Shown here piece after piece: positions 1-64,000 of a stretch of DNA of 64,000 bases. The DNA lies in assembly GCF_008728835.1 (NCBI RefSeq), contig NZ_CP042582.1, positions 4,943,001 to 5,007,000 on the forward strand. Reading direction: 5' to 3'. The position numbers were made by a program, and so were the translations under genes. The notes beneath the pieces were generated by a model that saw nothing but the letters and a program-made list of their open reading frames with translations, was not told the origin of the DNA and did no database searches. Position 1 is the stretch's first letter; each line of letters opens with the position of its first letter. Origin of the DNA: Hypericibacter adhaerens (GTDB taxonomy: Bacteria; Pseudomonadota; Alphaproteobacteria; Dongiales; Dongiaceae).

Positions 1-53
1 CTCCCGCCGCGCGCGCCTCGCGGCCTTGACGCATCCGATTGATCGAACGTGGA

Positions 54-86
54 GAAAAAGCCTGTCGGCAAATTCATGCGACAGGC
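54..86 (-). terminator. Intrinsic terminator for the DUF3426 gene
   Basis: Arms GCCTGTCG (60-67) and CGACAGGC (79-86) form a perfect 8-bp stem with an 11-base loop. Read on the minus strand the stem is followed at once by TTTTT. That is the form of a Rho-independent terminator, about 110 bases beyond the stop of the minus-strand zinc-ribbon gene. On the plus strand no U-tract follows. Confidence 0.6.
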
Positions 87-194
87 TGCCGCATCGAGCC
101 GGCGCGGTTGCCCTCAATCGAACACAGCGGGGTGATGGCTGGCCTTAAGAAAGAAGAACGCCGACGCGGTAGGAAGGCTGCCCCGAATCGGCGA

Positions 195-941
195 TCAGCT
201 GCCGACCGCCTTCTCGGTGAAGGTCACCTCGAGCAGCTTGGCTTCCTTGGGCGGATTCTTCGCGGTCGTGGTGAAGGTCACGGTCTCGCCCGGCGCCAGT
301 TGCGGCTTCTCGATCTTGAAGACCCAGTCGAACAGCCATTGCCGCTGCTGGGTGCGCAAGGTGGCGAGAAGATTCGGCACGGCGATGCCGGCTTGGCCCT
401 TGTTGAAGATCTCGCCATGCACGACCAGGACCGGCTGGCCGTCGATCGTCTGGCTGACCATGGTGATGTTGCTGATCTCGAGGCCCTTGCCGAGCACGGG
501 ATTGGCGATCCCGAGCGCGGCATAGATCTCGCGCGCGTCCGGCCAGGAGGCCACGACCTGCTTCTGGAAGAAATAGCCGGCCGCGGCGGCGAGCCCGATG
601 ATCACCAGCAGCAGGATGAGAATGCCCAGTCCGGCGCTCATGCCCTTGCGCGTCGCGGGGCGCGGACGCGGCGGAATCGCCACGCGTTCCTCGGGCGGCG
701 AGGCGGCAGCCGATGCCGCGGCGACGACGCTTGCGTCGGGCGCGGCCGCTGCGCTGCTGGCCGTGGGCGGAGGCGGTGCCGGCTCCGGCTCGGTCAGATC
801 CACCCGGCGGGGCATGTCGTCGGGCGGCGTCTGCAGCCAGACATTCTTGCACTTGGTACACCGCACGCGCCGACCCTGGGGCCCGAGCGAAAGCGGGTCC
901 ATCGAGTATCGCGTCGAGCAGGCCGGGCAGGTGATGATCAT
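195..941 (-). CDS. Zinc-ribbon (MJ0042-type) and DUF3426 membrane protein
   Basis: Predicted 248-residue inner-membrane protein. It opens with MIITCPACSTRY and a second CTKC pair about 25 residues on, the N-terminal zinc-ribbon of the MJ0042 family. A low-complexity Ala/Pro stretch and one transmembrane segment (ILILLLVIIGLAAAAGYFF) follow, then a soluble domain of the DUF3426 type with the motif VVHGEIFNKG. The start at 941 is chosen because the zinc-ribbon begins at once there; the reading frame stays open 40 codons upstream but those residues look non-coding. It is divergent from ftsE-ftsX, a neighbourhood common in alphaproteobacteria. The exact cellular role is unknown. Confidence 0.85.
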   Translation of the reverse strand: MIITCPACSTRYSMDPLSLGPQGRRVRCTKCKNVWLQTPPDDMPRRVDLTEPEPAPPPPTASSAAAAPDASVVAAASAAASPPEERVAIPPRPRPATRKGMSAGLGILILLLVIIGLAAAAGYFFQKQVVASWPDAREIYAALGIANPVLGKGLEISNITMVSQTIDGQPVLVVHGEIFNKGQAGIAVPNLLATLRTQQRQWLFDWVFKIEKPQLAPGETVTFTTTAKNPPKEAKLLEVTFTEKAVGS

Positions 942-1214
942 GAAAGGCGGCGGTTGACGTCCCTGTTGCCTTATAGGTTCTCGGCGCCGATTTGGAAAGT
1001 CCCGATACGGCACTGGGAATAGGCGTGGAGGCCCCATCGACGGGCTGAAGCACGGCTTCACGGAATCCGCGTCGAACGGGGCGGCAACGGAGTCGCCGCC
1101 GATTCGAAATACGGGTTTCGTGGCCGTCGAGCCGGGCCGACTCGGAGGCGGCGTGAGCCGGTCCGGAAGCGGTCGCGGGGTCGGGCGGCTCGGCTGGACG
1201 CCACACCGGACCCC

Positions 1215-1943
1215 ATGTCATGTTCCTGCGCGTCATTCGCAGCCGACAAGGACCGGGCGCCGTTGGTTTTGCTCGAACAAGTGGCCGTGCGTTACGGCGA
1301 CGGGCCGGAGATCCTGCGCGACATCTCCTTCGCGCTGGCGCCCGGCACGCTGCATTTCCTGGTCGGCCCCAGCGGCGCCGGCAAATCCACCCTGCTGCGC
1401 CTGCTTTATCTGGCGCTCAAGCCCAGCGAGGGCCGCTTCAGCCTGTTCGGCCGCGACGTCGCGGGGCTCGCGCGGCGCGACCTGCCGCCTTTGCGCCGGC
1501 GCATCGGCGTCGTGTTCCAGGAATTCCGGCTGCTCGATCACCTGACCGCCTTCGACAATGTGGCGCTGCCGCTCCGGCTCGCCGGCGTGCGCGAGGCGGA
1601 GATCAAGAAGCATGTGAGCGAGCTGCTCGACTGGGTCGGCCTCGGCGACCGGCTGTCCTCGCTGCCCGCGACGCTCTCCGGCGGCCAGCAGCAGCGCGTC
1701 GCCATCGCGCGCGCGGTGATCGCGCGGCCCTCGCTGCTGCTCGCCGACGAGCCCACCGGCAATGTCGACGACCGTATCGCGCTCCGGCTCATGTATCTCT
1801 TCGAGGAGCTCTACAAGCTCGGCACCACGGTGCTGATCGCGACCCACAACGAGAGCCTCGTGGCGCGCTTCCCGCACCACCAGCTCCATCTCGAGGGAGG
1901 TCGATTGGCGCTGCACCCGCGCCTGTCGACGGCGGCGCGATGA
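1215..1943 (+). CDS. ftsE: Cell division ATP-binding protein FtsE
   Basis: ABC-type ATPase of 242 residues that pairs with FtsX to couple ATP hydrolysis to peptidoglycan hydrolase activation at the division septum. Walker A is GPSGAGKST at residues 51-59, the ABC signature LSGGQQQR starts at residue 154, and Walker [13 protein letters not shown] follows about 20 residues later; the wording after Walker B is typical of FtsE. The stop codon overlaps the ftsX start (ATGA, 1940-1943), so the two are translationally coupled. The first 15 or so residues lack the usual FtsE N-terminal pattern, so the true start could be slightly downstream. Confidence 0.93.
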
Positions 1944-2839
1944 GCCTGGCGACGACGATGCTGCGCAGCGACCTGCCGCTGGGCAAGGACGGTTCCTCGC
2001 GCTTCCTGCCCTGGATCGTCGGCGCCATGGTCTATCTGGCGGCCTTGGCACTCGCCGGCGTGCTGGCGGCGGGCGAGCTGGTCTCGGGCTGGCGCTCGGA
2101 GCTGACGGGTGCCCTCACGGTCGAGCTGCCCCAGCCGGTGGAAGCGACCGACAGCGACCGCCAGGCCCGGCTCGAGCGCGTCCTCGACGTGCTGACCCAG
2201 ACCCCCGGCATCGCCCATGCCGAGGTGCTGGGCCCCGATGCGATGGCCGAGCTGATCGGCCCCTGGCTGGGACCCGACGCGGCCGCGGCCGACCTGCCGC
2301 TGCCGGACCTGATCGCGGTCGAGCTCGACGGCGGCACGACCGTCGACAGCGCAGGCCTCGCCCAGCGCCTGACCGAAGCGGCGCCAGAAGCGCGGCTCGA
2401 CGATCATCGCGACTGGCTCGAGCGCGCCGAGCGCCTCTCCTGGCTGGTGCGGCTCCTGGCCACGCTGGTGCTGGGCTTCGTCTCGGCGGCGGCGGCGCTC
2501 GCCGTGCTGTTCGTGACCCGCACCGGCCTCGACATCCATCGCGACGTGATCGAGCTGGTGCATCTCCTGGGAGCACCCGACCGCTATATCGCGCGCCAGT
2601 TCCAGAACCACGCGCTGGCGCAGGGCTTCGTCGGCGGGCTCCTGGGGCTCGCCGCCGGTGCGGCCACCATCACGGCGATCGGCTGGCTCGCGGCCGTGCT
2701 GGGCGGCGGGCTGGTGCCGCTGGCGCGGCTCGGCTGGAGCGACTGGGCGATCATCGCCTCGCTGCCGCTGGCGGCGGCCCTGGTGGCGATGCTGACGGCG
2801 CGGATCGCCGTGCTGCGCATCCTCGGGCGAAGCCTGTGA
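1940..2839 (+). CDS. ftsX: Cell division protein FtsX (permease subunit)
   Basis: Polytopic membrane protein of 299 residues that forms a complex with FtsE. A short cytoplasmic N-terminus leads into a first transmembrane segment (WIVGAMVYLAALALAGVLAA). A periplasmic region of roughly 130 residues follows, then three more hydrophobic segments typical of the FtsX C-terminal permease domain. The ATG overlaps the ftsE stop by four bases, and its own TGA overlaps the GTG of the next gene. Length and topology match alphaproteobacterial FtsX. Confidence 0.9.
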   Translation: MSLATTMLRSDLPLGKDGSSRFLPWIVGAMVYLAALALAGVLAAGELVSGWRSELTGALTVELPQPVEATDSDRQARLERVLDVLTQTPGIAHAEVLGPDAMAELIGPWLGPDAAAADLPLPDLIAVELDGGTTVDSAGLAQRLTEAAPEARLDDHRDWLERAERLSWLVRLLATLVLGFVSAAAALAVLFVTRTGLDIHRDVIELVHLLGAPDRYIARQFQNHALAQGFVGGLLGLAAGAATITAIGWLAAVLGGGLVPLARLGWSDWAIIASLPLAAALVAMLTARIAVLRILGRSL

Positions 2840-3516
2840 GATCGTCGCTGCGGCAAGCCCGGCGCAACGAGACCGGGCAGCGCCGCCGGCGCTGGGTCCG
2901 TCGGCTGCTGCTGCTGTTCCTGGTCATGGCGCTGATCTGGTTCATCGGCCTCGTCGCCTTCGTCACGCGCATCCCGCGCAACCTCGACACCGACCTCGCC
3001 GCCACCGACGCCGCCGTGGTGCTGACCGGCGGCAGCGAAAGGCTGGAGGCGGGGCTCGATCTGCTCGCCAACGGCCACGCGAAGAAGCTCCTCGTCAGCG
3101 GCGTCAACCGCGATGTCGATATCGAGACGCTGCTGGGCTCGCTCGACCCGGCCGACCTGCCCAAGCTTTCGCCCGAAACCATCGCCTGCTGCATCGCGCT
3201 GGGCTACAGCGCCGAGGACACGCGCGGCAACGCGCTCGAGACCGCGGACTGGATGCGCCAGCAGAAATTCAAATCGATCCGGCTCATCACCGCGGCCTAT
3301 CACATGCCGCGCAGCATGCTGGAATTCCACCGCGCCATGCCGGGCGTGCAGGTGCTGCCCTATCCCGTCTTCCCGCACCAGGTGAAGCAGGAGCGGTGGT
3401 GGCGCTGGCCCGGCACCACCGATCTCCTGGTGCGCGAATACAACAAATATCTGGTGGCGCTGCTGCGCGGGCTGGTGCTGCCGGGCGATGCCGGCCTCGC
3501 GCCCAACAGGCCCTGA
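2836..3516 (+). CDS. YdcF/ElyC-family DUF218 membrane protein
   Basis: Protein of 226 residues with a basic N-terminus, one transmembrane helix (LLLLFLVMALIWFIGLVAFV) and a DUF218 fold beginning DAAVVLTGGSERLEAG and continuing with KLLVSGVNRDV. DUF218 proteins such as ElyC and SanA act on envelope integrity, possibly on lipid-linked precursors, but the reaction is not established. The GTG start overlaps the ftsX stop (GTGA), so the gene is translated as part of the ftsEX operon. The next gene, an acyltransferase, supports an envelope role. Confidence 0.8.
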   Translation: MRSSLRQARRNETGQRRRRWVRRLLLLFLVMALIWFIGLVAFVTRIPRNLDTDLAATDAAVVLTGGSERLEAGLDLLANGHAKKLLVSGVNRDVDIETLLGSLDPADLPKLSPETIACCIALGYSAEDTRGNALETADWMRQQKFKSIRLITAAYHMPRSMLEFHRAMPGVQVLPYPVFPHQVKQERWWRWPGTTDLLVREYNKYLVALLRGLVLPGDAGLAPNRP

Positions 3517-3530
3517 CCGCCGGAACCGCC

Positions 3531-4256
3531 ATGGCCCATCTGCGCGCCCTGCTCTTCAACCTGCTGTTCTATCTGGCGACGGCCTTCTTCGCGATCGTCG
3601 GGCTGCCGACGCTCCTCTTCGGCGCCAACGCGGTCTACGCGCTCTGCCGGCTGTGGGTCGGGACCACGCTCTGGCTGCTGAAGCTCCTGGTCGGGCTCGA
3701 TCACCGCGTCGTCGGCCGCGAGCGCCTGCCGGGGGAGCCCGTCATCTTCGCGGTCAAGCACCAGTCGAGCTGGGAGACGCTCGCGCTGGCGAAGATCCTC
3801 GACCGGCCGATCTATGTGCTGAAGCGCGAGCTGATCTGGATCCCGCTCTTCGGTCTTTACCTGCTGGGCTCGGGCGCGCTCGCGGTCGACCGCGGCGCCG
3901 GTGCCAAGGCGCTGCGCCAACTGATCCGCGCGGCCGAGCGGGCCGCCGCCAGCGGCCGGCCCTTCCTGATCTTCCCCGAAGGCACGCGCGTGGCGCCGGG
4001 GCAGCACCGGCCCTATCAGCCCGGCATCGCCGCCCTTTATGACAAGCTCGACCGCCCGGTCGTGCCGGTGGCGCTCAATTCCGGGGTCTTCTGGGGCCGT
4101 CGCAGCTTCCTCAAGAAGCCCGGCCGGATCACCGTCGAGTTCCTCGACCCCATCCCCGCGGGCCTCGACCGCCGCCGCTTCATGAAGGAGCTGGAGACCC
4201 GCCTCGAGGGGGCGAGCCGGAGGCTGCTGGAAGCGCCTGCAAATCCGCCAGCCTAG
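3531..4256 (+). CDS. plsC: 1-acyl-sn-glycerol-3-phosphate acyltransferase (PlsC family)
   Basis: 241-residue acyltransferase that would add the second acyl chain to lysophosphatidic acid at the inner membrane. A hydrophobic N-terminus (residues about 5-45) precedes the acceptor-site motif KHQSSWET and the later glycerophosphate-binding motif FPEGTR. The usual His-X4-Asp pair is His-X4-Glu here, a conservative change. The ATG at 3531 is 14 bases after the previous stop and is preferred to in-frame upstream codons because the membrane segment begins there. It closes the ftsE-ftsX-ydcF cluster. Confidence 0.85.
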   Translation: MAHLRALLFNLLFYLATAFFAIVGLPTLLFGANAVYALCRLWVGTTLWLLKLLVGLDHRVVGRERLPGEPVIFAVKHQSSWETLALAKILDRPIYVLKRELIWIPLFGLYLLGSGALAVDRGAGAKALRQLIRAAERAAASGRPFLIFPEGTRVAPGQHRPYQPGIAALYDKLDRPVVPVALNSGVFWGRRSFLKKPGRITVEFLDPIPAGLDRRRFMKELETRLEGASRRLLEAPANPPA

Positions 4257-4443
4257 GTCGGCGCAAGGGCGTGTTTTCCCGGCTTCTTCCTCAGCTTTTG
4301 CACAAGCTCTCTGGGGACTCTTGGAAATTCATCCTCGGGATTGATGCCGAGGTCCCTTGTGAATTGGCTGAGTAATTCCTATATATCTGAAATCATTTAG
4401 CAATTTATTCATAGGATACACTGAGCCTAGGGGAAACATTTCC

Positions 4444-4472
4444 GGAACGGTTATGGTTGATTTGACCGTTCC
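4444..4472 (+). promoter_or_regulatory. Inverted repeat in the nrdJ leader (possible operator)
   Basis: Arms GGAACGGT (4444-4451) and ACCGTTCC (4465-4472) are perfect inverted repeats of 8 bp with a 13-base spacer, about 57 bases before the nrdJ start and just after an AT-rich stretch that could hold the promoter. The site does not match the NrdR box, and no cobalamin riboswitch B12 box was seen. Its ligand or regulator is unknown. Confidence 0.4.
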
Positions 4473-4486
4473 AAGGCTCCTAGACT

Positions 4487-4506
4487 GGCGGCCCTTTTTG
4501 GCCGCC
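4487..4506 (+). promoter_or_regulatory. mRNA hairpin ahead of nrdJ
   Basis: GGCGGCC, loop CTTTTT, GGCCGCC: a perfect 7-bp GC stem that ends 22 bases before the nrdJ ATG. It lacks a U-tract after the stem, so it is not a standard terminator. It could influence ribosome access or transcript stability. Confidence 0.4.
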
Positions 4507-4528
4507 CCGATCATGAGAGAGTCTTGCG

Positions 4529-6868
4529 ATGCCGCAAGTGACCGCGATCTCCCAGCAGATCTGGGACATGAAATACCGCTTCAAGACGATCGACGGGCAG
4601 GCCGTCGACCGCACGATCGAGGATAGCTGGCGGCGCGTGGCCGAGGCGCTGGCCGAGCCCGAGGCGGATCGCGAGCGCTGGGCGGGCGAGTTCTATCGCG
4701 CGCTCGAGGATTTCAAGTTCCTGCCCGCGGGCCGCATCTTGGCCGGCGCCGGCACCGAGCGCATGGTCACGCTCTTCAACTGCTTCGTGATGGGCACGAT
4801 TCCCGACGATATGGGCGGGATATTCACCCATCTGCGCGAGGCGGCCTTGACCATGCAGCAGGGCGGCGGCATCGGCTACGACTTCTCGACGCTGCGCCCG
4901 CGCGGCGCGCCGGTGAAAGGCGTCGGCGCCGACGCCTCGGGCCCGCTCTCCTTCATGGATGTGTGGGACGCGATGTGCCGCACCATCATGAGCGCCGGCC
5001 ATCGCCGCGGGGCCATGATGGCGACGATGCGCTGCGACCATCCCGACATCGAGGCCTTCATCGAGGCCAAGCGCGAGCCCGGGCGCCTGCGCATGTTCAA
5101 CCTCTCGGTGCTCGTCACCGACGCCTTCATGACGGCGATCCAGCAGGACGCGCCCTGGGAGCTGAAGTTCAACGGCACCACCTTCAAGGTGCTGCAGGCG
5201 CGCGAGCTGTGGGACAAGATCATGCGCGCGACCTACGGCTATGCCGAGCCGGGCGTGATCTTCATCGACCGCATCAACCGGCGGAACAACCTCTATTACT
5301 GCGAGACCATCAGCGCCACAAATCCATGCGGCGAGCAGCCGTTGCCGCCCTATGGCGCCTGCCTCCTGGGCTCGATCAATCTCCCGGCCCTGGTGACGTC
5401 GCCCTTCGAGGCCGACGCCCATCTCGATCTCGAGGCGCTCGACCGGCTGGTCCGCACCGCCGTGCGGGCGATGGACAACGTCGTCGACATCTCGCGCTTC
5501 CCGCTGCCGCAGCAGGCCGAGGAGGCGCGCGGCAAGCGGCGCATCGGGCTCGGCGTCACCGGCCTCGCCGACGCGCTCATCATGGTGCGCGCGCGCTACG
5601 GCTCGGGTCCGGCGGTGGCGCTGACCGAGCAGTGGCTGAAGGCGATCCAGCGCTCGGCCTATCTGGCCTCTGCCGAGATCGCGGCCGAGAAGGGCTCCTT
5701 CCCGCTCTATGACGCCGGCGCCTATCTCGCGGGCGAGACCGTGCGCGAGCTCGATCCGGACGTCCAGGAAGCGATCGCGCAGCACGGCATCAGGAACTCG
5801 CTCCTGACCTCGATCGCGCCCACCGGCACGATCTCGCTCTTCGCCGACAATGTCTCCTCGGGCCTCGAGCCGGTCTTCAGCTTCAAATACACCCGCAATG
5901 TGCTGATGCCGGACGGCACGCGCGCGCAGGAAGAGGTGAGCGACTACGCCTACCGCCTGTTCCGGCGGCTCAAGGGCGAGACGGCGCCGCTGCCCGATTA
6001 TTTCGTCGACGCCCAGACGCTGACGCCCGGGGACCATGTCGTCATGCAGGCGGCGGTGCAGAAATATGTCGACAGCTCGATCTCGAAGACGATCAACGTG
6101 CCGGTCGATCTCTCCTTCGAGGCCTTCAAGGACGTCTACGCCCAGGCCTACGAGCTGGGCTGCAAGGGCTGCACCACCTACCGGCCGAACGAGATCACCG
6201 GCGCCGTGCTCGAGGCCAAAGCGCCCGAACCCAAGGCCCAGGCCGAGCTGCCGCTCGTGGCGCCGCAGCCCAAGGCCAAGGATCCGTTCGAGGCCGGCGG
6301 CGTGATCTATATGACGCGCCCGCTCGACCGGCCGGAGGCACTGCCGGGCAAGACCTACAAGCTGCGCTGGCCCGAGAGCGACCATGCGCTCTACATCACC
6401 ATCAACGACGTGATCCAGGACGGCCGGCGCCGGCCCTTCGAGGTCTTCATCAACTCGAAGAACATGGAGCATTACGCCTGGACCGTGGCGCTCACCCGCA
6501 TGATCAGCGCGGTCTTCCGGCGCGGCGGCGACGTCTCCTTCGTGGTGGAGGAGCTCAAGGCCGTGTTCGATCCGCGCGGCGGCAGCTGGATGGACGGCAA
6601 ATACGTGCCCTCGCTCCTGGCGGCCCTGGGCGAGGTGATCGAACGCCACATGATCGAGATCGGCTTCATGCCGGCGCACCAGACGCCCGGCCTGGCGCTC
6701 GAGAGCCAGCGCAAGATCGTGAACCTGCCGGCGGCGAACGCGCAGGGCGCCTCGGATCCCGAGCGCCACAGCCTCCTGCCGCGCTGCCCCAAATGCAGCC
6801 AGCCCTCGCTGATCCGCCAGGAAGGCTGCGATCTCTGCACCTCCTGCGGCTATTCCAAGTGTAGCTGA
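4529..6868 (+). CDS. nrdJ: Adenosylcobalamin-dependent ribonucleotide reductase (class II)
   Basis: 779-residue class II reductase that converts ribonucleotides to deoxyribonucleotides with a B12-generated radical, so no NrdB partner is needed. Visible features are the first redox cysteine in LFNCFVMG (Cys85), the active-site finger loop NPCGEQPLPPYGACLLGS (Asn265, Cys267, Glu269) and the stretch GTISLFADNVSSGLEPVF. The C-terminus is a cysteine-rich tail with CPKC, CDLC and final CGYSKC, combining a zinc-ribbon with the re-reducing Cys pair. The start is preceded by GAGAGAG. A structured leader lies upstream and a small zinc-ribbon gene lies 20 bases downstream. Confidence 0.95.
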   Translation: MPQVTAISQQIWDMKYRFKTIDGQAVDRTIEDSWRRVAEALAEPEADRERWAGEFYRALEDFKFLPAGRILAGAGTERMVTLFNCFVMGTIPDDMGGIFTHLREAALTMQQGGGIGYDFSTLRPRGAPVKGVGADASGPLSFMDVWDAMCRTIMSAGHRRGAMMATMRCDHPDIEAFIEAKREPGRLRMFNLSVLVTDAFMTAIQQDAPWELKFNGTTFKVLQARELWDKIMRATYGYAEPGVIFIDRINRRNNLYYCETISATNPCGEQPLPPYGACLLGSINLPALVTSPFEADAHLDLEALDRLVRTAVRAMDNVVDISRFPLPQQAEEARGKRRIGLGVTGLADALIMVRARYGSGPAVALTEQWLKAIQRSAYLASAEIAAEKGSFPLYDAGAYLAGETVRELDPDVQEAIAQHGIRNSLLTSIAPTGTISLFADNVSSGLEPVFSFKYTRNVLMPDGTRAQEEVSDYAYRLFRRLKGETAPLPDYFVDAQTLTPGDHVVMQAAVQKYVDSSISKTINVPVDLSFEAFKDVYAQAYELGCKGCTTYRPNEITGAVLEAKAPEPKAQAELPLVAPQPKAKDPFEAGGVIYMTRPLDRPEALPGKTYKLRWPESDHALYITINDVIQDGRRRPFEVFINSKNMEHYAWTVALTRMISAVFRRGGDVSFVVEELKAVFDPRGGSWMDGKYVPSLLAALGEVIERHMIEIGFMPAHQTPGLALESQRKIVNLPAANAQGASDPERHSLLPRCPKCSQPSLIRQEGCDLCTSCGYSKCS

Positions 6869-6888
6869 GGCGGAAGCGGCGCCGGCGC

Positions 6889-7113
6889 ATGGGGCGCCCC
6901 TGCCCTCACTGCGGCCAGCGCATCAGCCGCATCGTGGACGAATGCCCTTATTGTGGCACCAAGGTCCAGCCCCAGCGACCCTGGTATATCTGGATCCTGG
7001 GCGGGATCATGGTGCTGATCCTGTTCCTCTGGCTGGGCGATCCCGCAAGTCTCGGCCATTTCGCCGAGACGCTCTTCAGCTTCGCGCGGGAGCTGGGCAG
7101 CGGGACACCATAA
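6889..7113 (+). CDS. Small zinc-ribbon membrane protein
   Basis: 74-residue protein with two CxxC knuckles (CPHCGQ near residue 5 and CPYCGT near residue 19), followed by one transmembrane helix (WYIWILGGIMVLILFLWLG). It lies 20 bases after nrdJ and is probably co-transcribed. The fold is that of zinc-ribbon membrane anchors and the function is unknown. The ribosome-binding site is weak, but the paired cysteine motifs and the clean helix argue that it is a real gene. Confidence 0.7.
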   Translation: MGRPCPHCGQRISRIVDECPYCGTKVQPQRPWYIWILGGIMVLILFLWLGDPASLGHFAETLFSFARELGSGTP

Positions 7114-7154
7114 GATCCCGATAGCAGAGACGCGTCCCGCTTTCGCACTCACTC

Positions 7155-7248
7155 GTCACCCCCGCGAAAGCGGGAGTCCATGGTCATCGCAAACTCTGAC
7201 CGTTCCCCGTCCTCCATTGACTTGGACCCCCGCTTTCGCGGAGGTGAC
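7155..7248. repeat. REPIN-like hairpin doublet, C-class
   Basis: Two 26-bp hairpins in opposite orientation (7155-7180 and 7223-7248) share the core CCCCGC-GAAA-GCGGG and its complement, and are separated by 42 bases. The flanking base next to the core is C (GTCACC...), which defines the C-class. The longer spacer suggests an older or altered copy than those at 21.6 and 24.7 kb. Confidence 0.85.
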
Positions 7249-7270
7249 GTAAGGAGAGACGGCGACGCCC

Positions 7271-7864
7271 TCACCCCTTCGCCCTGCCCCGCGTCTCGGC
7301 CTTTTCCGCCTGGGCCAGGATCCGGTGCAGGGGGCCGTCGGCGATGCCGAGCTGGTCGAGATGGCGCACGGTGTTGCGCAGATAGTCGAGATTGCTGCCG
7401 GCGCTGCCATGGCCCTCGCGGATGATGCGCAGGAGCTTCGCGGGCGCCAGCTTGCCGGCATATTGCGGATGACGATGATCGGCGAGATAGGTGGCGGCCC
7501 GCACGCGCTTGCCGCCTTCGAGCTCGACCGTCACATAGCGCGGCTCATAGACGCCCGTGACCATCTCGCGCTCATGGAGATAGTCGGCGACCCGGATCGC
7601 ATGCTCCGGCGCGATCCGGAAGGCGCGGCCACGGCAGGCGCCGCCGCGATCCAGCCCCAGCACCAGACCCGGCTTCTCGACCGTGCCGCGGTAATGCACC
7701 GACCAGATGCAGAAGGCGCGATGCCAGCCGCGCAGCAGCGCCGAGGCGGCCTGCACGAAGGGAAATTCCGGCCGCCACATCAGCGAGCCATAGCCGAACA
7801 CCCAGAAGGCGCCCTTGGGCGGCACCAGCAGGCGGCGGCTTTCGATCAGCGGGCCCTCATCCAT
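7271..7864 (-). CDS. ChaC-like gamma-glutamylcyclotransferase
   Basis: 197-residue protein of the ChaC family, which cleaves glutathione to 5-oxoproline and Cys-Gly in the cytoplasm. The substrate-binding signature FGYGSLMW lies at residues 23-30. The region LHEREMVTGVYEP (about 96-108) carries the acidic residues expected for catalysis, with Glu98 and Glu100 as candidates. The gene starts six bases after the stop of an EamA exporter on the same strand, so the two probably form an operon. Length matches the family. Confidence 0.85.
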   Translation of the reverse strand: MDEGPLIESRRLLVPPKGAFWVFGYGSLMWRPEFPFVQAASALLRGWHRAFCIWSVHYRGTVEKPGLVLGLDRGGACRGRAFRIAPEHAIRVADYLHEREMVTGVYEPRYVTVELEGGKRVRAATYLADHRHPQYAGKLAPAKLLRIIREGHGSAGSNLDYLRNTVRHLDQLGIADGPLHRILAQAEKAETRGRAKG

Positions 7865-7870
7865 GATGTC

Positions 7871-8782
7871 TCAACCGCCCGCCGGCCGCCGCATGACCAG
7901 CGCCACGCCCAGCGCCGTCAGCGCCATGCCGAAGAGCGACAGCGGTCCCAGGCTTTCGCTGAAGAAGATCCAGCCCAGCAGCGCCGCCACGGGTGGCGTC
8001 AGGTAGAACAGGCTGGTGACGCGCGAGGCGGCCCCTTTGCGGATCAGGAGATAGAAGATCGTCATCGCGCCGAAGGAGAGAACCAGGATGAGCCAAGCCA
8101 GCGCAAAGAAGAGCTCGCCCGTCCATTCGACCGGCCCCCACCCTATCAGCAGCGACAGCGGCAACAGGACGAGGCTGGCCGCCGCATATTGAATGAACAT
8201 GCCGGTTCTGAGATCGACCTCGCTGCAGAAGCGCTTCTGATAGAGCGTTGCAGAGGTGACGCCGATCAGCCCGACGAAGGCCAGCGCCACGCCCCAGCTC
8301 TGCGCGGCATCGAAATGAAGCTTCCCGCCCAGCACCAGCGCCACGCCGACCAACCCGATCGCAAAACCCAGCCATTGCAGAGGCGAAACCTTCTCGCCGA
8401 GAAGCGGCCCGACCACCGCCGCGGTCAGCAGCGGCTGCAGCCCCACGATCAGGGCGCTGACGCCCGACGGGATGCCGGCCGAGATCGCGGAATAGACGCC
8501 GCCCAGATAGAGCGAGTGCATCAGCAATCCGACCATCGCCACATGGCCGCGCATGCGCCAGCTTCCGGGCCAAGGCGCGCGGGTCATCAGGCAGAACGGC
8601 AGCATCAGGATCGCGGCGGTCCCGAAACGCAGGCAGAGAAAGGTGAGCGGTGGCGCGTAGGGCAGGCCCAGGCGTGCGCCGGTGAAGCCGGTCGCCCACA
8701 TGAGCACGAACGCCGCCGGAACCGCCCCTTGCAGCAGGCGCATGGTCGGGGAGGCCGCAGAAGCTGCGGGAGGCGCGCTCAT
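7871..8782 (-). CDS. EamA/DMT-family transporter
   Basis: 303-residue inner-membrane protein with about ten hydrophobic segments arranged as two EamA repeats, typical of drug/metabolite exporters. The second repeat starts near LGVALAFVGLIGVTSATLYQ. It lies immediately upstream of the ChaC-like gene on the same strand (6-base gap) and is divergent from the DUF2125 gene, with a 117-base shared promoter region. The substrate cannot be read from the sequence. Confidence 0.85.
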   Translation of the reverse strand: MSAPPAASAASPTMRLLQGAVPAAFVLMWATGFTGARLGLPYAPPLTFLCLRFGTAAILMLPFCLMTRAPWPGSWRMRGHVAMVGLLMHSLYLGGVYSAISAGIPSGVSALIVGLQPLLTAAVVGPLLGEKVSPLQWLGFAIGLVGVALVLGGKLHFDAAQSWGVALAFVGLIGVTSATLYQKRFCSEVDLRTGMFIQYAAASLVLLPLSLLIGWGPVEWTGELFFALAWLILVLSFGAMTIFYLLIRKGAASRVTSLFYLTPPVAALLGWIFFSESLGPLSLFGMALTALGVALVMRRPAGG

Positions 8783-8899
8783 GACATGCGGATAAGGAAG
8801 CGGGAATCAAGGGACGGGGCCAAGCCGGTTTCATCATAGCGGGCAATCCCGCTCGGGCAAGCGCGCCCGGGGAGCGGCAAATCTGCTACATCTGTCACC

Positions 8900-9910
8900 A
8901 TGACAAGAAGAGCGGCCATCGCCTCGGTCTCGATCCTGCTCGGCCTCGCCGCACTCGCCGGCGGCTGGGCGGTCTGGTGGCATCTCGCCGCCCGGCAGCT
9001 CGCCTCCTCGATCGATCTCTGGATCGCGGCGCGGCGGGCCGAAGGCTACAGGATCGAGGCCGTCCGCGATCCGATCGCCGGCTTCCCCTTTCATCTGCGC
9101 ACGCGGATCGCGGCACCGTCGGCCGCCGCCGCGGACGGCTCCTGGTCCTGGTCCGGGCCGGATCTCGCGATCGAGGCGCCGGCCTGGGCGCCGCTCCATA
9201 TCGCCTTCCTCATGGCCGGTGCGCATCAGGTCGCGAGCCGGGGCCATCATTACGACGTGCAGGCAGTGACGGCGGGCGGCAGCCTCGAGCTCGCGCGCGA
9301 TGGGCGGCTCGACCGGATGAGCCTCCTGGCGGGCGGCATCAGCGCCCGGGAACCGGAACAGCCGCCCGCGACGATCGCGACCTTGAGCGCGGTGCTGGGC
9401 CAGCCGGCACCCGACCCGGCCACGCCGGTCCCCACCAGCCTCACCTTCGACCTCGGCGCCGAGACCATCCAGCTGCCGCCCGATCCGCGGCTCGCGCTCG
9501 GCTCCTCCATCGAGAAGCTGGGCCTGGCGGGGCGGCTCGAGGGGCCGCCGCCGCGCGGCCTCGATGCCGCCGCGCTCGGCGCCTGGCGCGACGCGGGCGG
9601 TGCCGTCGATCTCGACCTGTTCACGATCGCCTGGGGACCGCTCAGCATCTCGGGCAGCGGCACCCTTTCGCTCGACGGCACTTTGCGCCCGCTGGCCGCG
9701 GCCACGACCGAGATCCGCGGCGCGACGGAGACGCTGGTGGCGCTGGCCCAGGCCGGCCTGATGCGCTCGAACGACGCGCAACTCGCGGCCCTGGCCCTGG
9801 CGCTCCTCACCGACGATCAGGGGCGCCTGAAGCTCCCGCTCACCGCCCAGGACGGCGAGCTCAGCGCCGGGCCGGTCAAGCTCGCGACGCTGCAGCCGGT
9901 GGTGCGGTAG
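8900..9910 (+). CDS. DUF2125 domain protein
   Basis: 336-residue protein with an N-terminal signal-anchor (IASVSILLGLAALAGGWAVW) followed by a long soluble region of the DUF2125 family, recognised from the opening WWHLAARQL and the GFPFHLR motif around residue 57. It is likely anchored in the inner membrane and exposed to the periplasm. No enzymatic motif is visible. The gene stands alone and ends just before a mobile-element insertion. Confidence 0.78.
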   Translation: MTRRAAIASVSILLGLAALAGGWAVWWHLAARQLASSIDLWIAARRAEGYRIEAVRDPIAGFPFHLRTRIAAPSAAAADGSWSWSGPDLAIEAPAWAPLHIAFLMAGAHQVASRGHHYDVQAVTAGGSLELARDGRLDRMSLLAGGISAREPEQPPATIATLSAVLGQPAPDPATPVPTSLTFDLGAETIQLPPDPRLALGSSIEKLGLAGRLEGPPPRGLDAAALGAWRDAGGAVDLDLFTIAWGPLSISGSGTLSLDGTLRPLAAATTEIRGATETLVALAQAGLMRSNDAQLAALALALLTDDQGRLKLPLTAQDGELSAGPVKLATLQPVVR

Positions 9911-9946
9911 GGACGGCGCCCCCTCTCACACGTCATCCCCGCGGAA

Positions 9947-10242
9947 GAGCGCGTGAAGAAATCGAGAGCACCACGCAAGGGCGTAGCAAACACTCAAGCC
10001 CCCTCCCCTTGCGGGAGGGGGTTGGGGGGAGGGGTGCCACGGACGCAGCTGGGGGCATCCCTGCGATCAATCACCGCTCTGGAGGCAGAAGGCCCAGACA
10101 GGGCGCCAAGCGAGCGAGCCCGAGCAGATCAGGCTCCGCTTATTTGCCAGGATCTCGCACGGCATCGCCCCTCCCCCTACCCCCTCCCGCAAGGGGAGGG
10201 GGCGAGAGAGTTCTTTGGCATCGCCGATTTCTTCACACGCTC
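9947..10242. mobile_element. 296-bp non-autonomous element (MITE-like), copy 1
   Basis: Bounded by imperfect terminal inverted repeats GAGCGCGTGAAGAAATCG (left) and its complement (right, one mismatch in 18). It sits inside a GTCATCCCCGC/GCGGGGATGAC palindrome and is flanked by direct GGAA copies at 9943-9946 and 10243-10246. The interior carries a second inverted pair built on CCCCTCCCCTTGCGGGAGGG, so the whole sequence can fold back. Open frames across it (for example 9953-10261) have no recognisable product. It fills most of the 9911-10289 gap. The terminal repeats match those of the IS at 26.5 kb in 15 of 18 bases. Confidence 0.75.
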
Positions 10243-10289
10243 GGAAGCGGGGATGACGTAATGAGGGCTTCCGAGGAGCCCTCATTCCA

Positions 10290-11711
10290 TCAGCTGACCC
10301 GGAAGTTCCGGAACTGCCAGGGATCGTCCCAGTCGAGATGCGCTTCCTCGAACAGGCGGCCGCGTTCCTTGAGCGGGGTCCAGTCGCTATGGACGCCGAC
10401 CACGGGCCCGAGATAGGGCCGGCAGACATCGAGCACATAGTCATGGTCGATATCCTCGGGCTCGAGCAGGCCGAGGTTCGGATGCTCGATCAGATACATG
10501 GCGCCGGCCAGCACGGGGGCGGCCACCTGGATCGAGGTGGCGTTGAACTCGGGCCCCAGAAGCTCGCGCGCTTCCTCGATCGAAAGCTGCGAGCCGTACC
10601 AATAGGCGCCGAAATCGCCCATCAGCAAAGCGCCGAGCTCGTCGATGCCCTGGGTGATCTCGGGACCGAGGATGCGGTGCTGCTTCTGCATGTGGAAACC
10701 GTTCATCTGCAGCTCGCGCACCGAGAGCACGGCGTCGTTGCAGCAGTGATAGGCGTAGTGGCAGGTCGGCCGGAAGATCGCGCGGCCTTCCTCCCAGACC
10801 GTGAAATAGTCGGAGGTGCTGATGGCCTCGCCATGGGTGATGAGGAAGCCGATCAAGGGCCCGCCGATCGGGGTCCAGGAGCGCACCTGCGTCACGCAGC
10901 CCGGCTGGCTCAGATAGATCGCGCATCTGGGGCCGATGGGATGCTCGTTGCCGTCATGCGGCAGGCGCTTCTCGTGCGTGCCCCAGCCCAGCTCCGACGG
11001 CTGCAGCCCCTCGCCGACGAAGCCCGGCACGCTCCAGGTGTTCACGAACTCGCCCGGCTTCTTGGGATCGCTCGAGATCTGGGTGTCGTGCTCCGCGACA
11101 TGGACCACCTTGGTCCCCGTCTTCATCATCAGCCGCGCCCACTCCGCCTTGGACTTCGGCTTGGAGGCGGACAGGCCGCGCAGCTTCGCGATGTCGAGCA
11201 GCGCCTGCTTGATGAAATGGCTGATCAGGCCCGGATTGGCGCCATGGGTCAGCAGCGCCGAGGGCGAGCCCTTGGGCCATTTCCTGGCGTTCTCGATCGC
11301 GCTGTAGCGCAGGAAATAGTTCGAGCGCTCATGCGTCGGGATCGAGGCGTTGTCGTAATAGCCGGCCCAGGGCTCGATGCAGGTGTCGATATAGAGGACG
11401 CCATGCGCCTGGCACCAGTTCATCAGCTCGATCGAGCTGACCTCGACCGACAGGTTGATGAGCAGATCGCCCTTCCCGAGATACTTGGACAGGAGCGAGG
11501 CCATGTTCTCGCGCACGATCGGCGTCGTCTCGTATTTCAGGCCGCGCGCGATGTAGCGCTTCAGAAGATCGCTGCGATCGTCGGCCTCGACGATGGCCAT
11601 GTGGCCCAACGGCATGTCGAAATGCCGGTCGATCAGAGGCAGGGTGCAACGGCCGACCGAGCCGTAGCCCAGCATCAGGATGCGGCCCTTGAAGTGGAAT
11701 TTCTTGCTCAT
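10290..11711 (-). CDS. hss: Homospermidine synthase
   Basis: 473-residue NAD-dependent enzyme that makes sym-homospermidine from putrescine (or spermidine plus putrescine), a polyamine typical of many alphaproteobacteria. It begins MSKKFHFKGRILMLGYGSVG, a Rossmann dinucleotide-binding motif. Further conserved stretches are CIEPWAGYYDN and LTHGANPGLISHF, as in the saccharopine dehydrogenase-like fold. The start at 11711 is preceded by GGAGGAC; the frame remains open 60 codons upstream but carries no family sequence. An agmatinase-family gene at 39 kb may supply putrescine. Confidence 0.92.
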   Translation of the reverse strand: MSKKFHFKGRILMLGYGSVGRCTLPLIDRHFDMPLGHMAIVEADDRSDLLKRYIARGLKYETTPIVRENMASLLSKYLGKGDLLINLSVEVSSIELMNWCQAHGVLYIDTCIEPWAGYYDNASIPTHERSNYFLRYSAIENARKWPKGSPSALLTHGANPGLISHFIKQALLDIAKLRGLSASKPKSKAEWARLMMKTGTKVVHVAEHDTQISSDPKKPGEFVNTWSVPGFVGEGLQPSELGWGTHEKRLPHDGNEHPIGPRCAIYLSQPGCVTQVRSWTPIGGPLIGFLITHGEAISTSDYFTVWEEGRAIFRPTCHYAYHCCNDAVLSVRELQMNGFHMQKQHRILGPEITQGIDELGALLMGDFGAYWYGSQLSIEEARELLGPEFNATSIQVAAPVLAGAMYLIEHPNLGLLEPEDIDHDYVLDVCRPYLGPVVGVHSDWTPLKERGRLFEEAHLDWDDPWQFRNFRVS

Positions 11712-12025
11712 CTCGTCCTCCGCTCGGGTCGAACATACCGTCCGGGAGGGAGCAGAGCGCTCGCGATACCGGCCGGAAAGCTTCGACGGCTCCCTCTCGG
11801 GCCCATGGCGCCCCGTTCGCACGGAGACACCGATCGATCCAAAAAGGACGCTTTCGGCCGTTGCCAGGCCCGTGTGACGGGCTTGTTGCACGTGCGTGCG
11901 GCGTCTTCGGGCGGGGATATCCAGGAAATTTTCCGGCTGCGCAAGAAAAAAATGCGCAAGGGGCCGCGCGCGATTGCCTCACCTCGCCGGCGAGAGAACG
12001 CGAGCGGTCTTCTGTAGGAAGGCCG
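11712..12025. other. 314-base non-coding region upstream of hss
   Basis: No gene is visible. It holds the minus-strand leader and promoter of homospermidine synthase. One structured item stands out: the 8-mer TGCGCAAG occurs twice (11938-11945 and 11953-11960) separated by seven A residues, a 15-base period that could be an operator or a bent promoter element. Confidence 0.5.
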
Positions 12026-12967
12026 TCAGGCCTGCTTGGCGTCGATGATTCCGCGCCGGATCGCGCGCGTGCGGGTGAAGAGCGCCTCGAGCTTGTCGCC
12101 CTCGCCCCAGCGGATCGCGCGCTGCAGCGCCGTCAGATCCTCGGCGAACCGACCCAGCATCTCCAGCACCGCGTCGCGGTTGTTGAGGAAGACGTCGCGC
12201 CACATCACCGGGTCGGAGGCCGCGATGCGGGTGAAGTCGCGGAAGCCCGAGGCCGAGAACTTGATGACCTCGCTCTTGGTCGCCTCCTCCAGATCCGCCA
12301 CCGTGCCGACGATGGTGTAGGCGATCAGGTGCGGCAGATGCGAGGTGATGGCGAGCGTCTTGTCGTGATGCCCGGCCTCCATGACCTCGACCTGGCTGCC
12401 GCAGGCCTGCCAGAACCGGATCATTTTCTCGACCGCCGCGGCATCGGTGCCGGGCGGGGGCGTGAGGATGCACCAGCGCCCGTCGAAGAGCGTGGCGAAG
12501 CCCGATTCCGGCCCGGAATGCTCGGTGCCGGCGATCGGATGGCCCGGCACGAGATGGACGCCGTCCGGCAGGTTGGGGCCGAGATCGCGGATCACCGCCT
12601 GCTTGACCGAGCCCACGTCGCTCAGGATGGCGCCGGGCTTGAGATGGTCGCGGATCGCGGCGCCGATCTCGGCATAGCTGCCGACCGGCGAGCAGATGAT
12701 GACGAGATCGGCATCGCGCACCGCCGAGGCCGGATCGTCATGGATCGACTGGACCAGCCCCAGCTCCAGGGCCTTGGCCCGCGTACGCTCGGAGCGGGCA
12801 TGGCCGGCGATATGGCCGGCGAGCCCGGCGCGGCGCATCGCATGGGAGAGCGAGGAGCCGATCAGCCCGATCCCGATCAGCGTGACGCGATCGAAAAGCG
12901 GTGCGGATCCGGCCTCTTTTGCCGGGGCGTTCTTGGGCGGCGCGTTCTTCTTCGGCGCGGTGCTCAT
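12026..12967 (-). CDS. Prephenate/arogenate dehydrogenase family protein
   Basis: 313-residue TyrA-family oxidoreductase for tyrosine synthesis. After an Ala/Pro/Lys-rich N-terminal tail of about 25 residues it shows the nucleotide-binding motif VTLIGIGLIGSS. DVGSVKQAV, VPGHPIAGTEHSG and a C-terminal helical dimerisation region follow, all in family order. The ATG overlaps the hisC stop by four bases, making it the last gene of the chorismate mutase-hisC-tyrA operon. Whether prephenate or arogenate is the substrate cannot be decided by reading. Confidence 0.9.
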   Translation of the reverse strand: MSTAPKKNAPPKNAPAKEAGSAPLFDRVTLIGIGLIGSSLSHAMRRAGLAGHIAGHARSERTRAKALELGLVQSIHDDPASAVRDADLVIICSPVGSYAEIGAAIRDHLKPGAILSDVGSVKQAVIRDLGPNLPDGVHLVPGHPIAGTEHSGPESGFATLFDGRWCILTPPPGTDAAAVEKMIRFWQACGSQVEVMEAGHHDKTLAITSHLPHLIAYTIVGTVADLEEATKSEVIKFSASGFRDFTRIAASDPVMWRDVFLNNRDAVLEMLGRFAEDLTALQRAIRWGEGDKLEALFTRTRAIRRGIIDAKQA

Positions 12968-14079
12968 CGGGTCCCTCCCCGGCCGGCTTCCCGGTCATGG
13001 CCGGTGAACTCGCGCAGGGCCGCCACCGTCAGCTCCATCTCCTCGGCCGTGCCGATGGTGAAGCGCAGGCAGTCCGGCAGGCCGTAGCCCGCCATGCGGC
13101 GCGGAATCACGCCGCGGCCGTTGAGGAAGGCGAGCGCCTTCTCCGCACCGCCGGTCGCCGCCGGGAACTCGACCAGCACGAAATTGCCGAAGCTGGGATG
13201 GGGGACGAGGCCCAGGCCCCGCACCTGCTTGCTGAACCAGGGCAGCCAGCGGTCGTTATGGGCGCGCGCCTTCTCGGTATGGCCGCGGTCCTCGAGCGCC
13301 GCCACGGCGGCGGCCTGCGCCGCCATGGCGGTGTTGAAGGGGCCGCGCACGCGGTTCAGCACGTCGGCCACCGCCGGCGGGCAATAGGCCCAGCCGATGC
13401 GCAGGGCCGCGAGGCCGTAGATCTTCGAGAAGGTGCGGAGCATCACGACATTGTCGTGGCGCTCGACCAGCGCGGCACCGGCCTCGTAATCGGGCCGCGT
13501 CACATACTCGGCATAGGCCGCGTCCAGCACCAGGAGCACGTCGGGCGCCAGCCTGTCGCGCAGCCGCTTCACCTCCGCGGCCGGCAGGCAGCTGCCGGTC
13601 GGGTTGTTGGGGTTGGCGAGGAACAGGATGCGGGTGCGCGGCGTCACGCGCGCCAGGAGCGCGTCGATGTCGGCCGTGAGCTCGCGCTCGGGCGCCGTCA
13701 CCGGCGTTGCCCCCACGCTCTGGGCCGCGATCGGATACATGAGGAAGCCGTGGCGGCTATAGAGCACCTCGTCGCCTGGGCCCGCATAGGCGCGGACCAG
13801 GAGGCCGATCAGCTCGTCGGAGCCGGCGCCGCAGACGATGCGGGCGGCGTCCAGCGCATGGTGATGGGCCAGCGCCTCGCGCAGCTTGACGGCACCGCCA
13901 TCGGGATAGCGGTGCAGCTCGCTGGCCAGCGCCTTGTAGGCTTCCATCGCGCGCGGGCTCGGGCCCAGCGGCGATTCGTTCGAGGCCAGCTTGATGACGC
14001 GGTTCTGGCCCGGCAGGTTCGATTCGCCGCCGACATAGGGGGCGATGTTCATGATGCCGGGGCGTGGCGTCAGCGCCAT
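12964..14079 (-). CDS. hisC: Histidinol-phosphate aminotransferase
   Basis: 371-residue PLP-dependent class I/II aminotransferase. Visible motifs are IKLASNESPLGPSP, PNNPTG, the Asp-x-x-Tyr region LDAAYAEY, and the PLP lysine region TFSKIYGLAALRIGW. In this operon position such enzymes often serve both histidinol phosphate and aromatic amino acid transamination. It sits between chorismate mutase (2-base gap) and prephenate dehydrogenase (4-base overlap). The start at 14079 (MALTPRPGIMNIAPYVGG) is the first that gives a family N-terminus; the frame is open further upstream without homology. Confidence 0.92.
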   Translation of the reverse strand: MALTPRPGIMNIAPYVGGESNLPGQNRVIKLASNESPLGPSPRAMEAYKALASELHRYPDGGAVKLREALAHHHALDAARIVCGAGSDELIGLLVRAYAGPGDEVLYSRHGFLMYPIAAQSVGATPVTAPERELTADIDALLARVTPRTRILFLANPNNPTGSCLPAAEVKRLRDRLAPDVLLVLDAAYAEYVTRPDYEAGAALVERHDNVVMLRTFSKIYGLAALRIGWAYCPPAVADVLNRVRGPFNTAMAAQAAAVAALEDRGHTEKARAHNDRWLPWFSKQVRGLGLVPHPSFGNFVLVEFPAATGGAEKALAFLNGRGVIPRRMAGYGLPDCLRFTIGTAEEMELTVAALREFTGHDREAGRGGTR

Positions 14080-14081
14080 GA

Positions 14082-14993
14082 TCAACGCCCTCCCTTGGGC
14101 TTGGTCGCGAGCCCGAGCTGCTCGTCGGTCAGGGGCTCGGCATAGCAGCCCAGCACCCAGACCTGCTGCAGGGCGGGTCCCAGCCGCCGCGCGAGGCGCG
14201 CCAGGCGGTTGTCGTCGGGGGCGAGGAAGCCCGGAATCTCGATCAGATGCAGATAGCCGCCGGTCTCGGCCGGTCCCACGCCGAAGACACGGAAGCTGGG
14301 CTCGAGCGTCTCGGCCTTGAAGGCGGCGGCGAGCGCGCTGCGCGACAGCTCGGCGGCGGTCTCGACCGCGATCAGGCTGCGATCGAAGCCCGAGGCCTCG
14401 GGCAGGATCGGGCCCACCACCAGCGCCTCGACCGGCGCGCCGCGCTCCGAGCCGCGGGCGCCGAAGGGCAGGCGCGCCACGATCCGCGGCGCCTTGGCGT
14501 CGCGGCTCAGCAGGAGCCGCCACCAATGATCCTCGTCGGTCGATTGCGGCATCGGCAGCACCGCGACCGAGGCCTCGCCGTCGAACACGGCGCCCAAAGC
14601 CTGGCGCGCGGATTCGCGCACCACCAGGTGGGTCATGCCGCCGAAATAGTCGCGGGCGAGATCCCAATAGCCGCCCACGGCGGGCGAAGGCATGTAGACC
14701 GCGACGGAAAAGCTGCCCTCGAGCCGCAGCGAGGCCGACATCAGCTCGCACCACATGCGCACGAGCGTCGCCTTGGAGAGCGGCCCGCGATGGCGATCCA
14801 CCAGCTTGCGCAGGATGATGGCCTCGCGGGCGGGCCGCATATGGACGGCGCGCTGGCCGCCGGTGAGGCGGTTCTTGAGCGCGCCCACCTGCGTCACCAC
14901 CTCGGCGCGGCGGACGATCAGCTCTTGCAGCGTGACATCGATCTCGTCGATCTGGCGGCGCAGATCGTCGAGGGTGGGTTGGGCCTCGGCCAT
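14082..14993 (-). CDS. Chorismate mutase with a C-terminal domain
   Basis: 303 residues in two parts. Residues about 5-90 are an AroQ-type chorismate mutase helix bundle (LDDLRRQIDEIDVTLQELIV, ending with REAIILRKL), which converts chorismate to prephenate. Residues about 95-303 look like a degenerate prephenate dehydratase-type fold, with the stretch FSVAVYMPSPAVGGYWDLAR in place of the usual start and LHLIEIPGF near the end. The Thr-Arg-Phe catalytic motif of dehydratase is not seen, so dehydratase activity is doubtful. It is the first gene of the operon with hisC and tyrA and is divergent from metX. Confidence 0.82.
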   Translation of the reverse strand: MAEAQPTLDDLRRQIDEIDVTLQELIVRRAEVVTQVGALKNRLTGGQRAVHMRPAREAIILRKLVDRHRGPLSKATLVRMWCELMSASLRLEGSFSVAVYMPSPAVGGYWDLARDYFGGMTHLVVRESARQALGAVFDGEASVAVLPMPQSTDEDHWWRLLLSRDAKAPRIVARLPFGARGSERGAPVEALVVGPILPEASGFDRSLIAVETAAELSRSALAAAFKAETLEPSFRVFGVGPAETGGYLHLIEIPGFLAPDDNRLARLARRLGPALQQVWVLGCYAEPLTDEQLGLATKPKGGR

Positions 14994-15062
14994 GCGTTGG
15001 AATCCAGCTCTTGAAAGGCGGGTTAGTGATAGTCGGCCGGCGCCCCAAAATCAAAGAAAACG

Positions 15063-15094
15063 TTGACAGTGCAAGCGTCGCACCCCTAGCTAAT
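15063..15094 (+). promoter_or_regulatory. Candidate promoter of metX-metW
   Basis: TTGACA at 15063-15068 matches the -35 consensus. Candidate -10 hexamers (TAGCTA at 15087, GCTAAT at 15089) are poor or offset at 18-20 bases. The same stretch contains TGCAAGCG and TAGCTAA, which resemble parts of the SAM-II riboswitch found before metX in alphaproteobacteria, but the first conserved helix was not recognised. Confidence 0.3.
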
Positions 15095-15153
15095 CCGCTG
15101 GTTTTTCAGCCCTCTTCCGCCCCTTTCCGCGAGAGTTCCGCTCCCTGCGTCCC

Positions 15154-16323
15154 ATGGCCGGCCTGATGCGCAATTCGCCCGAGGTCCGCGCCCGGCTTCC
15201 CGGCGAGCGGGTCGTCTTCGGCCGCGATCAGCCCATGCCGCTCGACAGCGGGGTGGCGCTCGGGCCCTTCACGGTCGCCTATCGCACCTATGGCCGGCTC
15301 AATGCCGAGAAATCCAACGCTATCCTGGTCTGCCATGCGCTGACCGGCGACCAGTTCATGGCCGAAACCCATCCCATCACCGGCAAGCCCGGCTGGTGGG
15401 ACCAGGTGGTGGGGCCGGGCCTGCCGCTCGACACCGACCGCTATTTCGTCCTCTGCGCCAATGTGTTGGGCGGCTGCATGGGGACCACGGGCCCGAGCGA
15501 TCCCGATCCCGCGACCGGCAAGCCCTATGGGCTCCAGTTCCCGGTCGTCACCATCGCCGACATGGTCCGCGCCCAGAAGCTGCTGATCGACCATCTCGGC
15601 ATCGGGAAGCTGTTCTGCGTCATCGGCGGCTCGATGGGAGGCATGCAGGTCCTGCAATGGGCCGCGGCCTACCCGGAGCGCGTCTTCGCGGCCGTGCCGA
15701 TCGCCTGCGCGGCGCGCCATTCGGCGCAGAACATCGCCTTCCACGAGGTCGGGCGCCAGGCGATCATGGCCGATCCCGACTGGTGCGGCGGCGACTATCT
15801 GAACCAGGGCCGCAACCCCTCGCGCGGCCTCTCGGTCGCGCGCATGGCGGCGCATATCACCTATCTCTCGGAAGCCGCCCTCCATCGCAAGTTCGGGCGC
15901 AACCTGCAGGACCGTTCGCAGCTCACCTACGGCTTCGAGGCGGATTTCCAGGTCGAAAGCTACTTGCGCCACCAGGGCTCGACCTTCGTCGACCGGTTCG
16001 ACGCCAACGCCTATCTCTACATCACCCGCGCGATGGATTATTTCGATCTCGCGGCCGAGCATGAGGGCAGCCTCGCCAAGGCGTTCCAGGGCACGGCGGT
16101 GCGGTTCTGCCTCGTCTCCTTCACCGGCGACTGGCTGTTTCCGACCCGCGAGAGCAAGCTCATCGTCAACGCGCTCAACGCGGTCGCGGCCAATGTCAGC
16201 TTCGTCGAGATCGAGAGCGACGCCGGCCATGACGCCTTCCTGCTCGATGTGCCGGAATTCCACCGCACTCTGGCGGGGTTCCTCGCCGGCTGCGCGGAGC
16301 ATCGCGGCCTCGGCCGCAGCTGA
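15154..16323 (+). CDS. metX: Homoserine O-acetyltransferase (MetX family)
   Basis: 389-residue alpha/beta hydrolase that acylates homoserine, the first committed step of methionine synthesis. The acyl donor (acetyl- or succinyl-CoA) cannot be fixed by reading. The nucleophile is Ser160 in GGSMGGMQ; the acid is in FTGDWLFP and the base in DAGHDAFLL, in family order. Substrate-site stretches [13 protein letters not shown] and HALTGDQF are also present. metW follows after 20 bases. Met5 (15166) is an alternative start. Confidence 0.93.
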
Positions 16324-16343
16324 GACGAAGGAGCTCCCGAGCG

Positions 16344-17006
16344 ATGCCCGCGGATGCCGTCATCGACCAGGCCGCGACCGCCCCCGCCGCGGCGGCGCCG
16401 GCCGGCATCCGCATCGACCTGCAGCTCATCGCCGACATGATCCGGCCCGGCACGCGGGTGCTCGATATCGGCTGCGGCGACGGGGCGCTGCTCGACTATC
16501 TGGTGCATTTCAGGCAGGTCGACGGGCGCGGGATGGAGCTGAGCCAGGCGGGCGTCAATGCCTGCGTGGCGCAGGGGCTTTCGGTGATCCAGGGCGATGC
16601 CGACACCGATCTCGCCCACTATCCCGACCGGGCCTTCGACTATGCCGTGCTCAGCCAGACCTTGCAGGCCACGCACAACCCGCTGGCGGTGCTGCGCCAG
16701 CTCACGCGCATCGGGCAGCGCGCGATCGTGTCCTTCCCCAATTTCGGCCATTGGCGCGTGCGCTGGCATCTGGGCGCCATGGGCCGCATGCCGCTGACGC
16801 CGACCCTGCCGGCGAGCTGGTACGACACGCCCAACATCCATCTCTGCACGATCCGCGATTTCTTCGAGCTCTGCCGCTCGAGCGGCATCGCCATCGAGCG
16901 CGCGATCGCGATCGACGCGAAGGGCCGACCGCGGCCGATCCGCTCGCTGCAGCTCGCCAATCTGCTGGGCGAGCAAGGGCTGTTTCTGCTGAAGGGCCGG
17001 GGCTAA
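16344..17006 (+). CDS. metW: Methionine biosynthesis protein MetW
   Basis: 220-residue SAM-dependent methyltransferase-fold protein. After an Ala-rich tail it shows motif I VLDIGCGDGALLDYL and the MetW-typical stretches VLSQTLQATHNP and ISFPNFGHW-like VSFPNFGHWRVR. MetW is found paired with metX and supports homoserine acylation in several proteobacteria. An SD-like GAAGGA precedes the start, 20 bases after the metX stop, consistent with a two-gene operon. Confidence 0.92.
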   Translation: MPADAVIDQAATAPAAAAPAGIRIDLQLIADMIRPGTRVLDIGCGDGALLDYLVHFRQVDGRGMELSQAGVNACVAQGLSVIQGDADTDLAHYPDRAFDYAVLSQTLQATHNPLAVLRQLTRIGQRAIVSFPNFGHWRVRWHLGAMGRMPLTPTLPASWYDTPNIHLCTIRDFFELCRSSGIAIERAIAIDAKGRPRPIRSLQLANLLGEQGLFLLKGRG

Positions 17007-17027
17007 GGCGCGGGATCGGCGCGGCGC

Positions 17028-17798
17028 CTAGTCCTCGCCGGGGTCCCGCGACAGGCTGCTCGAGCGGCTTTCCTGGCGCGCGATCTGCGGGAAGGCGATC
17101 ACGGCGGCGCGGCGGCGCGCGCGCGGCGGCTTGACCGAGGCCACGCCGTAGAGCTGCTTGCCGGCCTCGATCATCACCACCCCGGCGAAGCGCGAGAACC
17201 AGCGCCCACCGATGCGCTCCCAGGCGGGGGCCGTCTTGAGCATCCAGCTGGTGCGGATCGGCGGCAGGAACAGGGCCTCGCCGTTCTGGGTCGGCGTGAA
17301 CATGTTGTCGCGCATCAGGCGCGAGAGCTGCGAGGGCGAGAAGGTCTGGCCCTGGCCGAAGGGCGTGCGGTCGCTGCGCGCCCAGATGCCGCGCCGGTTC
17401 GGCACGACGGCGAGGAGGCGCCCGTCATCGGCCATGATGCGCCAGATCTCGCGCAACAGGTCGCGCAGATGCTCGGCGCATTCGAGCCCATGGACCAGGA
17501 GCACGCGGTCGATCGAGCGGTCGGGGATCGGCAGGTCGGTCTCGTCCACCAGCGCCGTGACGCCGGGCTCGCCCGGCGGCCAATGCACCACGCCCTGCCC
17601 CGCCGGCATCAGCGCCAGTACCCGCTCGGCCTCGGGCCGGAACTGGCGCAGATAAGGGGTCGCGAACCCCAGGCCCAGCACCGACTGCCCCGTCACATCG
17701 GGCCAGATCTGCCGCAGCCTGCGGCGCAGCAGATGCCGCGCCATCTGCCCCAGAGGCGAATTGTAGAAATCCCGCAGATCGACGGCGTCGTTCCACAT
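17028..17798 (-). CDS. Class I SAM-dependent methyltransferase
   Basis: 256-residue methyltransferase of the methyltransf_11 type. The SAM-binding loop appears as VLGLGFATPYL near residue 40. A later acidic strand and the stretch IMADDGRLLAVVPNRRGIWARSD correspond to motifs seen in this group. The substrate is unknown. It converges with metW (21-base gap) and lies on the opposite strand from gloB; genes of this group are frequent neighbours of gloB in alphaproteobacteria. The C-terminal 40 residues are Arg/Ser rich and probably disordered. Confidence 0.8.
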   Translation of the reverse strand: MWNDAVDLRDFYNSPLGQMARHLLRRRLRQIWPDVTGQSVLGLGFATPYLRQFRPEAERVLALMPAGQGVVHWPPGEPGVTALVDETDLPIPDRSIDRVLLVHGLECAEHLRDLLREIWRIMADDGRLLAVVPNRRGIWARSDRTPFGQGQTFSPSQLSRLMRDNMFTPTQNGEALFLPPIRTSWMLKTAPAWERIGGRWFSRFAGVVMIEAGKQLYGVASVKPPRARRRAAVIAFPQIARQESRSSSLSRDPGED

Positions 17799-17937
17799 GG
17801 GACGAGACTATAGCAGGAAGGTTGCGCCTCTATAAATGGGGGGAGGTGAAGCATGTTTAAGGCACTGGCGGCGGCGTTCATGATCGGGGTGTAATGCTCG
17901 CCCCAGTAGATACTCCCCCTATGCCCCACTCCTTTTT

Positions 17938-17963
17938 GTCACCCCCGCGAAAGCGGGGGTCCA
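17938..17963. repeat. REPIN hairpin, C-class (partner interrupted)
   Basis: A hairpin with stem ACCCCCGC/GCGGGGGT and loop GAAA. Its inverted partner starts 27 bases later at 17991 and is interrupted at 18005 by the mobile element. Confidence 0.85.
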
Positions 17964-18005
17964 AGGACAGGCCAGAGCGCGGTGCCGACATGGACCCCCG
18001 CTTTC

Positions 18006-18300
18006 GAGCGCGTGAAGAAATCGAGAGCACCACGCAAGGGCGTAGCAAACACTCAAGCCCCCTCCCCTTGCGGGAGGGGGTTGGGGGAGGGGTGCCACGG
18101 CCGCGTTCGAGGGCATCCTTGCGATCAACCACCGCTCCGGAAGCAGAAGGCCTGGACATGGCGCCAAGCGAGCGAGCCCGAGCAGATCAGGCTCCGCTTA
18201 TTTGCCGGGATCTCGCACGGCATCGCCCCTCCCCCTACCCCCTCCCGCAAGGGGAGGGGGCGAGAGAGTTCTTTGGCATCGCCGATTTCTTCACACGCTC
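18006..18300. mobile_element. 295-bp non-autonomous element (MITE-like), copy 2
   Basis: Near-identical over its whole length to the copy at 9947-10242, with the same GAGCGCGTGAAGAAATCG-type ends. It again sits in a REPIN hairpin loop. Here the flanking tetranucleotides are TTTC on the left and GAAA on the right, so they are complementary rather than a direct duplication, unlike copy 1. This suggests rearrangement between two hairpins after insertion, or insertion into an already altered site. Confidence 0.75.
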
Positions 18301-18336
18301 GAAAGCGGGGGGGGACGGTTGGGGTGAAGCGGCGTC

Positions 18337-18624
18337 TTAAATCGTCAGCCCAGGCGCGAAGTCATGCCAATCAGGGTTGCGCGTCTCGATCAGCTCAATC
18401 TTCCAGCGCCGATACCACTTCTTGATTTGCTTCTCGCGCTCGATAGCGCCGACGATGCTGTCGCCAGCCTCGAAGTAGACAAGCTTCTTGACGCCATAGC
18501 GCTTGGTGAAGCCCGGAACCTCCGCGCGTTTGTGTTCCTCGATGCGCCGAATCAGGTTGTTGGTGACGCCGATATAGAGCGTCCCATTGCGATCCGAAGC
18601 GAGAATTTAGACGTAGGATGGCAT
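18337..18624 (-). pseudogene. GIY-YIG nuclease-like gene with an early stop codon
   Basis: Read on the minus strand from the ATG at 18624, the product is MPSYV, then TAA (18607-18609), then ILASDRNGTLYIGVTNNL and on to a normal end at 18337, 95 codons in all. It is a small GIY-YIG (YhbQ-like) single-domain nuclease: TLYIGVTNNLIRR, a KYG-like KRYGVKKLVYFE stretch and the Glu in IEREKQIKKWYR are all present. In this family codon 6 is normally Tyr (VYIL). A single C-to-A change (TAC to TAA) explains the stop. No other start is close enough to rescue it. A REPIN half lies directly upstream. Confidence 0.8.
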
Positions 18625-18639
18625 CGACTTCGACGGGCC

Positions 18640-18665
18640 TGGATCCCCGCTTTCGCGGGGATGAC
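18640..18665. repeat. Single REPIN hairpin, T-class
   Basis: A complete hairpin with stem ATCCCCGC and loop TTTC read in the inverted orientation, without a recognisable partner. It sits 15 bases upstream of the start of the broken GIY-YIG gene. Confidence 0.8.
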
Positions 18666-18802
18666 TCACTGGTTGTATTATCAATATTACATACAATTAA
18701 AATTCTCTGCAATTCTCCGTCGGCATGACAAGGAAGGAAGCCCTCTTGGGCGCTCGGCCCGCGGCTGTTAAGGTTGGCGCCTTCACCATCAAGAATGCTC
18801 CC

Positions 18803-19573
18803 ATGCCCTCCCTCGAAATCGCGCTCGTTCCGCTGTTGAAGGACAATTACGGCTATCTGCTGCATGAGCCGCGGCAGGGGCTGACGGCGATCGTCGATCC
18901 GTCGGAGGCGGAACCGGTGCTGGAGGCCGTGTCGGCGCGAGGCTGGCGGCTGACGCATGTCCTCAATACCCATCACCATGGCGATCATTGCGGCGGCAAT
19001 ATGGGCCTCAAGGCGGCGACCGGGGCCCGCGTGGTGGGGCCGGCCTATGACCGCGACCGCATCCCCGCCATCGACGAGGCGGTGGACGAGGCGTCGGGCT
19101 TCGCGCTGGGCGAGGCCCGGGCCCGCGTGCTCTTCATCCCGGGCCATACGCGCGGCCATATCGCCTTCTGGTTCGAGGCGGCGCAGGCGCTCTTCTGCGG
19201 CGACACGCTGTTCTCCCTGGGCTGCGGGCGCATGTTCGAGGGCGATCCCGTCATGATGTGGGGCTCGCTCACGAAGCTCCGCGCGCTGCCGGGCGAGACC
19301 CGGGTCTATTGCGGCCATGAATATACCGAGGCCAATGCGCGCTTCGCGCTGACGGTCGATCCTGAGAACCAGGCGCTGCGGGCGCGCAGCGCCGCGGTCA
19401 AGCGGCTGCGCGACGAAGGTCGGCCGACAATTCCCTCGACCCTCGCCGAGGAGCGCGCCGCCAATCCCTTCCTGCGCGCCGACGATCCGGCCCTCGCCGA
19501 GCGCCTCGGCCTCGCGGGGCGGCCCGCGCACGAAGTGTTCGGCGAGATCCGCCGACGCAAGGATCAGTTCTGA
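18803..19573 (+). CDS. gloB: Hydroxyacylglutathione hydrolase (glyoxalase II)
   Basis: 256-residue metallo-beta-lactamase-fold enzyme that hydrolyses S-lactoylglutathione to lactate and glutathione, completing methylglyoxal detoxification. Metal-binding motif THHHGDHCGG is present near residue 55. IPGHTRGHI, FCGDTLFSLGCGRMFEG and VYCGHEYT follow as in GloB, and a C-terminal glutathione-binding domain ends in RRRKDQF. The start at 18803 gives the family N-terminus MPSLEIALVPLLKDNYGY. A glutathione S-transferase follows after 56 bases. Confidence 0.95.
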   Translation: MPSLEIALVPLLKDNYGYLLHEPRQGLTAIVDPSEAEPVLEAVSARGWRLTHVLNTHHHGDHCGGNMGLKAATGARVVGPAYDRDRIPAIDEAVDEASGFALGEARARVLFIPGHTRGHIAFWFEAAQALFCGDTLFSLGCGRMFEGDPVMMWGSLTKLRALPGETRVYCGHEYTEANARFALTVDPENQALRARSAAVKRLRDEGRPTIPSTLAEERAANPFLRADDPALAERLGLAGRPAHEVFGEIRRRKDQF

Positions 19574-19629
19574 ATTCAGGGCCGCATCGCGAGCCCGCGT
19601 CTTCTCAATCACCGGGGAGCATCCCATCC

Positions 19630-20247
19630 ATGACCGAGCCGTTTCAGCTTCGCTACTCCGCCACCAGCCCCTTCGTCCGCAAGGTCATGGTCGTCGCCAT
19701 GGAGACGGGGCTCGCCGACCGCTTCGAGCGCATCGGCACCAATCCCTGGGATGCCAAGACCGACCTGCCCAAGGACAACCCGCTCTGCAAGGTGCCGGCA
19801 CTGAAGACCCCGGAAGGCTGGCTCTATGACTCGCTGGTGATCTGCGAATATCTCGACAGCCTCCATCCGGGCGCCAAGCTGTTCCCGCCGCCGGGGCCGG
19901 CGCGCTGGCAGGCCCTGCGCCATCACGCGCTGGCCGACGGCGCCATGGACGCGGCGATCCTGCGCCGGCTCGAATCGCAGCGCCCCGAGGGCCAGCGCTC
20001 GCAAGGCTGGATGGACCGGCAGAAGGCCCTGGTCGAGCGGGTCCTCGACGCGCTCGAGAAGGATGCGAAGACGCTGGTCGATCTTTCGGATATCGGCGCC
20101 ATCACCATCGCGGTGATGCTGGGCTATCTCGATTTCCGCTTCGCCGCCGACGAATGGCGCAAGGGCCGGCCCAGGCTCGCCGCCTGGTATGGGCGCGTGA
20201 GCCAGAACGCCTCCATGCTCGCCACCGTGCCCAAGGACCCGGCGTGA
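19630..20247 (+). CDS. Glutathione S-transferase family protein
   Basis: 205-residue two-domain protein. The N-terminal thioredoxin-like domain starts LRYSATSPFVRKV and has the cis-Pro region KVPALKTPEGWLYDS and the glutathione contact DSLVICEYLD. The C-terminal half is helical. It conjugates or otherwise uses glutathione in the cytoplasm; the substrate is unknown. It lies downstream of gloB, and its stop overlaps the GTG of the following cupin gene, so the three may be co-transcribed. Confidence 0.88.
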   Translation: MTEPFQLRYSATSPFVRKVMVVAMETGLADRFERIGTNPWDAKTDLPKDNPLCKVPALKTPEGWLYDSLVICEYLDSLHPGAKLFPPPGPARWQALRHHALADGAMDAAILRRLESQRPEGQRSQGWMDRQKALVERVLDALEKDAKTLVDLSDIGAITIAVMLGYLDFRFAADEWRKGRPRLAAWYGRVSQNASMLATVPKDPA

Positions 20248-20765
20248 GCCAGCCGCTCTCGGATACCGCGCCGGGACTGATCGAGCAGCTCGGGCTCGAG
20301 CGCCATCCCGAAGGCGGCTGGTATCGCGAGACCTACCGGCACCAGGCACCGGGCGGCGGACGCGGCCATGCGACGATGATCTACTACCTGCTGGAAGCGG
20401 GCGAAGTCTCGCGCTGGCACCGCGTGACCGATGCCGACGAGCTCTGGCTCTATCACACCGGCGGCGCCTTGGAGCTGACCCTGTCGCCCGACGGCGAGCG
20501 GCGCGAGGAGCACCGGCTCGGGCTCGACATGGCCGCGGGCGAACGGCCGCAGCTCCGGGTGCCGGCCGGCTGCTGGCAGACCGCGCGGCCCTTGAGCCTC
20601 TTTACGCTCGTCACCTGCATCGTGGCGCCGGCCTTCGTCTTCGAAAGCTTCGAGATGGCGCCCGAGGGCTGGCAGCCCGCGGCGAAGCCCGCGCACCACC
20701 CTGCCTTCAGCGCGACCTCCTGGCAAAGAGGCCTCCGGCCGCGAGCGCCGCGCCGCCGACGATGA
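20244..20765 (+). CDS. Cupin domain protein (DUF985 type)
   Basis: 173-residue single-domain cupin of the DUF985 (YML079w-like) group. It has HPEGGWYRETYR near the start, YYLLEAGEVSRWHRV and ELWLYHTGGALEL in the barrel, and the late stretch FVFESFEMAPEGW. Metal-dependent isomerase or sugar-binding roles are known for cupins, but the function of this group is open. The GTG start overlaps the GST stop (GTGA). The last 20 residues are Arg-rich and lie antisense to the 3' end of the neighbouring exporter gene, a 59-base convergent overlap. Confidence 0.82.
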   Translation: MSQPLSDTAPGLIEQLGLERHPEGGWYRETYRHQAPGGGRGHATMIYYLLEAGEVSRWHRVTDADELWLYHTGGALELTLSPDGERREEHRLGLDMAAGERPQLRVPAGCWQTARPLSLFTLVTCIVAPAFVFESFEMAPEGWQPAAKPAHHPAFSATSWQRGLRPRAPRRRR

Positions 20766-21627
20766 GCAGCGCGCCGCCGGCGAGCACCCAGCTCGGCCCG
20801 GCCCGGCCCGCCAGGACCAGCAGCAGGGTGGAGAGCAGGGGCGAGGCGTAGGAGAGCGTCCCCAGCGCCTGGATGTCGCCATGCTTGACGCCATGGTCCC
20901 AGACGAAGAAGGCGATGCCCACCGGCCCGAGCCCGAGCGCCAGAATGGCGGCGAGGTTCCCGAACGAGGGCGCGACCCAGGGCTCGAACGCCAGGTGGGA
21001 GAGAAGGCCCAGGAGGGCGGTGGCGCCGCAGAAGGCACCGACTGCGTCGCTCGGCACGGAACTGAGGCGCCGGCTCAGGAGCGAATAGCCGGCCCAGGTG
21101 AAGGCGCAGGCGATCGCCGCCAGATAGCCCAGCCCATAGGCCGGATCGAAGCCGAGACCCTGGCCCTTCGTCACCAGCAGCCCCGCGCCCGCAAGCCCGC
21201 AGAGCGTGCCCAGGATATGGGTGGGCCGCAGCCGCTCGCCCGGCATGAAGGCCGAGAGCAGCACCGTCAGGAGCGGCCAGAGATAGCAGATCAGGCTCAC
21301 CTCGACGGCCGGCGCGCGGGCGAGGGCGTTGAAATAGAACAGGTGATAGAGAAAGAGCCCGCCCACCCCGACCGCCCAGGCCTGGCCCGGCAGGCGAAAA
21401 TGGCTCGCGACCGACGCCCCGCCGCGCGCGGCCTCGATCGCCCATTTGCCGAGCGTCAGCAGGAACGCTGTGCCGAAGGTCATCGCCACCAGCTCGAAGG
21501 CCGGCAGCGGCTGCGCATAGGTGGTCAGGAGGGCCAGCGTCGCCCAGAGCAGCGGGGCGATGGCACCGATCAAGGTGGCCCGCTGGCGTGCGGCGGCGGG
21601 GTCAGCGGTTGTGAGCAACCCGGCCAC
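20707..21627 (-). CDS. EamA-family transporter, YddG-like amino acid exporter
   Basis: 306-residue DMT-superfamily membrane protein with ten predicted helices. The stretches FELVAMTFGTAFLL, SLICYLWPLLTVLLSAF and LGTLSYASPLLSTLLLVLAG resemble the aromatic amino acid exporter YddG. It is divergent from an AraC-type regulator, with a REPIN doublet between them, a layout often seen for a regulator and its exporter. Its 3' end overlaps the cupin gene by 59 bases on the opposite strand. Confidence 0.82.
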   Translation of the reverse strand: MAGLLTTADPAAARQRATLIGAIAPLLWATLALLTTYAQPLPAFELVAMTFGTAFLLTLGKWAIEAARGGASVASHFRLPGQAWAVGVGGLFLYHLFYFNALARAPAVEVSLICYLWPLLTVLLSAFMPGERLRPTHILGTLCGLAGAGLLVTKGQGLGFDPAYGLGYLAAIACAFTWAGYSLLSRRLSSVPSDAVGAFCGATALLGLLSHLAFEPWVAPSFGNLAAILALGLGPVGIAFFVWDHGVKHGDIQALGTLSYASPLLSTLLLVLAGRAGPSWVLAGGALLIVGGAALAAGGLFARRSR

Positions 21628-21647
21628 GGCCAGCCTCCTTCTCTGTC

Positions 21648-21727
21648 GTCACCCCCGCGAAAGCGGGGGCCCATCTCGATCCAACGCGCCGAGCGGAGAA
21701 ATGGACCCCCGCTTTCGCGGGGGTGAC
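21648..21727. repeat. REPIN doublet of 80 bp, C-class
   Basis: Two inverted 26-bp hairpins (21648-21673 and 21702-21727) with a 28-base spacer. Both carry the CCCCCGC/GCGGGGG stem and GAAA or TTTC loop. A partial third stem (GGCGGGGGTGAC) follows shortly after. It lies in the divergent region between an exporter gene and an AraC regulator. Confidence 0.88.
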
Positions 21728-21841
21728 AGTAAAGGCGGGGGTGACGGTGTAGGGGGCGTTCTTCTCCACCCCTGGGTGACGCCGCGCCGCCGTCGTGGCA
21801 GCATGGGACCTTCCATCGACCCGAGCCTCCCGGACAAGCCC

Positions 21842-22609
21842 ATGCACATTGCCGATCTTTCCCTGCGCTCGTACCGCGACACCGCTCTGACCCATGAGCA
21901 CGACCACCACCAGACCGTGCTGGCGCTGGCGGGTGCGCTCGAGATGGAGGTTTCCGGTCGCGGCGGCATGGCGGCAACCACATCACTGGTGACGGTGGCG
22001 CCGGGGCGCTCTCATAGCTATCGGGCCAACGGCAATAATCGTTTTCTCGTGATCGACTGGCAGGCGGGATCGCACGAGAGCGAAGGGACGCAGCGGCTGA
22101 TGTCGGCCTGCGACCGCGAACCCTATTTGCGGCTGGACCAGCGGCTGCTGCCGCTGCTGCGCTATCTCGAGACGATCCTCGGGGAGGACGGCGTCGAGGA
22201 TGATGAACGCGCCACATGGGGCCGCCTGCTGCTGAGCCGCTTGGGAGCCGGGCTCGAGCAGCGCTCCTTTGTGCGGGCGCGGCGCCTCGACCGGGCGCTG
22301 GCCTTCATGGAAAACCGCAAGTCGCAAGCCCTGACGGTCGGCGACATCGCGGGCGCCGCTCATACCAGTGCCGGCCATCTCCACGCGCTGTTCCAGCGCC
22401 ATGTCGGTCACACGCCGATGCAGCATCTGGCGTCGATCCGGCTCGATCATGCGATGAAGCTCCTCAGGGAAAGCGATCTGTCGGTCGCGGCGGTGGCGGC
22501 CGCGTCCGGCTATGGCGACCAGAGCGCGCTCACGCGGGCGCTGCGCCGGCGGCGCGGCATTACACCCGCGCGCTATCGCCAGAGCCAGCGCCGCAAGACC
22601 GGGCCCTGA
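21842..22609 (+). CDS. AraC-family transcriptional regulator
   Basis: 255-residue regulator with an N-terminal cupin-like sensing region (HEHDHHQTVLALAGALEMEV) and a C-terminal AraC double helix-turn-helix. The recognition parts are LTVGDIAGAAHTSAGHLHALFQRHVGHTP and LSVAAVAAASGYGDQSALTRALRRRRGITPARYR, the latter the standard second HTH. The start at 21842 (MHIADLSLRSYRDT) is preferred; an in-frame ATG at 21803 would add 13 residues. It probably controls the divergent YddG-like exporter. Confidence 0.87.
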   Translation: MHIADLSLRSYRDTALTHEHDHHQTVLALAGALEMEVSGRGGMAATTSLVTVAPGRSHSYRANGNNRFLVIDWQAGSHESEGTQRLMSACDREPYLRLDQRLLPLLRYLETILGEDGVEDDERATWGRLLLSRLGAGLEQRSFVRARRLDRALAFMENRKSQALTVGDIAGAAHTSAGHLHALFQRHVGHTPMQHLASIRLDHAMKLLRESDLSVAAVAAASGYGDQSALTRALRRRRGITPARYRQSQRRKTGP

Positions 22610-22711
22610 GTCCCGGTCAAAGGGAGCGGAGTTCCGGTCAAGACCAGGCCTCGCGCCTGCGCCCATCATGACACCGGGTTCTTTGCAATCGCCACACCGG
22701 GAGGTGCTGCC

Positions 22712-23434
22712 ATGCGGCTCACCGATTTCGAGGTTCTGACCTTCGATTGCTACGGCACGCTGATCGACTGGGAGAGCGGCATCCTGGCGGCGCTGGCGCC
22801 GTGGCGAAAGCGTGCGGGCATCGCGCTCGGCAACGAGGTGCTGCTCACGCTCTTCAGCGAGGTCGAATCCAAGATCGAGGCCGAGCGGCCCACGCTGCTC
22901 TATTCCGATCTGCTCGCCGCGACGCTCGTCGAGATGGGCGAACGCAGCGGCGCCCGACCCACGGAATCCGAGGCCAGGGCCTTCGGGCAGTCGGTCAAGG
23001 ACTGGCCGGCCTTCCCGGACAGCGCCGAGGCGCTCGCCTATCTGCACCGCCACTACAAGCTCGCGATCCTCTCCAATGTCGATCGCGCCTCCTTCGCGCA
23101 CAGCGCGCGCCGGCTGGGGCAGGAATTCGACCTGGTGGTGACGGCGGAGGATGTCGGCTCCTACAAGCCGGCCTTGAAGCATTTCGAGGTGGCGCTGGCC
23201 ACGCTCGCCGCCATGGGCATTCCCAAGGGCAAGGTGCTGCACACGGCGCAGAGCCTGTTCCACGACCATGTGCCGGCGAAGCAGATGGGGCTCACGAGCT
23301 TCTGGATCGACCGGCGCGCCGGCCGGACCGGCACGGGCGCCACCAAGCCGCCACCCGTTCCGGTCAAGCCGGATGGGACAGCCCCCAGCCTCGCCGCGAT
23401 GGTCGAGATGCACCGCCGCGAGGCCGACCGCTAG
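22712..23434 (+). CDS. Haloacid dehalogenase, type II-like
   Basis: 240-residue HAD-superfamily hydrolase. Motif I is LTFDCYGTLIDW with nucleophile Asp12. LAILSNVD supplies motif II, and SYKPALKHFEVAL with a conserved Lys gives motif III. The pattern matches the (S)-2-haloacid dehalogenase group, which removes halide from short 2-haloacids, although many members act on other phosphate or halogen substrates. The Pro-rich segment TKPPPVPVKPDGT near the C-terminus is common in this subgroup. Confidence 0.83.
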   Translation: MRLTDFEVLTFDCYGTLIDWESGILAALAPWRKRAGIALGNEVLLTLFSEVESKIEAERPTLLYSDLLAATLVEMGERSGARPTESEARAFGQSVKDWPAFPDSAEALAYLHRHYKLAILSNVDRASFAHSARRLGQEFDLVVTAEDVGSYKPALKHFEVALATLAAMGIPKGKVLHTAQSLFHDHVPAKQMGLTSFWIDRRAGRTGTGATKPPPVPVKPDGTAPSLAAMVEMHRREADR

Positions 23435-23458
23435 CAGAGGGGCGCTGACAGGCGTGCG

Positions 23459-24145
23459 CTAACGCAGCGAGGCGAACCCTGCGATCACGTCCTGGGTCTT
23501 GGCGACGACGCCGAAGAGGCCACCCTCGATCGTGGTCATGTAGACGGCGGCCTCATGGGCATAGGCGTCGCCGCTGGCGCAACCATCCTCCACCAGCAGG
23601 CATTGATAGTTGCGGTCGTTGGCCTCGCGCAGCGTGGTGTGCACGCAGACATCGGTGGTGCAGCCTGTGAAGAGCAGATGGGTGATGCCGCGCGCGCGCA
23701 GCACATGGTCGAGGTCGGTCGCATAGAAGGCGCCGTTGGCGGTCTTGTCGACGATGATGTCCTGAGGTGCCGGCTCGAGCTCGGGGATGATCTGGAAGCC
23801 GGGCTCGCCGCGCACCAGGAGACGGCCGCAGGGGCCGGGCTCGCCCACCGGCAGGTTGGCGCGCTTGTGGCGCCACTGCTCGTAGGCCGTCCGGTCGGCG
23901 AGATCGCTGCGATAGCCCTGGCGCGTATAGATCACGGGGCAGCCGGCCTGCCGCGCCGCTGCGATCAGCGCGCGCACCGCCGGGATGATCGCGCGCAGGG
24001 CCGAGGCGTCGTAGCCCTGCCGCGCGAAATAGCCCTCTTCCGAGAGGAAATCGACCTGGAGATCGATGACCAGCAGCGCCGTGCGCGCCGGATCGAGCCT
24101 GCCGTCATAGGGATAGTCGAAGGGCCGCGCCTTGATCGCCGTCAT
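23459..24145 (-). CDS. Isochorismatase-family cysteine hydrolase
   Basis: 228-residue cysteine amidohydrolase. The catalytic triad is visible as Asp in LLVIDLQVDFL, Lys in VDKTANGAFYATDL and Cys in FTGCTTDVCVHTT. The overall layout is close to RutB/biuret hydrolase-type ureido or N-carbamoyl hydrolases, so an amide or ureido substrate is likely. The start at 24145 follows GGGGAGAGG; the frame is open 28 codons upstream. It is divergent from an AhpD-like gene with about 100 bases between. Confidence 0.85.
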   Translation of the reverse strand: MTAIKARPFDYPYDGRLDPARTALLVIDLQVDFLSEEGYFARQGYDASALRAIIPAVRALIAAARQAGCPVIYTRQGYRSDLADRTAYEQWRHKRANLPVGEPGPCGRLLVRGEPGFQIIPELEPAPQDIIVDKTANGAFYATDLDHVLRARGITHLLFTGCTTDVCVHTTLREANDRNYQCLLVEDGCASGDAYAHEAAVYMTTIEGGLFGVVAKTQDVIAGFASLR

Positions 24146-24246
24146 GTCCTCTCCCCGCTTTCCTGTCGGCCCAAACCCCTGGCCGCCGTGCCGGGATCGT
24201 GCCAGCATCCGCCCCAGCCTGACAATCATGGGATGGAGCGACGATC

Positions 24247-24657
24247 ATGGCGCTGGTGAAGCTGATCGAATACGCGGACGCCGGACCCGAGGTGCGCGCG
24301 GTCTATGACGACATCATGAAGACGCGCAATGTCGACTGGATCAACAATTTCTGGAAGGCCATCGCCAACGATCCCAAGACCCTGAAGCGCACCTGGGAGA
24401 GCGTGAAGGAGGTGATGACGCCGGGCGCGCTCGACGCCCGCACCAAGGAGCTGATCTATCTCGCCGTCAGCGTCACCAACAATTGCGAATACTGCATCGT
24501 CAGCCACATGGCGGGCGCCCGCAAGGCCGGCGCCACCGACGCGATGCTGGCCGAGCTGATGGCCGTGGTCGGCATGGCCAACGAGACCAACCGCCTCGTC
24601 AACGGCTGGCGCGTCGAGGTCGACGAGAAGCTGCAGAAGGCGGCCCGGGGCGGGTGA
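24247..24657 (+). CDS. Carboxymuconolactone decarboxylase (AhpD-like) family protein
   Basis: 136-residue all-helical protein with the redox-type motif NCEYCIVSHMAGARKAG, a Cys-X2-Cys plus His as in AhpD-related peroxidase reductases. It may handle peroxides or act as a small decarboxylase-fold protein. The ATG at 24247 is preceded by GAGCGACG, a weak ribosome-binding site. The neighbouring isochorismatase-like gene is divergent. Confidence 0.87.
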   Translation: MALVKLIEYADAGPEVRAVYDDIMKTRNVDWINNFWKAIANDPKTLKRTWESVKEVMTPGALDARTKELIYLAVSVTNNCEYCIVSHMAGARKAGATDAMLAELMAVVGMANETNRLVNGWRVEVDEKLQKAARGG

Positions 24658-25006
24658 GTCACTGTCGTCTCGACGCCTGGCCATCGCCTCCGCACGGTCG
24701 TCATCCCCGCGAAAGCGGGGATCCATCCTGATCCAGCGCGCCGAGCTTGGAGGTGGATCCCCGCTTTCGCGGGGATGACGATGGGGGTGCGCAGGGCGGC
24801 GACAATGAAGGAACGAAGGGAAGGAATATTGCGACGACTCCGCCCCCTTCCCCTCCATCGTTCGTTCTCGCATAATCGGCCCTGTCCCTGATCCGGCCGC
24901 CCCAGACCGGCGTCCGCGGTTTTTCGCTCGCAACCTGTCGCCGCTCATATCGCCGCCTGGGCGATGGCGGCGGACCTGTCGCGGGGTCCTGCCTCGAGGA
25001 GCTCCC
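24658..25006. other. 349-base intergenic region with REPIN
   Basis: Contains the REPIN at 24700-24779. The remaining 227 bases show no gene. GAACGA near 24810 and TCGTTC near 24865 could pair loosely. An SD (AGGAG) for the following aminotransferase lies at the end. Confidence 0.6.
24700..24779. repeat. REPIN doublet of 80 bp, T-class
   Basis: Inverted hairpins at 24700-24725 and 24754-24779 with a 28-base spacer. Both carry the ATCCCCGC stem with a GAAA or TTTC loop. The spacer (GATCCAGCGCGCCGAGC) is close to the one at 21.7 kb (GATCCAACGCGCCGAGC), so the doublet has spread as a unit. Confidence 0.9.
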
Positions 25007-26386
25007 ATGACCGCCATTCGCGCCAATTACGATGCCCCCCGGCTGCGCCGCCTCGATGCGGCGCACCATATCCATCCCTTCTCCAACGCCACCCAGGTGG
25101 TGGCCGAGGGCGGCGGAAAGCTTTTCGCCCATGCCGACGGCATCTACATCTACGACACCGACAACAAGCGCTATCTCGACGGCATGGCGGGGCTCTGGTG
25201 CGTCAATGTCGGCTATGGCCGCGAGGAGCTGGTCGAGGCGGCCGCGCGGCAGATGCGCGAGCTTCCCTACTATTCGAGCTTCTTCGGCGGCACCACGCCG
25301 CCCACGGTCGAGCTTGCCGCCAAGCTGACCGAGCTCCTGGGGCACGGGCTCAACCATGTGCTGTTCGCCAATTCGGGCTCCGAGGCGAACGACACGGTGG
25401 TGCGCCTGGTGCGTCATTTCTGGAACCTCGAGGGCAAGCCCAAGAAGAAGGCCTTCATCGCGCGCCGCCACGCCTATCACGGCTCGACCATGGCCGCGGC
25501 CAGCCTCGGCAACTGGGGCACGATGCATGAGCAGGCCGACCTGCCGCTGCCGGGCTTCCATCATGTCGAGGCGCCCTACTGGTATGCCGAGGGCGGCGAC
25601 AAGGACCCGGAATCCTTCGGCATCGCCTGCGCCAAGGCGATCGAGGCCAAGATCCTCGAGCTGGGCGCGGACAATGTCGCGGCCGTGATCGGCGAGCCGG
25701 TGCAAGGCGCGGGCGGCGTGATCGTGCCGCCCAAGAGCTACTGGCCCGAGGTCGAGCGGATCTGCCGCAAACATGACGTGCTCCTGATCGCCGACGAGGT
25801 GATCTGCGGCTTCGGGCGCACCGGCGCCTGGTTCGGCTTCGAGACCCTGGGCTTCAAGCCCGACATCGTCTCCATGGCCAAGGGCCTGTCGTCGGGCTAT
25901 CAGCCGATTTCGGCCGTGGCCGTGACCGACCGCATCGCCAAGCCCCTGATCGATGCCGGCTACTGGCTCCACGGCTTCACCTACTCGGGCCATCCCGTGG
26001 CGGCCGCGGTCGCGCTCAAGAACATCGAGATCATGGAGCGCGAGCATCTGGTGCAGAAGGTCGCGAAGGAGACCGGGCCTTATTTCGCGCAGCGCCTCAA
26101 GACCTTGGAGAAGAACCCGATCGTGGGCGAGGTGCGCACGCTGGGGCTCCTGGGCGGGATCGAGCTCGTCGCCGACAAGAAGACGCGGAAACGCTTCGAG
26201 CCGCTGGGGCATGCCGGCACCGTCTGCCGCGAGCGCTGCCTCGCCAACGGCCTCATCATGCGCGCGAGCTTCGAGACCATGGTGCTGTCGCCGCCGCTCA
26301 CCATCACCAAGGCGCAGATCGACGAGCTGGTGACGCTGGCCGGCCGCGCGCTCGACGAGACGGCGGCGGAGCTGCTGAAGAAGTAG
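25007..26386 (+). CDS. Class III aminotransferase (omega-amino acid:pyruvate or diamine type)
   Basis: 459-residue PLP enzyme of the aminotransferase class III group, which moves the amino group of omega-amino acids or diamines to pyruvate or a similar acceptor. Motifs are DNKRYLDGMAGLWCVNVGYG, FANSGSEANDTVVRLV, LLIADEVICGFGRTGAWF (PLP Asp) and SMAKGLSSGYQP (PLP Lys). GFTYSGHPVAAAVAL completes the active site. An SD AGGAG precedes the ATG. Putrescine or beta-alanine is a plausible substrate given the polyamine genes in the window, but context does not prove it. Confidence 0.87.
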   Translation: MTAIRANYDAPRLRRLDAAHHIHPFSNATQVVAEGGGKLFAHADGIYIYDTDNKRYLDGMAGLWCVNVGYGREELVEAAARQMRELPYYSSFFGGTTPPTVELAAKLTELLGHGLNHVLFANSGSEANDTVVRLVRHFWNLEGKPKKKAFIARRHAYHGSTMAAASLGNWGTMHEQADLPLPGFHHVEAPYWYAEGGDKDPESFGIACAKAIEAKILELGADNVAAVIGEPVQGAGGVIVPPKSYWPEVERICRKHDVLLIADEVICGFGRTGAWFGFETLGFKPDIVSMAKGLSSGYQPISAVAVTDRIAKPLIDAGYWLHGFTYSGHPVAAAVALKNIEIMEREHLVQKVAKETGPYFAQRLKTLEKNPIVGEVRTLGLLGGIELVADKKTRKRFEPLGHAGTVCRERCLANGLIMRASFETMVLSPPLTITKAQIDELVTLAGRALDETAAELLKK

Positions 26387-26469
26387 GCCGCCGCCACGCC
26401 TTCCTTCCACATCCTCTCGCATCGCAGCGCAAGGCAGCGGAGCTGCGCTCCAACGTCATCCCCGCGAAA

Positions 26470-27938
26470 GAGCCTGTGAAGGAATTGCGATTGAGGTGAC
26501 GGCGTGATTCTCTGTCGTAAGGACGGAGGATGAGGATGGGCGGGGAAGCACGCTACCGAGAGGCGGATCGCAGCCAGCTACGCTGGGATTTGATCGACCT
26601 TGAGAGCCTGTTGCCAGCCGAGCATCGGGTCCGGGTGGTTTGGGCCTATGTGAGCGGGCTTGATCTTTCGGCGTTTTACGCGCGGATCGGGTCACGGGAA
26701 GGAACGGCGGGTCGTCCGCCGGCCGATCCGAAGCTCCTGCTGGGGTTATGGCTGTATGCGAGCCTGGAAGGGGTTGGTTCGGCGCGCCAGTTGGACCGGC
26801 TGTGCGAACGGGACATCGCCTATCGCTGGCTGTGCGGCGGGGTGGCGCTGAACTATCACGGTCTGAGCGACTTCCGCTTTGCTCACGCTGACCTGCTGGA
26901 TCAGCTTCTGAGCGAAAGCCTGACGGCGCTGATGGCGGAAGGTCTGATGGATGCGGCTGAGATCGCCATCGACGGGACGAAAGTGAGGGCCAGCGCCGGG
27001 AAAGGCTCGTTACGCAGTGAAGAGACATTGGTGGCGTTGGAGGAGGTGGCGCGTCGTCGGGTGGCTCGGCTGAAGGCGGAAGGGGAGAGCGAGCCTGGGG
27101 CGAGTGAGAGGCGGCGTCAGGCAGCGCAACGCCGGGCGGCCGAGGAGATTGCCGATCGGGCCGAGAGGGCGCGTCGCACGGCGGAGAAGCTGCGGGCCGA
27201 GAAGGAAGCCCGGGCCAAGCGCCACAAGAAGGAGGAAGCCAAGAAGGGGAAGCTGCGGGTCAGCCTGACCGACCCCGAGGCACGGCTGATGCGCTTTGCC
27301 GATGGGGCGATGCGGCTGGCCTACAACATCCAGCTCGCCGTGGCGCCGGCTTCGGGCCTCATTCTCGCCGCCCAGCCGACGGACCGGCGCAACGACAGGG
27401 GTCTGGCAGGGCTGCTGCTGCCCAGATCAAAGGCCGTCTTGGCCGGCTGGCGCCGCGCCTGCTGGTCGATACCGGTTACGCCACCCGCCAGGACATCGTG
27501 GCGTTGGCCGCCCAGCAGATCGAGGTCTATACGCCCGTCCCGCCCGACAAGCCGGATGCCACGCCCGAAAGCCAGCGCAAGCGCGCTTGGCGGCGCCGGC
27601 AGGAGCCCGAGGCGATCAAAGCCTGGCGCGAACGCATGGCCAGCGACAGCGGCCAGATGATCTATCGCCGTCGCTCCCGGATCGAGACGGTGAACGCCAT
27701 TCTCAAAGGCCGGGGCCTGGACGTGATACGGGTGCGGTCAATGGCCAAGGTTACCTGCATCGTGCTGCTACAGGTGCTCGCCCATAACCTCTGGTGCGCT
27801 CACCGCTTGCGCACCGCTACACCGTGAAAGAGGACCGTTCGAGCAGACCGGCGGATCACCGCCTATCCGGCTGAGCCCACGCTTTAAACCACGCCACGCG
27901 GAGCTCCTCCTCGCCCGCGGCGATTCCCTCACACTCTC
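26470..27938 (+). mobile_element. IS1182-like insertion sequence inserted in a REPIN loop
   Basis: 1469-bp element with terminal repeats GAGCCTGTGAAGGAATTG (left) and GAGAGTGTGAGGGAATCG (right, read inward). Direct copies of GAAA flank it (26466-26469 and 27939-27942). Removing the element and one GAAA restores a normal 80-bp T-class REPIN. The single transposase gene inside is shifted out of frame. The ends agree with the ends of the 296-bp element in 15 of 18 positions. Confidence 0.85.
26530..27827 (+). pseudogene. IS1182-family DDE transposase with a frameshift
   Basis: From an SD GGACGGAGG and ATG at 26530, frame 1 encodes an N-terminal transposase helix domain (LLPAEHRVRVVWAYV, GRPPADPKLLLGLWLYASLEG). 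The first catalytic Asp (EIAIDGTKVRASAGKG) and a charged insertion follow. Near 27429-27432 (CTGCTGCTGCCC-AG) the coding frame changes by -1. The product then continues as IKGRLGRLAPRLLVDTGYATRQDI (second Asp), then RRRSRIETVNAILKGRGL (catalytic Glu) to the stop at 27827. All DDE residues exist but in two frames. One missing C (CCCCAG to CCCAG) explains it; no canonical slippery heptamer was seen. Confidence 0.82.
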
Positions 27939-28007
27939 GAAAGCGGGGATCCACGTCAAATCTTGACGACCTGAATCAGGATGGATCCCCGCTTTCGCGG
28001 GGATGGC
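27939..28007. repeat. Right part of the IS-interrupted REPIN, T-class
   Basis: Contains GAAA-GCGGGGATCCA (27939-27953), a 28-base spacer and the complete partner hairpin 27982-28007. The left part (GTCATCCCCGC-GAAA) is at 26455-26469, on the other side of the IS. Together they give the standard 80-bp layout. Confidence 0.88.
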
Positions 28008-28056
28008 GACAGGAGCCGTAGAGCGCGAGGGAGCCGGAGACGGCGGGAACCCGCGC

Positions 28057-28779
28057 TCACAGCATGTATTGCCCGCCATTGACGGTGAGCTGCGAGCCGG
28101 TGATGAAGCCGGCCTCGTCGGCGGCGAGGAAGAGGACGCAGCGCGCGATCTCCTCGGGCTCGCCCAGGCGGCCCACGGGGATCTTGGCGACGATCTTCTG
28201 CAGCACGGGCTCAGGCACCGCGCGCACCATGTCGGTGTTGATGTAGCCGGGGCAGATGGTGTTGACGGTGATGCCCTTGGCCGCGGCCTCGAGCGCCAGC
28301 GCCTTGGTGAAGCCGTGCATCGCGGCCTTGGCCGCCGCGTAGTTCGACTGGCCGAACTGGCCCGACTGGCCATTGATCGAGCCGATATTGACGATGCGCC
28401 CGAAGCTCCTCCCGCGCATGGATTCGATCACCAGGCGCGAGAGATTGAAGCAGCTCGTGATGTTGGTGCGGATCACCTCGTCCCACTGCTGCGGCGTCAT
28501 CTTGTGCAGCGTGGTGTCGCGCGTGATGCCGGCATTGTTGATCAGGATCTCGATCGGGCCGTGCTCGGCCGTGATCTTCTGGATCGCCGCCTCGCAGGCG
28601 GCGAAATCGCCGACATCGAACTTGACCGCCGGCACGCCGGTCTCGGCGGTGAACTCCTTGGCCGCGGCATCATTGCCCGAATAGTTGGCGACGACGCGGT
28701 AATGCGCCTTTCGCAGCGCCACGGAAATGGCGCGGCCGATGCCACGCGTTCCGCCGGTGACGAGCGCCAGCCTGCTCAT
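28057..28779 (-). CDS. phaB: Acetoacetyl-CoA reductase
   Basis: 240-residue short-chain dehydrogenase that reduces acetoacetyl-CoA to (R)-3-hydroxybutyryl-CoA with NADPH for PHA synthesis. The cofactor motif is VTGGTRGIGRAIS, the structural NNAG is present, and the catalytic Tyr and Lys are in QSNYAAAKAAMHGFTKAL. The FGQ and TVNTICPGYINTDM stretches are typical of PhaB. An SD AGGAGA precedes the start. It follows phaA on the same strand after 136 bases. Confidence 0.93.
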   Translation of the reverse strand: MSRLALVTGGTRGIGRAISVALRKAHYRVVANYSGNDAAAKEFTAETGVPAVKFDVGDFAACEAAIQKITAEHGPIEILINNAGITRDTTLHKMTPQQWDEVIRTNITSCFNLSRLVIESMRGRSFGRIVNIGSINGQSGQFGQSNYAAAKAAMHGFTKALALEAAAKGITVNTICPGYINTDMVRAVPEPVLQKIVAKIPVGRLGEPEEIARCVLFLAADEAGFITGSQLTVNGGQYML

Positions 28780-28915
28780 GATCTCCTGCTCCCTGTCCCT
28801 GTCGGCCCGTTCTCCAGGCTCTCGACATGCCTGACCCGATGATGGCCTTGCGGCGCCGCCCGCGCGCCCGAAACGTCAGCGCCGCCTGCCACCATGCACG
28901 AGATTCGATCGATCC

Positions 28916-30091
28916 TCAGCGTTCCACGCACATGGCGATGCCCATGCCGCCGCCGATGCAGAGCGTGGCGAGGCCCTTCCTGGCGTTGCGCTTCTGCATC
29001 TCGTGCAGCAGCGTCACCAGCACGCGCGCGCCCGAGGCGCCGATCGGATGGCCCAGCGCGATGGCGCCGCCATTGACATTGACCTTGGCCGGATCCCAGC
29101 CGAGCTCCTTATTGACCGCGCAGGCCTGCGCGGCGAAGGCCTCGTTGGCCTCGACCAGATCGAGATCGCCGATCTTCCAGTTGGCCTTGGCGAGCGCGGC
29201 GCGGCTCGCCGGAATGGGGCCCGAGCCCATGATCGCGGGATCGACGCCGGCCGTGGCCCAGGAGGCGATGCGCGCGAGCGGCATCAGGCCGCGGCGCTTG
29301 GCCTCCTCGGCCGTCATCAGCACGACCGCGGCGGCACCGTCATTGATGCCCGAGGCATTGCCGGCCGTGACCGTGCCGTTCTCCTTGAGGAAGGCGGGCC
29401 GGAGCTTGGCCAGCGTCTCGACCGTGGTACCGGCGCGCGGATACTCGTCCTTGTCGACGGTGATGTCGCCCTTGCGGTCCTTGATCGTGACCGGCACGAT
29501 CTCGTCCTTGAACTTGCCGGACTCCTGGGCCGCCACCGCCTTCTGTTGCGAGCCCGCGGCGAACTCGTCCTGCTGGGCGCGCGTGATCTGCCATTTCTGC
29601 GCGACGTTCTCGGCGGTGTTGCCCATGTGGTAGCCGTTGAAGGCGTCCCACAGCCCGTCCTTGATCATGGTGTCGACCATCTCGGCATTGCCCATCTTAA
29701 CGCCGCCGCGCAGATGCATGCAGTGCGGCGCCTGGCTCATGCTCTCCTGGCCGCCCGCCACCACGATCTTGTTGTCGCCGCCGCGGATCGCCTGGAAGCC
29801 CAGCGCCACCGCGCGCAGGCCCGAGCCGCAAAGCTGGTTGATGCCATAGGCGGTCTTGTCATAGGGGATGCCGGCGCCGACCGCGGCCTGGCGCGCGGGA
29901 TTCTGTCCCTCGCCGGCGGCGAGGATCTGGCCCAGCACCACCTCGTCCACCTCGCCGGGCTCGACCTTGGCGCGGGAGAGCGCCGCCTTGATCGCGACCT
30001 CGCCCAGCTTGTGCGCGGGCAGGCTGGAGAGCGAGCCGTTGAAGGATCCGACGGGCGTGCGCGCGGCGCTGACGATGACGATCTCGGACAT
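28916..30091 (-). CDS. phaA: Acetyl-CoA C-acetyltransferase (beta-ketothiolase)
   Basis: 391-residue thiolase that condenses two acetyl-CoA to acetoacetyl-CoA. The nucleophilic Cys is in [13 protein letters not shown] near residue 89. The second active-site segment is [19 protein letters not shown], and [14 protein letters not shown] is the C-terminal signature. Its position beside phaB and near a PHA synthase-like gene and phaR marks it as the biosynthetic PhaA. Confidence 0.95.
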
Positions 30092-30333
30092 GGGATGGGG
30101 GCTCCTTGCTGTTCTCGCGGGATGACGGACACCCGCGATGAAAGGGGGAAAGGCAATCCCAGAGGCCGAGCGGCCGGTTCCGGATGCCTCGTCGCTGCGA
30201 CCTTAACCGGCAGGGGCCGGGGGCCGCAAGCCGAGGCCCCTGTCGCTGCCCCGGCCCTTATGCCGCAGGCGATCCATGCTGCACCCGCGTTTGACACGTA
30301 TCTGCAAAAAACCGGCGGCGGATAACAATCCGC

Positions 30334-31449
30334 TCATCCGCGCAGGCTCGCCATCCAGTCCGCCAAGGGATGCCATAGCTTGGGCTTGGCGCTGCCGCCC
30401 ACCACCATGCCGATATGGCCGGCGGCGGGCATCAACCGCCTGGCCTGCGGCAGGGCCTTGGCCAGCGCCAGCGCCGAGGCCGGCGGTACGATCCGATCCT
30501 GATCAGGCACCACCACCAGTGTCGGCAGCGTGACCCGGTCCGGATCGATCGCCGCGCCCGCGACCCGCCATCGGCGCCGCGCGGGCTCGTTCTCGCCATA
30601 CCAGCCCTGGAGACATTCGCGCGCGACGGGTGCCGCGAGCGGCACGCCGTCATTGAGCCAGTCCTCGAGCGCCACGAACAGCCGCGCCTTGTCGCTTGCC
30701 GGATCGAGCCCGGCGAAGGCGAGAAACTTGCGCAGGACCTGGAACGGATCGACGCCGGCGAAGAGCGATTGCAGCGCGTCGACCGGCATCTCGCCGAGCC
30801 GGGCCAGCATCGGCTCCAGGCTGGCGCCGATGGCGCCGATGAGGCGCGCCTGCTCGGGATGCTCGGCATGGAAGTCCCAGGGCGTCGCCATCAGCACGAG
30901 CCCCGCGAGATCGCGCTGGCGGGCCTGCGCCGCCGCCAGGGCCAGCAAGCCGCCCATGCAATAGCCAAGCAGCACGGTGGGACGATCGGGCTCGCGACGG
31001 CGGACTGCATCGAGCGCGTCGCCGATGCGACCCGCGATATAGTCGCTGAGCGTGAAGCCGCGCTCGAGGGCGCCGGGCGCGCCCCAATCGAGCAGATAGG
31101 CGGCGAAACCTTCGCCCGCGAGAAAGCGCATCAGGCTGCGTTCCTCGTCGAGATCGAGCACATAGGCGCGATTGATCAGCGACGGCACCACCAAGATCGC
31201 CGGCCGGGGCGCCGCGGTCCGGCGGCGCTCCCTGTTCAGCCCGCTGAAATCGAGCAACCGCGTCGTCCCCTGGCGCCAGGCGACGGGCGGCTCCGCGATC
31301 TCGCGGGTCAGCGGAAAGGCCCGGTAGGCGACGATGCCCGCCGCCAGCCGGTCGAGCCGGACCATGGCCTCGCGCTGCAGCGCCGCGGCGAAATCCTCAG
31401 GATCGAGGCTTGCGAGCTCGGGGCCGAGCGGCCTTAGGCTTTCCGGCAA
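30334..31449 (-). CDS. Short PHA synthase-like alpha/beta hydrolase (PhaC family)
   Basis: About 371 residues. The nucleophile box is GYCMGG, the Cys form found in PHA synthases rather than Ser of lipases. The acid is in VVPDQDRIVPP and the base in PAAGHIGMVVGG, and LLDWGAPG and ATPWDFHAEHP are also PhaC-like. It lacks the 180-200-residue N-terminal region of class I synthases and is the size of class III/IV PhaC, which need a partner subunit. A TTG at 31449 with upstream GAGG is the preferred start, overlapping the partner gene by 53 bases; an ATG at 31365 would shorten it to 343 residues. A PHA depolymerase-like or other acyl-transfer role is possible. Confidence 0.72.
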   Translation of the reverse strand: MPESLRPLGPELASLDPEDFAAALQREAMVRLDRLAAGIVAYRAFPLTREIAEPPVAWRQGTTRLLDFSGLNRERRRTAAPRPAILVVPSLINRAYVLDLDEERSLMRFLAGEGFAAYLLDWGAPGALERGFTLSDYIAGRIGDALDAVRRREPDRPTVLLGYCMGGLLALAAAQARQRDLAGLVLMATPWDFHAEHPEQARLIGAIGASLEPMLARLGEMPVDALQSLFAGVDPFQVLRKFLAFAGLDPASDKARLFVALEDWLNDGVPLAAPVARECLQGWYGENEPARRRWRVAGAAIDPDRVTLPTLVVVPDQDRIVPPASALALAKALPQARRLMPAAGHIGMVVGGSAKPKLWHPLADWMASLRG

Positions 31450-31789
31450 GGGCGGCCTCGATTCCGGCGAGGCGGCGCTCCAGCTCCGCCAGCTGGCGAG
31501 CGAGCTGGTCCAGCCGAGCATCGCCGTCAGCAGATGCTGCGGCAGCGGCCGGGGCCCGAGCCGTGGCGGCGGCGTCTTGCTGGCGGCTGCGGCTTCGGCC
31601 ATGTCCCGGATCCTCGCTCTGCGCGTTGCCGGCGGCAGCACTGGCCGCCACCAGCGTCGCGCCCATCGCGGCGACGGTGCGGGCCATCTGGTCGAGCAGC
31701 GCCGGGTCGCTGCCAAACGCCGCGAGCTGCGTCTCCCACAGATCGAGATAGCGCTTGGCCAGTTGGGCGAGGTCGGGTGGCTCGGCCAT
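31397..31789 (-). CDS. Small coiled-coil protein, possible PHA synthase partner
   Basis: 130 residues starting MAEPPDLAQLAKRYLDLWETQ, with a helical first third. A low-complexity Ala-rich and Arg/Gln middle follows, then a predicted coiled coil (LDQLARQLAELERRLAGIEAAL) and a basic tail. It is just upstream of, and overlaps by 53 bases, the short PhaC-like gene on the same strand. By position it corresponds to PhaE or PhaR(class IV) subunits, but it is much shorter than PhaE (about 360 residues), and no clear sequence match was seen. The start at 31789 is preferred to codons 32 residues upstream. Confidence 0.6.
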   Translation of the reverse strand: MAEPPDLAQLAKRYLDLWETQLAAFGSDPALLDQMARTVAAMGATLVAASAAAGNAQSEDPGHGRSRSRQQDAAATARAPAAAAASADGDARLDQLARQLAELERRLAGIEAALAGKPKAARPRARKPRS

Positions 31790-31943
31790 GCTGCCTTGGG
31801 CCCTGGGTTCGGTCGGCCGACTATAGCCAAGCCCTTGGCCCGTTTCCACTTGCTGCGCCGCGGGGGCGAAATCCCCGCGTTGCACAACCCGGCCTGAATC
31901 CTGCTATGCTGCGACGCAACGGATCGCGGCAGAGGTGAGGCGC

Positions 31944-32639
31944 ATGGAGGAGAAGGCCGAAGACAAATCGGGGGCGAAAGCGCCGATCACCATCAAGAAA
32001 TATGCAAACCGGCGCCTCTACAACACCGCCACCAGCAGCTATGTGACGCTCGACCATCTCTGCCAGATGGTGAAGGACGGCGTCGAGTTCGTGGTCTACG
32101 ACGCCAAGAGCGGCGAGGACATCACGCGATCGGTCCTGACGCAGATCATCGTCGAGGAGGAATCGAAGGGCGGGCAGAACCTGCTGCCGCTCAACTTCCT
32201 GCGCCAGCTCATCAGCTTCTACGGCGACAACCTGCAATTCATGGTGCCGCGCTATCTCGAGCAGTCGATGGAAGCCTTCGCGCGCAACCAGGAGCAGATG
32301 CGCCGCTACATGCAGGAGAATCTCGGCGGCATGTTCCCCTTCGGCCGCTTCGAGGAGATGAGCAAGCAGAACCTCGCCTTCTTTGAGCGCGCCATGCGGA
32401 TGTTCAACCCGTTCCAGGCCGGCATGCCGCAGGCGGGGCCGGGCAATGCGCCGCGGCCCAACGAGCCGCCGCCGCGGGGTCCCTCTTCCGCCAACGCCGC
32501 GCCGCAGGGCGAGGACCAGATCGAGGAGCTGCGCTCGCGGCTCGAGGCGATCCAGCGCGAGATCTCGACGCTGGTCGGCAAGCCGCGCGACGAGAAACCG
32601 TCGGACGCGAAGCCGCCGAAGGAACCCGAGAAGAGCTGA
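31944..32639 (+). CDS. phaR: Polyhydroxyalkanoate synthesis repressor PhaR
   Basis: 231-residue regulator that binds PHA and controls phasin and synthesis genes. The N-terminal DNA-binding PHB_acc_N domain reads IKKYANRRLYNTATSSYVTL, followed by the PHB_acc repeat region LLPLNFLRQLISFYGDNLQFMVPRYLEQSM. The C-terminal part is helical and acidic/Pro-rich. The ATG at 31944 has GAGGTGAGG directly upstream; a GTG at 31935 is the alternative. It is divergent from the small partner gene and PhaC-like gene, with 154 bases between. Confidence 0.93.
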   Translation: MEEKAEDKSGAKAPITIKKYANRRLYNTATSSYVTLDHLCQMVKDGVEFVVYDAKSGEDITRSVLTQIIVEEESKGGQNLLPLNFLRQLISFYGDNLQFMVPRYLEQSMEAFARNQEQMRRYMQENLGGMFPFGRFEEMSKQNLAFFERAMRMFNPFQAGMPQAGPGNAPRPNEPPPRGPSSANAAPQGEDQIEELRSRLEAIQREISTLVGKPRDEKPSDAKPPKEPEKS

Positions 32640-32660
32640 GCCGGCTGGCTTTCTTTCTTG

Positions 32661-32752
32661 TCCCCTCTCCCTTCAGGGAGAGGATCAGGGAGAGGGCTGC
32701 ACTGACCGAGCAGCCCCCTCCCTCACCCTCCCCCGCGAAACGGGGGAGGGGA
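32661..32752. repeat. GC-rich long inverted repeat, family 2
   Basis: Two arms built on TCCCCTCYCCC and GGGCTGC/GCAGCCC pair over about 40 bases, with small hairpins inside each arm (CTCTCCC-TTCA-GGGAGAG on the left; a CCTCCCCC/CGGGGGAGG pair on the right). It fills the gap between phaR and the EAL gene and may act as a bidirectional terminator or be a mobile repeat. A related copy is at 57026-57160. Confidence 0.7.
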
Positions 32753-32765
32753 TAGAACATTCAGT

Positions 32766-34484
32766 TCACGCCGCGCCGGTCTTCAACACCGTCACGTTGC
32801 CCGCTTGGGCCCAGGGCCGCTCGAGCGAGGGGCGGCCGAAGTAGTAACCCTGCAGATAATGGACCCCTTCGCCCGCGAGGAAGCCCGCATCCTCGCCCGT
32901 CTCGACGCATTCGGCGACCGTCTTGAGGCCGAAGGCGTCGGCCATGCCGAGCAGGTTGCGCACGAAGAGCTGATGCTCGGGATTGTCGCGCAGGCTGCGG
33001 ATGAAGCTGCCGTCGATCTTGACGATGTCGAAATTGAGCGCCTGCAGGTGACGGAAGCTGGTATAGCCGGCGCCGAAATCGTCGAGCGCCACGCGGCAGC
33101 CCAGATCCTTGAGCTGGTGGATGAAGCGGGCCGTCTCCTCGACATCCTGGAGCGCCGTCGTCTCGGTGATCTCGAAGATGAGACGACGGCCCATCTCGGG
33201 ACGATCCCGCAGCAGGGTCTTGAGCGCGCGGAACCAGGTGGGATCGGCGGTGGTGAGACCCGAGAGATTGACCGCCAGCTCGATCTTCGGATGGGCGGCG
33301 AGCTCCGCCACCGCCAGCTCGAGCGTATGGCGATCCATCTGGCGCACCAGGCCCAGCTGCTCGACCACCGGCACGAAAGCCGCCGCCGGCACCAGCTCGC
33401 CCGACGCGCTCTTGAGACGGATCAGGCACTCGTAGAAGGCCGGCTGATGCGAGACGGCATCGACCACGGGCTGGAAGGCGAAGCAGAGCCGGTTCTCGGC
33501 GATCGCGCGCTCGACCTCGGTGACGATGGTCTGGCTGCGGCGATGCAGCAGGTTCTGCTGCTGCGAGGCCTTGTAGAGCGCGAAACGGTCGCGTCCGTCG
33601 CGCTTGGCCTGACGCAGCGCGGTCTCGGCGCGGGTGACGATGTCCTCGGCCGTGCTGTGCTCGGGGCTGGGGAACACGATGCCGCCGATCGAGACCGTGA
33701 CATGGACCCGGGCCGGATCCACCGGGATCGACATCTCGCGCACGGCCTGGAGGATGCGCTCCGCGGCGCGGCCCATCTGGATCTCGGAGCAGCGCGGCAG
33801 CAGCACCCCGAAGCGATCGGCGCCGATGCGCCCCACCGTGTCGGAGGAACGCAGGATGTGATCGAGATGCTGGCCGATCGCGATCAGCACCTGGTCGCCG
33901 GCCTGATAGCCAAAGGCGTTGTTGACCTTGCTCAGGTTGTCGACGCCGATCACCAGGAAGGCGCTGGTGACGTTGGCCTCGTGGCTGTCGCGCAGGCAGC
34001 TGTCGATCGCGTCGCGCAGGCGCAGCTTGTTGAAATGGCCGGTGAGGTCGTCGAAGCTCGCGAGCCGCTCGAGCCGGGCTTCGTTCTGCTTGCGCGCATT
34101 GATCATGCGGAGCGTGCCGATCAGGCGCTCCGGGTCGCCGCCGGGCCCGAGCTTCACGGCGCCGCGGTCATGGACCCAGCATTCCTCGCCGCCGGGGCGG
34201 CGCAGGCGGTATTCGCAATCGTAAGGGGCGTTCTGGTTGAAATGCTCGGTCAGCGCCTTGAGGCGCTGCGGCAGATCTTCGGGATGGATGTGGCCTGCGA
34301 GCAGACGGCCGGAATCCGGCACCAGCTCGTCGCCCGTGCCGAAGAATCCGCTGGCCGACCCGACCCATTCGATCCGGTCAGCCGTCAGATCCCAGTCGTA
34401 AACTAGATCGCCGGAGGCCTCGATGGCATCCCGAACCCAGTCCTTGGGATCGGGCATAACCAACGGCCTGGACCGCGCAGTCAT
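32766..34484 (-). CDS. PAS-GGDEF(degenerate)-EAL protein, likely c-di-GMP phosphodiesterase
   Basis: 572 residues. A PAS fold covers about 15-125, a GGDEF fold about 140-300 and an EAL domain about 315-560. The cyclase signature is RIGADRF instead of GGDEF, so cyclase activity is unlikely. The EAL domain keeps its metal and catalytic set: YECLIRL (Glu of EAL), VNLSG, FEITET, ALDDFGAGYTSF, VKIDGSFIR, AECVET and LQGYYFGRP. It should therefore hydrolyse c-di-GMP under PAS control. The ATG at 34484 follows TAGGAGGT by eight bases, better than the TTG six bases upstream. No transmembrane segment is seen. Confidence 0.88.
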   Translation of the reverse strand: MTARSRPLVMPDPKDWVRDAIEASGDLVYDWDLTADRIEWVGSASGFFGTGDELVPDSGRLLAGHIHPEDLPQRLKALTEHFNQNAPYDCEYRLRRPGGEECWVHDRGAVKLGPGGDPERLIGTLRMINARKQNEARLERLASFDDLTGHFNKLRLRDAIDSCLRDSHEANVTSAFLVIGVDNLSKVNNAFGYQAGDQVLIAIGQHLDHILRSSDTVGRIGADRFGVLLPRCSEIQMGRAAERILQAVREMSIPVDPARVHVTVSIGGIVFPSPEHSTAEDIVTRAETALRQAKRDGRDRFALYKASQQQNLLHRRSQTIVTEVERAIAENRLCFAFQPVVDAVSHQPAFYECLIRLKSASGELVPAAAFVPVVEQLGLVRQMDRHTLELAVAELAAHPKIELAVNLSGLTTADPTWFRALKTLLRDRPEMGRRLIFEITETTALQDVEETARFIHQLKDLGCRVALDDFGAGYTSFRHLQALNFDIVKIDGSFIRSLRDNPEHQLFVRNLLGMADAFGLKTVAECVETGEDAGFLAGEGVHYLQGYYFGRPSLERPWAQAGNVTVLKTGAA

Positions 34485-34797
34485 GGGCAACGACCTCCTA
34501 CCTGAAGGCTTTCCGCCGACGGCAACCGGAGAAATCCAGGTGCCCTAACCTGGTCCCCTCGCCGGCTCACCGGACCATAGAGGCCACGGTTTTAAGAATC
34601 TATGAAACCAGATGGTTGCCGGACGACCTCTTGCCCTTGCGCTAAATGCCGCGGAATTCCGCGCATTTGAGACAAATTCGAAGTAAAATGGCTAATAGGA
34701 TTTTAACCACGTTTGTTAGCGATCTCGGCTTGTCGTCCGGGCGTTTACCCCAATAATTGGGTGCAGAGGCCGGCCTACGGCCCCGGAGGACAAACGA
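34485..34797. other. 313-base AT-rich intergenic region
   Basis: No gene is seen. It contains the divergent control region of the EAL gene and the small gene at 34798, including the inverted repeat at 34644-34668 and an AT-rich stretch (34675-34715) likely to hold a promoter. Confidence 0.55.
34644..34668. promoter_or_regulatory. Long near-perfect inverted repeat, possible operator
   Basis: AAATGC, then the 12-bp palindrome GCGGAATTCCGC after one extra C, then GCATTT: 24 of 25 bases take part in one symmetric structure. It lies about midway between the divergent EAL gene and the small gene at 34798. No U-tract follows, so an operator is more likely than a terminator. Confidence 0.45.
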
Positions 34798-35142
34798 ATG
34801 CCGCTCGATATCGTGACGCCCCCGATATCGTCATCCATTGCCCGACAGGACCGCTGGCAGCCTCGAATTTCGCGCGCGGAACAGCCGGCGGACACGGCTG
34901 CGGCCGGATTGGCGTTCGAGACCGGCAAGACGGCCGAGACGCCGGGCGTCCGGAGCCAGCCGTCCGGCGGCAGCATCGCGTTCCTGGCCCAGACCCTGGC
35001 CCAGGCCGGCGCCGGCCGCTTGCGCGCCCAGGCTCCCGTGGCGGCCGCCAAGGCAACCCAGATCGCGCAGCGCTACGAGCTCGCGGAAAGCCGCGATCCC
35101 ATCCTGCGCAGCGAGCCGATCCTCTTCCGCGTCAAGGCCTGA
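34798..35142 (+). CDS. Hypothetical protein of 114 residues
   Basis: Not recognised. SD GGAGGA lies seven bases before the ATG. The protein has no transmembrane segment or signal peptide. It has an Ala/Gln-rich helical middle (SIAFLAQTLAQAGAGRLRAQ) and a conserved-looking tail (YELAESRDPILRSEPILFRVKA). The codon-position GC bias resembles neighbouring genes. The preceding region is AT-rich and carries a strong inverted repeat. A role cannot be assigned. Confidence 0.6.
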   Translation: MPLDIVTPPISSSIARQDRWQPRISRAEQPADTAAAGLAFETGKTAETPGVRSQPSGGSIAFLAQTLAQAGAGRLRAQAPVAAAKATQIAQRYELAESRDPILRSEPILFRVKA

Positions 35143-35275
35143 GCCCGGCTCCAAAACAACGGCGAAGGCAAGGTCGGCCGATGGTAAGCCGCGCCGGCGC
35201 CATCGACGGCGCACCGGCAGCGGCTCTATGCTGGCGACGGCCTGCCCCCAGCGAACCCGCCATCCCGAGAGCATC

Positions 35276-36028
35276 ATGCGCATCCTCGTGTTCCAGCATA
35301 TCGCCTGCGAGCATCCCGGCATCTTCCGCGACTTCCTGAAGAGCGACGGCATCGCCTGGGATGCGGTCGAGCTCGACGAGGGCCAGCCGATTCCGCCGCT
35401 CGATCGCTATGACGCGCTTTGGGTGATGGGCGGGCCGATGGATGTGTGGCAGACCGACCAGCATCCCTGGCTGGTCCCCGAGAAAGCCGCGATCCGCCAG
35501 GCCGTGCTGGGGCGGCGCCTGCCTTATCTGGGAATGTGCCTCGGCCACCAGCTCCTGGCCGACGCGCTCGACGGCGCGTGCAAGCTCATGGCCAAGCCCG
35601 AGATCGGCGTGCTCGGCATCGAGACCACGAAGGAAGCCCATCGCGACGCGCTCTTCCGCGGGCTGCCCGCCAAGGCCAAGGCGCTGCAATGGCATTCGGT
35701 CGAGGTGACGAAGCTTCCCGCCAACGCCACGGTGCTGGCGCGCTCGCCGGACTGCGCGGTCGAGGCCATGCGGGTCGGCGATCAGGCCTGGGGCATCCAG
35801 TATCATGTCGAGATCACGGCCGAGACCGTGCCGCAATGGGGCTGCGTACCCGAATATGCGAAGGCGCTGGCCGACCGGCTGGGAGCCGATGCGCTGCCGA
35901 AGATGGAGGCGGAGGCCAAGCGCGAGCTGCCCGCGATGACGCTGGCGGCGCGGCGCCTCTACGACAACTTCATGGCCGTGGCGCGCAGCCACAAGGCCGC
36001 GCGCGGCGCCGGCCGGGCCGCGCAATAG
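35276..36028 (+). CDS. Type 1 glutamine amidotransferase
   Basis: 250-residue class I GATase, probably a stand-alone enzyme of the GuaA-like group. The nucleophile elbow is YLGMCLGHQLLADAL with catalytic Cys, the His is in WGIQYHVEI, and the LWVMGGPMDVW stretch is typical of the group. The substrate is unknown. The start at 35276 gives MRILVFQHIACEHPG, matching the family; the frame is open upstream. A periplasmic protein gene follows after 13 bases. Confidence 0.88.
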   Translation: MRILVFQHIACEHPGIFRDFLKSDGIAWDAVELDEGQPIPPLDRYDALWVMGGPMDVWQTDQHPWLVPEKAAIRQAVLGRRLPYLGMCLGHQLLADALDGACKLMAKPEIGVLGIETTKEAHRDALFRGLPAKAKALQWHSVEVTKLPANATVLARSPDCAVEAMRVGDQAWGIQYHVEITAETVPQWGCVPEYAKALADRLGADALPKMEAEAKRELPAMTLAARRLYDNFMAVARSHKAARGAGRAAQ

Positions 36029-36041
36029 CGCGATCCTTCCA

Positions 36042-36557
36042 ATGGGGGCGGCGACGGTCGGGAAAAAGACGTTTGCGGCCATCGCCGCCGCCGGGTGGCT
36101 GGCAGGAGTCGCCTTCTTCACGGCCGAGGCCGCCAGGGCCGAGGCCCCCGAGGAATTCGACTTCGTGCAGACGGCGACCTCGGGGAGCTTCAGGGACGGC
36201 ATCCTGACGCTCGAGGGGATCGGCAAGACGACGGTCTTTTTCGGCGAGCGGCCCAACCGCGATGTCGGCGAAATACCCTACGACGAGTTCGTGAAGTCCT
36301 GGGGTGCCGCCGCGAAGGAGAGCTTTGCCGACAATCCGCCCAATGCCAGCCTCGTCACCCACGATGGCGGGCAGGCCGGCATCGCGATCCTCGAGCTGAG
36401 CGAACCCGAGCTCGCCGGAAACGCCATCCGCTACCATGTCAAGCTTCTGGCCGGCGGTCTGCCGGAGAAGATCGGGCCGGCATCGCTGTTCATCGATCCG
36501 GGCCTCCTCGCCGCGGCGCTCTTCAAGCTCCATCAGTACAAGCAAAATCCCCACTAA
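36042..36557 (+). CDS. Hypothetical exported protein
   Basis: 171 residues with an N-terminal signal peptide (FAAIAAAGWLAGVAFFTAEA), probable cleavage after ARA before EAPEEF. The mature part is about 140 residues, mixed alpha/beta, with no recognisable domain. It follows the amidotransferase gene by 13 bases on the same strand and converges with an exporter gene 16 bases further on. A periplasmic location is likely. Confidence 0.68.
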   Translation: MGAATVGKKTFAAIAAAGWLAGVAFFTAEAARAEAPEEFDFVQTATSGSFRDGILTLEGIGKTTVFFGERPNRDVGEIPYDEFVKSWGAAAKESFADNPPNASLVTHDGGQAGIAILELSEPELAGNAIRYHVKLLAGGLPEKIGPASLFIDPGLLAAALFKLHQYKQNPH

Positions 36558-36573
36558 GCCGCGCGGGGCCTCG

Positions 36574-37479
36574 TTACGCTCGGGCTTGACCGGCTTCGCG
36601 GTGAAGCGCCACGCCGGCGATGACCAAGGCAATTCCCTGCATCTCGGCGGCGCTCGGCAGCTGGCGCAGCACCACCACGCCGATGAGGACCGCCATCGCC
36701 GGCAGGAGCGACAGCAGCAGCGAGAAATGCGCGCGGGCGAGCCGCGCCATGGCGAGCTGGTCGCAGATATAGGGCACCACCGACGAGGCGATGCCGACCC
36801 CGGCCCCGGCCAGGAGCAGCAGCGGATCGCTGAAGGCGGGCCAGGCGGCACCGAGGCCGACCGGCGTGATGGCGAGGAGCGCCACCATCATGGCGGCCGC
36901 GAGCCGCTCGATGCCGGCGGCACCGCCCGCGGCCGCGATGCGATGGCCCAGCAGGATATAGAGCAGGAACAGCGCCGCGTTTCCGAAGGCGAAGAGATAG
37001 CCCCAGGGTTCGCCGGCGAGCCGGACATGGGTAAGGAGGGCGACGCCCGACAGGGCGAGCGCCAGCGCCAGCAGGTTGCGGCGGCTGCGCAGGCCGATCG
37101 CGGCCAGCAGGATGGGGCCGATGAACTCGATGGCACCGACCGTGCCGAGCGGCAGGCGCGCGATGGCCAGGTAGAAGACGGCGTTCATCGCCGCCAGCAC
37201 CAGGCCCAGCGCCACCACGAGTCGGATCTGCCGCGCGTCGGCGCGGCGCCAGAACAGCCAGGCCCGGCGCGACAGGCCGAAGACCAGGGCCGCCGTCGCG
37301 ATGCGCAGCCAGGCGACGCCCAAGGGATCGAGCTTCGCGAACAGCAGCACCGCGAAGGACGGCCCCAGATAATGGAACACCGCGCTGACCATGAAATAGC
37401 CGAGCGGCGGCACGCGATCGGTGACGAGGCTCGCGAGGCCGGCGACGGCGATCCGGGGCGGGGATGGCAGCGGCTCCAT
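36574..37479 (-). CDS. EamA-family exporter (RhtA-like)
   Basis: Roughly 301-residue DMT-superfamily protein with ten helices. Stretches MVSAVFHYLGPSFAVLLF, GTVGAIEFIGPILLAAIG and SSVVPYICDQLAMARL are close to the threonine/homoserine exporter RhtA. The start at 37479 (MEPLPSPPR) is preferred to 37518, since the longer form would overlap the divergent regulator's control region. It is divergent from an Lrp-type regulator with a 70-base gap, which supports amino acid export. Confidence 0.85.
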   Translation of the reverse strand: MEPLPSPPRIAVAGLASLVTDRVPPLGYFMVSAVFHYLGPSFAVLLFAKLDPLGVAWLRIATAALVFGLSRRAWLFWRRADARQIRLVVALGLVLAAMNAVFYLAIARLPLGTVGAIEFIGPILLAAIGLRSRRNLLALALALSGVALLTHVRLAGEPWGYLFAFGNAALFLLYILLGHRIAAAGGAAGIERLAAAMMVALLAITPVGLGAAWPAFSDPLLLLAGAGVGIASSVVPYICDQLAMARLARAHFSLLLSLLPAMAVLIGVVVLRQLPSAAEMQGIALVIAGVALHREAGQARA

Positions 37480-37549
37480 GACGAGCCTATGATCGCGGCC
37501 GCCTGTCGGCGAAACCATGCCGGCTCGAAGGCGAAAATCGGAGATTTCG

Positions 37550-38044
37550 ATGAAATCGAAGGCGAAACGGTCCCCCGGCCTTCAATTGCCGAAAGAGCTC
37601 CAGGACCCGCGCAATCTCGAGCTGATCCGCCATCTGCGCGCGGATCCGCGCATCGCCATCTCGGCGCTCGCGCGCAAGGTGAAGATGTCAGCGCCGGCGG
37701 TGAAGGAACGCGTCCAGCGCCTCGAGGAGGCCGGCATCATCCAGGGCTATCGCCTCGAGCTCGATCCCGCGGCCCTGGGGCTGCCGGTCACGGCGCTCGT
37801 CCGCGTCCGGCCGATGCCCGGCCAGCTACCCAGGATCGCGAAGCTCGCGCAATCGCTGCCGCAAGTGACCGAATGCCATCGGATCACCGGCGAGGATTGT
37901 TTCCTGGTCAAGCTTCATCTCGAATCGCTCGACGGGCTCGATCGCCTGCTCGACCGCTTCCTCGTGTTCGGCCAGACCACGACCTCGATCCTGCAATCGA
38001 GCCCGGTGCCGTCGCGGGGTCCGCCCTTGCCGGACGAGCGCTGA
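37550..38044 (+). CDS. Lrp/AsnC-family transcriptional regulator
   Basis: 164 residues. A basic N-terminal tail is followed by the HTH (LIRHLRADPRIAISALARKVKMSAPAVKERVQRLEEAGIIQGYRLELD read as positions about 22-70) and a RAM-like effector domain (LVRVRPMPGQLPRIAKL, VTECHRITGEDCFLVKLHL). Such regulators respond to amino acids. It is divergent from an RhtA-like exporter, so control of that exporter is the simplest hypothesis. The start at 37550 (MKSKAKRSPG) is preferred to 37517. Confidence 0.88.
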   Translation: MKSKAKRSPGLQLPKELQDPRNLELIRHLRADPRIAISALARKVKMSAPAVKERVQRLEEAGIIQGYRLELDPAALGLPVTALVRVRPMPGQLPRIAKLAQSLPQVTECHRITGEDCFLVKLHLESLDGLDRLLDRFLVFGQTTTSILQSSPVPSRGPPLPDER

Positions 38045-38268
38045 GACGGGAAGCGGCTGCGAGAAGGAACCTGGTTTTCGGTCCCGCCCGCGTGACTGGA
38101 GATTCGAGGAGAGAGGCGCTCGAACTGTCGTCACGCGGGCGGAAACCGGCAGGCCCTGTCGTCGCGGGGCCCGAACCGCCGGTCGACTGCTGGGCAAACA
38201 AGGGGAGAGCCAAGTTTCGCCCAACCGGTCCCGCGACCGACGGATTCCTTCGGTGGCCTAAGCCCGGG

Positions 38269-38502
38269 TCAGCCCTGAATCCCCCTCAGGTCTAGCGTGC
38301 CAACCCGGTCTTCCCGGCCACCGAAACTCTGCTGGTCCTGATCCACGGCCACGATCGCGCGGAGGGCCACCACTCCCTCCTTGCCGCGCTCCGACCCGGT
38401 CGCGATCCCGATCCCCGCCAGTGCCAGAAGCACCAGGAAAATCACGGATTTCGCAATCATGCGGACGCGCTGTGCCTGAGCCATCGTGGCTATGAATTTC
38501 AT
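38269..38502 (-). CDS. Small single-pass membrane protein
   Basis: About 77 residues starting MKFIATMAQAQRVRM with one hydrophobic helix (SVIFLVLLALAGIGIATG) and a charged C-terminal tail. Not recognised. No good ribosome-binding site is seen, so the start is uncertain (38517, 38484 and 38463 are alternatives). Support comes from two Fur-like sites upstream in the minus direction (38564-38576, and a weaker TGCGAATGGTTCTTA near 38508-38523). It may be an iron-regulated small protein, or not a gene. Confidence 0.42.
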   Translation of the reverse strand: MKFIATMAQAQRVRMIAKSVIFLVLLALAGIGIATGSERGKEGVVALRAIVAVDQDQQSFGGREDRVGTLDLRGIQG

Positions 38503-38563
38503 GCAACTAAGAACCATTCGCAGATGAATTTAAGGAAGGAAGAACCGCCTGTCAAGCGTTGTC

Positions 38564-38576
38564 GCGAATGATTCGC
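38564..38576 (-). promoter_or_regulatory. Fur-like inverted repeat
   Basis: GCGAAT-G-ATTCGC, a 6-1-6 perfect inverted repeat with the AAT-N-ATT core of Fur-family boxes. It lies about 60 bases upstream of the small minus-strand membrane gene and downstream of the thioesterase. Its form matches the site at 45102-45116. Confidence 0.45.
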
Positions 38577-38594
38577 AACTAAACCGGGGAAGGA

Positions 38595-38984
38595 CTAGCG
38601 GGGCCTGGTTTCGCCCGCGAGGAACCGGGCCAGATCGACCACGGCGCGCTGGTGGCGGCCCTGCATCACCAGGCGCCCGCCCTGATGGGCCTCGACCTTG
38701 AAATCCACGCGCCGCCCCTGCACCGCGACCACTTCCGCGCTGGCCTCGATCGCCTGGCCCAGGGGTGCCGCGGCCAGATGCTCGATATCGACCTTGGTGC
38801 CGACGCTGACCTCGCCCGCCTCGTAGCAATCGCGGATCGCGCGATGGCTCGCATCCTCGAGAAAGCCGATGAGCGCCGGCGTCGAGACGACATGCACGCC
38901 GTCATTGCCGATCGCCGAGGCCGTGTGGGCTTGCGTCGGCTCGATGCGATAGAGCCCGCGCGCGCCGATCGCGACCGGCCTCAT
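38595..38984 (-). CDS. Thioesterase family protein (FlK-like hot-dog fold)
   Basis: 129-residue hot-dog-fold protein resembling the fluoroacetyl-CoA thioesterase FlK group. It has STPALIGFLEDASHRAI near residue 34, VGTKVDIEHLAAAPLGQ in the middle and a final strand pair around GRLVMQGRHQRAVVD. The natural substrate is probably an acyl-CoA, not identified. It lies 13 bases after the agmatinase-family gene on the same strand and is probably co-transcribed. Confidence 0.82.
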   Translation of the reverse strand: MRPVAIGARGLYRIEPTQAHTASAIGNDGVHVVSTPALIGFLEDASHRAIRDCYEAGEVSVGTKVDIEHLAAAPLGQAIEASAEVVAVQGRRVDFKVEAHQGGRLVMQGRHQRAVVDLARFLAGETRPR

Positions 38985-38997
38985 GGGAAGGCCTTCA

Positions 38998-39972
38998 TCA
39001 CGCGGGAACCTTGCGCTCGTAGCGCGCCTGGAAGATGAAGCCCAGGAAGTTCATCAGGATCTGCGCGGCAAGGAAGCAGGTGATGCCGGTCGGATCGTAA
39101 TGCGGCGCCACCTCGACCAGGTCGATCCCCACCACGTCGCCCTGGCGCGCCAGCCCCTGCAGAATCTCCAGCACCTCGTAATAGAGAAAGCCGCCATGGC
39201 TGGGCGTGCCGGTGCCCGGCGCTATCGAGGGATCGAAGCCGTCGATGTCGATGGTGACGTAATAGCGTTGGCCCGCCGGAATCTTGGCGAGCGTGCCCGC
39301 GGTGCCGAGCCGCCGCACGTCGCGCACCGAGAGGATCGCGGAGCCCGCGCGCCGCGCCGCCTCGTAGTCCTCGCGGTTCGAGGAGGAGACGTTGCGGATG
39401 CCGAGCTGGGTCATGCCTTCCACATGCGCCATCTCGGAGGCACGGCGCAGCGGATTGCCGTGGCCGTAGCGCACGCCATGCCGCTCGTCGACGAAATCGA
39501 GATGCGCGTCGAAATGCACGATATGGACCGGCTTCTGCTCGGAGAAGGCGGCGATGACGGGCGCGTGGATCGCATGATCGCCGCCGAGGCAGAGCGGCAT
39601 GGCGCCGGCCTCGAGGATCTGGCGCACCGCCGCCTCGGTGTTGCGATGGCAGGCCGTGGTGTCGGTATGGACCATGTCCACGTCGCCAGCATCGACGATC
39701 CGCACCTTGTCGGTCGGCATGTAGACCACGTCGTCCTCGTGGTCATAAGCGCCGGCATGGCCGAAGCAGAACAGGGTCGATGCCTCGCGAATGCCACGAG
39801 GCCCGAAGCGCGCGCCGGCGCGATACTGCGTGCCCATGTCGAATGGCACGCCGAGCACCGCCACGTCCGCGTCGATCTTTTCGAGATCGACACAGATCGG
39901 CTGCTTGGCGAAGGTGCAGTGCCCGACGAAGGGCAGGTTGAGGCGTCCCGTCTGGTAGCCATGCTGAGCCAT
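38998..39972 (-). CDS. Agmatinase-family ureohydrolase
   Basis: 324-residue ureohydrolase that removes urea from agmatine or a related guanidino compound, giving putrescine in the agmatine case. The manganese-binding motifs are complete: LGGDHAIH, VHFDAHLDF and DIDGFDPSIAPGTGTPSHGG. The start at 39972 (MAQHGYQTGRLNLPF) is supported by homology; 20 more open codons precede it. It may feed homospermidine synthase at 10.3 kb. Guanidinobutyrase and guanidinopropionase are alternatives that reading cannot exclude. Confidence 0.9.
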   Translation of the reverse strand: MAQHGYQTGRLNLPFVGHCTFAKQPICVDLEKIDADVAVLGVPFDMGTQYRAGARFGPRGIREASTLFCFGHAGAYDHEDDVVYMPTDKVRIVDAGDVDMVHTDTTACHRNTEAAVRQILEAGAMPLCLGGDHAIHAPVIAAFSEQKPVHIVHFDAHLDFVDERHGVRYGHGNPLRRASEMAHVEGMTQLGIRNVSSSNREDYEAARRAGSAILSVRDVRRLGTAGTLAKIPAGQRYYVTIDIDGFDPSIAPGTGTPSHGGFLYYEVLEILQGLARQGDVVGIDLVEVAPHYDPTGITCFLAAQILMNFLGFIFQARYERKVPA

Positions 39973-40306
39973 CGGATCACACGCTCCCGGTCTGTCGGCG
40001 TCGCAACTGCCCGCGCGGTACGGGCGGCCCACACCGTAGAACGCCGCCTCATGAGCGCCAAGCGCGCCGTGCCGCCGACATGACCGATGCCGACATGTTC
40101 AAAAATCTGCAGGCAAAATCGTGGATTCGCGGCGGGTAGCACCGAGCCTCCATCGATCAAGGGTTGACAGGCCGCGCCTTTGCGATTTGGTTAGGACCTC
40201 CCCCGAACCGCCCTGCCTCAGGACGTCGTCCGGATCATCTCGTGATCGGAACGTCCGAGCGGCTTTCCCCCAACCCGTGGCAGAAGGAACCGCAGCGATT
40301 CGGCCG
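39973..40306. other. 334-base divergent control region (agmatinase/otsB)
   Basis: No gene is visible. A TTGACA hexamer at 40164-40169 on the plus strand could be the -35 of the trehalose operon, but no good -10 is seen at 16-18 bases. The first codons of the frame at 40121 have no homology. Confidence 0.45.
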
Positions 40307-41128
40307 ATGCAGCAAGCTTTGCCGCCCCTGGAGCTCCAGCCCGGCTCGCCCGCGGTGCGGTTGAACCGCCTGGAGCCGGGCGATCTGCGCCAGCGCCTGG
40401 CGCTCTTTCTCGATATCGACGGCACGCTGATCGATCTCGCGCGGACGCCGCAATCGGTGCAGGTGCCCGAGATGCTGCCGGGCGTGCTCTGCGCGCTCGA
40501 AGCGCGGCTGGACGGGGCGCTGGCGCTGGTCACCGGCCGGAGCCTGGCCGACGTGGACCGGCTGTTCCCGGCGCGGCGCTTCGTGGTGGGCGCGCAGCAT
40601 GGCGGCGAGATGCGGGGACCGGCGCGCCAGCCGCGCCAGGAGATGGCGTTCGTGGCCGCGCTCAACCGGCTCAGGCCGCGCCTCGAGACGATCCTGCCGA
40701 GCTGGAGCGGGCTCCTGCTCGAGGACAAGGGGCGCTCGATCGCGATCCATTATCGCGAGAACCCGTCGGTCGCCTTCGAGCTCAAGACCATCCTCAACCG
40801 CATCATGGCGCCCGAGATCGGGGCATTGGAACTGTTGGAAGGCAAATGCGTTTTCGAGATCAAGCCCAGGAATTTCGACAAGGGCGATGTGGTCCGGGCG
40901 CTGATGACCGTGGCACCGTTCAAAGGCCGCATACCGATCTTCATCGGCGATGACGAGACCGACCGCGCGGGCATGGCGGCCTCGCGGGCTCATGGTGGCT
41001 GCACCATCCGCGTCGGCGACAAGCGCGATCTGCTGGCCGACGGATTCCTGCCGTCGCCGGCCGCGACCCGCGCCTGGCTGCGCGAGCTCGCCATCCGCCT
41101 CGATCACGGCGTGGATGCCGCCCAATGA
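40307..41128 (+). CDS. otsB: Trehalose-6-phosphate phosphatase
   Basis: 273-residue HAD-superfamily phosphatase that dephosphorylates trehalose 6-phosphate. Motif I is LFLDIDGTLID with nucleophile Asp36. LVTGRSLADVDRLF is motif II, and FIGDDETDRAGM is motif IV; KPRNFDKGDVVRAL carries the Lys. The start at 40307 (MQQALPPLELQPG) is the first family-like one; the upstream 62 codons look non-coding. Its stop overlaps the start of the GH15 gene by four bases, making it the first gene of a trehalose operon. Confidence 0.93.
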   Translation: MQQALPPLELQPGSPAVRLNRLEPGDLRQRLALFLDIDGTLIDLARTPQSVQVPEMLPGVLCALEARLDGALALVTGRSLADVDRLFPARRFVVGAQHGGEMRGPARQPRQEMAFVAALNRLRPRLETILPSWSGLLLEDKGRSIAIHYRENPSVAFELKTILNRIMAPEIGALELLEGKCVFEIKPRNFDKGDVVRALMTVAPFKGRIPIFIGDDETDRAGMAASRAHGGCTIRVGDKRDLLADGFLPSPAATRAWLRELAIRLDHGVDAAQ

Positions 41129-42966
41129 ACGTCGCCGGGAAAACCGCGCTCGCCGCGATGGCCGCGCGCAAACAGGCCGATCTCGATCTCGCCGCGATCG
41201 GCAACTGCATCGTCGCCTCGCTGATCGACCGGCGGGCACGGCATGTCTGGTACTGCCACCCGCGCCTGGACGGCGACCCGGTCTTCAGCGCGCTGCTGAA
41301 TGGCGAGGCGCCGGAAGCCGGCTTCTGGGATGTCGAGCTCCAGGGCCTGGTCGAATCCCGCCAGCACTATGTCGGCAATGCCGCGATCCTGGTGACGCAC
41401 CTGACCGATGGCGACGGGAGCGAGATCCGCATCACCGATTTCGCGCCGCGCTTCAAGCATTATGGCCGTATCTTCCGGCCGGCCCAGCTGGTGCGGCGCA
41501 TCGAGCCGATCCGGGGCACGCCCGTGATCAGGGTCCGCACGCGCCCGCATTTCCGCTACGGCGCCGCCATGCCGCAGAAGGTGCCGGGCAGCAACTCCAT
41601 CCGCTATGTCGGCCCCGATTTCGTGCTGCGCCTCACCACCGACGCACCGCTCGCCTATATCGTCGACGAATCCGCCTTCGCGCTGCAGGCGCCGGTCACG
41701 ATGATCCTCGGCAGCGACGAGGTGATCGCGGATTCCCTGCCGACCCTGGTGCGCCACTATTACGAGGAGACGCTGGGCTACTGGCAGGACTGGGCGCGCT
41801 ATCTCAACGTGCCCTTCGAATGGCAGGGCCCGGTGCTGCGCGCCGCCATGGCGCTCAAGCTCTGCGCCTACGAGGAGACGGGCGCCGTGGTCGCCGCCCT
41901 CACCACCTCGATCCCCGAGGCGGCCAACAGCGGGCGCAACTGGGATTACCGCTTCTGCTGGCTGAGGGACGCCTATTTCGTCGTCCGCGCCTTCAACCGG
42001 CTCGGCGCCACCAAGACGATGGAAGACTTCATCGGCTACATCGCCAACCTGCTGGCGCTCGAGCCCACCGCCTCCCTGAAGCCGCTCTATCCGATCGTGC
42101 CCTCGACCCCGGTCGAGGAGGTCACCATGCCCCATCTCGCCGGCTATCGCGGCATGGGGCCGGTGCGCGTCGGCAATGCGGCGGCGCTGCAGACCCAGAA
42201 CGATTCCTACGGCAGCGTGATCATGGCCGCCGCCCAGATGTTCTTCGACGAGCGCCTGCCCAAGCGCGGCGACGCCGTGCTGTTCGAGCGGCTGGAGAAG
42301 GTGGGTGCCGCCGCCGCGGGGCTGGGGCTGAAGCCGGATGCGGGACCCTGGGAGTTCCGCGGCCGGCAGGCGATCCACAGCTACTCGGCCGTCACCAGTT
42401 GGGCGGGCTGCTACCATCTGGCTCATATCGCGGCCCGGCTGGGCTTCGCCGAGAAGGCGGAGCATTGGCGGGTGACCGCCGACAATCTGCGGCTGCAGAT
42501 CTTCGAGCATGCCTGGAACTCGAAGCTCAACTGCTTCGTCAGCGCCTTCGACGGCGACGAGGTCGATGCCAGCCTGCTGCTCTGGCCGGAGCTGGGATTC
42601 GTGGCGCCCACGGACCCGCGCTTCCTGTCGACCCTCGCCGTGATCGAGAAGCATCTCCGGCGCGGCCATCACATGATGCGCTATATCGCGCCCGACGATT
42701 TCGGCGCGCCCGAGAGCGCCTTCACCGTCTGCAGCTTCTGGTACGTCAACGCGCTCGGCACGGTCGGGCGCAAGGAGGAAGCCCGCGAGATTCTCGAGAC
42801 CCTGCTCGCCAGCCGCAACCAGTCGGGATTCCTCTCCGAGGACATCGCGCCCGCGACCGGCGAGCTCTGGGGGAACATGCCCCAGACCTACTCGATGGTG
42901 GGGCTGATCGGCGCCTGCATGCGGCTCAGCAAGAGCTGGGAGGAGGGATTTTGGAACGGATCGTAA
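41125..42966 (+). CDS. Glycoside hydrolase family 15 protein (glucoamylase/trehalase type)
   Basis: 613-residue enzyme with an N-terminal beta-sandwich (about 20-210) and an (alpha/alpha)6 barrel. NSGRNWDYRFCWLRDAYF and the later PETGELWGNMPQ-like PATGELWGNMPQTYSMVGL match the GH15 bacterial group, which includes trehalases and glucoamylases. The catalytic acids of GH15 are Glu residues, likely including the Glu in GELWGN. Its position between otsB and otsA suggests an alpha-glucan or trehalose substrate. It overlaps otsB by four and otsA by 16 bases. Confidence 0.88.
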   Translation: MNVAGKTALAAMAARKQADLDLAAIGNCIVASLIDRRARHVWYCHPRLDGDPVFSALLNGEAPEAGFWDVELQGLVESRQHYVGNAAILVTHLTDGDGSEIRITDFAPRFKHYGRIFRPAQLVRRIEPIRGTPVIRVRTRPHFRYGAAMPQKVPGSNSIRYVGPDFVLRLTTDAPLAYIVDESAFALQAPVTMILGSDEVIADSLPTLVRHYYEETLGYWQDWARYLNVPFEWQGPVLRAAMALKLCAYEETGAVVAALTTSIPEAANSGRNWDYRFCWLRDAYFVVRAFNRLGATKTMEDFIGYIANLLALEPTASLKPLYPIVPSTPVEEVTMPHLAGYRGMGPVRVGNAAALQTQNDSYGSVIMAAAQMFFDERLPKRGDAVLFERLEKVGAAAAGLGLKPDAGPWEFRGRQAIHSYSAVTSWAGCYHLAHIAARLGFAEKAEHWRVTADNLRLQIFEHAWNSKLNCFVSAFDGDEVDASLLLWPELGFVAPTDPRFLSTLAVIEKHLRRGHHMMRYIAPDDFGAPESAFTVCSFWYVNALGTVGRKEEAREILETLLASRNQSGFLSEDIAPATGELWGNMPQTYSMVGLIGACMRLSKSWEEGFWNGS

Positions 42967-44357
42967 TCGTCTCCAACCGCGTCCCCTTGCCGCGCCAGCG
43001 CGGCGCGCAGGCCGGCGGTCTCGCGGTGGCGCTGCGCGACGTCTTCGGCAAGGCCGAAGGGCTGTGGTTCGGCTGGAGCGGCGAGACCACCGAGAGCACC
43101 AGCGGCGAGCTGCGCTTCACGCGCGCGGGCCGCATGACCTATGCGGTGATGGATCTCGGGCGCGCCGACTTCGAGCGCTACTATAACGGCTTCGCCAATG
43201 CCTGCCTGTGGCCGCTGCTGCATTACCGTCTCGGCCTGCTCGATTTCCACCGCGAGGATTATCACGGCTATATGGCGGTCAACCGCGCGATGGCGGCGGC
43301 GCTGAAGCCGCTCTTGCGGCCCTGGGATCGCATCTGGATCCACGACTATCACCTGATCCCGATGGGCCAGGAGCTGCGCAAGCTGGGCGTGGCCAACCCG
43401 ATCGGCTTTTTCCTGCACACGCCCTTCCCGCCCGCCGACCTGCTCGAGGCCCTGCCCGCTCATGACAGCCTGGGCGAATGTTTCATGGGCTACGACCTGA
43501 TCGGGCTGCAGACCGAGCATGACCGGCGCTGCTTCCAGGGTTTCGTCACCCGCTGCCTGGGCGGCCGGGTTCATCCCGACGGGCAGTTCGAGGCCTTCGG
43601 GAAATCGAGCCGGGTGGATGTGTTCGGCGTCGGCATCGACGCGCCGGCCTTCGCCGAACTCGCGACGGAATCCGAAAGCGGGGAGGAGACCCAGCGGCTC
43701 AAGGAAAGCCTGGCGGGCCGGCAATTGGCGATCGGCGTCGACCGGCTCGATTTCAGCAAGGGCCTGCCGAGCCGCTTCCATGCCTATGGCGCGCTCCTGG
43801 AGCGCTGGCCCGAACACCGGTCCAAGGTGACCTACCTGCAGATCGCGCCGCATTCGCGCGGCGAGATCGCGACCTATCGCAGCCTGCGCCGCGAGCTCGA
43901 GCAGATCGCGGGGCGCATCAACGGCAAATATGCGGAGTTCGACTGGCAGCCCCTGCGCTATCTCAACAAGGCGCTGACGCGGCCGGTGCTGGCGGGATTC
44001 TACCGCCTGAGCCGGATCGGGCTGGTGACGCCGCTGCGCGACGGGATGAATCTCGTCGCGAAGGAATATGTCGCGGCCCAGCCGCCGCACGATCCGGGCG
44101 TCCTGATCCTGTCGCGCTTCGCCGGCGCGGCCGAAGGGCTGACGGCGGCGCTGCTGGTCAATCCCTTCGATTCCGATTCCATGGCCGACGCGATGCATAT
44201 GGCGCTCGTCATGCCGTTCGAGGAACGCCATGCGCGCTGGCAGGCCATGATGCAGCAGCTCAAGAGCGACGGCGCCGCCTGGTGGGCGAGCCGCTTCCTG
44301 GCGACGCTCGATGTCGCCAGCCGCCACTCGCATCCGCTGTCGCCGACCGGGACCTGA
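42951..44357 (+). CDS. otsA: Trehalose-6-phosphate synthase
   Basis: 468-residue family GT20 glycosyltransferase that makes trehalose 6-phosphate from UDP-glucose and glucose 6-phosphate. It begins (M/L)ERIVIVSNRVPLPRQRGAQ, and the UDP-glucose and acceptor stretches WIHDYHLIPMGQELR, GVDRLDFSKGLPSRF and VTPLRDGMNLVAKEYVA are intact. The start is a TTG at 42951, four bases after AGGAGG (42941-42946); no ATG fits. It overlaps the end of the GH15 gene by 16 bases, so translation is coupled. Confidence 0.92.
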   Translation: MERIVIVSNRVPLPRQRGAQAGGLAVALRDVFGKAEGLWFGWSGETTESTSGELRFTRAGRMTYAVMDLGRADFERYYNGFANACLWPLLHYRLGLLDFHREDYHGYMAVNRAMAAALKPLLRPWDRIWIHDYHLIPMGQELRKLGVANPIGFFLHTPFPPADLLEALPAHDSLGECFMGYDLIGLQTEHDRRCFQGFVTRCLGGRVHPDGQFEAFGKSSRVDVFGVGIDAPAFAELATESESGEETQRLKESLAGRQLAIGVDRLDFSKGLPSRFHAYGALLERWPEHRSKVTYLQIAPHSRGEIATYRSLRRELEQIAGRINGKYAEFDWQPLRYLNKALTRPVLAGFYRLSRIGLVTPLRDGMNLVAKEYVAAQPPHDPGVLILSRFAGAAEGLTAALLVNPFDSDSMADAMHMALVMPFEERHARWQAMMQQLKSDGAAWWASRFLATLDVASRHSHPLSPTGT

Positions 44358-44531
44358 GGGATCGAGCGCGGGCCGGCTCAAGCCAGCGGAACCAGCCAGC
44401 TCGAGAGCCAGGCCGCCGCGTCGCTCACATCGGGAACGGCGGGCTTCCGGAAGACGAGCGGGGCGACGCTGGAAGCGGGAAGAGGATCGCCGCCGGCTTC
44501 CGCCGCGGCGGTTTCGTGGATCGGCCCGGCG

Positions 44532-45050
44532 TCACTGCAGCCAAGGTCGCTGGGCATTGTCGTTCACCGCCATGACCGCGACCTTGCTGGCGTGGCGCGC
44601 CGGCAGGAAGAGATCGTTGTCGGCCATCCGGGCGCTCAAGACGCGCGATGCTGACAGCAGCGCCGAGATCCGGTTCGAGCCGGTGAGCGCGAACGCGGCC
44701 GCGCGCGACCCTTCATTGTCGCCGGACTGCGCCGAGGCCAGCAGCCCCAGGATCACCATCTCGTCGCGTCCGACGCAGGGGCAGCAGGGATGATGGAAAT
44801 GGAGCACGCGCTCCGTCTGGCCATGCAGCGCCTCGACGAAGCGGACGAACTCCTGCAGGGCCGGCTCGCAATCGCGCGCGCCGAAGCGGCGCGTGAACTC
44901 GCGCACGATATAGCCCCTGAGCGAGGTGGGCGCGATCCAGCAGCGGAAGGCCCAGACCATCAGCCGCTCCGACAGCTCCAGCTCGGCCAGCAGCGCCGGA
45001 CCGCCGCCGAATTCGTCGCTGCCTGCCGGTTTCTCCACCCTTGCGCTCAT
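44532..45050 (-). CDS. Uncharacterised protein with a His/Cys-rich motif
   Basis: 172 residues, no signal peptide and no transmembrane segment. A striking potential metal site HFHHPCCPCVGRDE occupies residues 84-97, with His84, His86, His87, Cys89, Cys90, Cys92, Asp96 and Glu97. The first half is helical (LSERLMVWAFRCWIAPTSL). The family was not recognised. A Fur-like inverted repeat sits 50-65 bases upstream, so iron (or another metal) control is likely. It converges with otsA, with a 174-base gap that shows nothing else. Confidence 0.68.
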   Translation of the reverse strand: MSARVEKPAGSDEFGGGPALLAELELSERLMVWAFRCWIAPTSLRGYIVREFTRRFGARDCEPALQEFVRFVEALHGQTERVLHFHHPCCPCVGRDEMVILGLLASAQSGDNEGSRAAAFALTGSNRISALLSASRVLSARMADNDLFLPARHASKVAVMAVNDNAQRPWLQ

Positions 45051-45101
45051 GCCGTTCGGATCCCTTCTCGCTTGGCTTCGGAAGGGGAACGCTATTGCAA
45101 A

Positions 45102-45116
45102 TGCAAATGATTTGCA
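45102..45116 (-). promoter_or_regulatory. Fur-like box (7-1-7 inverted repeat)
   Basis: TGCAAAT-G-ATTTGCA, a perfect 7-1-7 inverted repeat, the geometry of Fur-family boxes, embedded in a longer repetitive TGCAAAT/TTGCA stretch (45095-45122). It lies 52-66 bases before the minus-strand start at 45050, where it would overlap a promoter. The centre is the same as in the 38564 site. Confidence 0.6.
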
Positions 45117-45183
45117 ATTGCATCACTAATCATTTGAGTAGACTTATAATTTTTAAGTCTGGAGGGCCCGAGGGCGAAGCCTC

Positions 45184-47691
45184 TCAGCCGGCGCTGCCCG
45201 GCCGCTTGGCGCGCGCGGTGGGAGGCGCCGTCAGGGGATCCTCGGGCCAGGGATGCTTGGGATAGCGGCCGCGCATCTCCGCGCGCACGGCCTTGTAGGA
45301 GCCGCGCCAGAAGCCCGGCAGATCGCGCGTGACCTGGACCGGACGCCCCGCCGGCGAGAGCAAGGCCAGCGTGATCGGCACGCGGCCTTCGACCAGGCTC
45401 GGATGCTGCGCCAGGCCGAACAGCTCCTGCAGCTTGACCGACAAGGTCGGCCCGCCATCGGCGCCATAATCGATGACGGCGTCGCGTCCGGTCGGCAGCG
45501 TCAGATGGGTCGGCGCGAAACGCTTCAGCCGGCGCTGCTGCTCGGGCGTCAGCATTCCCTCCAGCGCGTGGCTCAGCAGCGAGCCATCGATCTCATTGAG
45601 GCTGCGCTGCCCGGCGAGAAAGGGCCCGAGCCAATCCTCGAGCGTCGCCAGCAAGGTCGCGTCGCTCAGGTCGGGCCAGGCTTCCGAACCCGGGGCCGTC
45701 TCTTGCGCGCGCAGGAAGGCGACCCGCGCGCGCCATTGCTGGTGACCCTCGCTCCAGGGCAGGGCGCCGAGACCCAGCCCGCGCAGGCCTTCGATCAGGG
45801 CCTGCGCCACGCTCTCGCCGTCGGGCCGCTCGATCCGGGTTTCGCTCAGCACGATCTGTCCGAAGCGGCGCAACCGCCGCGCCTTCACGCTGCGCGTCGC
45901 GGGATCGAACTCGATCAGCTCGCGCATCTCGATATGGGCGGCGAAATCCTTCTCGATCTCGGCCTCCGCGATGGGTGCTGCGAGGACGACACGCGACGCG
46001 GCCGCCTCGCCGGCGATCTCGGCGACGGCGAGATAGGGTTCGCTCGCCAGCGAATCCGTCGCCTCGAGACGGCCGCCGCGGCCATTGGCCAGGAGATATT
46101 CGCCGCGCTTGCCGGGCCGGGCCTGCGCCACGCGGTCCGGATAGGCCAAGGCGAGCAGCGCCCCCGCGCGGGCGGGATCGCGCGGACGCTCCAGATCGAG
46201 GCGCGCCGCTTCCGGCGAGGCGAGGCGCTGCCAGCCTTCGGCGAGCCGGCGCGCGTCGCGGGCGCGCTCGCTGCGATCCCTGGCGAAGAGCGAGAGGCGG
46301 TGGCGCAGATCGCTGTCGGTGCCGCCCAGGCCGCGCTCAGTCAGGAGCAGGGCGATCTCGGCCGCGAGCGTGCCCTCCCCCTGCTCCGCCGCCGCCCGCA
46401 CCATATGCGCCAGACGCGGGGGCAGCGGCAGGCGCGCCAGCGCCTTGCCATGCGTGGTGATGCGCCCTTGGGCATCCAGCGCATCAAGACCTAAGAGCAG
46501 CTCGCGCGCCGCGGCGAAACCGGCCTTGGGCGGCGGATCGAGCCAGGCGAGATCGCCGGGATCGGCCGTGCCCCATTCCGCCAGCGTGAGCGCCAGGGCC
46601 GCGAGATCGGTCTCGAGAATCTCGGGCCGCGGGAAGGGCTCCAGCGCCCGTGTCTCGGCCTCGTCCCACAGGCGATAGCAGATGCCGGGCTCGGTGCGAC
46701 CGGCGCGGCCGCGGCGCTGGTCGGCCGCGGCGCGCGAGACCCGCACGGTGGCGAGCTCGGTCAGGCCCTTGGCCGGATCGTAGCGCGGCACGCGAGCGAG
46801 CCCCGAATCCACCACCACCCGCACGCCCTCGATGGTGAGGCTGGTTTCGGCGATCGAGGTGGCGAGCACGATCTTGCGCTTGCCGCGCGGCGCCGGGGCG
46901 ATGGCGCGGTCCTGCTCGCCGCCCTCCATCGCGCCATAGAGCGGCGCCAGGATCACGTCGGGATCCTTGAGGCGCTCCGCCAGCAGCCGCTCGACGCGCC
47001 GGATCTCGCGCGCGCCCGGCAGGAAGACGAGGATGCCGCCGCGCTCGGCATCGAGCGCCTTCAGCACCGTCTCGGCGACCTGCGGCTCGATCGGCTGGTG
47101 GCGCTCGCGGCCGCGATAGCGCGTCTCGATCTCGAACAGGCGTCCCTCGCTGCGGATCAGCGGCGCGTCTGTCTTGCCGTCGCCCAGCAGCGCCGCGACC
47201 CGCGCGCCGTCGAGCGTCGCCGACATGGCGAGGATCCTCAGATCCTCGCGCAGCAGGCGCTGCGCATCGAGCGCCAATGCCATGCCGAGATCGGCATCGA
47301 GGCTGCGCTCATGGAACTCGTCGAACAGCACGGCCGCCACGCCCTCGAGCCCGGGATCGGCCAGGATGCGCCGCGCGAACAGCCCCTCGGTCAGGAACTC
47401 GATGCGGGTGCGCGGACCCACCTGCGACTGCAGCCGCACGCGGAAGCCCACGGTCCCGCCGACCGCCTCGCCACGCTCCTGCGCAATGCGATGGGCGGCG
47501 GCGCGCGCGGCCAGCCGCCGCGGCTCCAGCACCAGGATCTTGCGGCCCTGGACCCAGGGCTCGTCGAGCAGGGCCGGCGGCACGCGCGTGGTCTTGCCGG
47601 CACCGGGCGGGGCCACCAGCACCGCGCTGGACGAGCGCGCCAGCGTCTCCTTCAGCGCCGGCAACGCGTCTTCGATCGGCAATTTGATCAT
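45184..47691 (-). CDS. hrpB: ATP-dependent helicase HrpB
   Basis: 835-residue DEAH/RHA-type helicase. Motif I VAPPGAGKTTRVPPAL, motif Ia EPRRLAARAAA, DEFH in LFDEFHERSL, SATLDG, and the motif VI region DQRRGRAGRTEPGICYRLW are complete. The C-terminal third carries the HrpB-specific domain with TLPTGRDAVIDYGADGGPTL. The RNA or DNA substrate is not established. Its start overlaps the upstream AraC gene stop by four bases. An AT-rich 7-bp stem at 45140-45160 may help terminate transcription beyond its 3' end. Confidence 0.93.
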   Translation of the reverse strand: MIKLPIEDALPALKETLARSSSAVLVAPPGAGKTTRVPPALLDEPWVQGRKILVLEPRRLAARAAAHRIAQERGEAVGGTVGFRVRLQSQVGPRTRIEFLTEGLFARRILADPGLEGVAAVLFDEFHERSLDADLGMALALDAQRLLREDLRILAMSATLDGARVAALLGDGKTDAPLIRSEGRLFEIETRYRGRERHQPIEPQVAETVLKALDAERGGILVFLPGAREIRRVERLLAERLKDPDVILAPLYGAMEGGEQDRAIAPAPRGKRKIVLATSIAETSLTIEGVRVVVDSGLARVPRYDPAKGLTELATVRVSRAAADQRRGRAGRTEPGICYRLWDEAETRALEPFPRPEILETDLAALALTLAEWGTADPGDLAWLDPPPKAGFAAARELLLGLDALDAQGRITTHGKALARLPLPPRLAHMVRAAAEQGEGTLAAEIALLLTERGLGGTDSDLRHRLSLFARDRSERARDARRLAEGWQRLASPEAARLDLERPRDPARAGALLALAYPDRVAQARPGKRGEYLLANGRGGRLEATDSLASEPYLAVAEIAGEAAASRVVLAAPIAEAEIEKDFAAHIEMRELIEFDPATRSVKARRLRRFGQIVLSETRIERPDGESVAQALIEGLRGLGLGALPWSEGHQQWRARVAFLRAQETAPGSEAWPDLSDATLLATLEDWLGPFLAGQRSLNEIDGSLLSHALEGMLTPEQQRRLKRFAPTHLTLPTGRDAVIDYGADGGPTLSVKLQELFGLAQHPSLVEGRVPITLALLSPAGRPVQVTRDLPGFWRGSYKAVRAEMRGRYPKHPWPEDPLTAPPTARAKRPGSAG

Positions 47692-48539
47692 GCGGGCGGG
47701 CTTATCCTGGTTCTGGCGCGCCCTTCGACCCGCGACGGCGGCGCATCGAAATAACGGCTTGGCGTCACGCCGAGCGCGCGCCGGAACATGGCGGTGAAAG
47801 CGCTGGGACTCTCATAGCCAAGGTCGAGGGCCACATGCGTCACCGGCTCGCCGGCACCGAGCCGCGCCAGCGCCTCGATCAACCGCGCCTGCTGGCGCCA
47901 GGCGCCAAAGCTCATCCCGGTCTCGCGCCGGAAGAGACGCGCAAGCGTCCGGCCGCTGGCACCGATGTCGCGGCCCCATTCTTCGATGCCGCGCCGGTCG
48001 CCCGGATCGCGCAAGAGCGCCCGGCAGAGCTGCACCAGGCGCCGTTCGCCCGGCGTCGGCAGATGCAGCGGCAGGCTCGGCAGGGTGCGAATCTCGTCGA
48101 GGATGACCCTCATCAGCCGCCCTTGCGGACCCTCGATCTCGTAGAGCGTCGGCAGTTCCATCGCGCGCAAGATCAGCTCGCGCAGCAGCGGCGAGACCGA
48201 CAGCACGCAGCATCGCGAGGGCATTCGCCGGGCTTTCTCGCCGTCGATATAGAGCGTGCGCATCGAGACCGCGCTCGACATCCGGATCGAATGGTCGGTG
48301 CCGGGTGGGACCCAGACGGCGCGCTGCGGCGGCACGAGCCAGGAGCCGTCCGGCGTCGTCACCCGCATCATCCCTTCGGCGGCGTAGACAAGTTGCGCCC
48401 GGCGGTGCCGATGGGCCGGCAGCGCCTCGCCCGGCCGATAGGAGGCTTGCCACGCGACCACGGCGCGGGGCAATGCCGCCAAGCTCTCGGGGTCGGCCAG
48501 CAGCCCGCGTTTTGGCTGATTCTCGACGATTTTTGACAT
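47688..48539 (-). CDS. AraC-family transcriptional regulator
   Basis: 283 residues. An N-terminal cupin sensing domain (RPGEALPAHRHRRAQLVYAAEGM, WVPPGTDHSIRM) is followed by the AraC double HTH (WGRDIGASGRTLARLFRRETGMSFGAWRQ, then VALDLGYESPSAFTAMFRRALG). It is divergent from an MFS exporter with fewer than 90 bases between, and the stop overlaps hrpB by four bases. Control of the divergent exporter is likely. Confidence 0.9.
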   Translation of the reverse strand: MSKIVENQPKRGLLADPESLAALPRAVVAWQASYRPGEALPAHRHRRAQLVYAAEGMMRVTTPDGSWLVPPQRAVWVPPGTDHSIRMSSAVSMRTLYIDGEKARRMPSRCCVLSVSPLLRELILRAMELPTLYEIEGPQGRLMRVILDEIRTLPSLPLHLPTPGERRLVQLCRALLRDPGDRRGIEEWGRDIGASGRTLARLFRRETGMSFGAWRQQARLIEALARLGAGEPVTHVALDLGYESPSAFTAMFRRALGVTPSRYFDAPPSRVEGRARTRISPPA

Positions 48540-48625
48540 GATCGCGAAAGTAGGACAGATGCCTCGCTCCTACAATGCCGCCCTTCGGTCGATCTCTTGA
48601 CGAACCCGGGCCGGGATTCAGATTC

Positions 48626-49795
48626 ATGCGCCGCTACGACCCCACCGTCGCCTGCCTCAATACCGGTCATGTGCTGGTGCATCTCGCCATGCTGATCTTT
48701 CCGACCGCGGTGCTGGCGTTGGAGCCCGCCTGGCATATCCCCTATGGCCAGTTGCTAAGTCTCTCCCTGGGCGGGCTCGTCGCCTATGGTGCCGGCTCGC
48801 TGCCGGCCGGTTGGCTCGGCGATCGCTGGAGCCGGCACCACATGATGACGATCTTCTTCTTCGGCCTCGGTTTCGCCTTGATCGCGACCGGGCTGGTGCA
48901 GGGGCCAATCGGCATGGCGATCGGGCTCACCCTGATCGGCCTCTTCGCCTCGATCTACCACCCGGTCGGCATCGCCATGCTGGTGGAGAACCGCGGTAAA
49001 GTGGGCCGGGCGCTGGGAGTGAACGGTGTCTTTGGCAATGCCGGGATCGCCGGCGCGGCGCTGATCACGGGAGCCCTCGCCCAGGCGATCGGTTGGCGGG
49101 CCGCCTTCATCCTGCCCGGCGCTCTGTCGATCCTGGCCGGCATCGCGTTCCTGCTATGGGTCCGACCGACCCCGGCCCGAGCCGTCGAACGGCCGCGAGC
49201 GGCGCCGGTACCGGCGCGCGCCTTGATGTGGCGGATCGGCTTCGTGCTGCTGCTGTCCACCGTCTGCGACAGCATCGTCTTCAACGCCACCACCATCGCC
49301 ATGCCCAAGGTCTTCGCCGAGCATCTGGCCGGCTGGACACACTCGACGCTCGAGGTCGGCGCCTTGCTGTCATTCGTCTATCTGGTGGCGGCGATGGCGC
49401 AGCTCCTGGTCGGGCATCTGATCGACCGCGTCAGCCTCAGGGGACTCTTCGTGCCGATCGCGGCCCTTCAGGTGCCGTTCCTGATCGCGGCAAGTTGGGC
49501 CGAAGGCCAGATCATCATTCCGGTCGCGCTGGCACTGATGTTCCTGATGTTCGGCCTCATTCCCATCGGCGACGCGATGGTGGCACAGCATGTCGAGGAA
49601 TCCTGGCGCTCGCGCGTCTATGCCGTGAGCTATGTGACTTCGTTCGGCGCCGGGCCCTTGGCGATTCCGCTGATCGCGGCGCTCCACGTCGAGAGCGGCG
49701 GGTTTTCCGCCCTCTTCCTCGCCCTGGCCGCGATCAGCATCGGCACGGTGGCCGCAGCCGTCCTCTTCCCGCATCGCGCGCTGGCGCGGGCGTGA
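48626..49795 (+). CDS. MFS transporter, fosmidomycin-resistance (Fsr)-like
   Basis: 389-residue 12-helix major-facilitator protein. MFS motif A is in AGWLGDRWSRHHMMTIFFF, and the stretches FASIYHPVGIAMLVENRGKVGRALGVNGVFGNAGIAG are typical of the Fsr/FosmidomycinR group. The start at 48626 (MRRYDPTVACLNTGH) gives the family N-terminus; an in-frame start at 48575 adds 17 residues. It is divergent from an AraC regulator. Confidence 0.87.
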   Translation: MRRYDPTVACLNTGHVLVHLAMLIFPTAVLALEPAWHIPYGQLLSLSLGGLVAYGAGSLPAGWLGDRWSRHHMMTIFFFGLGFALIATGLVQGPIGMAIGLTLIGLFASIYHPVGIAMLVENRGKVGRALGVNGVFGNAGIAGAALITGALAQAIGWRAAFILPGALSILAGIAFLLWVRPTPARAVERPRAAPVPARALMWRIGFVLLLSTVCDSIVFNATTIAMPKVFAEHLAGWTHSTLEVGALLSFVYLVAAMAQLLVGHLIDRVSLRGLFVPIAALQVPFLIAASWAEGQIIIPVALALMFLMFGLIPIGDAMVAQHVEESWRSRVYAVSYVTSFGAGPLAIPLIAALHVESGGFSALFLALAAISIGTVAAAVLFPHRALARA

Positions 49796-49926
49796 GCCGG
49801 CAACCCGTTCCCCCTCCCGCCCCGATCCTTCGCCGGCCTGAAGGGCAAGGGTCAAGCCAGGCTGTGTGCTTGTTATCGCAAGGACGGGCATGCGAATTTG
49901 ACGCGTGCCGCTGCGAGAGGGGACCC

Positions 49927-50577
49927 ATGCCGAGCATCCCGGACGATGTCTTTACCGAACCCGATGTCTCGCCGGATACGCTGGCCAATCTGGGCCCGCT
50001 GCGCCGCCTGGCCGGCATATGGGAGTCCGATCAGGGGGTGGACATCAACCCGAAGGCGGACGGCCCCGAGCGGCGCCTGTTCCGGGAGCATATCCGGATG
50101 GAGCCGATCGATGCGCAGACCAACGGTCCCCAGCTCCTCTATGGGCTGCGCTATCACATCCATATCAACACGCCGGAAGAGGCCATCACCTTTCATGACC
50201 AGGTCGGCTATTGGCTCTGGGAACCAGCCACGGGGCTGATCATGCAGACGATCGCCATCCCTCGCGGACAGGTGGTGCTGGCGGGCGGAACCGCGAAGCC
50301 GGACGACGAACGCATTTCGGTGGAGGCGCGGCGCGGCGATACCCGTTTCGGCATTTGCTCGACCACCTTCCTCGATGAGGCGTTCCGCACCGACTATTAC
50401 CGCATCGACATCACCTTCAACGGTGACGACAGCTGGACCTATGTGACGCGCACCGATCTGGCGGTCCGGGGCGCCACGCCGCCGTTTGACCACCGCGACA
50501 CCAACACCTTGAAGCGAATCGCGGCGCCGACACCGAACCCGCTCATCGGTCTGCTGAAGCGCGGCCAGGCGGGTTAG
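49927..50577 (+). CDS. Nitrobindin/FABP-like beta-barrel protein (DUF1794)
   Basis: 216-residue predicted beta-barrel. The opening LRRLAGIWESDQGVDINPK resembles the Gly-x-Trp start of heme-binding nitrobindins, and repeated strands such as LLYGLRYHIHIN, YWLWEPATGLIMQTIAIPRGQ and SWTYVTRTDLAV fit a ten-stranded barrel. Nitrobindins bind heme and react with peroxynitrite. A heme-ligand His is not obvious by reading, so heme binding is uncertain. It stands alone in an intergenic setting. Confidence 0.72.
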   Translation: MPSIPDDVFTEPDVSPDTLANLGPLRRLAGIWESDQGVDINPKADGPERRLFREHIRMEPIDAQTNGPQLLYGLRYHIHINTPEEAITFHDQVGYWLWEPATGLIMQTIAIPRGQVVLAGGTAKPDDERISVEARRGDTRFGICSTTFLDEAFRTDYYRIDITFNGDDSWTYVTRTDLAVRGATPPFDHRDTNTLKRIAAPTPNPLIGLLKRGQAG

Positions 50578-50649
50578 CCGGCCGTCATCGGCGCGGAGCC
50601 GAGCGGCCTCGGCCTTCCGCGCGGGCGTGAGCGTGGTGTCCTTCTCGTT

Positions 50650-50731
50650 GTCATCCTCGGACCGGCCGCAGGCCGGATCCGGGGATCCAGTCCCGACGGC
50701 CCTGGATCGCCGGATCAAGTCCGGCGATGAC
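50650..50731. repeat. Hairpin doublet with REPIN-like ends, family 3
   Basis: Layout GTCATC, hairpin (CCGGCC-GCA-GGCCGG), GGATCCA, 13 bases, TGGATC, hairpin (CGCCGGA-TCAAG-TCCGGCG), GATGAC. The outer and inner ends equal those of the REPINs at 24.7 kb, but both hairpins differ. It occupies the gap 50578-50921, which has no other visible feature. Confidence 0.75.
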
Positions 50732-50921
50732 AAAGAGGGGCGGGGTGGCATTTGCCTTGCCGATCCGTCATCCTGCTTCCCATGGATGGCAGCCATGGCA
50801 AATTGGCTCGCCTGGAGGGCGGGCGGCGACCTATCTTGAAAACAGGGACGATCGTCCCGCGCCCCTTCGCTCGCGCCCTCGCGGCGCGGCCCTGTTCCCC
50901 TCTCGAGCTGAATTCCGGTTC

Positions 50922-52358
50922 ATGATCCGCGTCCGGCCCTCCTCGCCCATGACCACGCCGCTGATCGTGGCCTGCGCGCTCTTCATGGAGAATCTCGATT
51001 CGACGGTGGTCTCGACCGCGCTGCCGACCATCGCCAAGGCCTTCAACGAGAATCCGGTCCACCTCAACCTCGCCATCACCTCCTACCTCCTGAGCCTGGC
51101 GGTCTTCATCCCGATCAGCGGCTGGGTCGCCGACCGCTACGGCGCGCGCCACGTGTTCCGCATCGCGATCGTCATCTTCACCGCCGCCTCGATCCTCTGC
51201 GGCCTCAGCAACTCGCTGCTCGATTTCGTCGCGGCGCGAATCCTGCAGGGCATCGGCGGCGCCATGATGGTGCCGGTCGGCCGGCTCGTGGTGCTGCGCT
51301 CCGTCGCCAAGAACCAGCTCGTCAACGCCATGGCCTATCTGACCGTGCCGGCGCTGCTGGGACCCGTCATCGGCCCGCCGGTGGGCGGCTTCATCGTCAC
51401 CTATTTCTCCTGGCGCTGGATCTTCTGGCTCAACCTGCCGATCGGCCTGCTCGGCATCCTGCTGGCCACGCTCTTCATCGCCGACGCGCGCGAGCCCAAG
51501 ACGCCGCCGCTCGACCTCACGGGTTTCATCCTCAGCGGCGTCGGCCTGTCGGGCCTGGTCTTCGCCTTCGAGACCATGGGTCGCGGCATCCTGCCGAACG
51601 CGGTCGTCATCGCGCTGCTGGTCGCCGGTCTCGTCGCCATCACGCTCTATGTGCGCCACGCCCACCGCGTGGCCCATCCGGTGATCGACCTGACGCTGCT
51701 GCGGATTCCGACCTTCCGCACCAACATCTGGGGCGGCACGCTGTTCCGCATCGGGATCGGGTCGCTGCCCTTCCTCATGCCGCTGCTGCTGCAGATCGGA
51801 TTCGGCCTCTCGGCGCTCAATTCGGGCCTGCTGACCTTCGCCGCCGCCGCGGGTGCCATGTTCATGAAGCTCACGGCGGGACCGATCCTGCGCCGCTTCG
51901 GCTTCAAGCGCACCATGATCGCCAATGCGATCATCAGCGGCGTCTTCCTGGCGAGCTACTCCTTCTTCCAGCTCGGCACGCCCGGCTGGGTGATCCTGGC
52001 GCTGCTGCTGGCCGGCGGCTTCTTCCGCTCGCTCCAGTTCACGGCGCTCAACACCATCGCCTATGCCGACATGCCGGCCGAGAAGATGAGCCTCGCCACC
52101 AGCTTCGCCAGCATGGCCCAGCAGCTCTCCATGAGCCTCGGCGTGGGCGTCGGCGCGCTCGCGCTCCATGTCTCCGTGACGATGCATGGCGGCACGCTCA
52201 ATGTCGGCGACTTCACCTTCGCCTTCTATGTGGTGGCGATCTGCTCCGCCGCCTCGGCCCTCACCTTCATCCCGCTTCCCACCAATGCCGGCGACGAGGT
52301 CAGCGGCCATATCGAGCGGCGCCAGCCCCGACCGGCGCTCGCGCCCAAGGATTCCTGA
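50922..52358 (+). CDS. MFS transporter, DHA2/EmrB type
   Basis: 478-residue 14-helix drug:H+ antiporter. Motif ENLDSTVVSTALPTIAKAF, motif A AGWVADRYGARHVFRIA-like VADRYGARHVFRI, and GGAMMVPVGRLVVLRSV are characteristic. The start at 50922 follows TTCCGGTTC; an open frame of 65 codons upstream is not family sequence. It lies 97 bases upstream of the malonyl-CoA synthetase gene and could be part of that unit, though drug or metabolite efflux fits the family better than malonate uptake. Confidence 0.88.
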   Translation: MIRVRPSSPMTTPLIVACALFMENLDSTVVSTALPTIAKAFNENPVHLNLAITSYLLSLAVFIPISGWVADRYGARHVFRIAIVIFTAASILCGLSNSLLDFVAARILQGIGGAMMVPVGRLVVLRSVAKNQLVNAMAYLTVPALLGPVIGPPVGGFIVTYFSWRWIFWLNLPIGLLGILLATLFIADAREPKTPPLDLTGFILSGVGLSGLVFAFETMGRGILPNAVVIALLVAGLVAITLYVRHAHRVAHPVIDLTLLRIPTFRTNIWGGTLFRIGIGSLPFLMPLLLQIGFGLSALNSGLLTFAAAAGAMFMKLTAGPILRRFGFKRTMIANAIISGVFLASYSFFQLGTPGWVILALLLAGGFFRSLQFTALNTIAYADMPAEKMSLATSFASMAQQLSMSLGVGVGALALHVSVTMHGGTLNVGDFTFAFYVVAICSAASALTFIPLPTNAGDEVSGHIERRQPRPALAPKDS

Positions 52359-52455
52359 GCAATAGCAAGGCGAAACCGGTGCAGGGCTTGTGCCGGAGGG
52401 CAATCCTCCGCGACAATCGCCGTCCGATCCCACAACAGCCCGGCGCTTCCGACTG

Positions 52456-53985
52456 ATGTCGTCAAACCGTAACCTCTTCGCCATCCTCGCACGCAATTTC
52501 CCGAAGGACCCGGGGGCGCCGCTGCTGGAGACCGCCAACGGCGCGGTGCGCAGCTATCACGAGATGCTGGAGCTCAGCGCCCGCATCGGCCGCACCCTCC
52601 TCGCCGCCAGCGCCAAACCCGGCGAGCGCCTCATGGTCCAGGTCGAGAAGACGCCCGAGGCCATCGCGCTCTATCTCGCGGCCCTGCGCATCGGCGCCAT
52701 CTACCTGCCGCTCAACACCGGCTACCGGCGCGACGAGGTCGAGTATTTCCTGACCGACGCCGCGCCCAAGGTCGTGGTGGTGACCCCGGGCTCGCCGCTC
52801 GCCGACGAATCGCTGATCAAGGATCACGGCGCGCGCATGCTCACCCTCGATGCCGAGGGGCGCGGCAGCCTGATCGACGCGGCCCAGCGCCAGCCGGCCG
52901 AGATCGAGGATTTCGAGTGCGACGACGCGACCATCGCGGCGATCCTCTATACCAGCGGCACCACGGGCAAGCCCAAGGGCGCCATGCTGAGCCATGGCAA
53001 CCTCTCCTCGAACGCCGCGGCGCTGCACGAGATCTGGCGCTTCGAGCCGCGCGACCGGCTGCTCCACGCGCTGCCGATCTTCCACACCCACGGGCTCTTC
53101 GTCGCGCTCAACACCACGCTCCTCAACGGCACCAGCATGGTCTTCCTGAAGCACTTCGACGCGGCCGAGGTGATCCGGCTGCTACCGCGCGTCACCGTCA
53201 TGATGGGCGTGCCGACCTTCTATACGCGCCTCCTCGCGAGCCCCGAGTTCGGCCGCGATTGCTGCCGCGACATGCGGCTTTTCATCTCCGGCTCGGCGCC
53301 GCTGACGGTCGAGACCTTCAACGCCTTCAAGGAACGCACCGGCCACACCATCCTCGAGCGCTACGGGATGACCGAGGCCAACATGATCACCTCCAACCCC
53401 TACCAGCGCGACCGCGTCGCCGGCAGCGTCGGCTTCCCGCTGCCGGGCGTGAGCTTGCGGATTGCCGACGACCAGGGCAAACCTCTGAAGCAAGGCGAGG
53501 TCGGCGGCATCGAGGTCAAGGGCCCCAACATCTTCCAGGGCTACTGGCGCAATCCGGAGAAGACCAAATCCGAGTTCCGCGCGGACGGCTTCTTCATCAC
53601 CGGCGATGTCGGCCGCATCGACGAGCGCGGCTATGTCCATATCGTCGGCCGCTCCAAGGACCTGATCATCTCGGGCGGCTTCAACGTCTATCCCAAGGAA
53701 GTGGAGAGCGTGATCGACACGCTGCCGGGCGTGGCGGAATCGGCGGTGATCGGCGTGCCCCACGCCGATTTCGGCGAAGGGGTCGTGGCCGTGGTGGTCG
53801 GCAAGCCCGGCGCCCAGCTCGCCGAGAAGCAGATCGCCGAGGCGACGCGCGATCATCTGGCCGCCTACAAGGCGCCCAAGGCCGTGTTCCTGGTCGAGCA
53901 GCTGCCGCGCAACGCCATGGGCAAGGTGGAGAAGGCGAAGCTGCGGGAGACCTACAAGGCAACTTTCGCCGCTCCGCGGCGCTGA
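52456..53985 (+). CDS. matB: Malonyl-CoA synthetase
   Basis: 509-residue acyl-adenylate-forming ligase of the MatB size (about 504). The AMP P-loop is YTSGTTGKPKG (165-175), followed by ERYGMTEANMITSNP, TGDVGRIDERGYVHIVGRSKDLIISGG and the late Lys in RNAMGKVEKAKLRE. It converts malonate, ATP and CoA to malonyl-CoA. The assignment to malonate rests on size, the ERYGMTE-type pocket and the next gene being a malonyl-CoA decarboxylase. Confidence 0.87.
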   Translation: MSSNRNLFAILARNFPKDPGAPLLETANGAVRSYHEMLELSARIGRTLLAASAKPGERLMVQVEKTPEAIALYLAALRIGAIYLPLNTGYRRDEVEYFLTDAAPKVVVVTPGSPLADESLIKDHGARMLTLDAEGRGSLIDAAQRQPAEIEDFECDDATIAAILYTSGTTGKPKGAMLSHGNLSSNAAALHEIWRFEPRDRLLHALPIFHTHGLFVALNTTLLNGTSMVFLKHFDAAEVIRLLPRVTVMMGVPTFYTRLLASPEFGRDCCRDMRLFISGSAPLTVETFNAFKERTGHTILERYGMTEANMITSNPYQRDRVAGSVGFPLPGVSLRIADDQGKPLKQGEVGGIEVKGPNIFQGYWRNPEKTKSEFRADGFFITGDVGRIDERGYVHIVGRSKDLIISGGFNVYPKEVESVIDTLPGVAESAVIGVPHADFGEGVVAVVVGKPGAQLAEKQIAEATRDHLAAYKAPKAVFLVEQLPRNAMGKVEKAKLRETYKATFAAPRR

Positions 53986-54108
53986 GCGCTGCCATCATTT
54001 TGCCCCGCATTCCGGGGTAGAGAACGGATCACGCCCCGTTATCCTGGCGTGGGAACCGGCCCTGCCGGCGGGCCTTGACAGTGGCGCCGGCGCGGAGAAG
54101 CGATCGTC

Positions 54109-55482
54109 ATGGCGACACCTCTGATCGGCGGCATTCTCGACCAGATCATCGATGCCGGCCGGCGGCTCCTGTCGCAGCAGAGCAGCCCCGTCTCGCCCGG
54201 CGCCGATCTCGAGGCGCTCTGCGCGCGCGTGCTGGCGCGCCGCGGCGAGGCGACGTCGCTCGCCTATGCGAGCGAGCTCGCCTCGCGGCTCGAGCGGCTC
54301 ACCCCGGAGGAAGAGACCAAGTTCTTCGAGATGCTGGCGGAGCGTTTCGGCGCCGACCGCGAGAAGGTGCTGGCCGCGGCCGCGGCCTACCGCCAGGAAG
54401 AGAGCGCGCTGCATCTGCGCCGGCTCGCCGAGGCGGTCGAGGCGCCGCGCCAGGAGCTGTTGCGCCGGCTCAACATGGCGCCCGGCGGCACGCGCGTCAT
54501 CGTCGCCTTGCGCGAGCGGCTGCTGGGCCGCCTGGCCGAGAAGCCCGCCTGGCGCGCGGTCGATGCCGATTTCCAGCATCTCCTGGGATCCTGGTTCAAC
54601 CGCGGCTTTCTCTATCTCGAGCGCATCGACTGGAACTCGCCGGCCTCGCTCCTGGAGAAGATCAAGCAGTACGAATCGGTCCACGAAATCGCGAACTGGA
54701 CCGACCTGCGCCGCAGGCTCGCCGCCGACCGGCGCTGCTTCGCCTTCTTCCATCCGGCCCTCGAAGCCGAGCCGCTGATCTTCATCGAGGTGGCGCTGGG
54801 CCGCGATCTCGCCGCTTCGATCCAGCCGATCATCGACCCCGAGGCCGCGGCCTTCGATCCCGCCAAGGCGACGCATGCGATCTTCTTCTCGATCAACAAC
54901 TCGCTGACCGGCCTGCGCGGCATCTCCTTCGGCAATTTCCTCATCAAGCAGGTCGTGGTCGAGCTGCAGCGCGAGCTGCCGCAGCTCAAGACCTTCGCCA
55001 CGCTCTCGCCCATCCCCTCCTTCCGCGGCTGGCTGGCATCGGCGCTCGCGGGCAAGCCCGCGCTCGAGCTCGATCCCGCCGATCGCGAGGGGCTCGAAGC
55101 CCTGCTGCAGCGGCCCGCGGTCGATGCCGCTTCCCTCGCGCCGCTCCGCGATACCCTGACCAACCTTTGCGCCGGCTATCTGGCCGGCAGCATCGGCGGG
55201 CCCAAGCCGGCCGACCCGGTGGCGCGGTTCCATCTCGGCAATGGCGCGCGGCTCGAGCGCCTGAACTGGCTGGGCGACACCTCGCCGAAAGGCCTGCAGC
55301 AATCCTTCGGCATGCTGGTGAATTACTTCTACGATCTCGATAATCTGGAGCTCAACCACGAGGCCTTCGCCGAGGAGGGCAAGGTGGCGCTGTCCAGGGA
55401 GCTGGCGCGCCTCCTCGCCGCCAAGCCGCGGCCGAAGGCCCGGCCCAGCGACAAGACGCCGGCGGTCGCCGCCGGACGCTGA
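54109..55482 (+). CDS. Malonyl-CoA decarboxylase
   Basis: 457-residue MCD-family enzyme that converts malonyl-CoA to acetyl-CoA and CO2. The N-terminal helical domain (about 1-170) and the catalytic GNAT-like domain with FFSINNSLTGLRGISFGNFLIKQ, LSPIPSFRGWL and the late LNHEAFAEEGKVALS are in order. Together with matB it forms a route from malonate to acetyl-CoA. The gap to matB is 123 bases. Confidence 0.92.
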   Translation: MATPLIGGILDQIIDAGRRLLSQQSSPVSPGADLEALCARVLARRGEATSLAYASELASRLERLTPEEETKFFEMLAERFGADREKVLAAAAAYRQEESALHLRRLAEAVEAPRQELLRRLNMAPGGTRVIVALRERLLGRLAEKPAWRAVDADFQHLLGSWFNRGFLYLERIDWNSPASLLEKIKQYESVHEIANWTDLRRRLAADRRCFAFFHPALEAEPLIFIEVALGRDLAASIQPIIDPEAAAFDPAKATHAIFFSINNSLTGLRGISFGNFLIKQVVVELQRELPQLKTFATLSPIPSFRGWLASALAGKPALELDPADREGLEALLQRPAVDAASLAPLRDTLTNLCAGYLAGSIGGPKPADPVARFHLGNGARLERLNWLGDTSPKGLQQSFGMLVNYFYDLDNLELNHEAFAEEGKVALSRELARLLAAKPRPKARPSDKTPAVAAGR

Positions 55483-55538
55483 CGGCGGATCGAGGCCGGC
55501 GCCCGGGCCGGCATTCATTTTTGGGGGACCATCATCTC

Positions 55539-56984
55539 ATGACGGGCAGGGACGAACTCGTGCGGCTGACCGCCTGCGCGGCGCTGGAGCTTCTGAAGCG
55601 CGGCGAGGTCTCGCCGCTCGATCTGGTCGAGGCGGCGCTGGCCCGGATCGAGGCGGTCAATCCCGCCGTCAACGCCATGGTCGCGCTGGCGCCCGAGCGG
55701 GCCCGCGGCCAGGCACGCCGCCTGATGGCGCAACGGCGCAAGCCCGAGGACGAGCGCGGCTGGCTCGCCGGCCTCCCCTTGGCGGTCAAGGACCTGAACG
55801 ACCTGGCGGGCGTGCGTACCACCTACGGCTCGCCGATCTTCGCCGACAATGTGCCGAAGCGCTCCGACATCATGGTGGAGCGGCTCGAGGCCAATGACGG
55901 CATCCCGATCGGCATGAGCAACAGCCCCGAGTTCGGCGCCGGCGCCAACACCTTCAACGAGGTCTATGGCGAGACGCTCAATCCCTGGAATACCAGCCTC
56001 AATGCCGGCGGCTCCTCGGGCGGCTCGGCCGTGGCGCTGGCGACGGGCCAGGTCTGGCTCGCGACCGGCTCCGATCTCGGCGGCTCGCTGCGCACGCCGG
56101 CGAGCTTCTGCTCGGTGGTGGGGTTGCGGCCCAGCCCCGGCCGCGTGGCCGCCGGGCCCGGCGAGGTCCGGTTCGACACGCTCTCGGTCAACGGGCCGAT
56201 GGCGCGCACTATCGAGGATACGGCGCTCATGCTCGACGCCATGGCCGGCTGGCATATCGAAGACCCGCTGTCGCTCGAAGCGCCCGCGGTCGGCTTCCGC
56301 GAGACCGCGCGCCGGCGCCAGGTGCCCAAGCGTGTCGCCTTCTCGACCGATCTCGGCATCACGCCGGTGGCGCCCGAGACGCGCGCGATCTGCCGCGCCG
56401 CGGCCGAGCGCTTCGCCGATATGGGCGCCGTGGTCGAGGAGGCCTGCCCCGATTTCCACGGCGTGCCGCACGCCTTCCAGACGCTGCGCGCGGTCGACTA
56501 TGCGGCGACGATGAAGCCGCTCTACGACCGCCATCGCGACAAGCTCAAGCCCGACGTGATCTGGAACATCGAGCGCGGCATGGCGCTCTCGATCGAGGAG
56601 ATCGGCAAGGCGCTGCTGCGGCGCGGCCGGCTCTATGGCCAGATCGCCGAGTTCTTCCAGACCTACGACGTGCTGATCGCACCCGCCGCCTGCACCCCGC
56701 CGCTCGACATCAAGATCCGCTGGGTCCGCGAGGTCGACGGGCAGAGCTTCGAGAACTACGTCGAGTGGCTGAAGATCGCGAGCGTGATCACCATGACCTC
56801 CTGCCCCTCGATCGCGGTACCGGCCGGCTTCACCGCGGACGGGCGGCCCGTCGGCGTCCAGATCGTCGGCCGCCCGCGCGGCGAGGCGGCCCTGCTCTCC
56901 GCCGCCGCGGCCTTCGAGGAGGCGACGGGCTTGGCCAAGCTGACGCCGATCGAGCCGAAGAAGGGGCCGGTGGCGACGCGGTAG
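55539..56984 (+). CDS. Amidase-signature family hydrolase
   Basis: 481 residues. The Ser-cisSer-Lys triad is visible: Lys84 in LPLAVKDLND, the Ser pair 159-160 in NAGGSSGGSAVALA, and nucleophile Ser183 in GSDLGGSLRTPAS. The substrate is an amide, not fixed by sequence. Position directly after the malonyl-CoA genes makes a malonamidase/malonamate role worth testing. The ATG at 55539 is preferred to a TTG at 55521. Confidence 0.87.
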   Translation: MTGRDELVRLTACAALELLKRGEVSPLDLVEAALARIEAVNPAVNAMVALAPERARGQARRLMAQRRKPEDERGWLAGLPLAVKDLNDLAGVRTTYGSPIFADNVPKRSDIMVERLEANDGIPIGMSNSPEFGAGANTFNEVYGETLNPWNTSLNAGGSSGGSAVALATGQVWLATGSDLGGSLRTPASFCSVVGLRPSPGRVAAGPGEVRFDTLSVNGPMARTIEDTALMLDAMAGWHIEDPLSLEAPAVGFRETARRRQVPKRVAFSTDLGITPVAPETRAICRAAAERFADMGAVVEEACPDFHGVPHAFQTLRAVDYAATMKPLYDRHRDKLKPDVIWNIERGMALSIEEIGKALLRRGRLYGQIAEFFQTYDVLIAPAACTPPLDIKIRWVREVDGQSFENYVEWLKIASVITMTSCPSIAVPAGFTADGRPVGVQIVGRPRGEAALLSAAAAFEEATGLAKLTPIEPKKGPVATR

Positions 56985-57025
56985 AGATCCGGGGGACAGA
57001 GCGAGTTCGGCAGGCTCGATTTATT

Positions 57026-57160
57026 GTCCCCTCCCCCGTCTTCGGGGGAGGATCAAGGAGGGGGTTGCTCGGTATCCGACACCGCGCAGCCCCCTTCCTC
57101 CTTCGCTCTTCGAGCTACGGAGGACAGGTCCTAACCTTCCCCCACAAGGGGGGAAGGGAC
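57026..57160. repeat. GC-rich inverted repeat, family 2
   Basis: Begins GTCCCCTCCCCCGTCTTCGG and ends CAAGGGGGGAAGGGAC; GGGGGTTGC and GCAGCCCCC pair inside. It resembles the copy at 32661-32752 with an insertion in the right arm, and separates the amidase from the converging kinase gene. Confidence 0.65.
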
Positions 57161-57196
57161 AGGTCTTCGGGGCGAGCTCGAAGCCGAGTTTTCCCC

Positions 57197-60100
57197 TCAC
57201 TCCGCCGCGCGCAGCAGCGTCGTCACGGTCTGCCGCAGCACGATGAGGTCGACCGGCTTCGGCAGGAAGGCGCTGACCTGGGCGCGCGCGGCCGCGGCTT
57301 CGACCGTGTCGTCGGCATAGCCGGTGCAGAGGATGCAGGGGAGATCCGGCCGGCGCCCGCGCAGCTTGGCGATCATCTCGAGCCCGGAGAGGACCGGCAT
57401 GTTCTGGTCGGTGATCACCAGGTCCCAGAGGGCGGGATCGTCCTCGAAGGCCTCGATGGCGTCCTGCGGGCGGGTCGCCACCGCGACCTCGTAGCCGAGC
57501 CGCTCCATCGAGGCGGCGACCATGTCGCCGAAATCGTCATCGTCGTCGACCACCAGGATCCGCCGCCGGTTGCCGGCGGGGCGCAGCACCGGGCCGCGCG
57601 CCACCGCCGGGCGCTCGGCCGAGGCCGCCGGCAGCCAGATGCGGAAATCCGTGCCCTCGCCCGGCCGGCTCGTCACCGCCATGGCGCCGCCCTGCCCGAT
57701 CACGATGCCCTGCACCACCGGCAGGCCCAGACCGGTGCCATGGCCGGCCGGCTTGGTGGTGAAGAAGGGATCGAAGATGCGCTCGAGCACCTCGCGCGGC
57801 ATGCCCATCCCGGTGTCGCAGACGCGGATGCGGACATAGTCGAGCGTGCGATCGACATGCCCCGCCACCAGCCGCAGGCCCGCCGGGGTTTCGGCCACGA
57901 GCCCCTTCTGCTCGAGCTCGCGCGCCACCTCCTCGCCCGACTGGCTGCTCGCCTCGAGCGCCACGGTGCCGGCATGGCCGAAGAGCGCGTCGCTGGCATT
58001 GACGCAGACATTGACCAGCACCTGGCCCAGTTGGGCCGGATCGCCGTCGATCGCGAGATCGGGTGCCGCGACCTGGGATTCGATCCGCGTCGTCTGGGGC
58101 AGAGTCGCGCGCAGCAGCGCCACCGTCTCGTCGAGGATGGGTGCCACGGCGATGCGCTGCGCCTTGGTCTCCTTGCGCCGCGAGAAGGCCAGGATCTGCT
58201 GGATCAGCTGCTTGGCGCGGGTCGAGGCGGTGAGGATGCGCTCGCCATAGGCATGGATGTCGGAGCCTTCGGGCGTGTCCTCGACGATGAAGCGGGCGAA
58301 GCCCGCGATGGCGCCGACGATATTGTTGAAGTCGTGCGCGACGCCGCCGGCAAGCCGGCCCAGCGCGTCCATCTTCTGGGCCTGGGTCAGGTGCGCCTGG
58401 ACCTGGCGCAGCTCGGTGATGTCGGTCATGGCGATGCCATGCGCGATGGCCAGGCCGGTGCCGCCGATCACCGGAAAGGCCGAAACCAGGATGTCGTGGG
58501 ACCGGCCGTCGGCCAGCGGCACATTGATCTCGCGCGTCACCAGGGCCGACTTGGTTTCCGCCTCCTGCTGCAGCAGGCGCAGCGTGCGCTGGCTCTCGGG
58601 GCTCCATCCGGCCTGGATCAGCGCCTCGCCCTCGGGCATCGCCTCCAGATCCTGGCGTCCCGTGCCGAACCAGCGGACCAGCGTCTGGTTGACCACCAGC
58701 ACCCGGCCCTCGGATTTGAGCGCCACGCCGATCGGCATGTTGTCGAGCACGGCGCGGAAGCGCTCCTCCTGCTCGCGCAAGCGGCGCTCGCCGAGCTGGC
58801 GCTCCAGCTCCGCCGCCGCGCGCGGCGCCAGCGCGCTCAGCACCGTGCGGATCAGGTCCGGCTGAGTCATCGGCTTGCGCGAGAGCAGCACCAGCACGCC
58901 GATCGGCCGCCCGGTGCTGTCATGCAACGGCGTGCCGGCATAGCCTTCCATCCGCTGTTGCGAGAACATCTCGTCCTCGGGATAGAGATCGGTGATGCCG
59001 GAGGCCCGGACCAGGAAGCCTTCCTTCATGACCTTCTCGGAGGGCGTTCCCGGCAGGTTGTATCGCGGCAACGGCGTGCTGCCTTCGCGGTCGTACCAGG
59101 CCAGCGCCTGCGCATGCTCGTGGTTCGGCTCCGGCACCGCGACGAAGGCGGCATCGACCTCCAGGCCATCCGCAAGATGGCGGACCAGGGCCTGGAAGTA
59201 ACCTTCCCCGACGGCATGGGCGACGCCGCCGACGATCGCGTCCAGCGCCGAGCGCGTCTCGACTTCGCTCGTCAGGTCCTTCCCGGTGCCGCGATAGCCG
59301 GCGAACCGGCCCTCCTCGTCGAGGACCGGCTTGCCGCTGACCATGTAGTGGATGTTCCGGCCGCTCTCGCCATGCCGCGACTGAACGACCAGGTTGCGGA
59401 ACGGCCGACGATGCTCGAGATGGTCGATCGCCTCGGCCAGGATCTCCGTCTCATGGCCGGGCCGCACCTGCGGCAGGGTCTTGCCCGGATACTGGTCGGC
59501 GGCAACACCGGTGGTGGCGGTGATCGTCGGCGAGACGAAGGTGAAACGCAGGTCGCGGTCCATCTCCCAGACCCAGTCGGAGGCGAGATCGACCAGGTCC
59601 TCGAAGCGGCGCTGGCTGGCGAGCGCCACCGCTTCCGCCTTCTCGCGGCTCTTCACCTGCGTGCGCAGCCGTTCCACGAGGAGACGCTGCGAGGCGAGGG
59701 CCAGGAGGATCGAGGTGGAGAGCCGGAAGGTGGAGCGGATCAGGCAGCTCGCGAGGAAGCCGCTTTCGGTTCCATAGAGGCTGGGCAGCGCGCCATAGGC
59801 CAGAGCCCAGCCCAGCGTCACCCAGGTAAGGGCGGCATAATAGAAGAAGCCGGTCTCGCGCCAGCGCCGGTAGAAGGCCCAGCCGGTGGCGAGCAGGCCG
59901 GCGCAGATCATCGCGGATTCAACGACGGTGAGCGCGAAGGGCTCGGCGGCGACCGAGCGGAGCCCCGGCAGCAGGGTCGAGATCGTCACCGCCATCCCGG
60001 CGACGAACCGCCACGAGATCGGACGGCGGGAGAATTGCAGGGCGCCCAGGACGAAGCCGGCCACGGTCACGCCCGTCGCGACATCGACGATATAGGCCGT

Positions 60101-60283
60101 CGCCTCCCCCACCAGGGTGGGCCAGGCCGTCAGGAGGTTGGGAACGAGGCCCAGCAGATGAAGCCCGGCAAAGGTCCCGAGCGCCGGTTCGCCCCGGTCG
60201 AGCCGCCACATCATCAGGAGCAGCGCGCCGCTGATGAGGCTGGTCACGACCAGGAAAAGGGTGCCGGCCTCGTAGATGCTCAT
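57197..60283 (-). CDS. Membrane-bound hybrid sensor histidine kinase
   Basis: 1028 residues. About seven N-terminal transmembrane segments (1-215), a PAS domain (about 235-355), a GAF-like domain (about 365-505) and a second PAS (about 525-635) precede the kinase core. The phospho-accepting His650 is in GGVAHDFNNIVGAIAGF. The ATPase domain has VNVCVNASDAL, DTGMGMP and GTGLGLPVVQG. A C-terminal receiver carries Asp959 in DLVITDQNMPVLSG. The start at 60283 follows GACGAGGAGCGG. It is divergent from a LuxR-type regulator and a receiver protein, its likely partners. Confidence 0.9.
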   Translation of the reverse strand: MSIYEAGTLFLVVTSLISGALLLMMWRLDRGEPALGTFAGLHLLGLVPNLLTAWPTLVGEATAYIVDVATGVTVAGFVLGALQFSRRPISWRFVAGMAVTISTLLPGLRSVAAEPFALTVVESAMICAGLLATGWAFYRRWRETGFFYYAALTWVTLGWALAYGALPSLYGTESGFLASCLIRSTFRLSTSILLALASQRLLVERLRTQVKSREKAEAVALASQRRFEDLVDLASDWVWEMDRDLRFTFVSPTITATTGVAADQYPGKTLPQVRPGHETEILAEAIDHLEHRRPFRNLVVQSRHGESGRNIHYMVSGKPVLDEEGRFAGYRGTGKDLTSEVETRSALDAIVGGVAHAVGEGYFQALVRHLADGLEVDAAFVAVPEPNHEHAQALAWYDREGSTPLPRYNLPGTPSEKVMKEGFLVRASGITDLYPEDEMFSQQRMEGYAGTPLHDSTGRPIGVLVLLSRKPMTQPDLIRTVLSALAPRAAAELERQLGERRLREQEERFRAVLDNMPIGVALKSEGRVLVVNQTLVRWFGTGRQDLEAMPEGEALIQAGWSPESQRTLRLLQQEAETKSALVTREINVPLADGRSHDILVSAFPVIGGTGLAIAHGIAMTDITELRQVQAHLTQAQKMDALGRLAGGVAHDFNNIVGAIAGFARFIVEDTPEGSDIHAYGERILTASTRAKQLIQQILAFSRRKETKAQRIAVAPILDETVALLRATLPQTTRIESQVAAPDLAIDGDPAQLGQVLVNVCVNASDALFGHAGTVALEASSQSGEEVARELEQKGLVAETPAGLRLVAGHVDRTLDYVRIRVCDTGMGMPREVLERIFDPFFTTKPAGHGTGLGLPVVQGIVIGQGGAMAVTSRPGEGTDFRIWLPAASAERPAVARGPVLRPAGNRRRILVVDDDDDFGDMVAASMERLGYEVAVATRPQDAIEAFEDDPALWDLVITDQNMPVLSGLEMIAKLRGRRPDLPCILCTGYADDTVEAAAARAQVSAFLPKPVDLIVLRQTVTTLLRAAE

Positions 60284-60364
60284 TGCCGCTCCTCGTCCCG
60301 TCGTTTCTAGCATCCGCCGGTTCGGGCCGGTTCAGGGCCGAGGTATGGGGTATTCGCAACCGCC

Positions 60365-60380
60365 CTATACCTTCGTATAG
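60365..60380. promoter_or_regulatory. Inverted repeat CTATAC-CTTC-GTATAG before the LuxR-type gene
   Basis: A perfect 6-4-6 inverted repeat, ten bases before the start at 60391 and inside the divergent control region. It could be an operator, or a small hairpin overlapping a leader or promoter. Bound factor unknown. Confidence 0.45.
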
Positions 60381-60390
60381 TGGCCGGAGA

Positions 60391-61065
60391 ATGGACCTTG
60401 GGATGGCGATACCTCCTGCAACGGTTCTGATCGCGGACGACCATCCGCTCTTCCGGGCGGCGTTGGCGGACCTCATCCAGCGGACGCCCGAATTCCAGCT
60501 CGTGGGCGCCGTCGAGGCGCTGGAGCCGGCCGTGACCCTGCTGGCGGCGCAACCCTGCGACCTCGCCCTGCTCGATCTGCGGATGCCGGGCATGACCGAT
60601 CTGTCGGTGCTGGGCACGATCCGGACCCGGTATCCCGATACCAAGCTCGCCCTGATCTCCGGCAATCTCGACAGCGACGCGGTCGCCGGCGGGCTCAGGA
60701 ACGGAATTGTCGGGTTCCTGCCGAAATCCTTCGACCCGCCGGTCATCCTGGCCGCGATCCGGTTGATTCTGTCCGGGGCGATCTATGTGCCGCACGAGCT
60801 GGCGGCATTCGCCAGCGACGCGGCCGCACCCGCCTCGCCGGCCGGAAACGGCATCGAGCCCACCCCTCTGACCGAGCGGGAGCACGAGATCCTGACCATG
60901 ATGGTGGCGGGGTCGTCGCACAAGGAGATCGCCCGCTCGCTCGACCTGGCGGAGATCACGATCAAGCTCCATGCCCAGCGCATCGTGAAGAAGCTCGGCG
61001 TTCGAAACCGGGCTGCCGCCATCGCCAAGGCCGTGCGCGACCGGCTGGTCGAACCGCCCCTCTGA
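60391..61065 (+). CDS. LuxR-type response regulator
   Basis: 224 residues. The receiver domain (about 8-130) has the acidic pair in LIADDHPLF, phospho-acceptor Asp62 in LALLDLRMPG, and Lys in GFLPKSFDP. The C-terminal HTH (about 155-215) reads LTEREHEILTMMVAGSSHKEIARSL and ITIKLHAQRIVKKLGVRNR. The start at 60391 with GGAGA just upstream is preferred; Met5 (60403) is an alternative. It is divergent from the hybrid kinase by about 107 bases and probably receives phosphate from it. Confidence 0.9.
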   Translation: MDLGMAIPPATVLIADDHPLFRAALADLIQRTPEFQLVGAVEALEPAVTLLAAQPCDLALLDLRMPGMTDLSVLGTIRTRYPDTKLALISGNLDSDAVAGGLRNGIVGFLPKSFDPPVILAAIRLILSGAIYVPHELAAFASDAAAPASPAGNGIEPTPLTEREHEILTMMVAGSSHKEIARSLDLAEITIKLHAQRIVKKLGVRNRAAAIAKAVRDRLVEPPL

Positions 61066-61292
61066 TCCTGCCCGGCGCCGGGCCCGACCGGCGATTTCCC
61101 ATACCGACGCATATTATGCCTCGCGCGGAGGGACAATCCGGCTCGCATCGCTATGTTCCCGGCCAACGCAAGCCCCGAGGGCCGATCGGCGCGAGGCTCG
61201 CATCGCATCAATGCCGCAGCGCCTGGATCGACGTCTCCCCCGGAAGGGCTGGAGACGAGCGGGGCTCGCGGCCCAGGGCAGGGGAAGAAACC

Positions 61293-61682
61293 ATGCCGGA
61301 CATCCTTCTGGTGGATGACGATCCGTCATTCGCCGACTACATGACCACCCTCTTGCGCCGCGACGGCCACCGCGTGACCTGCGTCGATTCGGGCGAGCAG
61401 GCACTCGATCACCTCTCGGCGCATGCCTGTCAGGTGGTCATCACCGACGTGCTGATGCCGGACATGGACGGAATCGAGCTCTTGCGCGAGATCGGCCAGC
61501 GTGGACACGACGTCGCCGTGATCGGCATCACCGGCGCCGACCTGGCGCTGAACGATCTGGTTGCCCGGCTGTTCGAGGCGATGGGCGCCGCCTTCGTGAC
61601 GCCGAAGCCGATCGAGCCGAAGGAGTTCCTCGCGCGGCTCGCCCGTCACGCGGCCCGCTTCCGCTCGGAGCCGGCCGCCTGA
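61293..61682 (+). CDS. Single-domain response regulator
   Basis: 129-residue receiver with no output domain. Acidic residues are in LLVDDDPSFADY, the phospho-acceptor is Asp52 in VVITDVLMPDMDG, and VTPKPIEPKEF supplies Lys. SD GGGGAAG precedes the ATG at 61293. It probably acts as an intermediate or diverter in a phosphorelay with the nearby hybrid kinase, or controls a partner by protein contact. Confidence 0.87.
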   Translation: MPDILLVDDDPSFADYMTTLLRRDGHRVTCVDSGEQALDHLSAHACQVVITDVLMPDMDGIELLREIGQRGHDVAVIGITGADLALNDLVARLFEAMGAAFVTPKPIEPKEFLARLARHAARFRSEPAA

Positions 61683-61706
61683 TCTCGGCTCCGGGGCGCC
61701 GCCGCC

Positions 61707-62876
61707 TCACGCGACCTTGAAGGCCTCGAGCGCTGCGTCGGAGACGGTGATGCCGAGGCCGGGCTTGGTGGGCAGCGGAATCACGCCGTCCACCACCGGC
61801 AGCTCGTCCGGCACCAGCTCGCGCCTGAGACGCGAGTCCGAGAGGCCGTGCGGCAGGAACTCGATATAGGTGCAGGTCGGCGCGATCGCGGCCAGATGGG
61901 CCGAGGCCGCGATGCCGATCGCCGATTTCCAGCAATGCGGCACCACGACGATGCCGCGGTCGCGGGCATGGAGCGCCACGCGGCGCGCCTCGGTCAGGCC
62001 GCCGACGCGGCCGACATCGGGCTGCACCACGTCGAGAGCGCCGCGATCCATCAGCTCGAGGAACTCGAAGCGCGAATTGAGCCATTCGCCGGCCGCGACC
62101 CGCATCGGCGACGCCTTCACCAGCTTGGCATAGCCCTCGTAATCGTCGCTCGGCAGCGGCGTCTCGATGAAATAGATGTCGTCATCGGCGAACAGCTCGA
62201 TCGCCCGCAGCGCCTCCTTCCAGTCCTGCCAGCAATAGGCGACGTCGACCATCAGCGTCATCGACGGCCCGACCGCCTCGCGGCAGGCGCGCACGATCCG
62301 CGCGATCTCGCGGTCGTCGGGAATCTGCAGCGAATTGTGCGAATAGGGGCCCTTGATGCAGATCTCGAGCTTGGCCGCCTTGAAGCCCAGCCGCTTGGCC
62401 TCGACCGCGCGATGCACCAGCACCTTGGTATATTCCTCGAGCGTGTTGCCGTCGGGCAGGAGCGAGGCATAGGGCGTGATGGTGTTGAGCGCCCCGCCCA
62501 GGAGCTGCCAGCAGGGCTTGTTCTCGGCCTTGCCCCGGAGATCCCAGAGCGCCATGTCGAGCGCGCCCATGGCGCAGATGCCCAGGCCCCGGCGGCCGGT
62601 CATGGCCGAGCCCTTGTACATGCGCTCCCAGATCCCCTCGACGTCTGTCGGGTCGGCGCCGATCAGCATCTCCTTGAGGCCCAGTCCCATGATGTGCGTG
62701 CCGGGCGCCTCGATCATCGCTTTGGCGACCCAGGGGTTGGTGTCGGTCTCGCCGATCCCGACCAGGCCTTCGTCGGTATGGATCTTCACGACCAGATTGT
62801 CCTGGGCCGAGCTGCAGGCGTCGGCGCGGTAGTCGGGCACCAGCAGGACGAAGCATTCGATCTCGGTGATCTTCAT
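61707..62876 (-). CDS. Enolase-superfamily enzyme (mandelate racemase/muconate lactonizing type)
   Basis: 389 residues starting MKITEIECFVLLVPDYRAD. The barrel has the Lys region FKAAKLEICIKG and the metal ligands in LMVDVAYCW (Asp), YFIETPLPSDDY (Glu) and AAGEWLNS (Glu). A His is present in VVVPHCWKS. It may dehydrate or racemise a sugar acid; the exact substrate is open. The start at 62876 has no strong SD. It follows the ABC ATPase gene by 11 bases on the same strand, so shared expression is likely. Confidence 0.85.
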   Translation of the reverse strand: MKITEIECFVLLVPDYRADACSSAQDNLVVKIHTDEGLVGIGETDTNPWVAKAMIEAPGTHIMGLGLKEMLIGADPTDVEGIWERMYKGSAMTGRRGLGICAMGALDMALWDLRGKAENKPCWQLLGGALNTITPYASLLPDGNTLEEYTKVLVHRAVEAKRLGFKAAKLEICIKGPYSHNSLQIPDDREIARIVRACREAVGPSMTLMVDVAYCWQDWKEALRAIELFADDDIYFIETPLPSDDYEGYAKLVKASPMRVAAGEWLNSRFEFLELMDRGALDVVQPDVGRVGGLTEARRVALHARDRGIVVVPHCWKSAIGIAASAHLAAIAPTCTYIEFLPHGLSDSRLRRELVPDELPVVDGVIPLPTKPGLGITVSDAALEAFKVA

Positions 62877-62887
62877 GGTGGGGGTTC

Positions 62888-64000
62888 TCACGCCAGGGAG
62901 CGGGGGGAAGGTGACGGCGACGCGCCGGGGGATGGGGCCGTCGCCTCGGACGGGGTCCATCGCGCGCGGGCGGCGAGTTCGTCGAGCGGCAGATGGCAAT
63001 AGATCGCGGCCCCGCGCCCGGTCTTGCGCCAGGGCGGCGTGGCGGTCTCGCAGACCGGACCCGGCTGCCAGGCGCAGCGACCGGCATAGGGACAGCCGGT
63101 CGCCATAGCGGGCCTGGCCGCAACGCGGCGGGCCGCGGGCATGGATCGGCGCGGACGGTCGGGATCGGGCACCGCCATCAGAAGGCTGTGGGTATAAGGA
63201 TGGAAGGGCGGGGCGAAGATGTCCTCCGTGCGGCCCAGCTGCATGAGCTGGCCCTGGAACAGCACGCCCACCTTGTCGGCAATCGAGCGGACCACGGCCA
63301 GGTCGTGCGAAATGAAGAGCATCGCCACCTGATGCTCGCTGCGCAGGCGGCGCAGCAGGTCGAGCACATTGGCCTGGACCGAGACGTCGAGGGCCGAGAG
63401 CACCTCGTCGCAGAGCAGGAGCGTGGGCCGCGCGATCAGCGCGCGGGCGATGGCGACGCGCTGGCGCTCACCGCCGGAGAGCTGGTCCGCATAGCGATCG
63501 GCATAGCCGGCATCGAGCCGGACATCGGCGAGCGCCTCGAGCACGCGCTCGCGCGTCGCCCGGCGGTCGAGATCGAAGAACATCTCGAGCGGACGGGCGA
63601 GGATCGTCCCGATCTTCGCGCGCGGATTCAGCGAGGCGTCGGGATTCTGAAAGATGTACTGGATCTCGCGGCGCTGATCGCCCGAGCGCTCGCGCACCAG
63701 GCCCGCCAGCTTCTGGCCCCGTAGCAGCACCTGGCCGTCATGAGGCCGCAAGAGACCGCTGACGGCGCGCGCGACCGTCGATTTGCCGCTGCCGGATTCG
63801 CCCACCAGCGCCAGCGTCTCGCCCTGCCCGATGGCGAGGTTGACATCGCGCACGGCGACGAAGGGAGCGGCCCCGAGGAAACGCGACAGGGCGCCACCCG
63901 TGGCGCCATAGGCGATCGAGAGGTGATCGAGGGCCAGCAAGGGCGGCTCGGGCTCGACCGTCGCGCGCGGGGCGGCGGCCTCGCCCGCCGCCGCCACGGC
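62888..64000 (-). CDS. Oligopeptide-type ABC transporter ATPase (cut by the window edge)
   Basis: At least 369 residues. Walker A GESGSGKST, signature [15 protein letters not shown], Walker B LLLCDEVLSALD and the C-terminal oligopeptide-type cluster GCPYAGRCAWQPGPVCE are complete. The frame has no clear N-terminal start in the window (a GTG at 63997 is the last possible), and its Ala-rich opening looks like a linker. It is probably the second half of a fused DppD-DppF protein that continues beyond 64000. It likely imports the substrate of the following enolase-family enzyme. Confidence 0.85.
   Translation of the reverse strand, partial: AVAAAGEAAAPRATVEPEPPLLALDHLSIAYGATGGALSRFLGAAPFVAVRDVNLAIGQGETLALVGESGSGKSTVARAVSGLLRPHDGQVLLRGQKLAGLVRERSGDQRREIQYIFQNPDASLNPRAKIGTILARPLEMFFDLDRRATRERVLEALADVRLDAGYADRYADQLSGGERQRVAIARALIARPTLLLCDEVLSALDVSVQANVLDLLRRLRSEHQVAMLFISHDLAVVRSIADKVGVLFQGQLMQLGRTEDIFAPPFHPYTHSLLMAVPDPDRPRRSMPAARRVAARPAMATGCPYAGRCAWQPGPVCETATPPWRKTGRGAAIYCHLPLDELAARARWTPSEATAPSPGASPSPSPRSLA

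Follow-up and report, generated by a model that had tools for sequence, protein, structure and literature searches.

The window, a stretch of 64,000 bp from the Hypericibacter adhaerens genome, contains an insertion sequence (IS) of 1,469 bp on the forward strand at 26470-27938, with the ends GAGCCTGTGAAGGAATTG and, in reverse complement, GAGAGTGTGAGGGAATCG. Its transposase gene (26530-27827, forward strand) lies in two frames, the first at 26530-27660 and the second ending at 27827, which are separated by a single frameshift near 27.42 kb. Both parts match the IS1182 model NF033551 (N-terminal part, 9.2e-74; C-terminal part, 1.5e-14), and the N-terminal score of 249 bits stays under the cut-off of 270 because the frame is split; matches to DUF772 and DDE_Tnp_1_6 were also found. 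The left end, GAGCCTGTGAA, is the same as in intact Rhizobium IS1182 members. By its transposase and its terminal inverted repeats the element belongs to the IS1182 family, as a defective member that has no single intact transposase frame, and it is the sole IS1182-family gene found in the 5.87-Mb genome. A relatives search at E 1e-30 returned no close intact relative of the transposase. Scanning genome contigs gave one match, from Reyranella sp. (47%), with ends resembling GAGG(T/C)TGT and flanks GCGGGCG-GGA and GGA-CACCCGC, which are suggestive, if imperfect.

The IS interrupts a CGTC-type REP precisely at the 4-base loop, leaving GTCATCCCCGC-GAAA on the left and GCGGGGATCCA on the right. 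The outer half of the split REP, GTC-ATCCCCGC-GAAA, occupies 26455-26469 (forward strand) and ends in the first copy of the loop (26466-26469), directly left of the IS; the second GAAA (27939-27942), directly right of it, is followed by the inner half, GCGGGGAT-CCA, at 27943-27953 (forward strand), and the intact partner REP of the same REPIN lies on the reverse strand at 27982-28007. The coordinates thus confirm the original prediction that a duplicated GAAA, the loop of a REP hairpin, flanks the IS. When the IS and one GAAA are removed, coordinate arithmetic places the two REP starts 54 bp apart, as in the intact REPINs at 21651-21724 (starts at 21651 and 21705) and 24703-24776 (starts at 24703 and 24757) that served as geometry controls, and the restored REPIN measures 26+28+26 = 80 bp. 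The size and geometry expected of a "perfect 80-bp REPIN" are therefore right, the word "perfect" being slightly generous, as the outer arms differ at one base (GTCATC versus GATGGC). The restored REPIN, in an 82-nt stretch, folds as a single hairpin of -43.4 kcal/mol (z -12.7 against shuffles). With its GTC, 8-bp stem, 4-base loop, CCA tail and head-to-head dimer, the target is a CGTC-1 REP/REPIN. In the 864 kb (15% of the genome) from which our REP statistics are drawn, a strict outer-to-inner pattern detects 43 REPs, 39 of them with the loop GAAA and none with it in reverse orientation. REPINs are abundant in this genome and in a second genome of the genus, yet neither of the two has a match to a RAYT (Y1_Tnp, PF01797), so a RAYT-driven REPIN system is not indicated.

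Similar loops are occupied by 296-bp elements, two of which lie in the window on the forward strand, one at 9947-10242 with a 4-bp direct repeat GGAA and one at 18006-18300 with the flanks TTTC and GAAA, of the inverted-loop class discussed below. Both had been predicted, and a genome search with the 296-bp element places them in a family of about 20 copies, mostly 95-100% identical; no match was found on plasmids. As was also predicted, the right end of the small element equals the IS ends at 15 of 18 bases, and beyond these 18-bp ends no sequence is shared with the IS. The end pattern, with at most two mismatches allowed, occurs at 45 places in the genome (two for the reversed control), and in this search paired ends in the right arrangement were carried by the 296-bp copies and the IS only; no other transposon with these ends was found in the genome, so the prospect that the ends fit another transposase family better did not materialize. 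The small elements have IS1182-like ends, multiple copies, no transposase and, at 10 of 17 sites, direct repeats, and are thus non-autonomous MITEs of the IS1182 type.

The small element holds two inverted copies of a CCCCTCCCCTTGCGGGAGGGGG palindrome, at about 42-105 and 205-271 (9988-10051 and 10151-10217 in the window), and this palindrome is itself repeated at dozens more places in both genomes of the genus. Three small elements, at G000:C1:3406155-3407629 (L021/L030), 989603-991077 (L022/L031) and 5819544-5821017 (L024/L028), contain an identical 1,177-bp element, judged from its translation to be of the IS110 type, which sits in one of the two internal CCCCTTGCGGGAG palindromes. Two of these composites, each of 1,475 bp and in different REP loops, are one base apart; the whole composite may have transposed in one piece, and independent insertion at one preferred site is also possible. 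A GCCGGC palindrome at G000:C1:970704 (L128:704) contains a single GAGCGTGTGAAGAAATCA end, followed by unrelated repeats and an apparent IS110-type gene; this looks like an element that has decayed, or a different one that ends in the same way.

Both flanks are readable in 17 small elements, three of them interrupted by another IS, and all 17 sit at the loop of a REP-like palindrome, which bears out the proposal that the IS and the small elements share both ends and target choice. The stem outside the 4-base loop is at least 7 bp at 15 of the 17 sites, compared with 0.034% of positions in 864 kb of the genome. Recognizable REP arms with a stem of at least 5 bp are present at 16 sites, the weak one being L017 with a 3-bp stem. 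A partner REP about 46 bp away makes REPINs of the IS site and of six or seven small-element sites; by the search pattern used, the remaining sites contain one REP each. Thirteen of the 17 sites have a CGTC-type REP core, and the target stems vary (ATCCCCGC, ATTCCCGC, ACCCCCGC and ATGCCGGC); palindromes with a GCCGGC stem are rare in the sampled 864 kb, yet received three insertions in this genome. The junction CATCCCCGCGAAA|GAG occurs, among 385 genomes, in this genome only. In the same-genus genome the small elements are about 75% identical, have CTTC repeats and lie repeatedly in GCCGGC palindromes, though no IS1182 was found there. The search for a pre-insertion allele gave none: in that genome an unrelated gene fills the orthologous gap.

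The flanks fall into two classes. Perfect 4-bp direct repeats of the loop border 10 of the 17 small elements as well as the IS, and since the variant loops GGAA, TTCC, GAAG and CTTT are repeated in the same way, these are genuine target duplications. Seven copies instead carry NTTC on the left and GAAN on the right, with all four bases inverted in four copies, three of four in the remaining three, and no intermediate kind; loop duplication as originally proposed therefore accounts for the first class, while the seven copies that are not simple loop duplications had been missed. In six of the seven the inner (CCA) arm keeps the normal loop and the outer (CGTC) arm has the inverted one. The inverted class is scattered over several separate branches in a tree of the small elements, and L021/30 (direct) and L022/31 (inverted) differ at one base in 1,475, both of which place the cause at the time of each insertion or later. 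One copy in the same-genus genome (L172) is flanked by GAAG and CTTC in an outer-outer palindrome. Two other origins were discarded: a pre-existing target with an 8-base loop, such as TTTCGAAA, is represented by no REP in the 864 kb, and carry-over of donor flanks leads one to expect the opposite arrangement at ordinary REPs as well, which is not seen, and a single lineage, which the element tree does not show.

The inverted flank is explained most simply by use of the opposite palindrome arm as a template. One version, to which we give a little less than an even chance, is that the loop was inverted after insertion, by quasipalindrome template switching in replication and not during transposition. 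Insertion creates a very long quasi-palindrome in which the duplicated loop is the sole mismatch near the stem, and template-switch mutations in quasipalindromes are well known (PMC7202029). The scatter of the class over the element tree fits this version, and so does a decayed copy at 3900671-3900999, with the flanks GAAA and TTTC in an outer-outer arrangement and both ends derived from the right end, the pattern expected of a large switch. Two details are left unexplained by copying from the other arm, and weigh against template switching: five of six copies retain, without co-correction, the end mismatch at base 6, and wherever the inversion is imperfect the deviating base is the one adjoining the stem, which plain copying would not lead one to expect. 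Tentatively, and with distinctly lower probability, the inverted flank could instead be written at insertion, by repair on folded arms in an extruded cruciform or single-strand hairpin; the gap would be repaired before the arms unfold, with a stem arm extended from its free 3' end along the loop of the strand to which it belongs. Gap filling in the folded state and later template switching predict the identical inverted sequence, and the data fit both; if folded-arm repair were true, an inverted-loop flank would mark transposition into folded DNA. It is improbable that these flanks come from homologous recombination between inverted copies. Similar hybrid IS copies have been proposed for ISRm22 in REPs (PMC1525189), and L017, whose arms match poorly, may be a hybrid, but recombination of native copies would give inner-inner or outer-outer joins and so does not explain the six copies with one outer and one inner arm, nor is a reversed loop present in any of the 43 strict REPs sampled.

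Intact relatives in other genomes allow the choice of target to be viewed beyond this genus. Two other alphaproteobacteria (G314 and G081) have three intact IS1182 copies each, with ends TCAGAC..., and five of the six are bordered on each side by a full copy of a terminator-like hairpin of 18-25 bp; these hairpins have no common sequence, and one G081 copy carries different hairpins on its two sides. Rhizobium plasmids contain intact relatives, about 55% identical in the N-terminal half, with the left end GAGCCTGTGAATG and 3-bp repeats, TCA or TGA, three copies being located at a fixed point of a CCTCA-GGA-TGAGG repeat and others in weaker palindromes. The three copies in G360, with ends CTAGCAGCC, have no hairpin at their sites. 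Random insertion by intact relatives, which would have spoken against the original prediction, is not what the most informative ones show, the agreement being good in G314 and G081, partial in Rhizobium and absent in G360. Hairpin targeting is frequent, not universal, among the elements matched by the IS1182 model, and the G314 and G081 copies together with the published IS1272 make it a family theme. IS1182 members with GAGGCTGTGT-type ends (L048, L049, L056, L114 and L116, from several alphaproteobacteria) adjoin a common GTCCGCTAT/GGGTC motif, show 4-bp repeats of GACC or GGTC at copies with both ends visible, and are possibly another repeat-targeting subgroup.

The different stem sequences of the targets point to structure rather than one sequence as the cue, and together with the hairpins of the relatives they lead us to infer a folded target; recognition of a palindromic double helix fits the same data. 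It is rather unlikely that the transposase reads the REP sequence (e.g. the CCCCGC/GCGGGG stem) or a REP-bound protein, the hairpin being incidental. Such reading would suit the CGTC-type REP core shared by 13 of the 17 sites, which is abundant in the genome, and the entry of other IS families, including IS110, into REPs at fixed points (PMC1525189), but it sits badly with the rare GCCGGC-stem palindromes, used three times here and repeatedly in the same-genus genome, and with relatives that enter hairpins of no common sequence.

Our explanation as a whole, to which we assign a probability of about 0.78, comprises an IS1182-family transposase inserting at hairpin loops, MITE passengers and inverted flanks templated by a palindrome arm. 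The DDE transposase would recognize ends of the form GAGNNTGTGAAG...TNG and a short GC-rich stem folded with a 4-base loop. The two 3' ends of the element would then be joined at the 5' side of the loop, one on each strand, and gap filling would leave the 4-base loop duplicated; attack at this side as the source of the 4-bp direct repeat is suggested by standard DDE chemistry and the anatomy of the sites. In about 40% of the passengers, repair would be templated by the opposite palindrome arm, inverting the loop in one flank. The ends, the loop position, the direct repeats, the palindromic targets and the inverted-flank class are observed directly, and the cutting positions and templated repair are inferred. 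The IS in the window would be a dead copy, left by loop insertion into a REPIN.

Agreement in both the 18-bp ends and the target makes an IS1182 transposase the likely helper of the small elements, and their putative mobilization in trans is plausible. No intact IS1182 helper was found in this genome or the same-genus genome, and the role probably fell to a related IS, either unsampled or no longer present, rather than to the resident copy. Membership of the small elements in a different transposase family, with a coincidental match to the IS ends, is very improbable: similarity stops at the ends and the sole IS1182 copy is broken, but the 15/18 end match, the identical insertion geometry, the same REP loops and the restriction of paired ends to the IS and the small elements all speak against it.

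A transposon family thus appears to pick its landing sites by hairpin structure. Within one family three outcomes for the hairpin can be compared, namely replacement (IS1272, published), duplication of the whole (G314 and G081) and duplication of the loop only (this genome), which makes the reading of DNA secondary structure by a DDE transposase testable with defined targets. Here a small mobile element unrelated to REPINs uses them as landing pads, and the inverted-loop scars are a natural insertion series that records how the site was repaired.

Several known systems resemble parts of this one. IS1272 and TnSha1, of the same transposase family, target inverted repeats and terminator hairpins by structure (PMC5678879, PMC4923244), as the elements here appear to do. 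Both delete the hairpin wholly or in part, and staphylococcal IS1272 leaves no duplication behind (PMC5678879, PMC4923244), whereas the elements here keep both stem arms and have the loop on both sides. Wan et al. (2017) drew three outcomes for a cruciform attacked at different points, replacement, duplication of the whole stem-loop and duplication of the loop only (pathway c), their own data being replacement (PMC5678879, PMC4923244); five of the six G314 and G081 copies fit the second and the genome of the window fits the third. MITEPye1 of Paracoccus yeei, with ISPye18, is 159 bp long, is present in one to three copies per chromosome and, compared by description and not by sequence, resembles the 296-bp elements in its 18-bp IS1182-type ends, 4-bp direct repeats, intergenic location and alphaproteobacterial host; the main-text parts of that report do not describe hairpin or REP targets (PMC11578231). 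ISPsy8, ISPa11, ISRm22, ISRm19, IS621 and IS1397 enter REPs at a fixed position, which for ISRm22 is the axis of the palindrome (PMC1525189); the families treated in that paper are IS3, IS110, IS4, IS256 and IS5, and IS1182 is absent from its text. CGTC-1 REPs, with an 8-bp stem starting with AT, a 4-base loop, a CCA tail and head-to-head dimers (PMC3733652), are the same as the target in the window; their role is that of insertion site and not of mobile element. The literature searched, outside ISfinder and subscription journals, yielded no account of the REP-loop form, its copy number or the inverted flanks. Hairpin targeting by the IS1182 family was thus already known; what is new is the REP-loop variant, together with the inverted-loop flanks.
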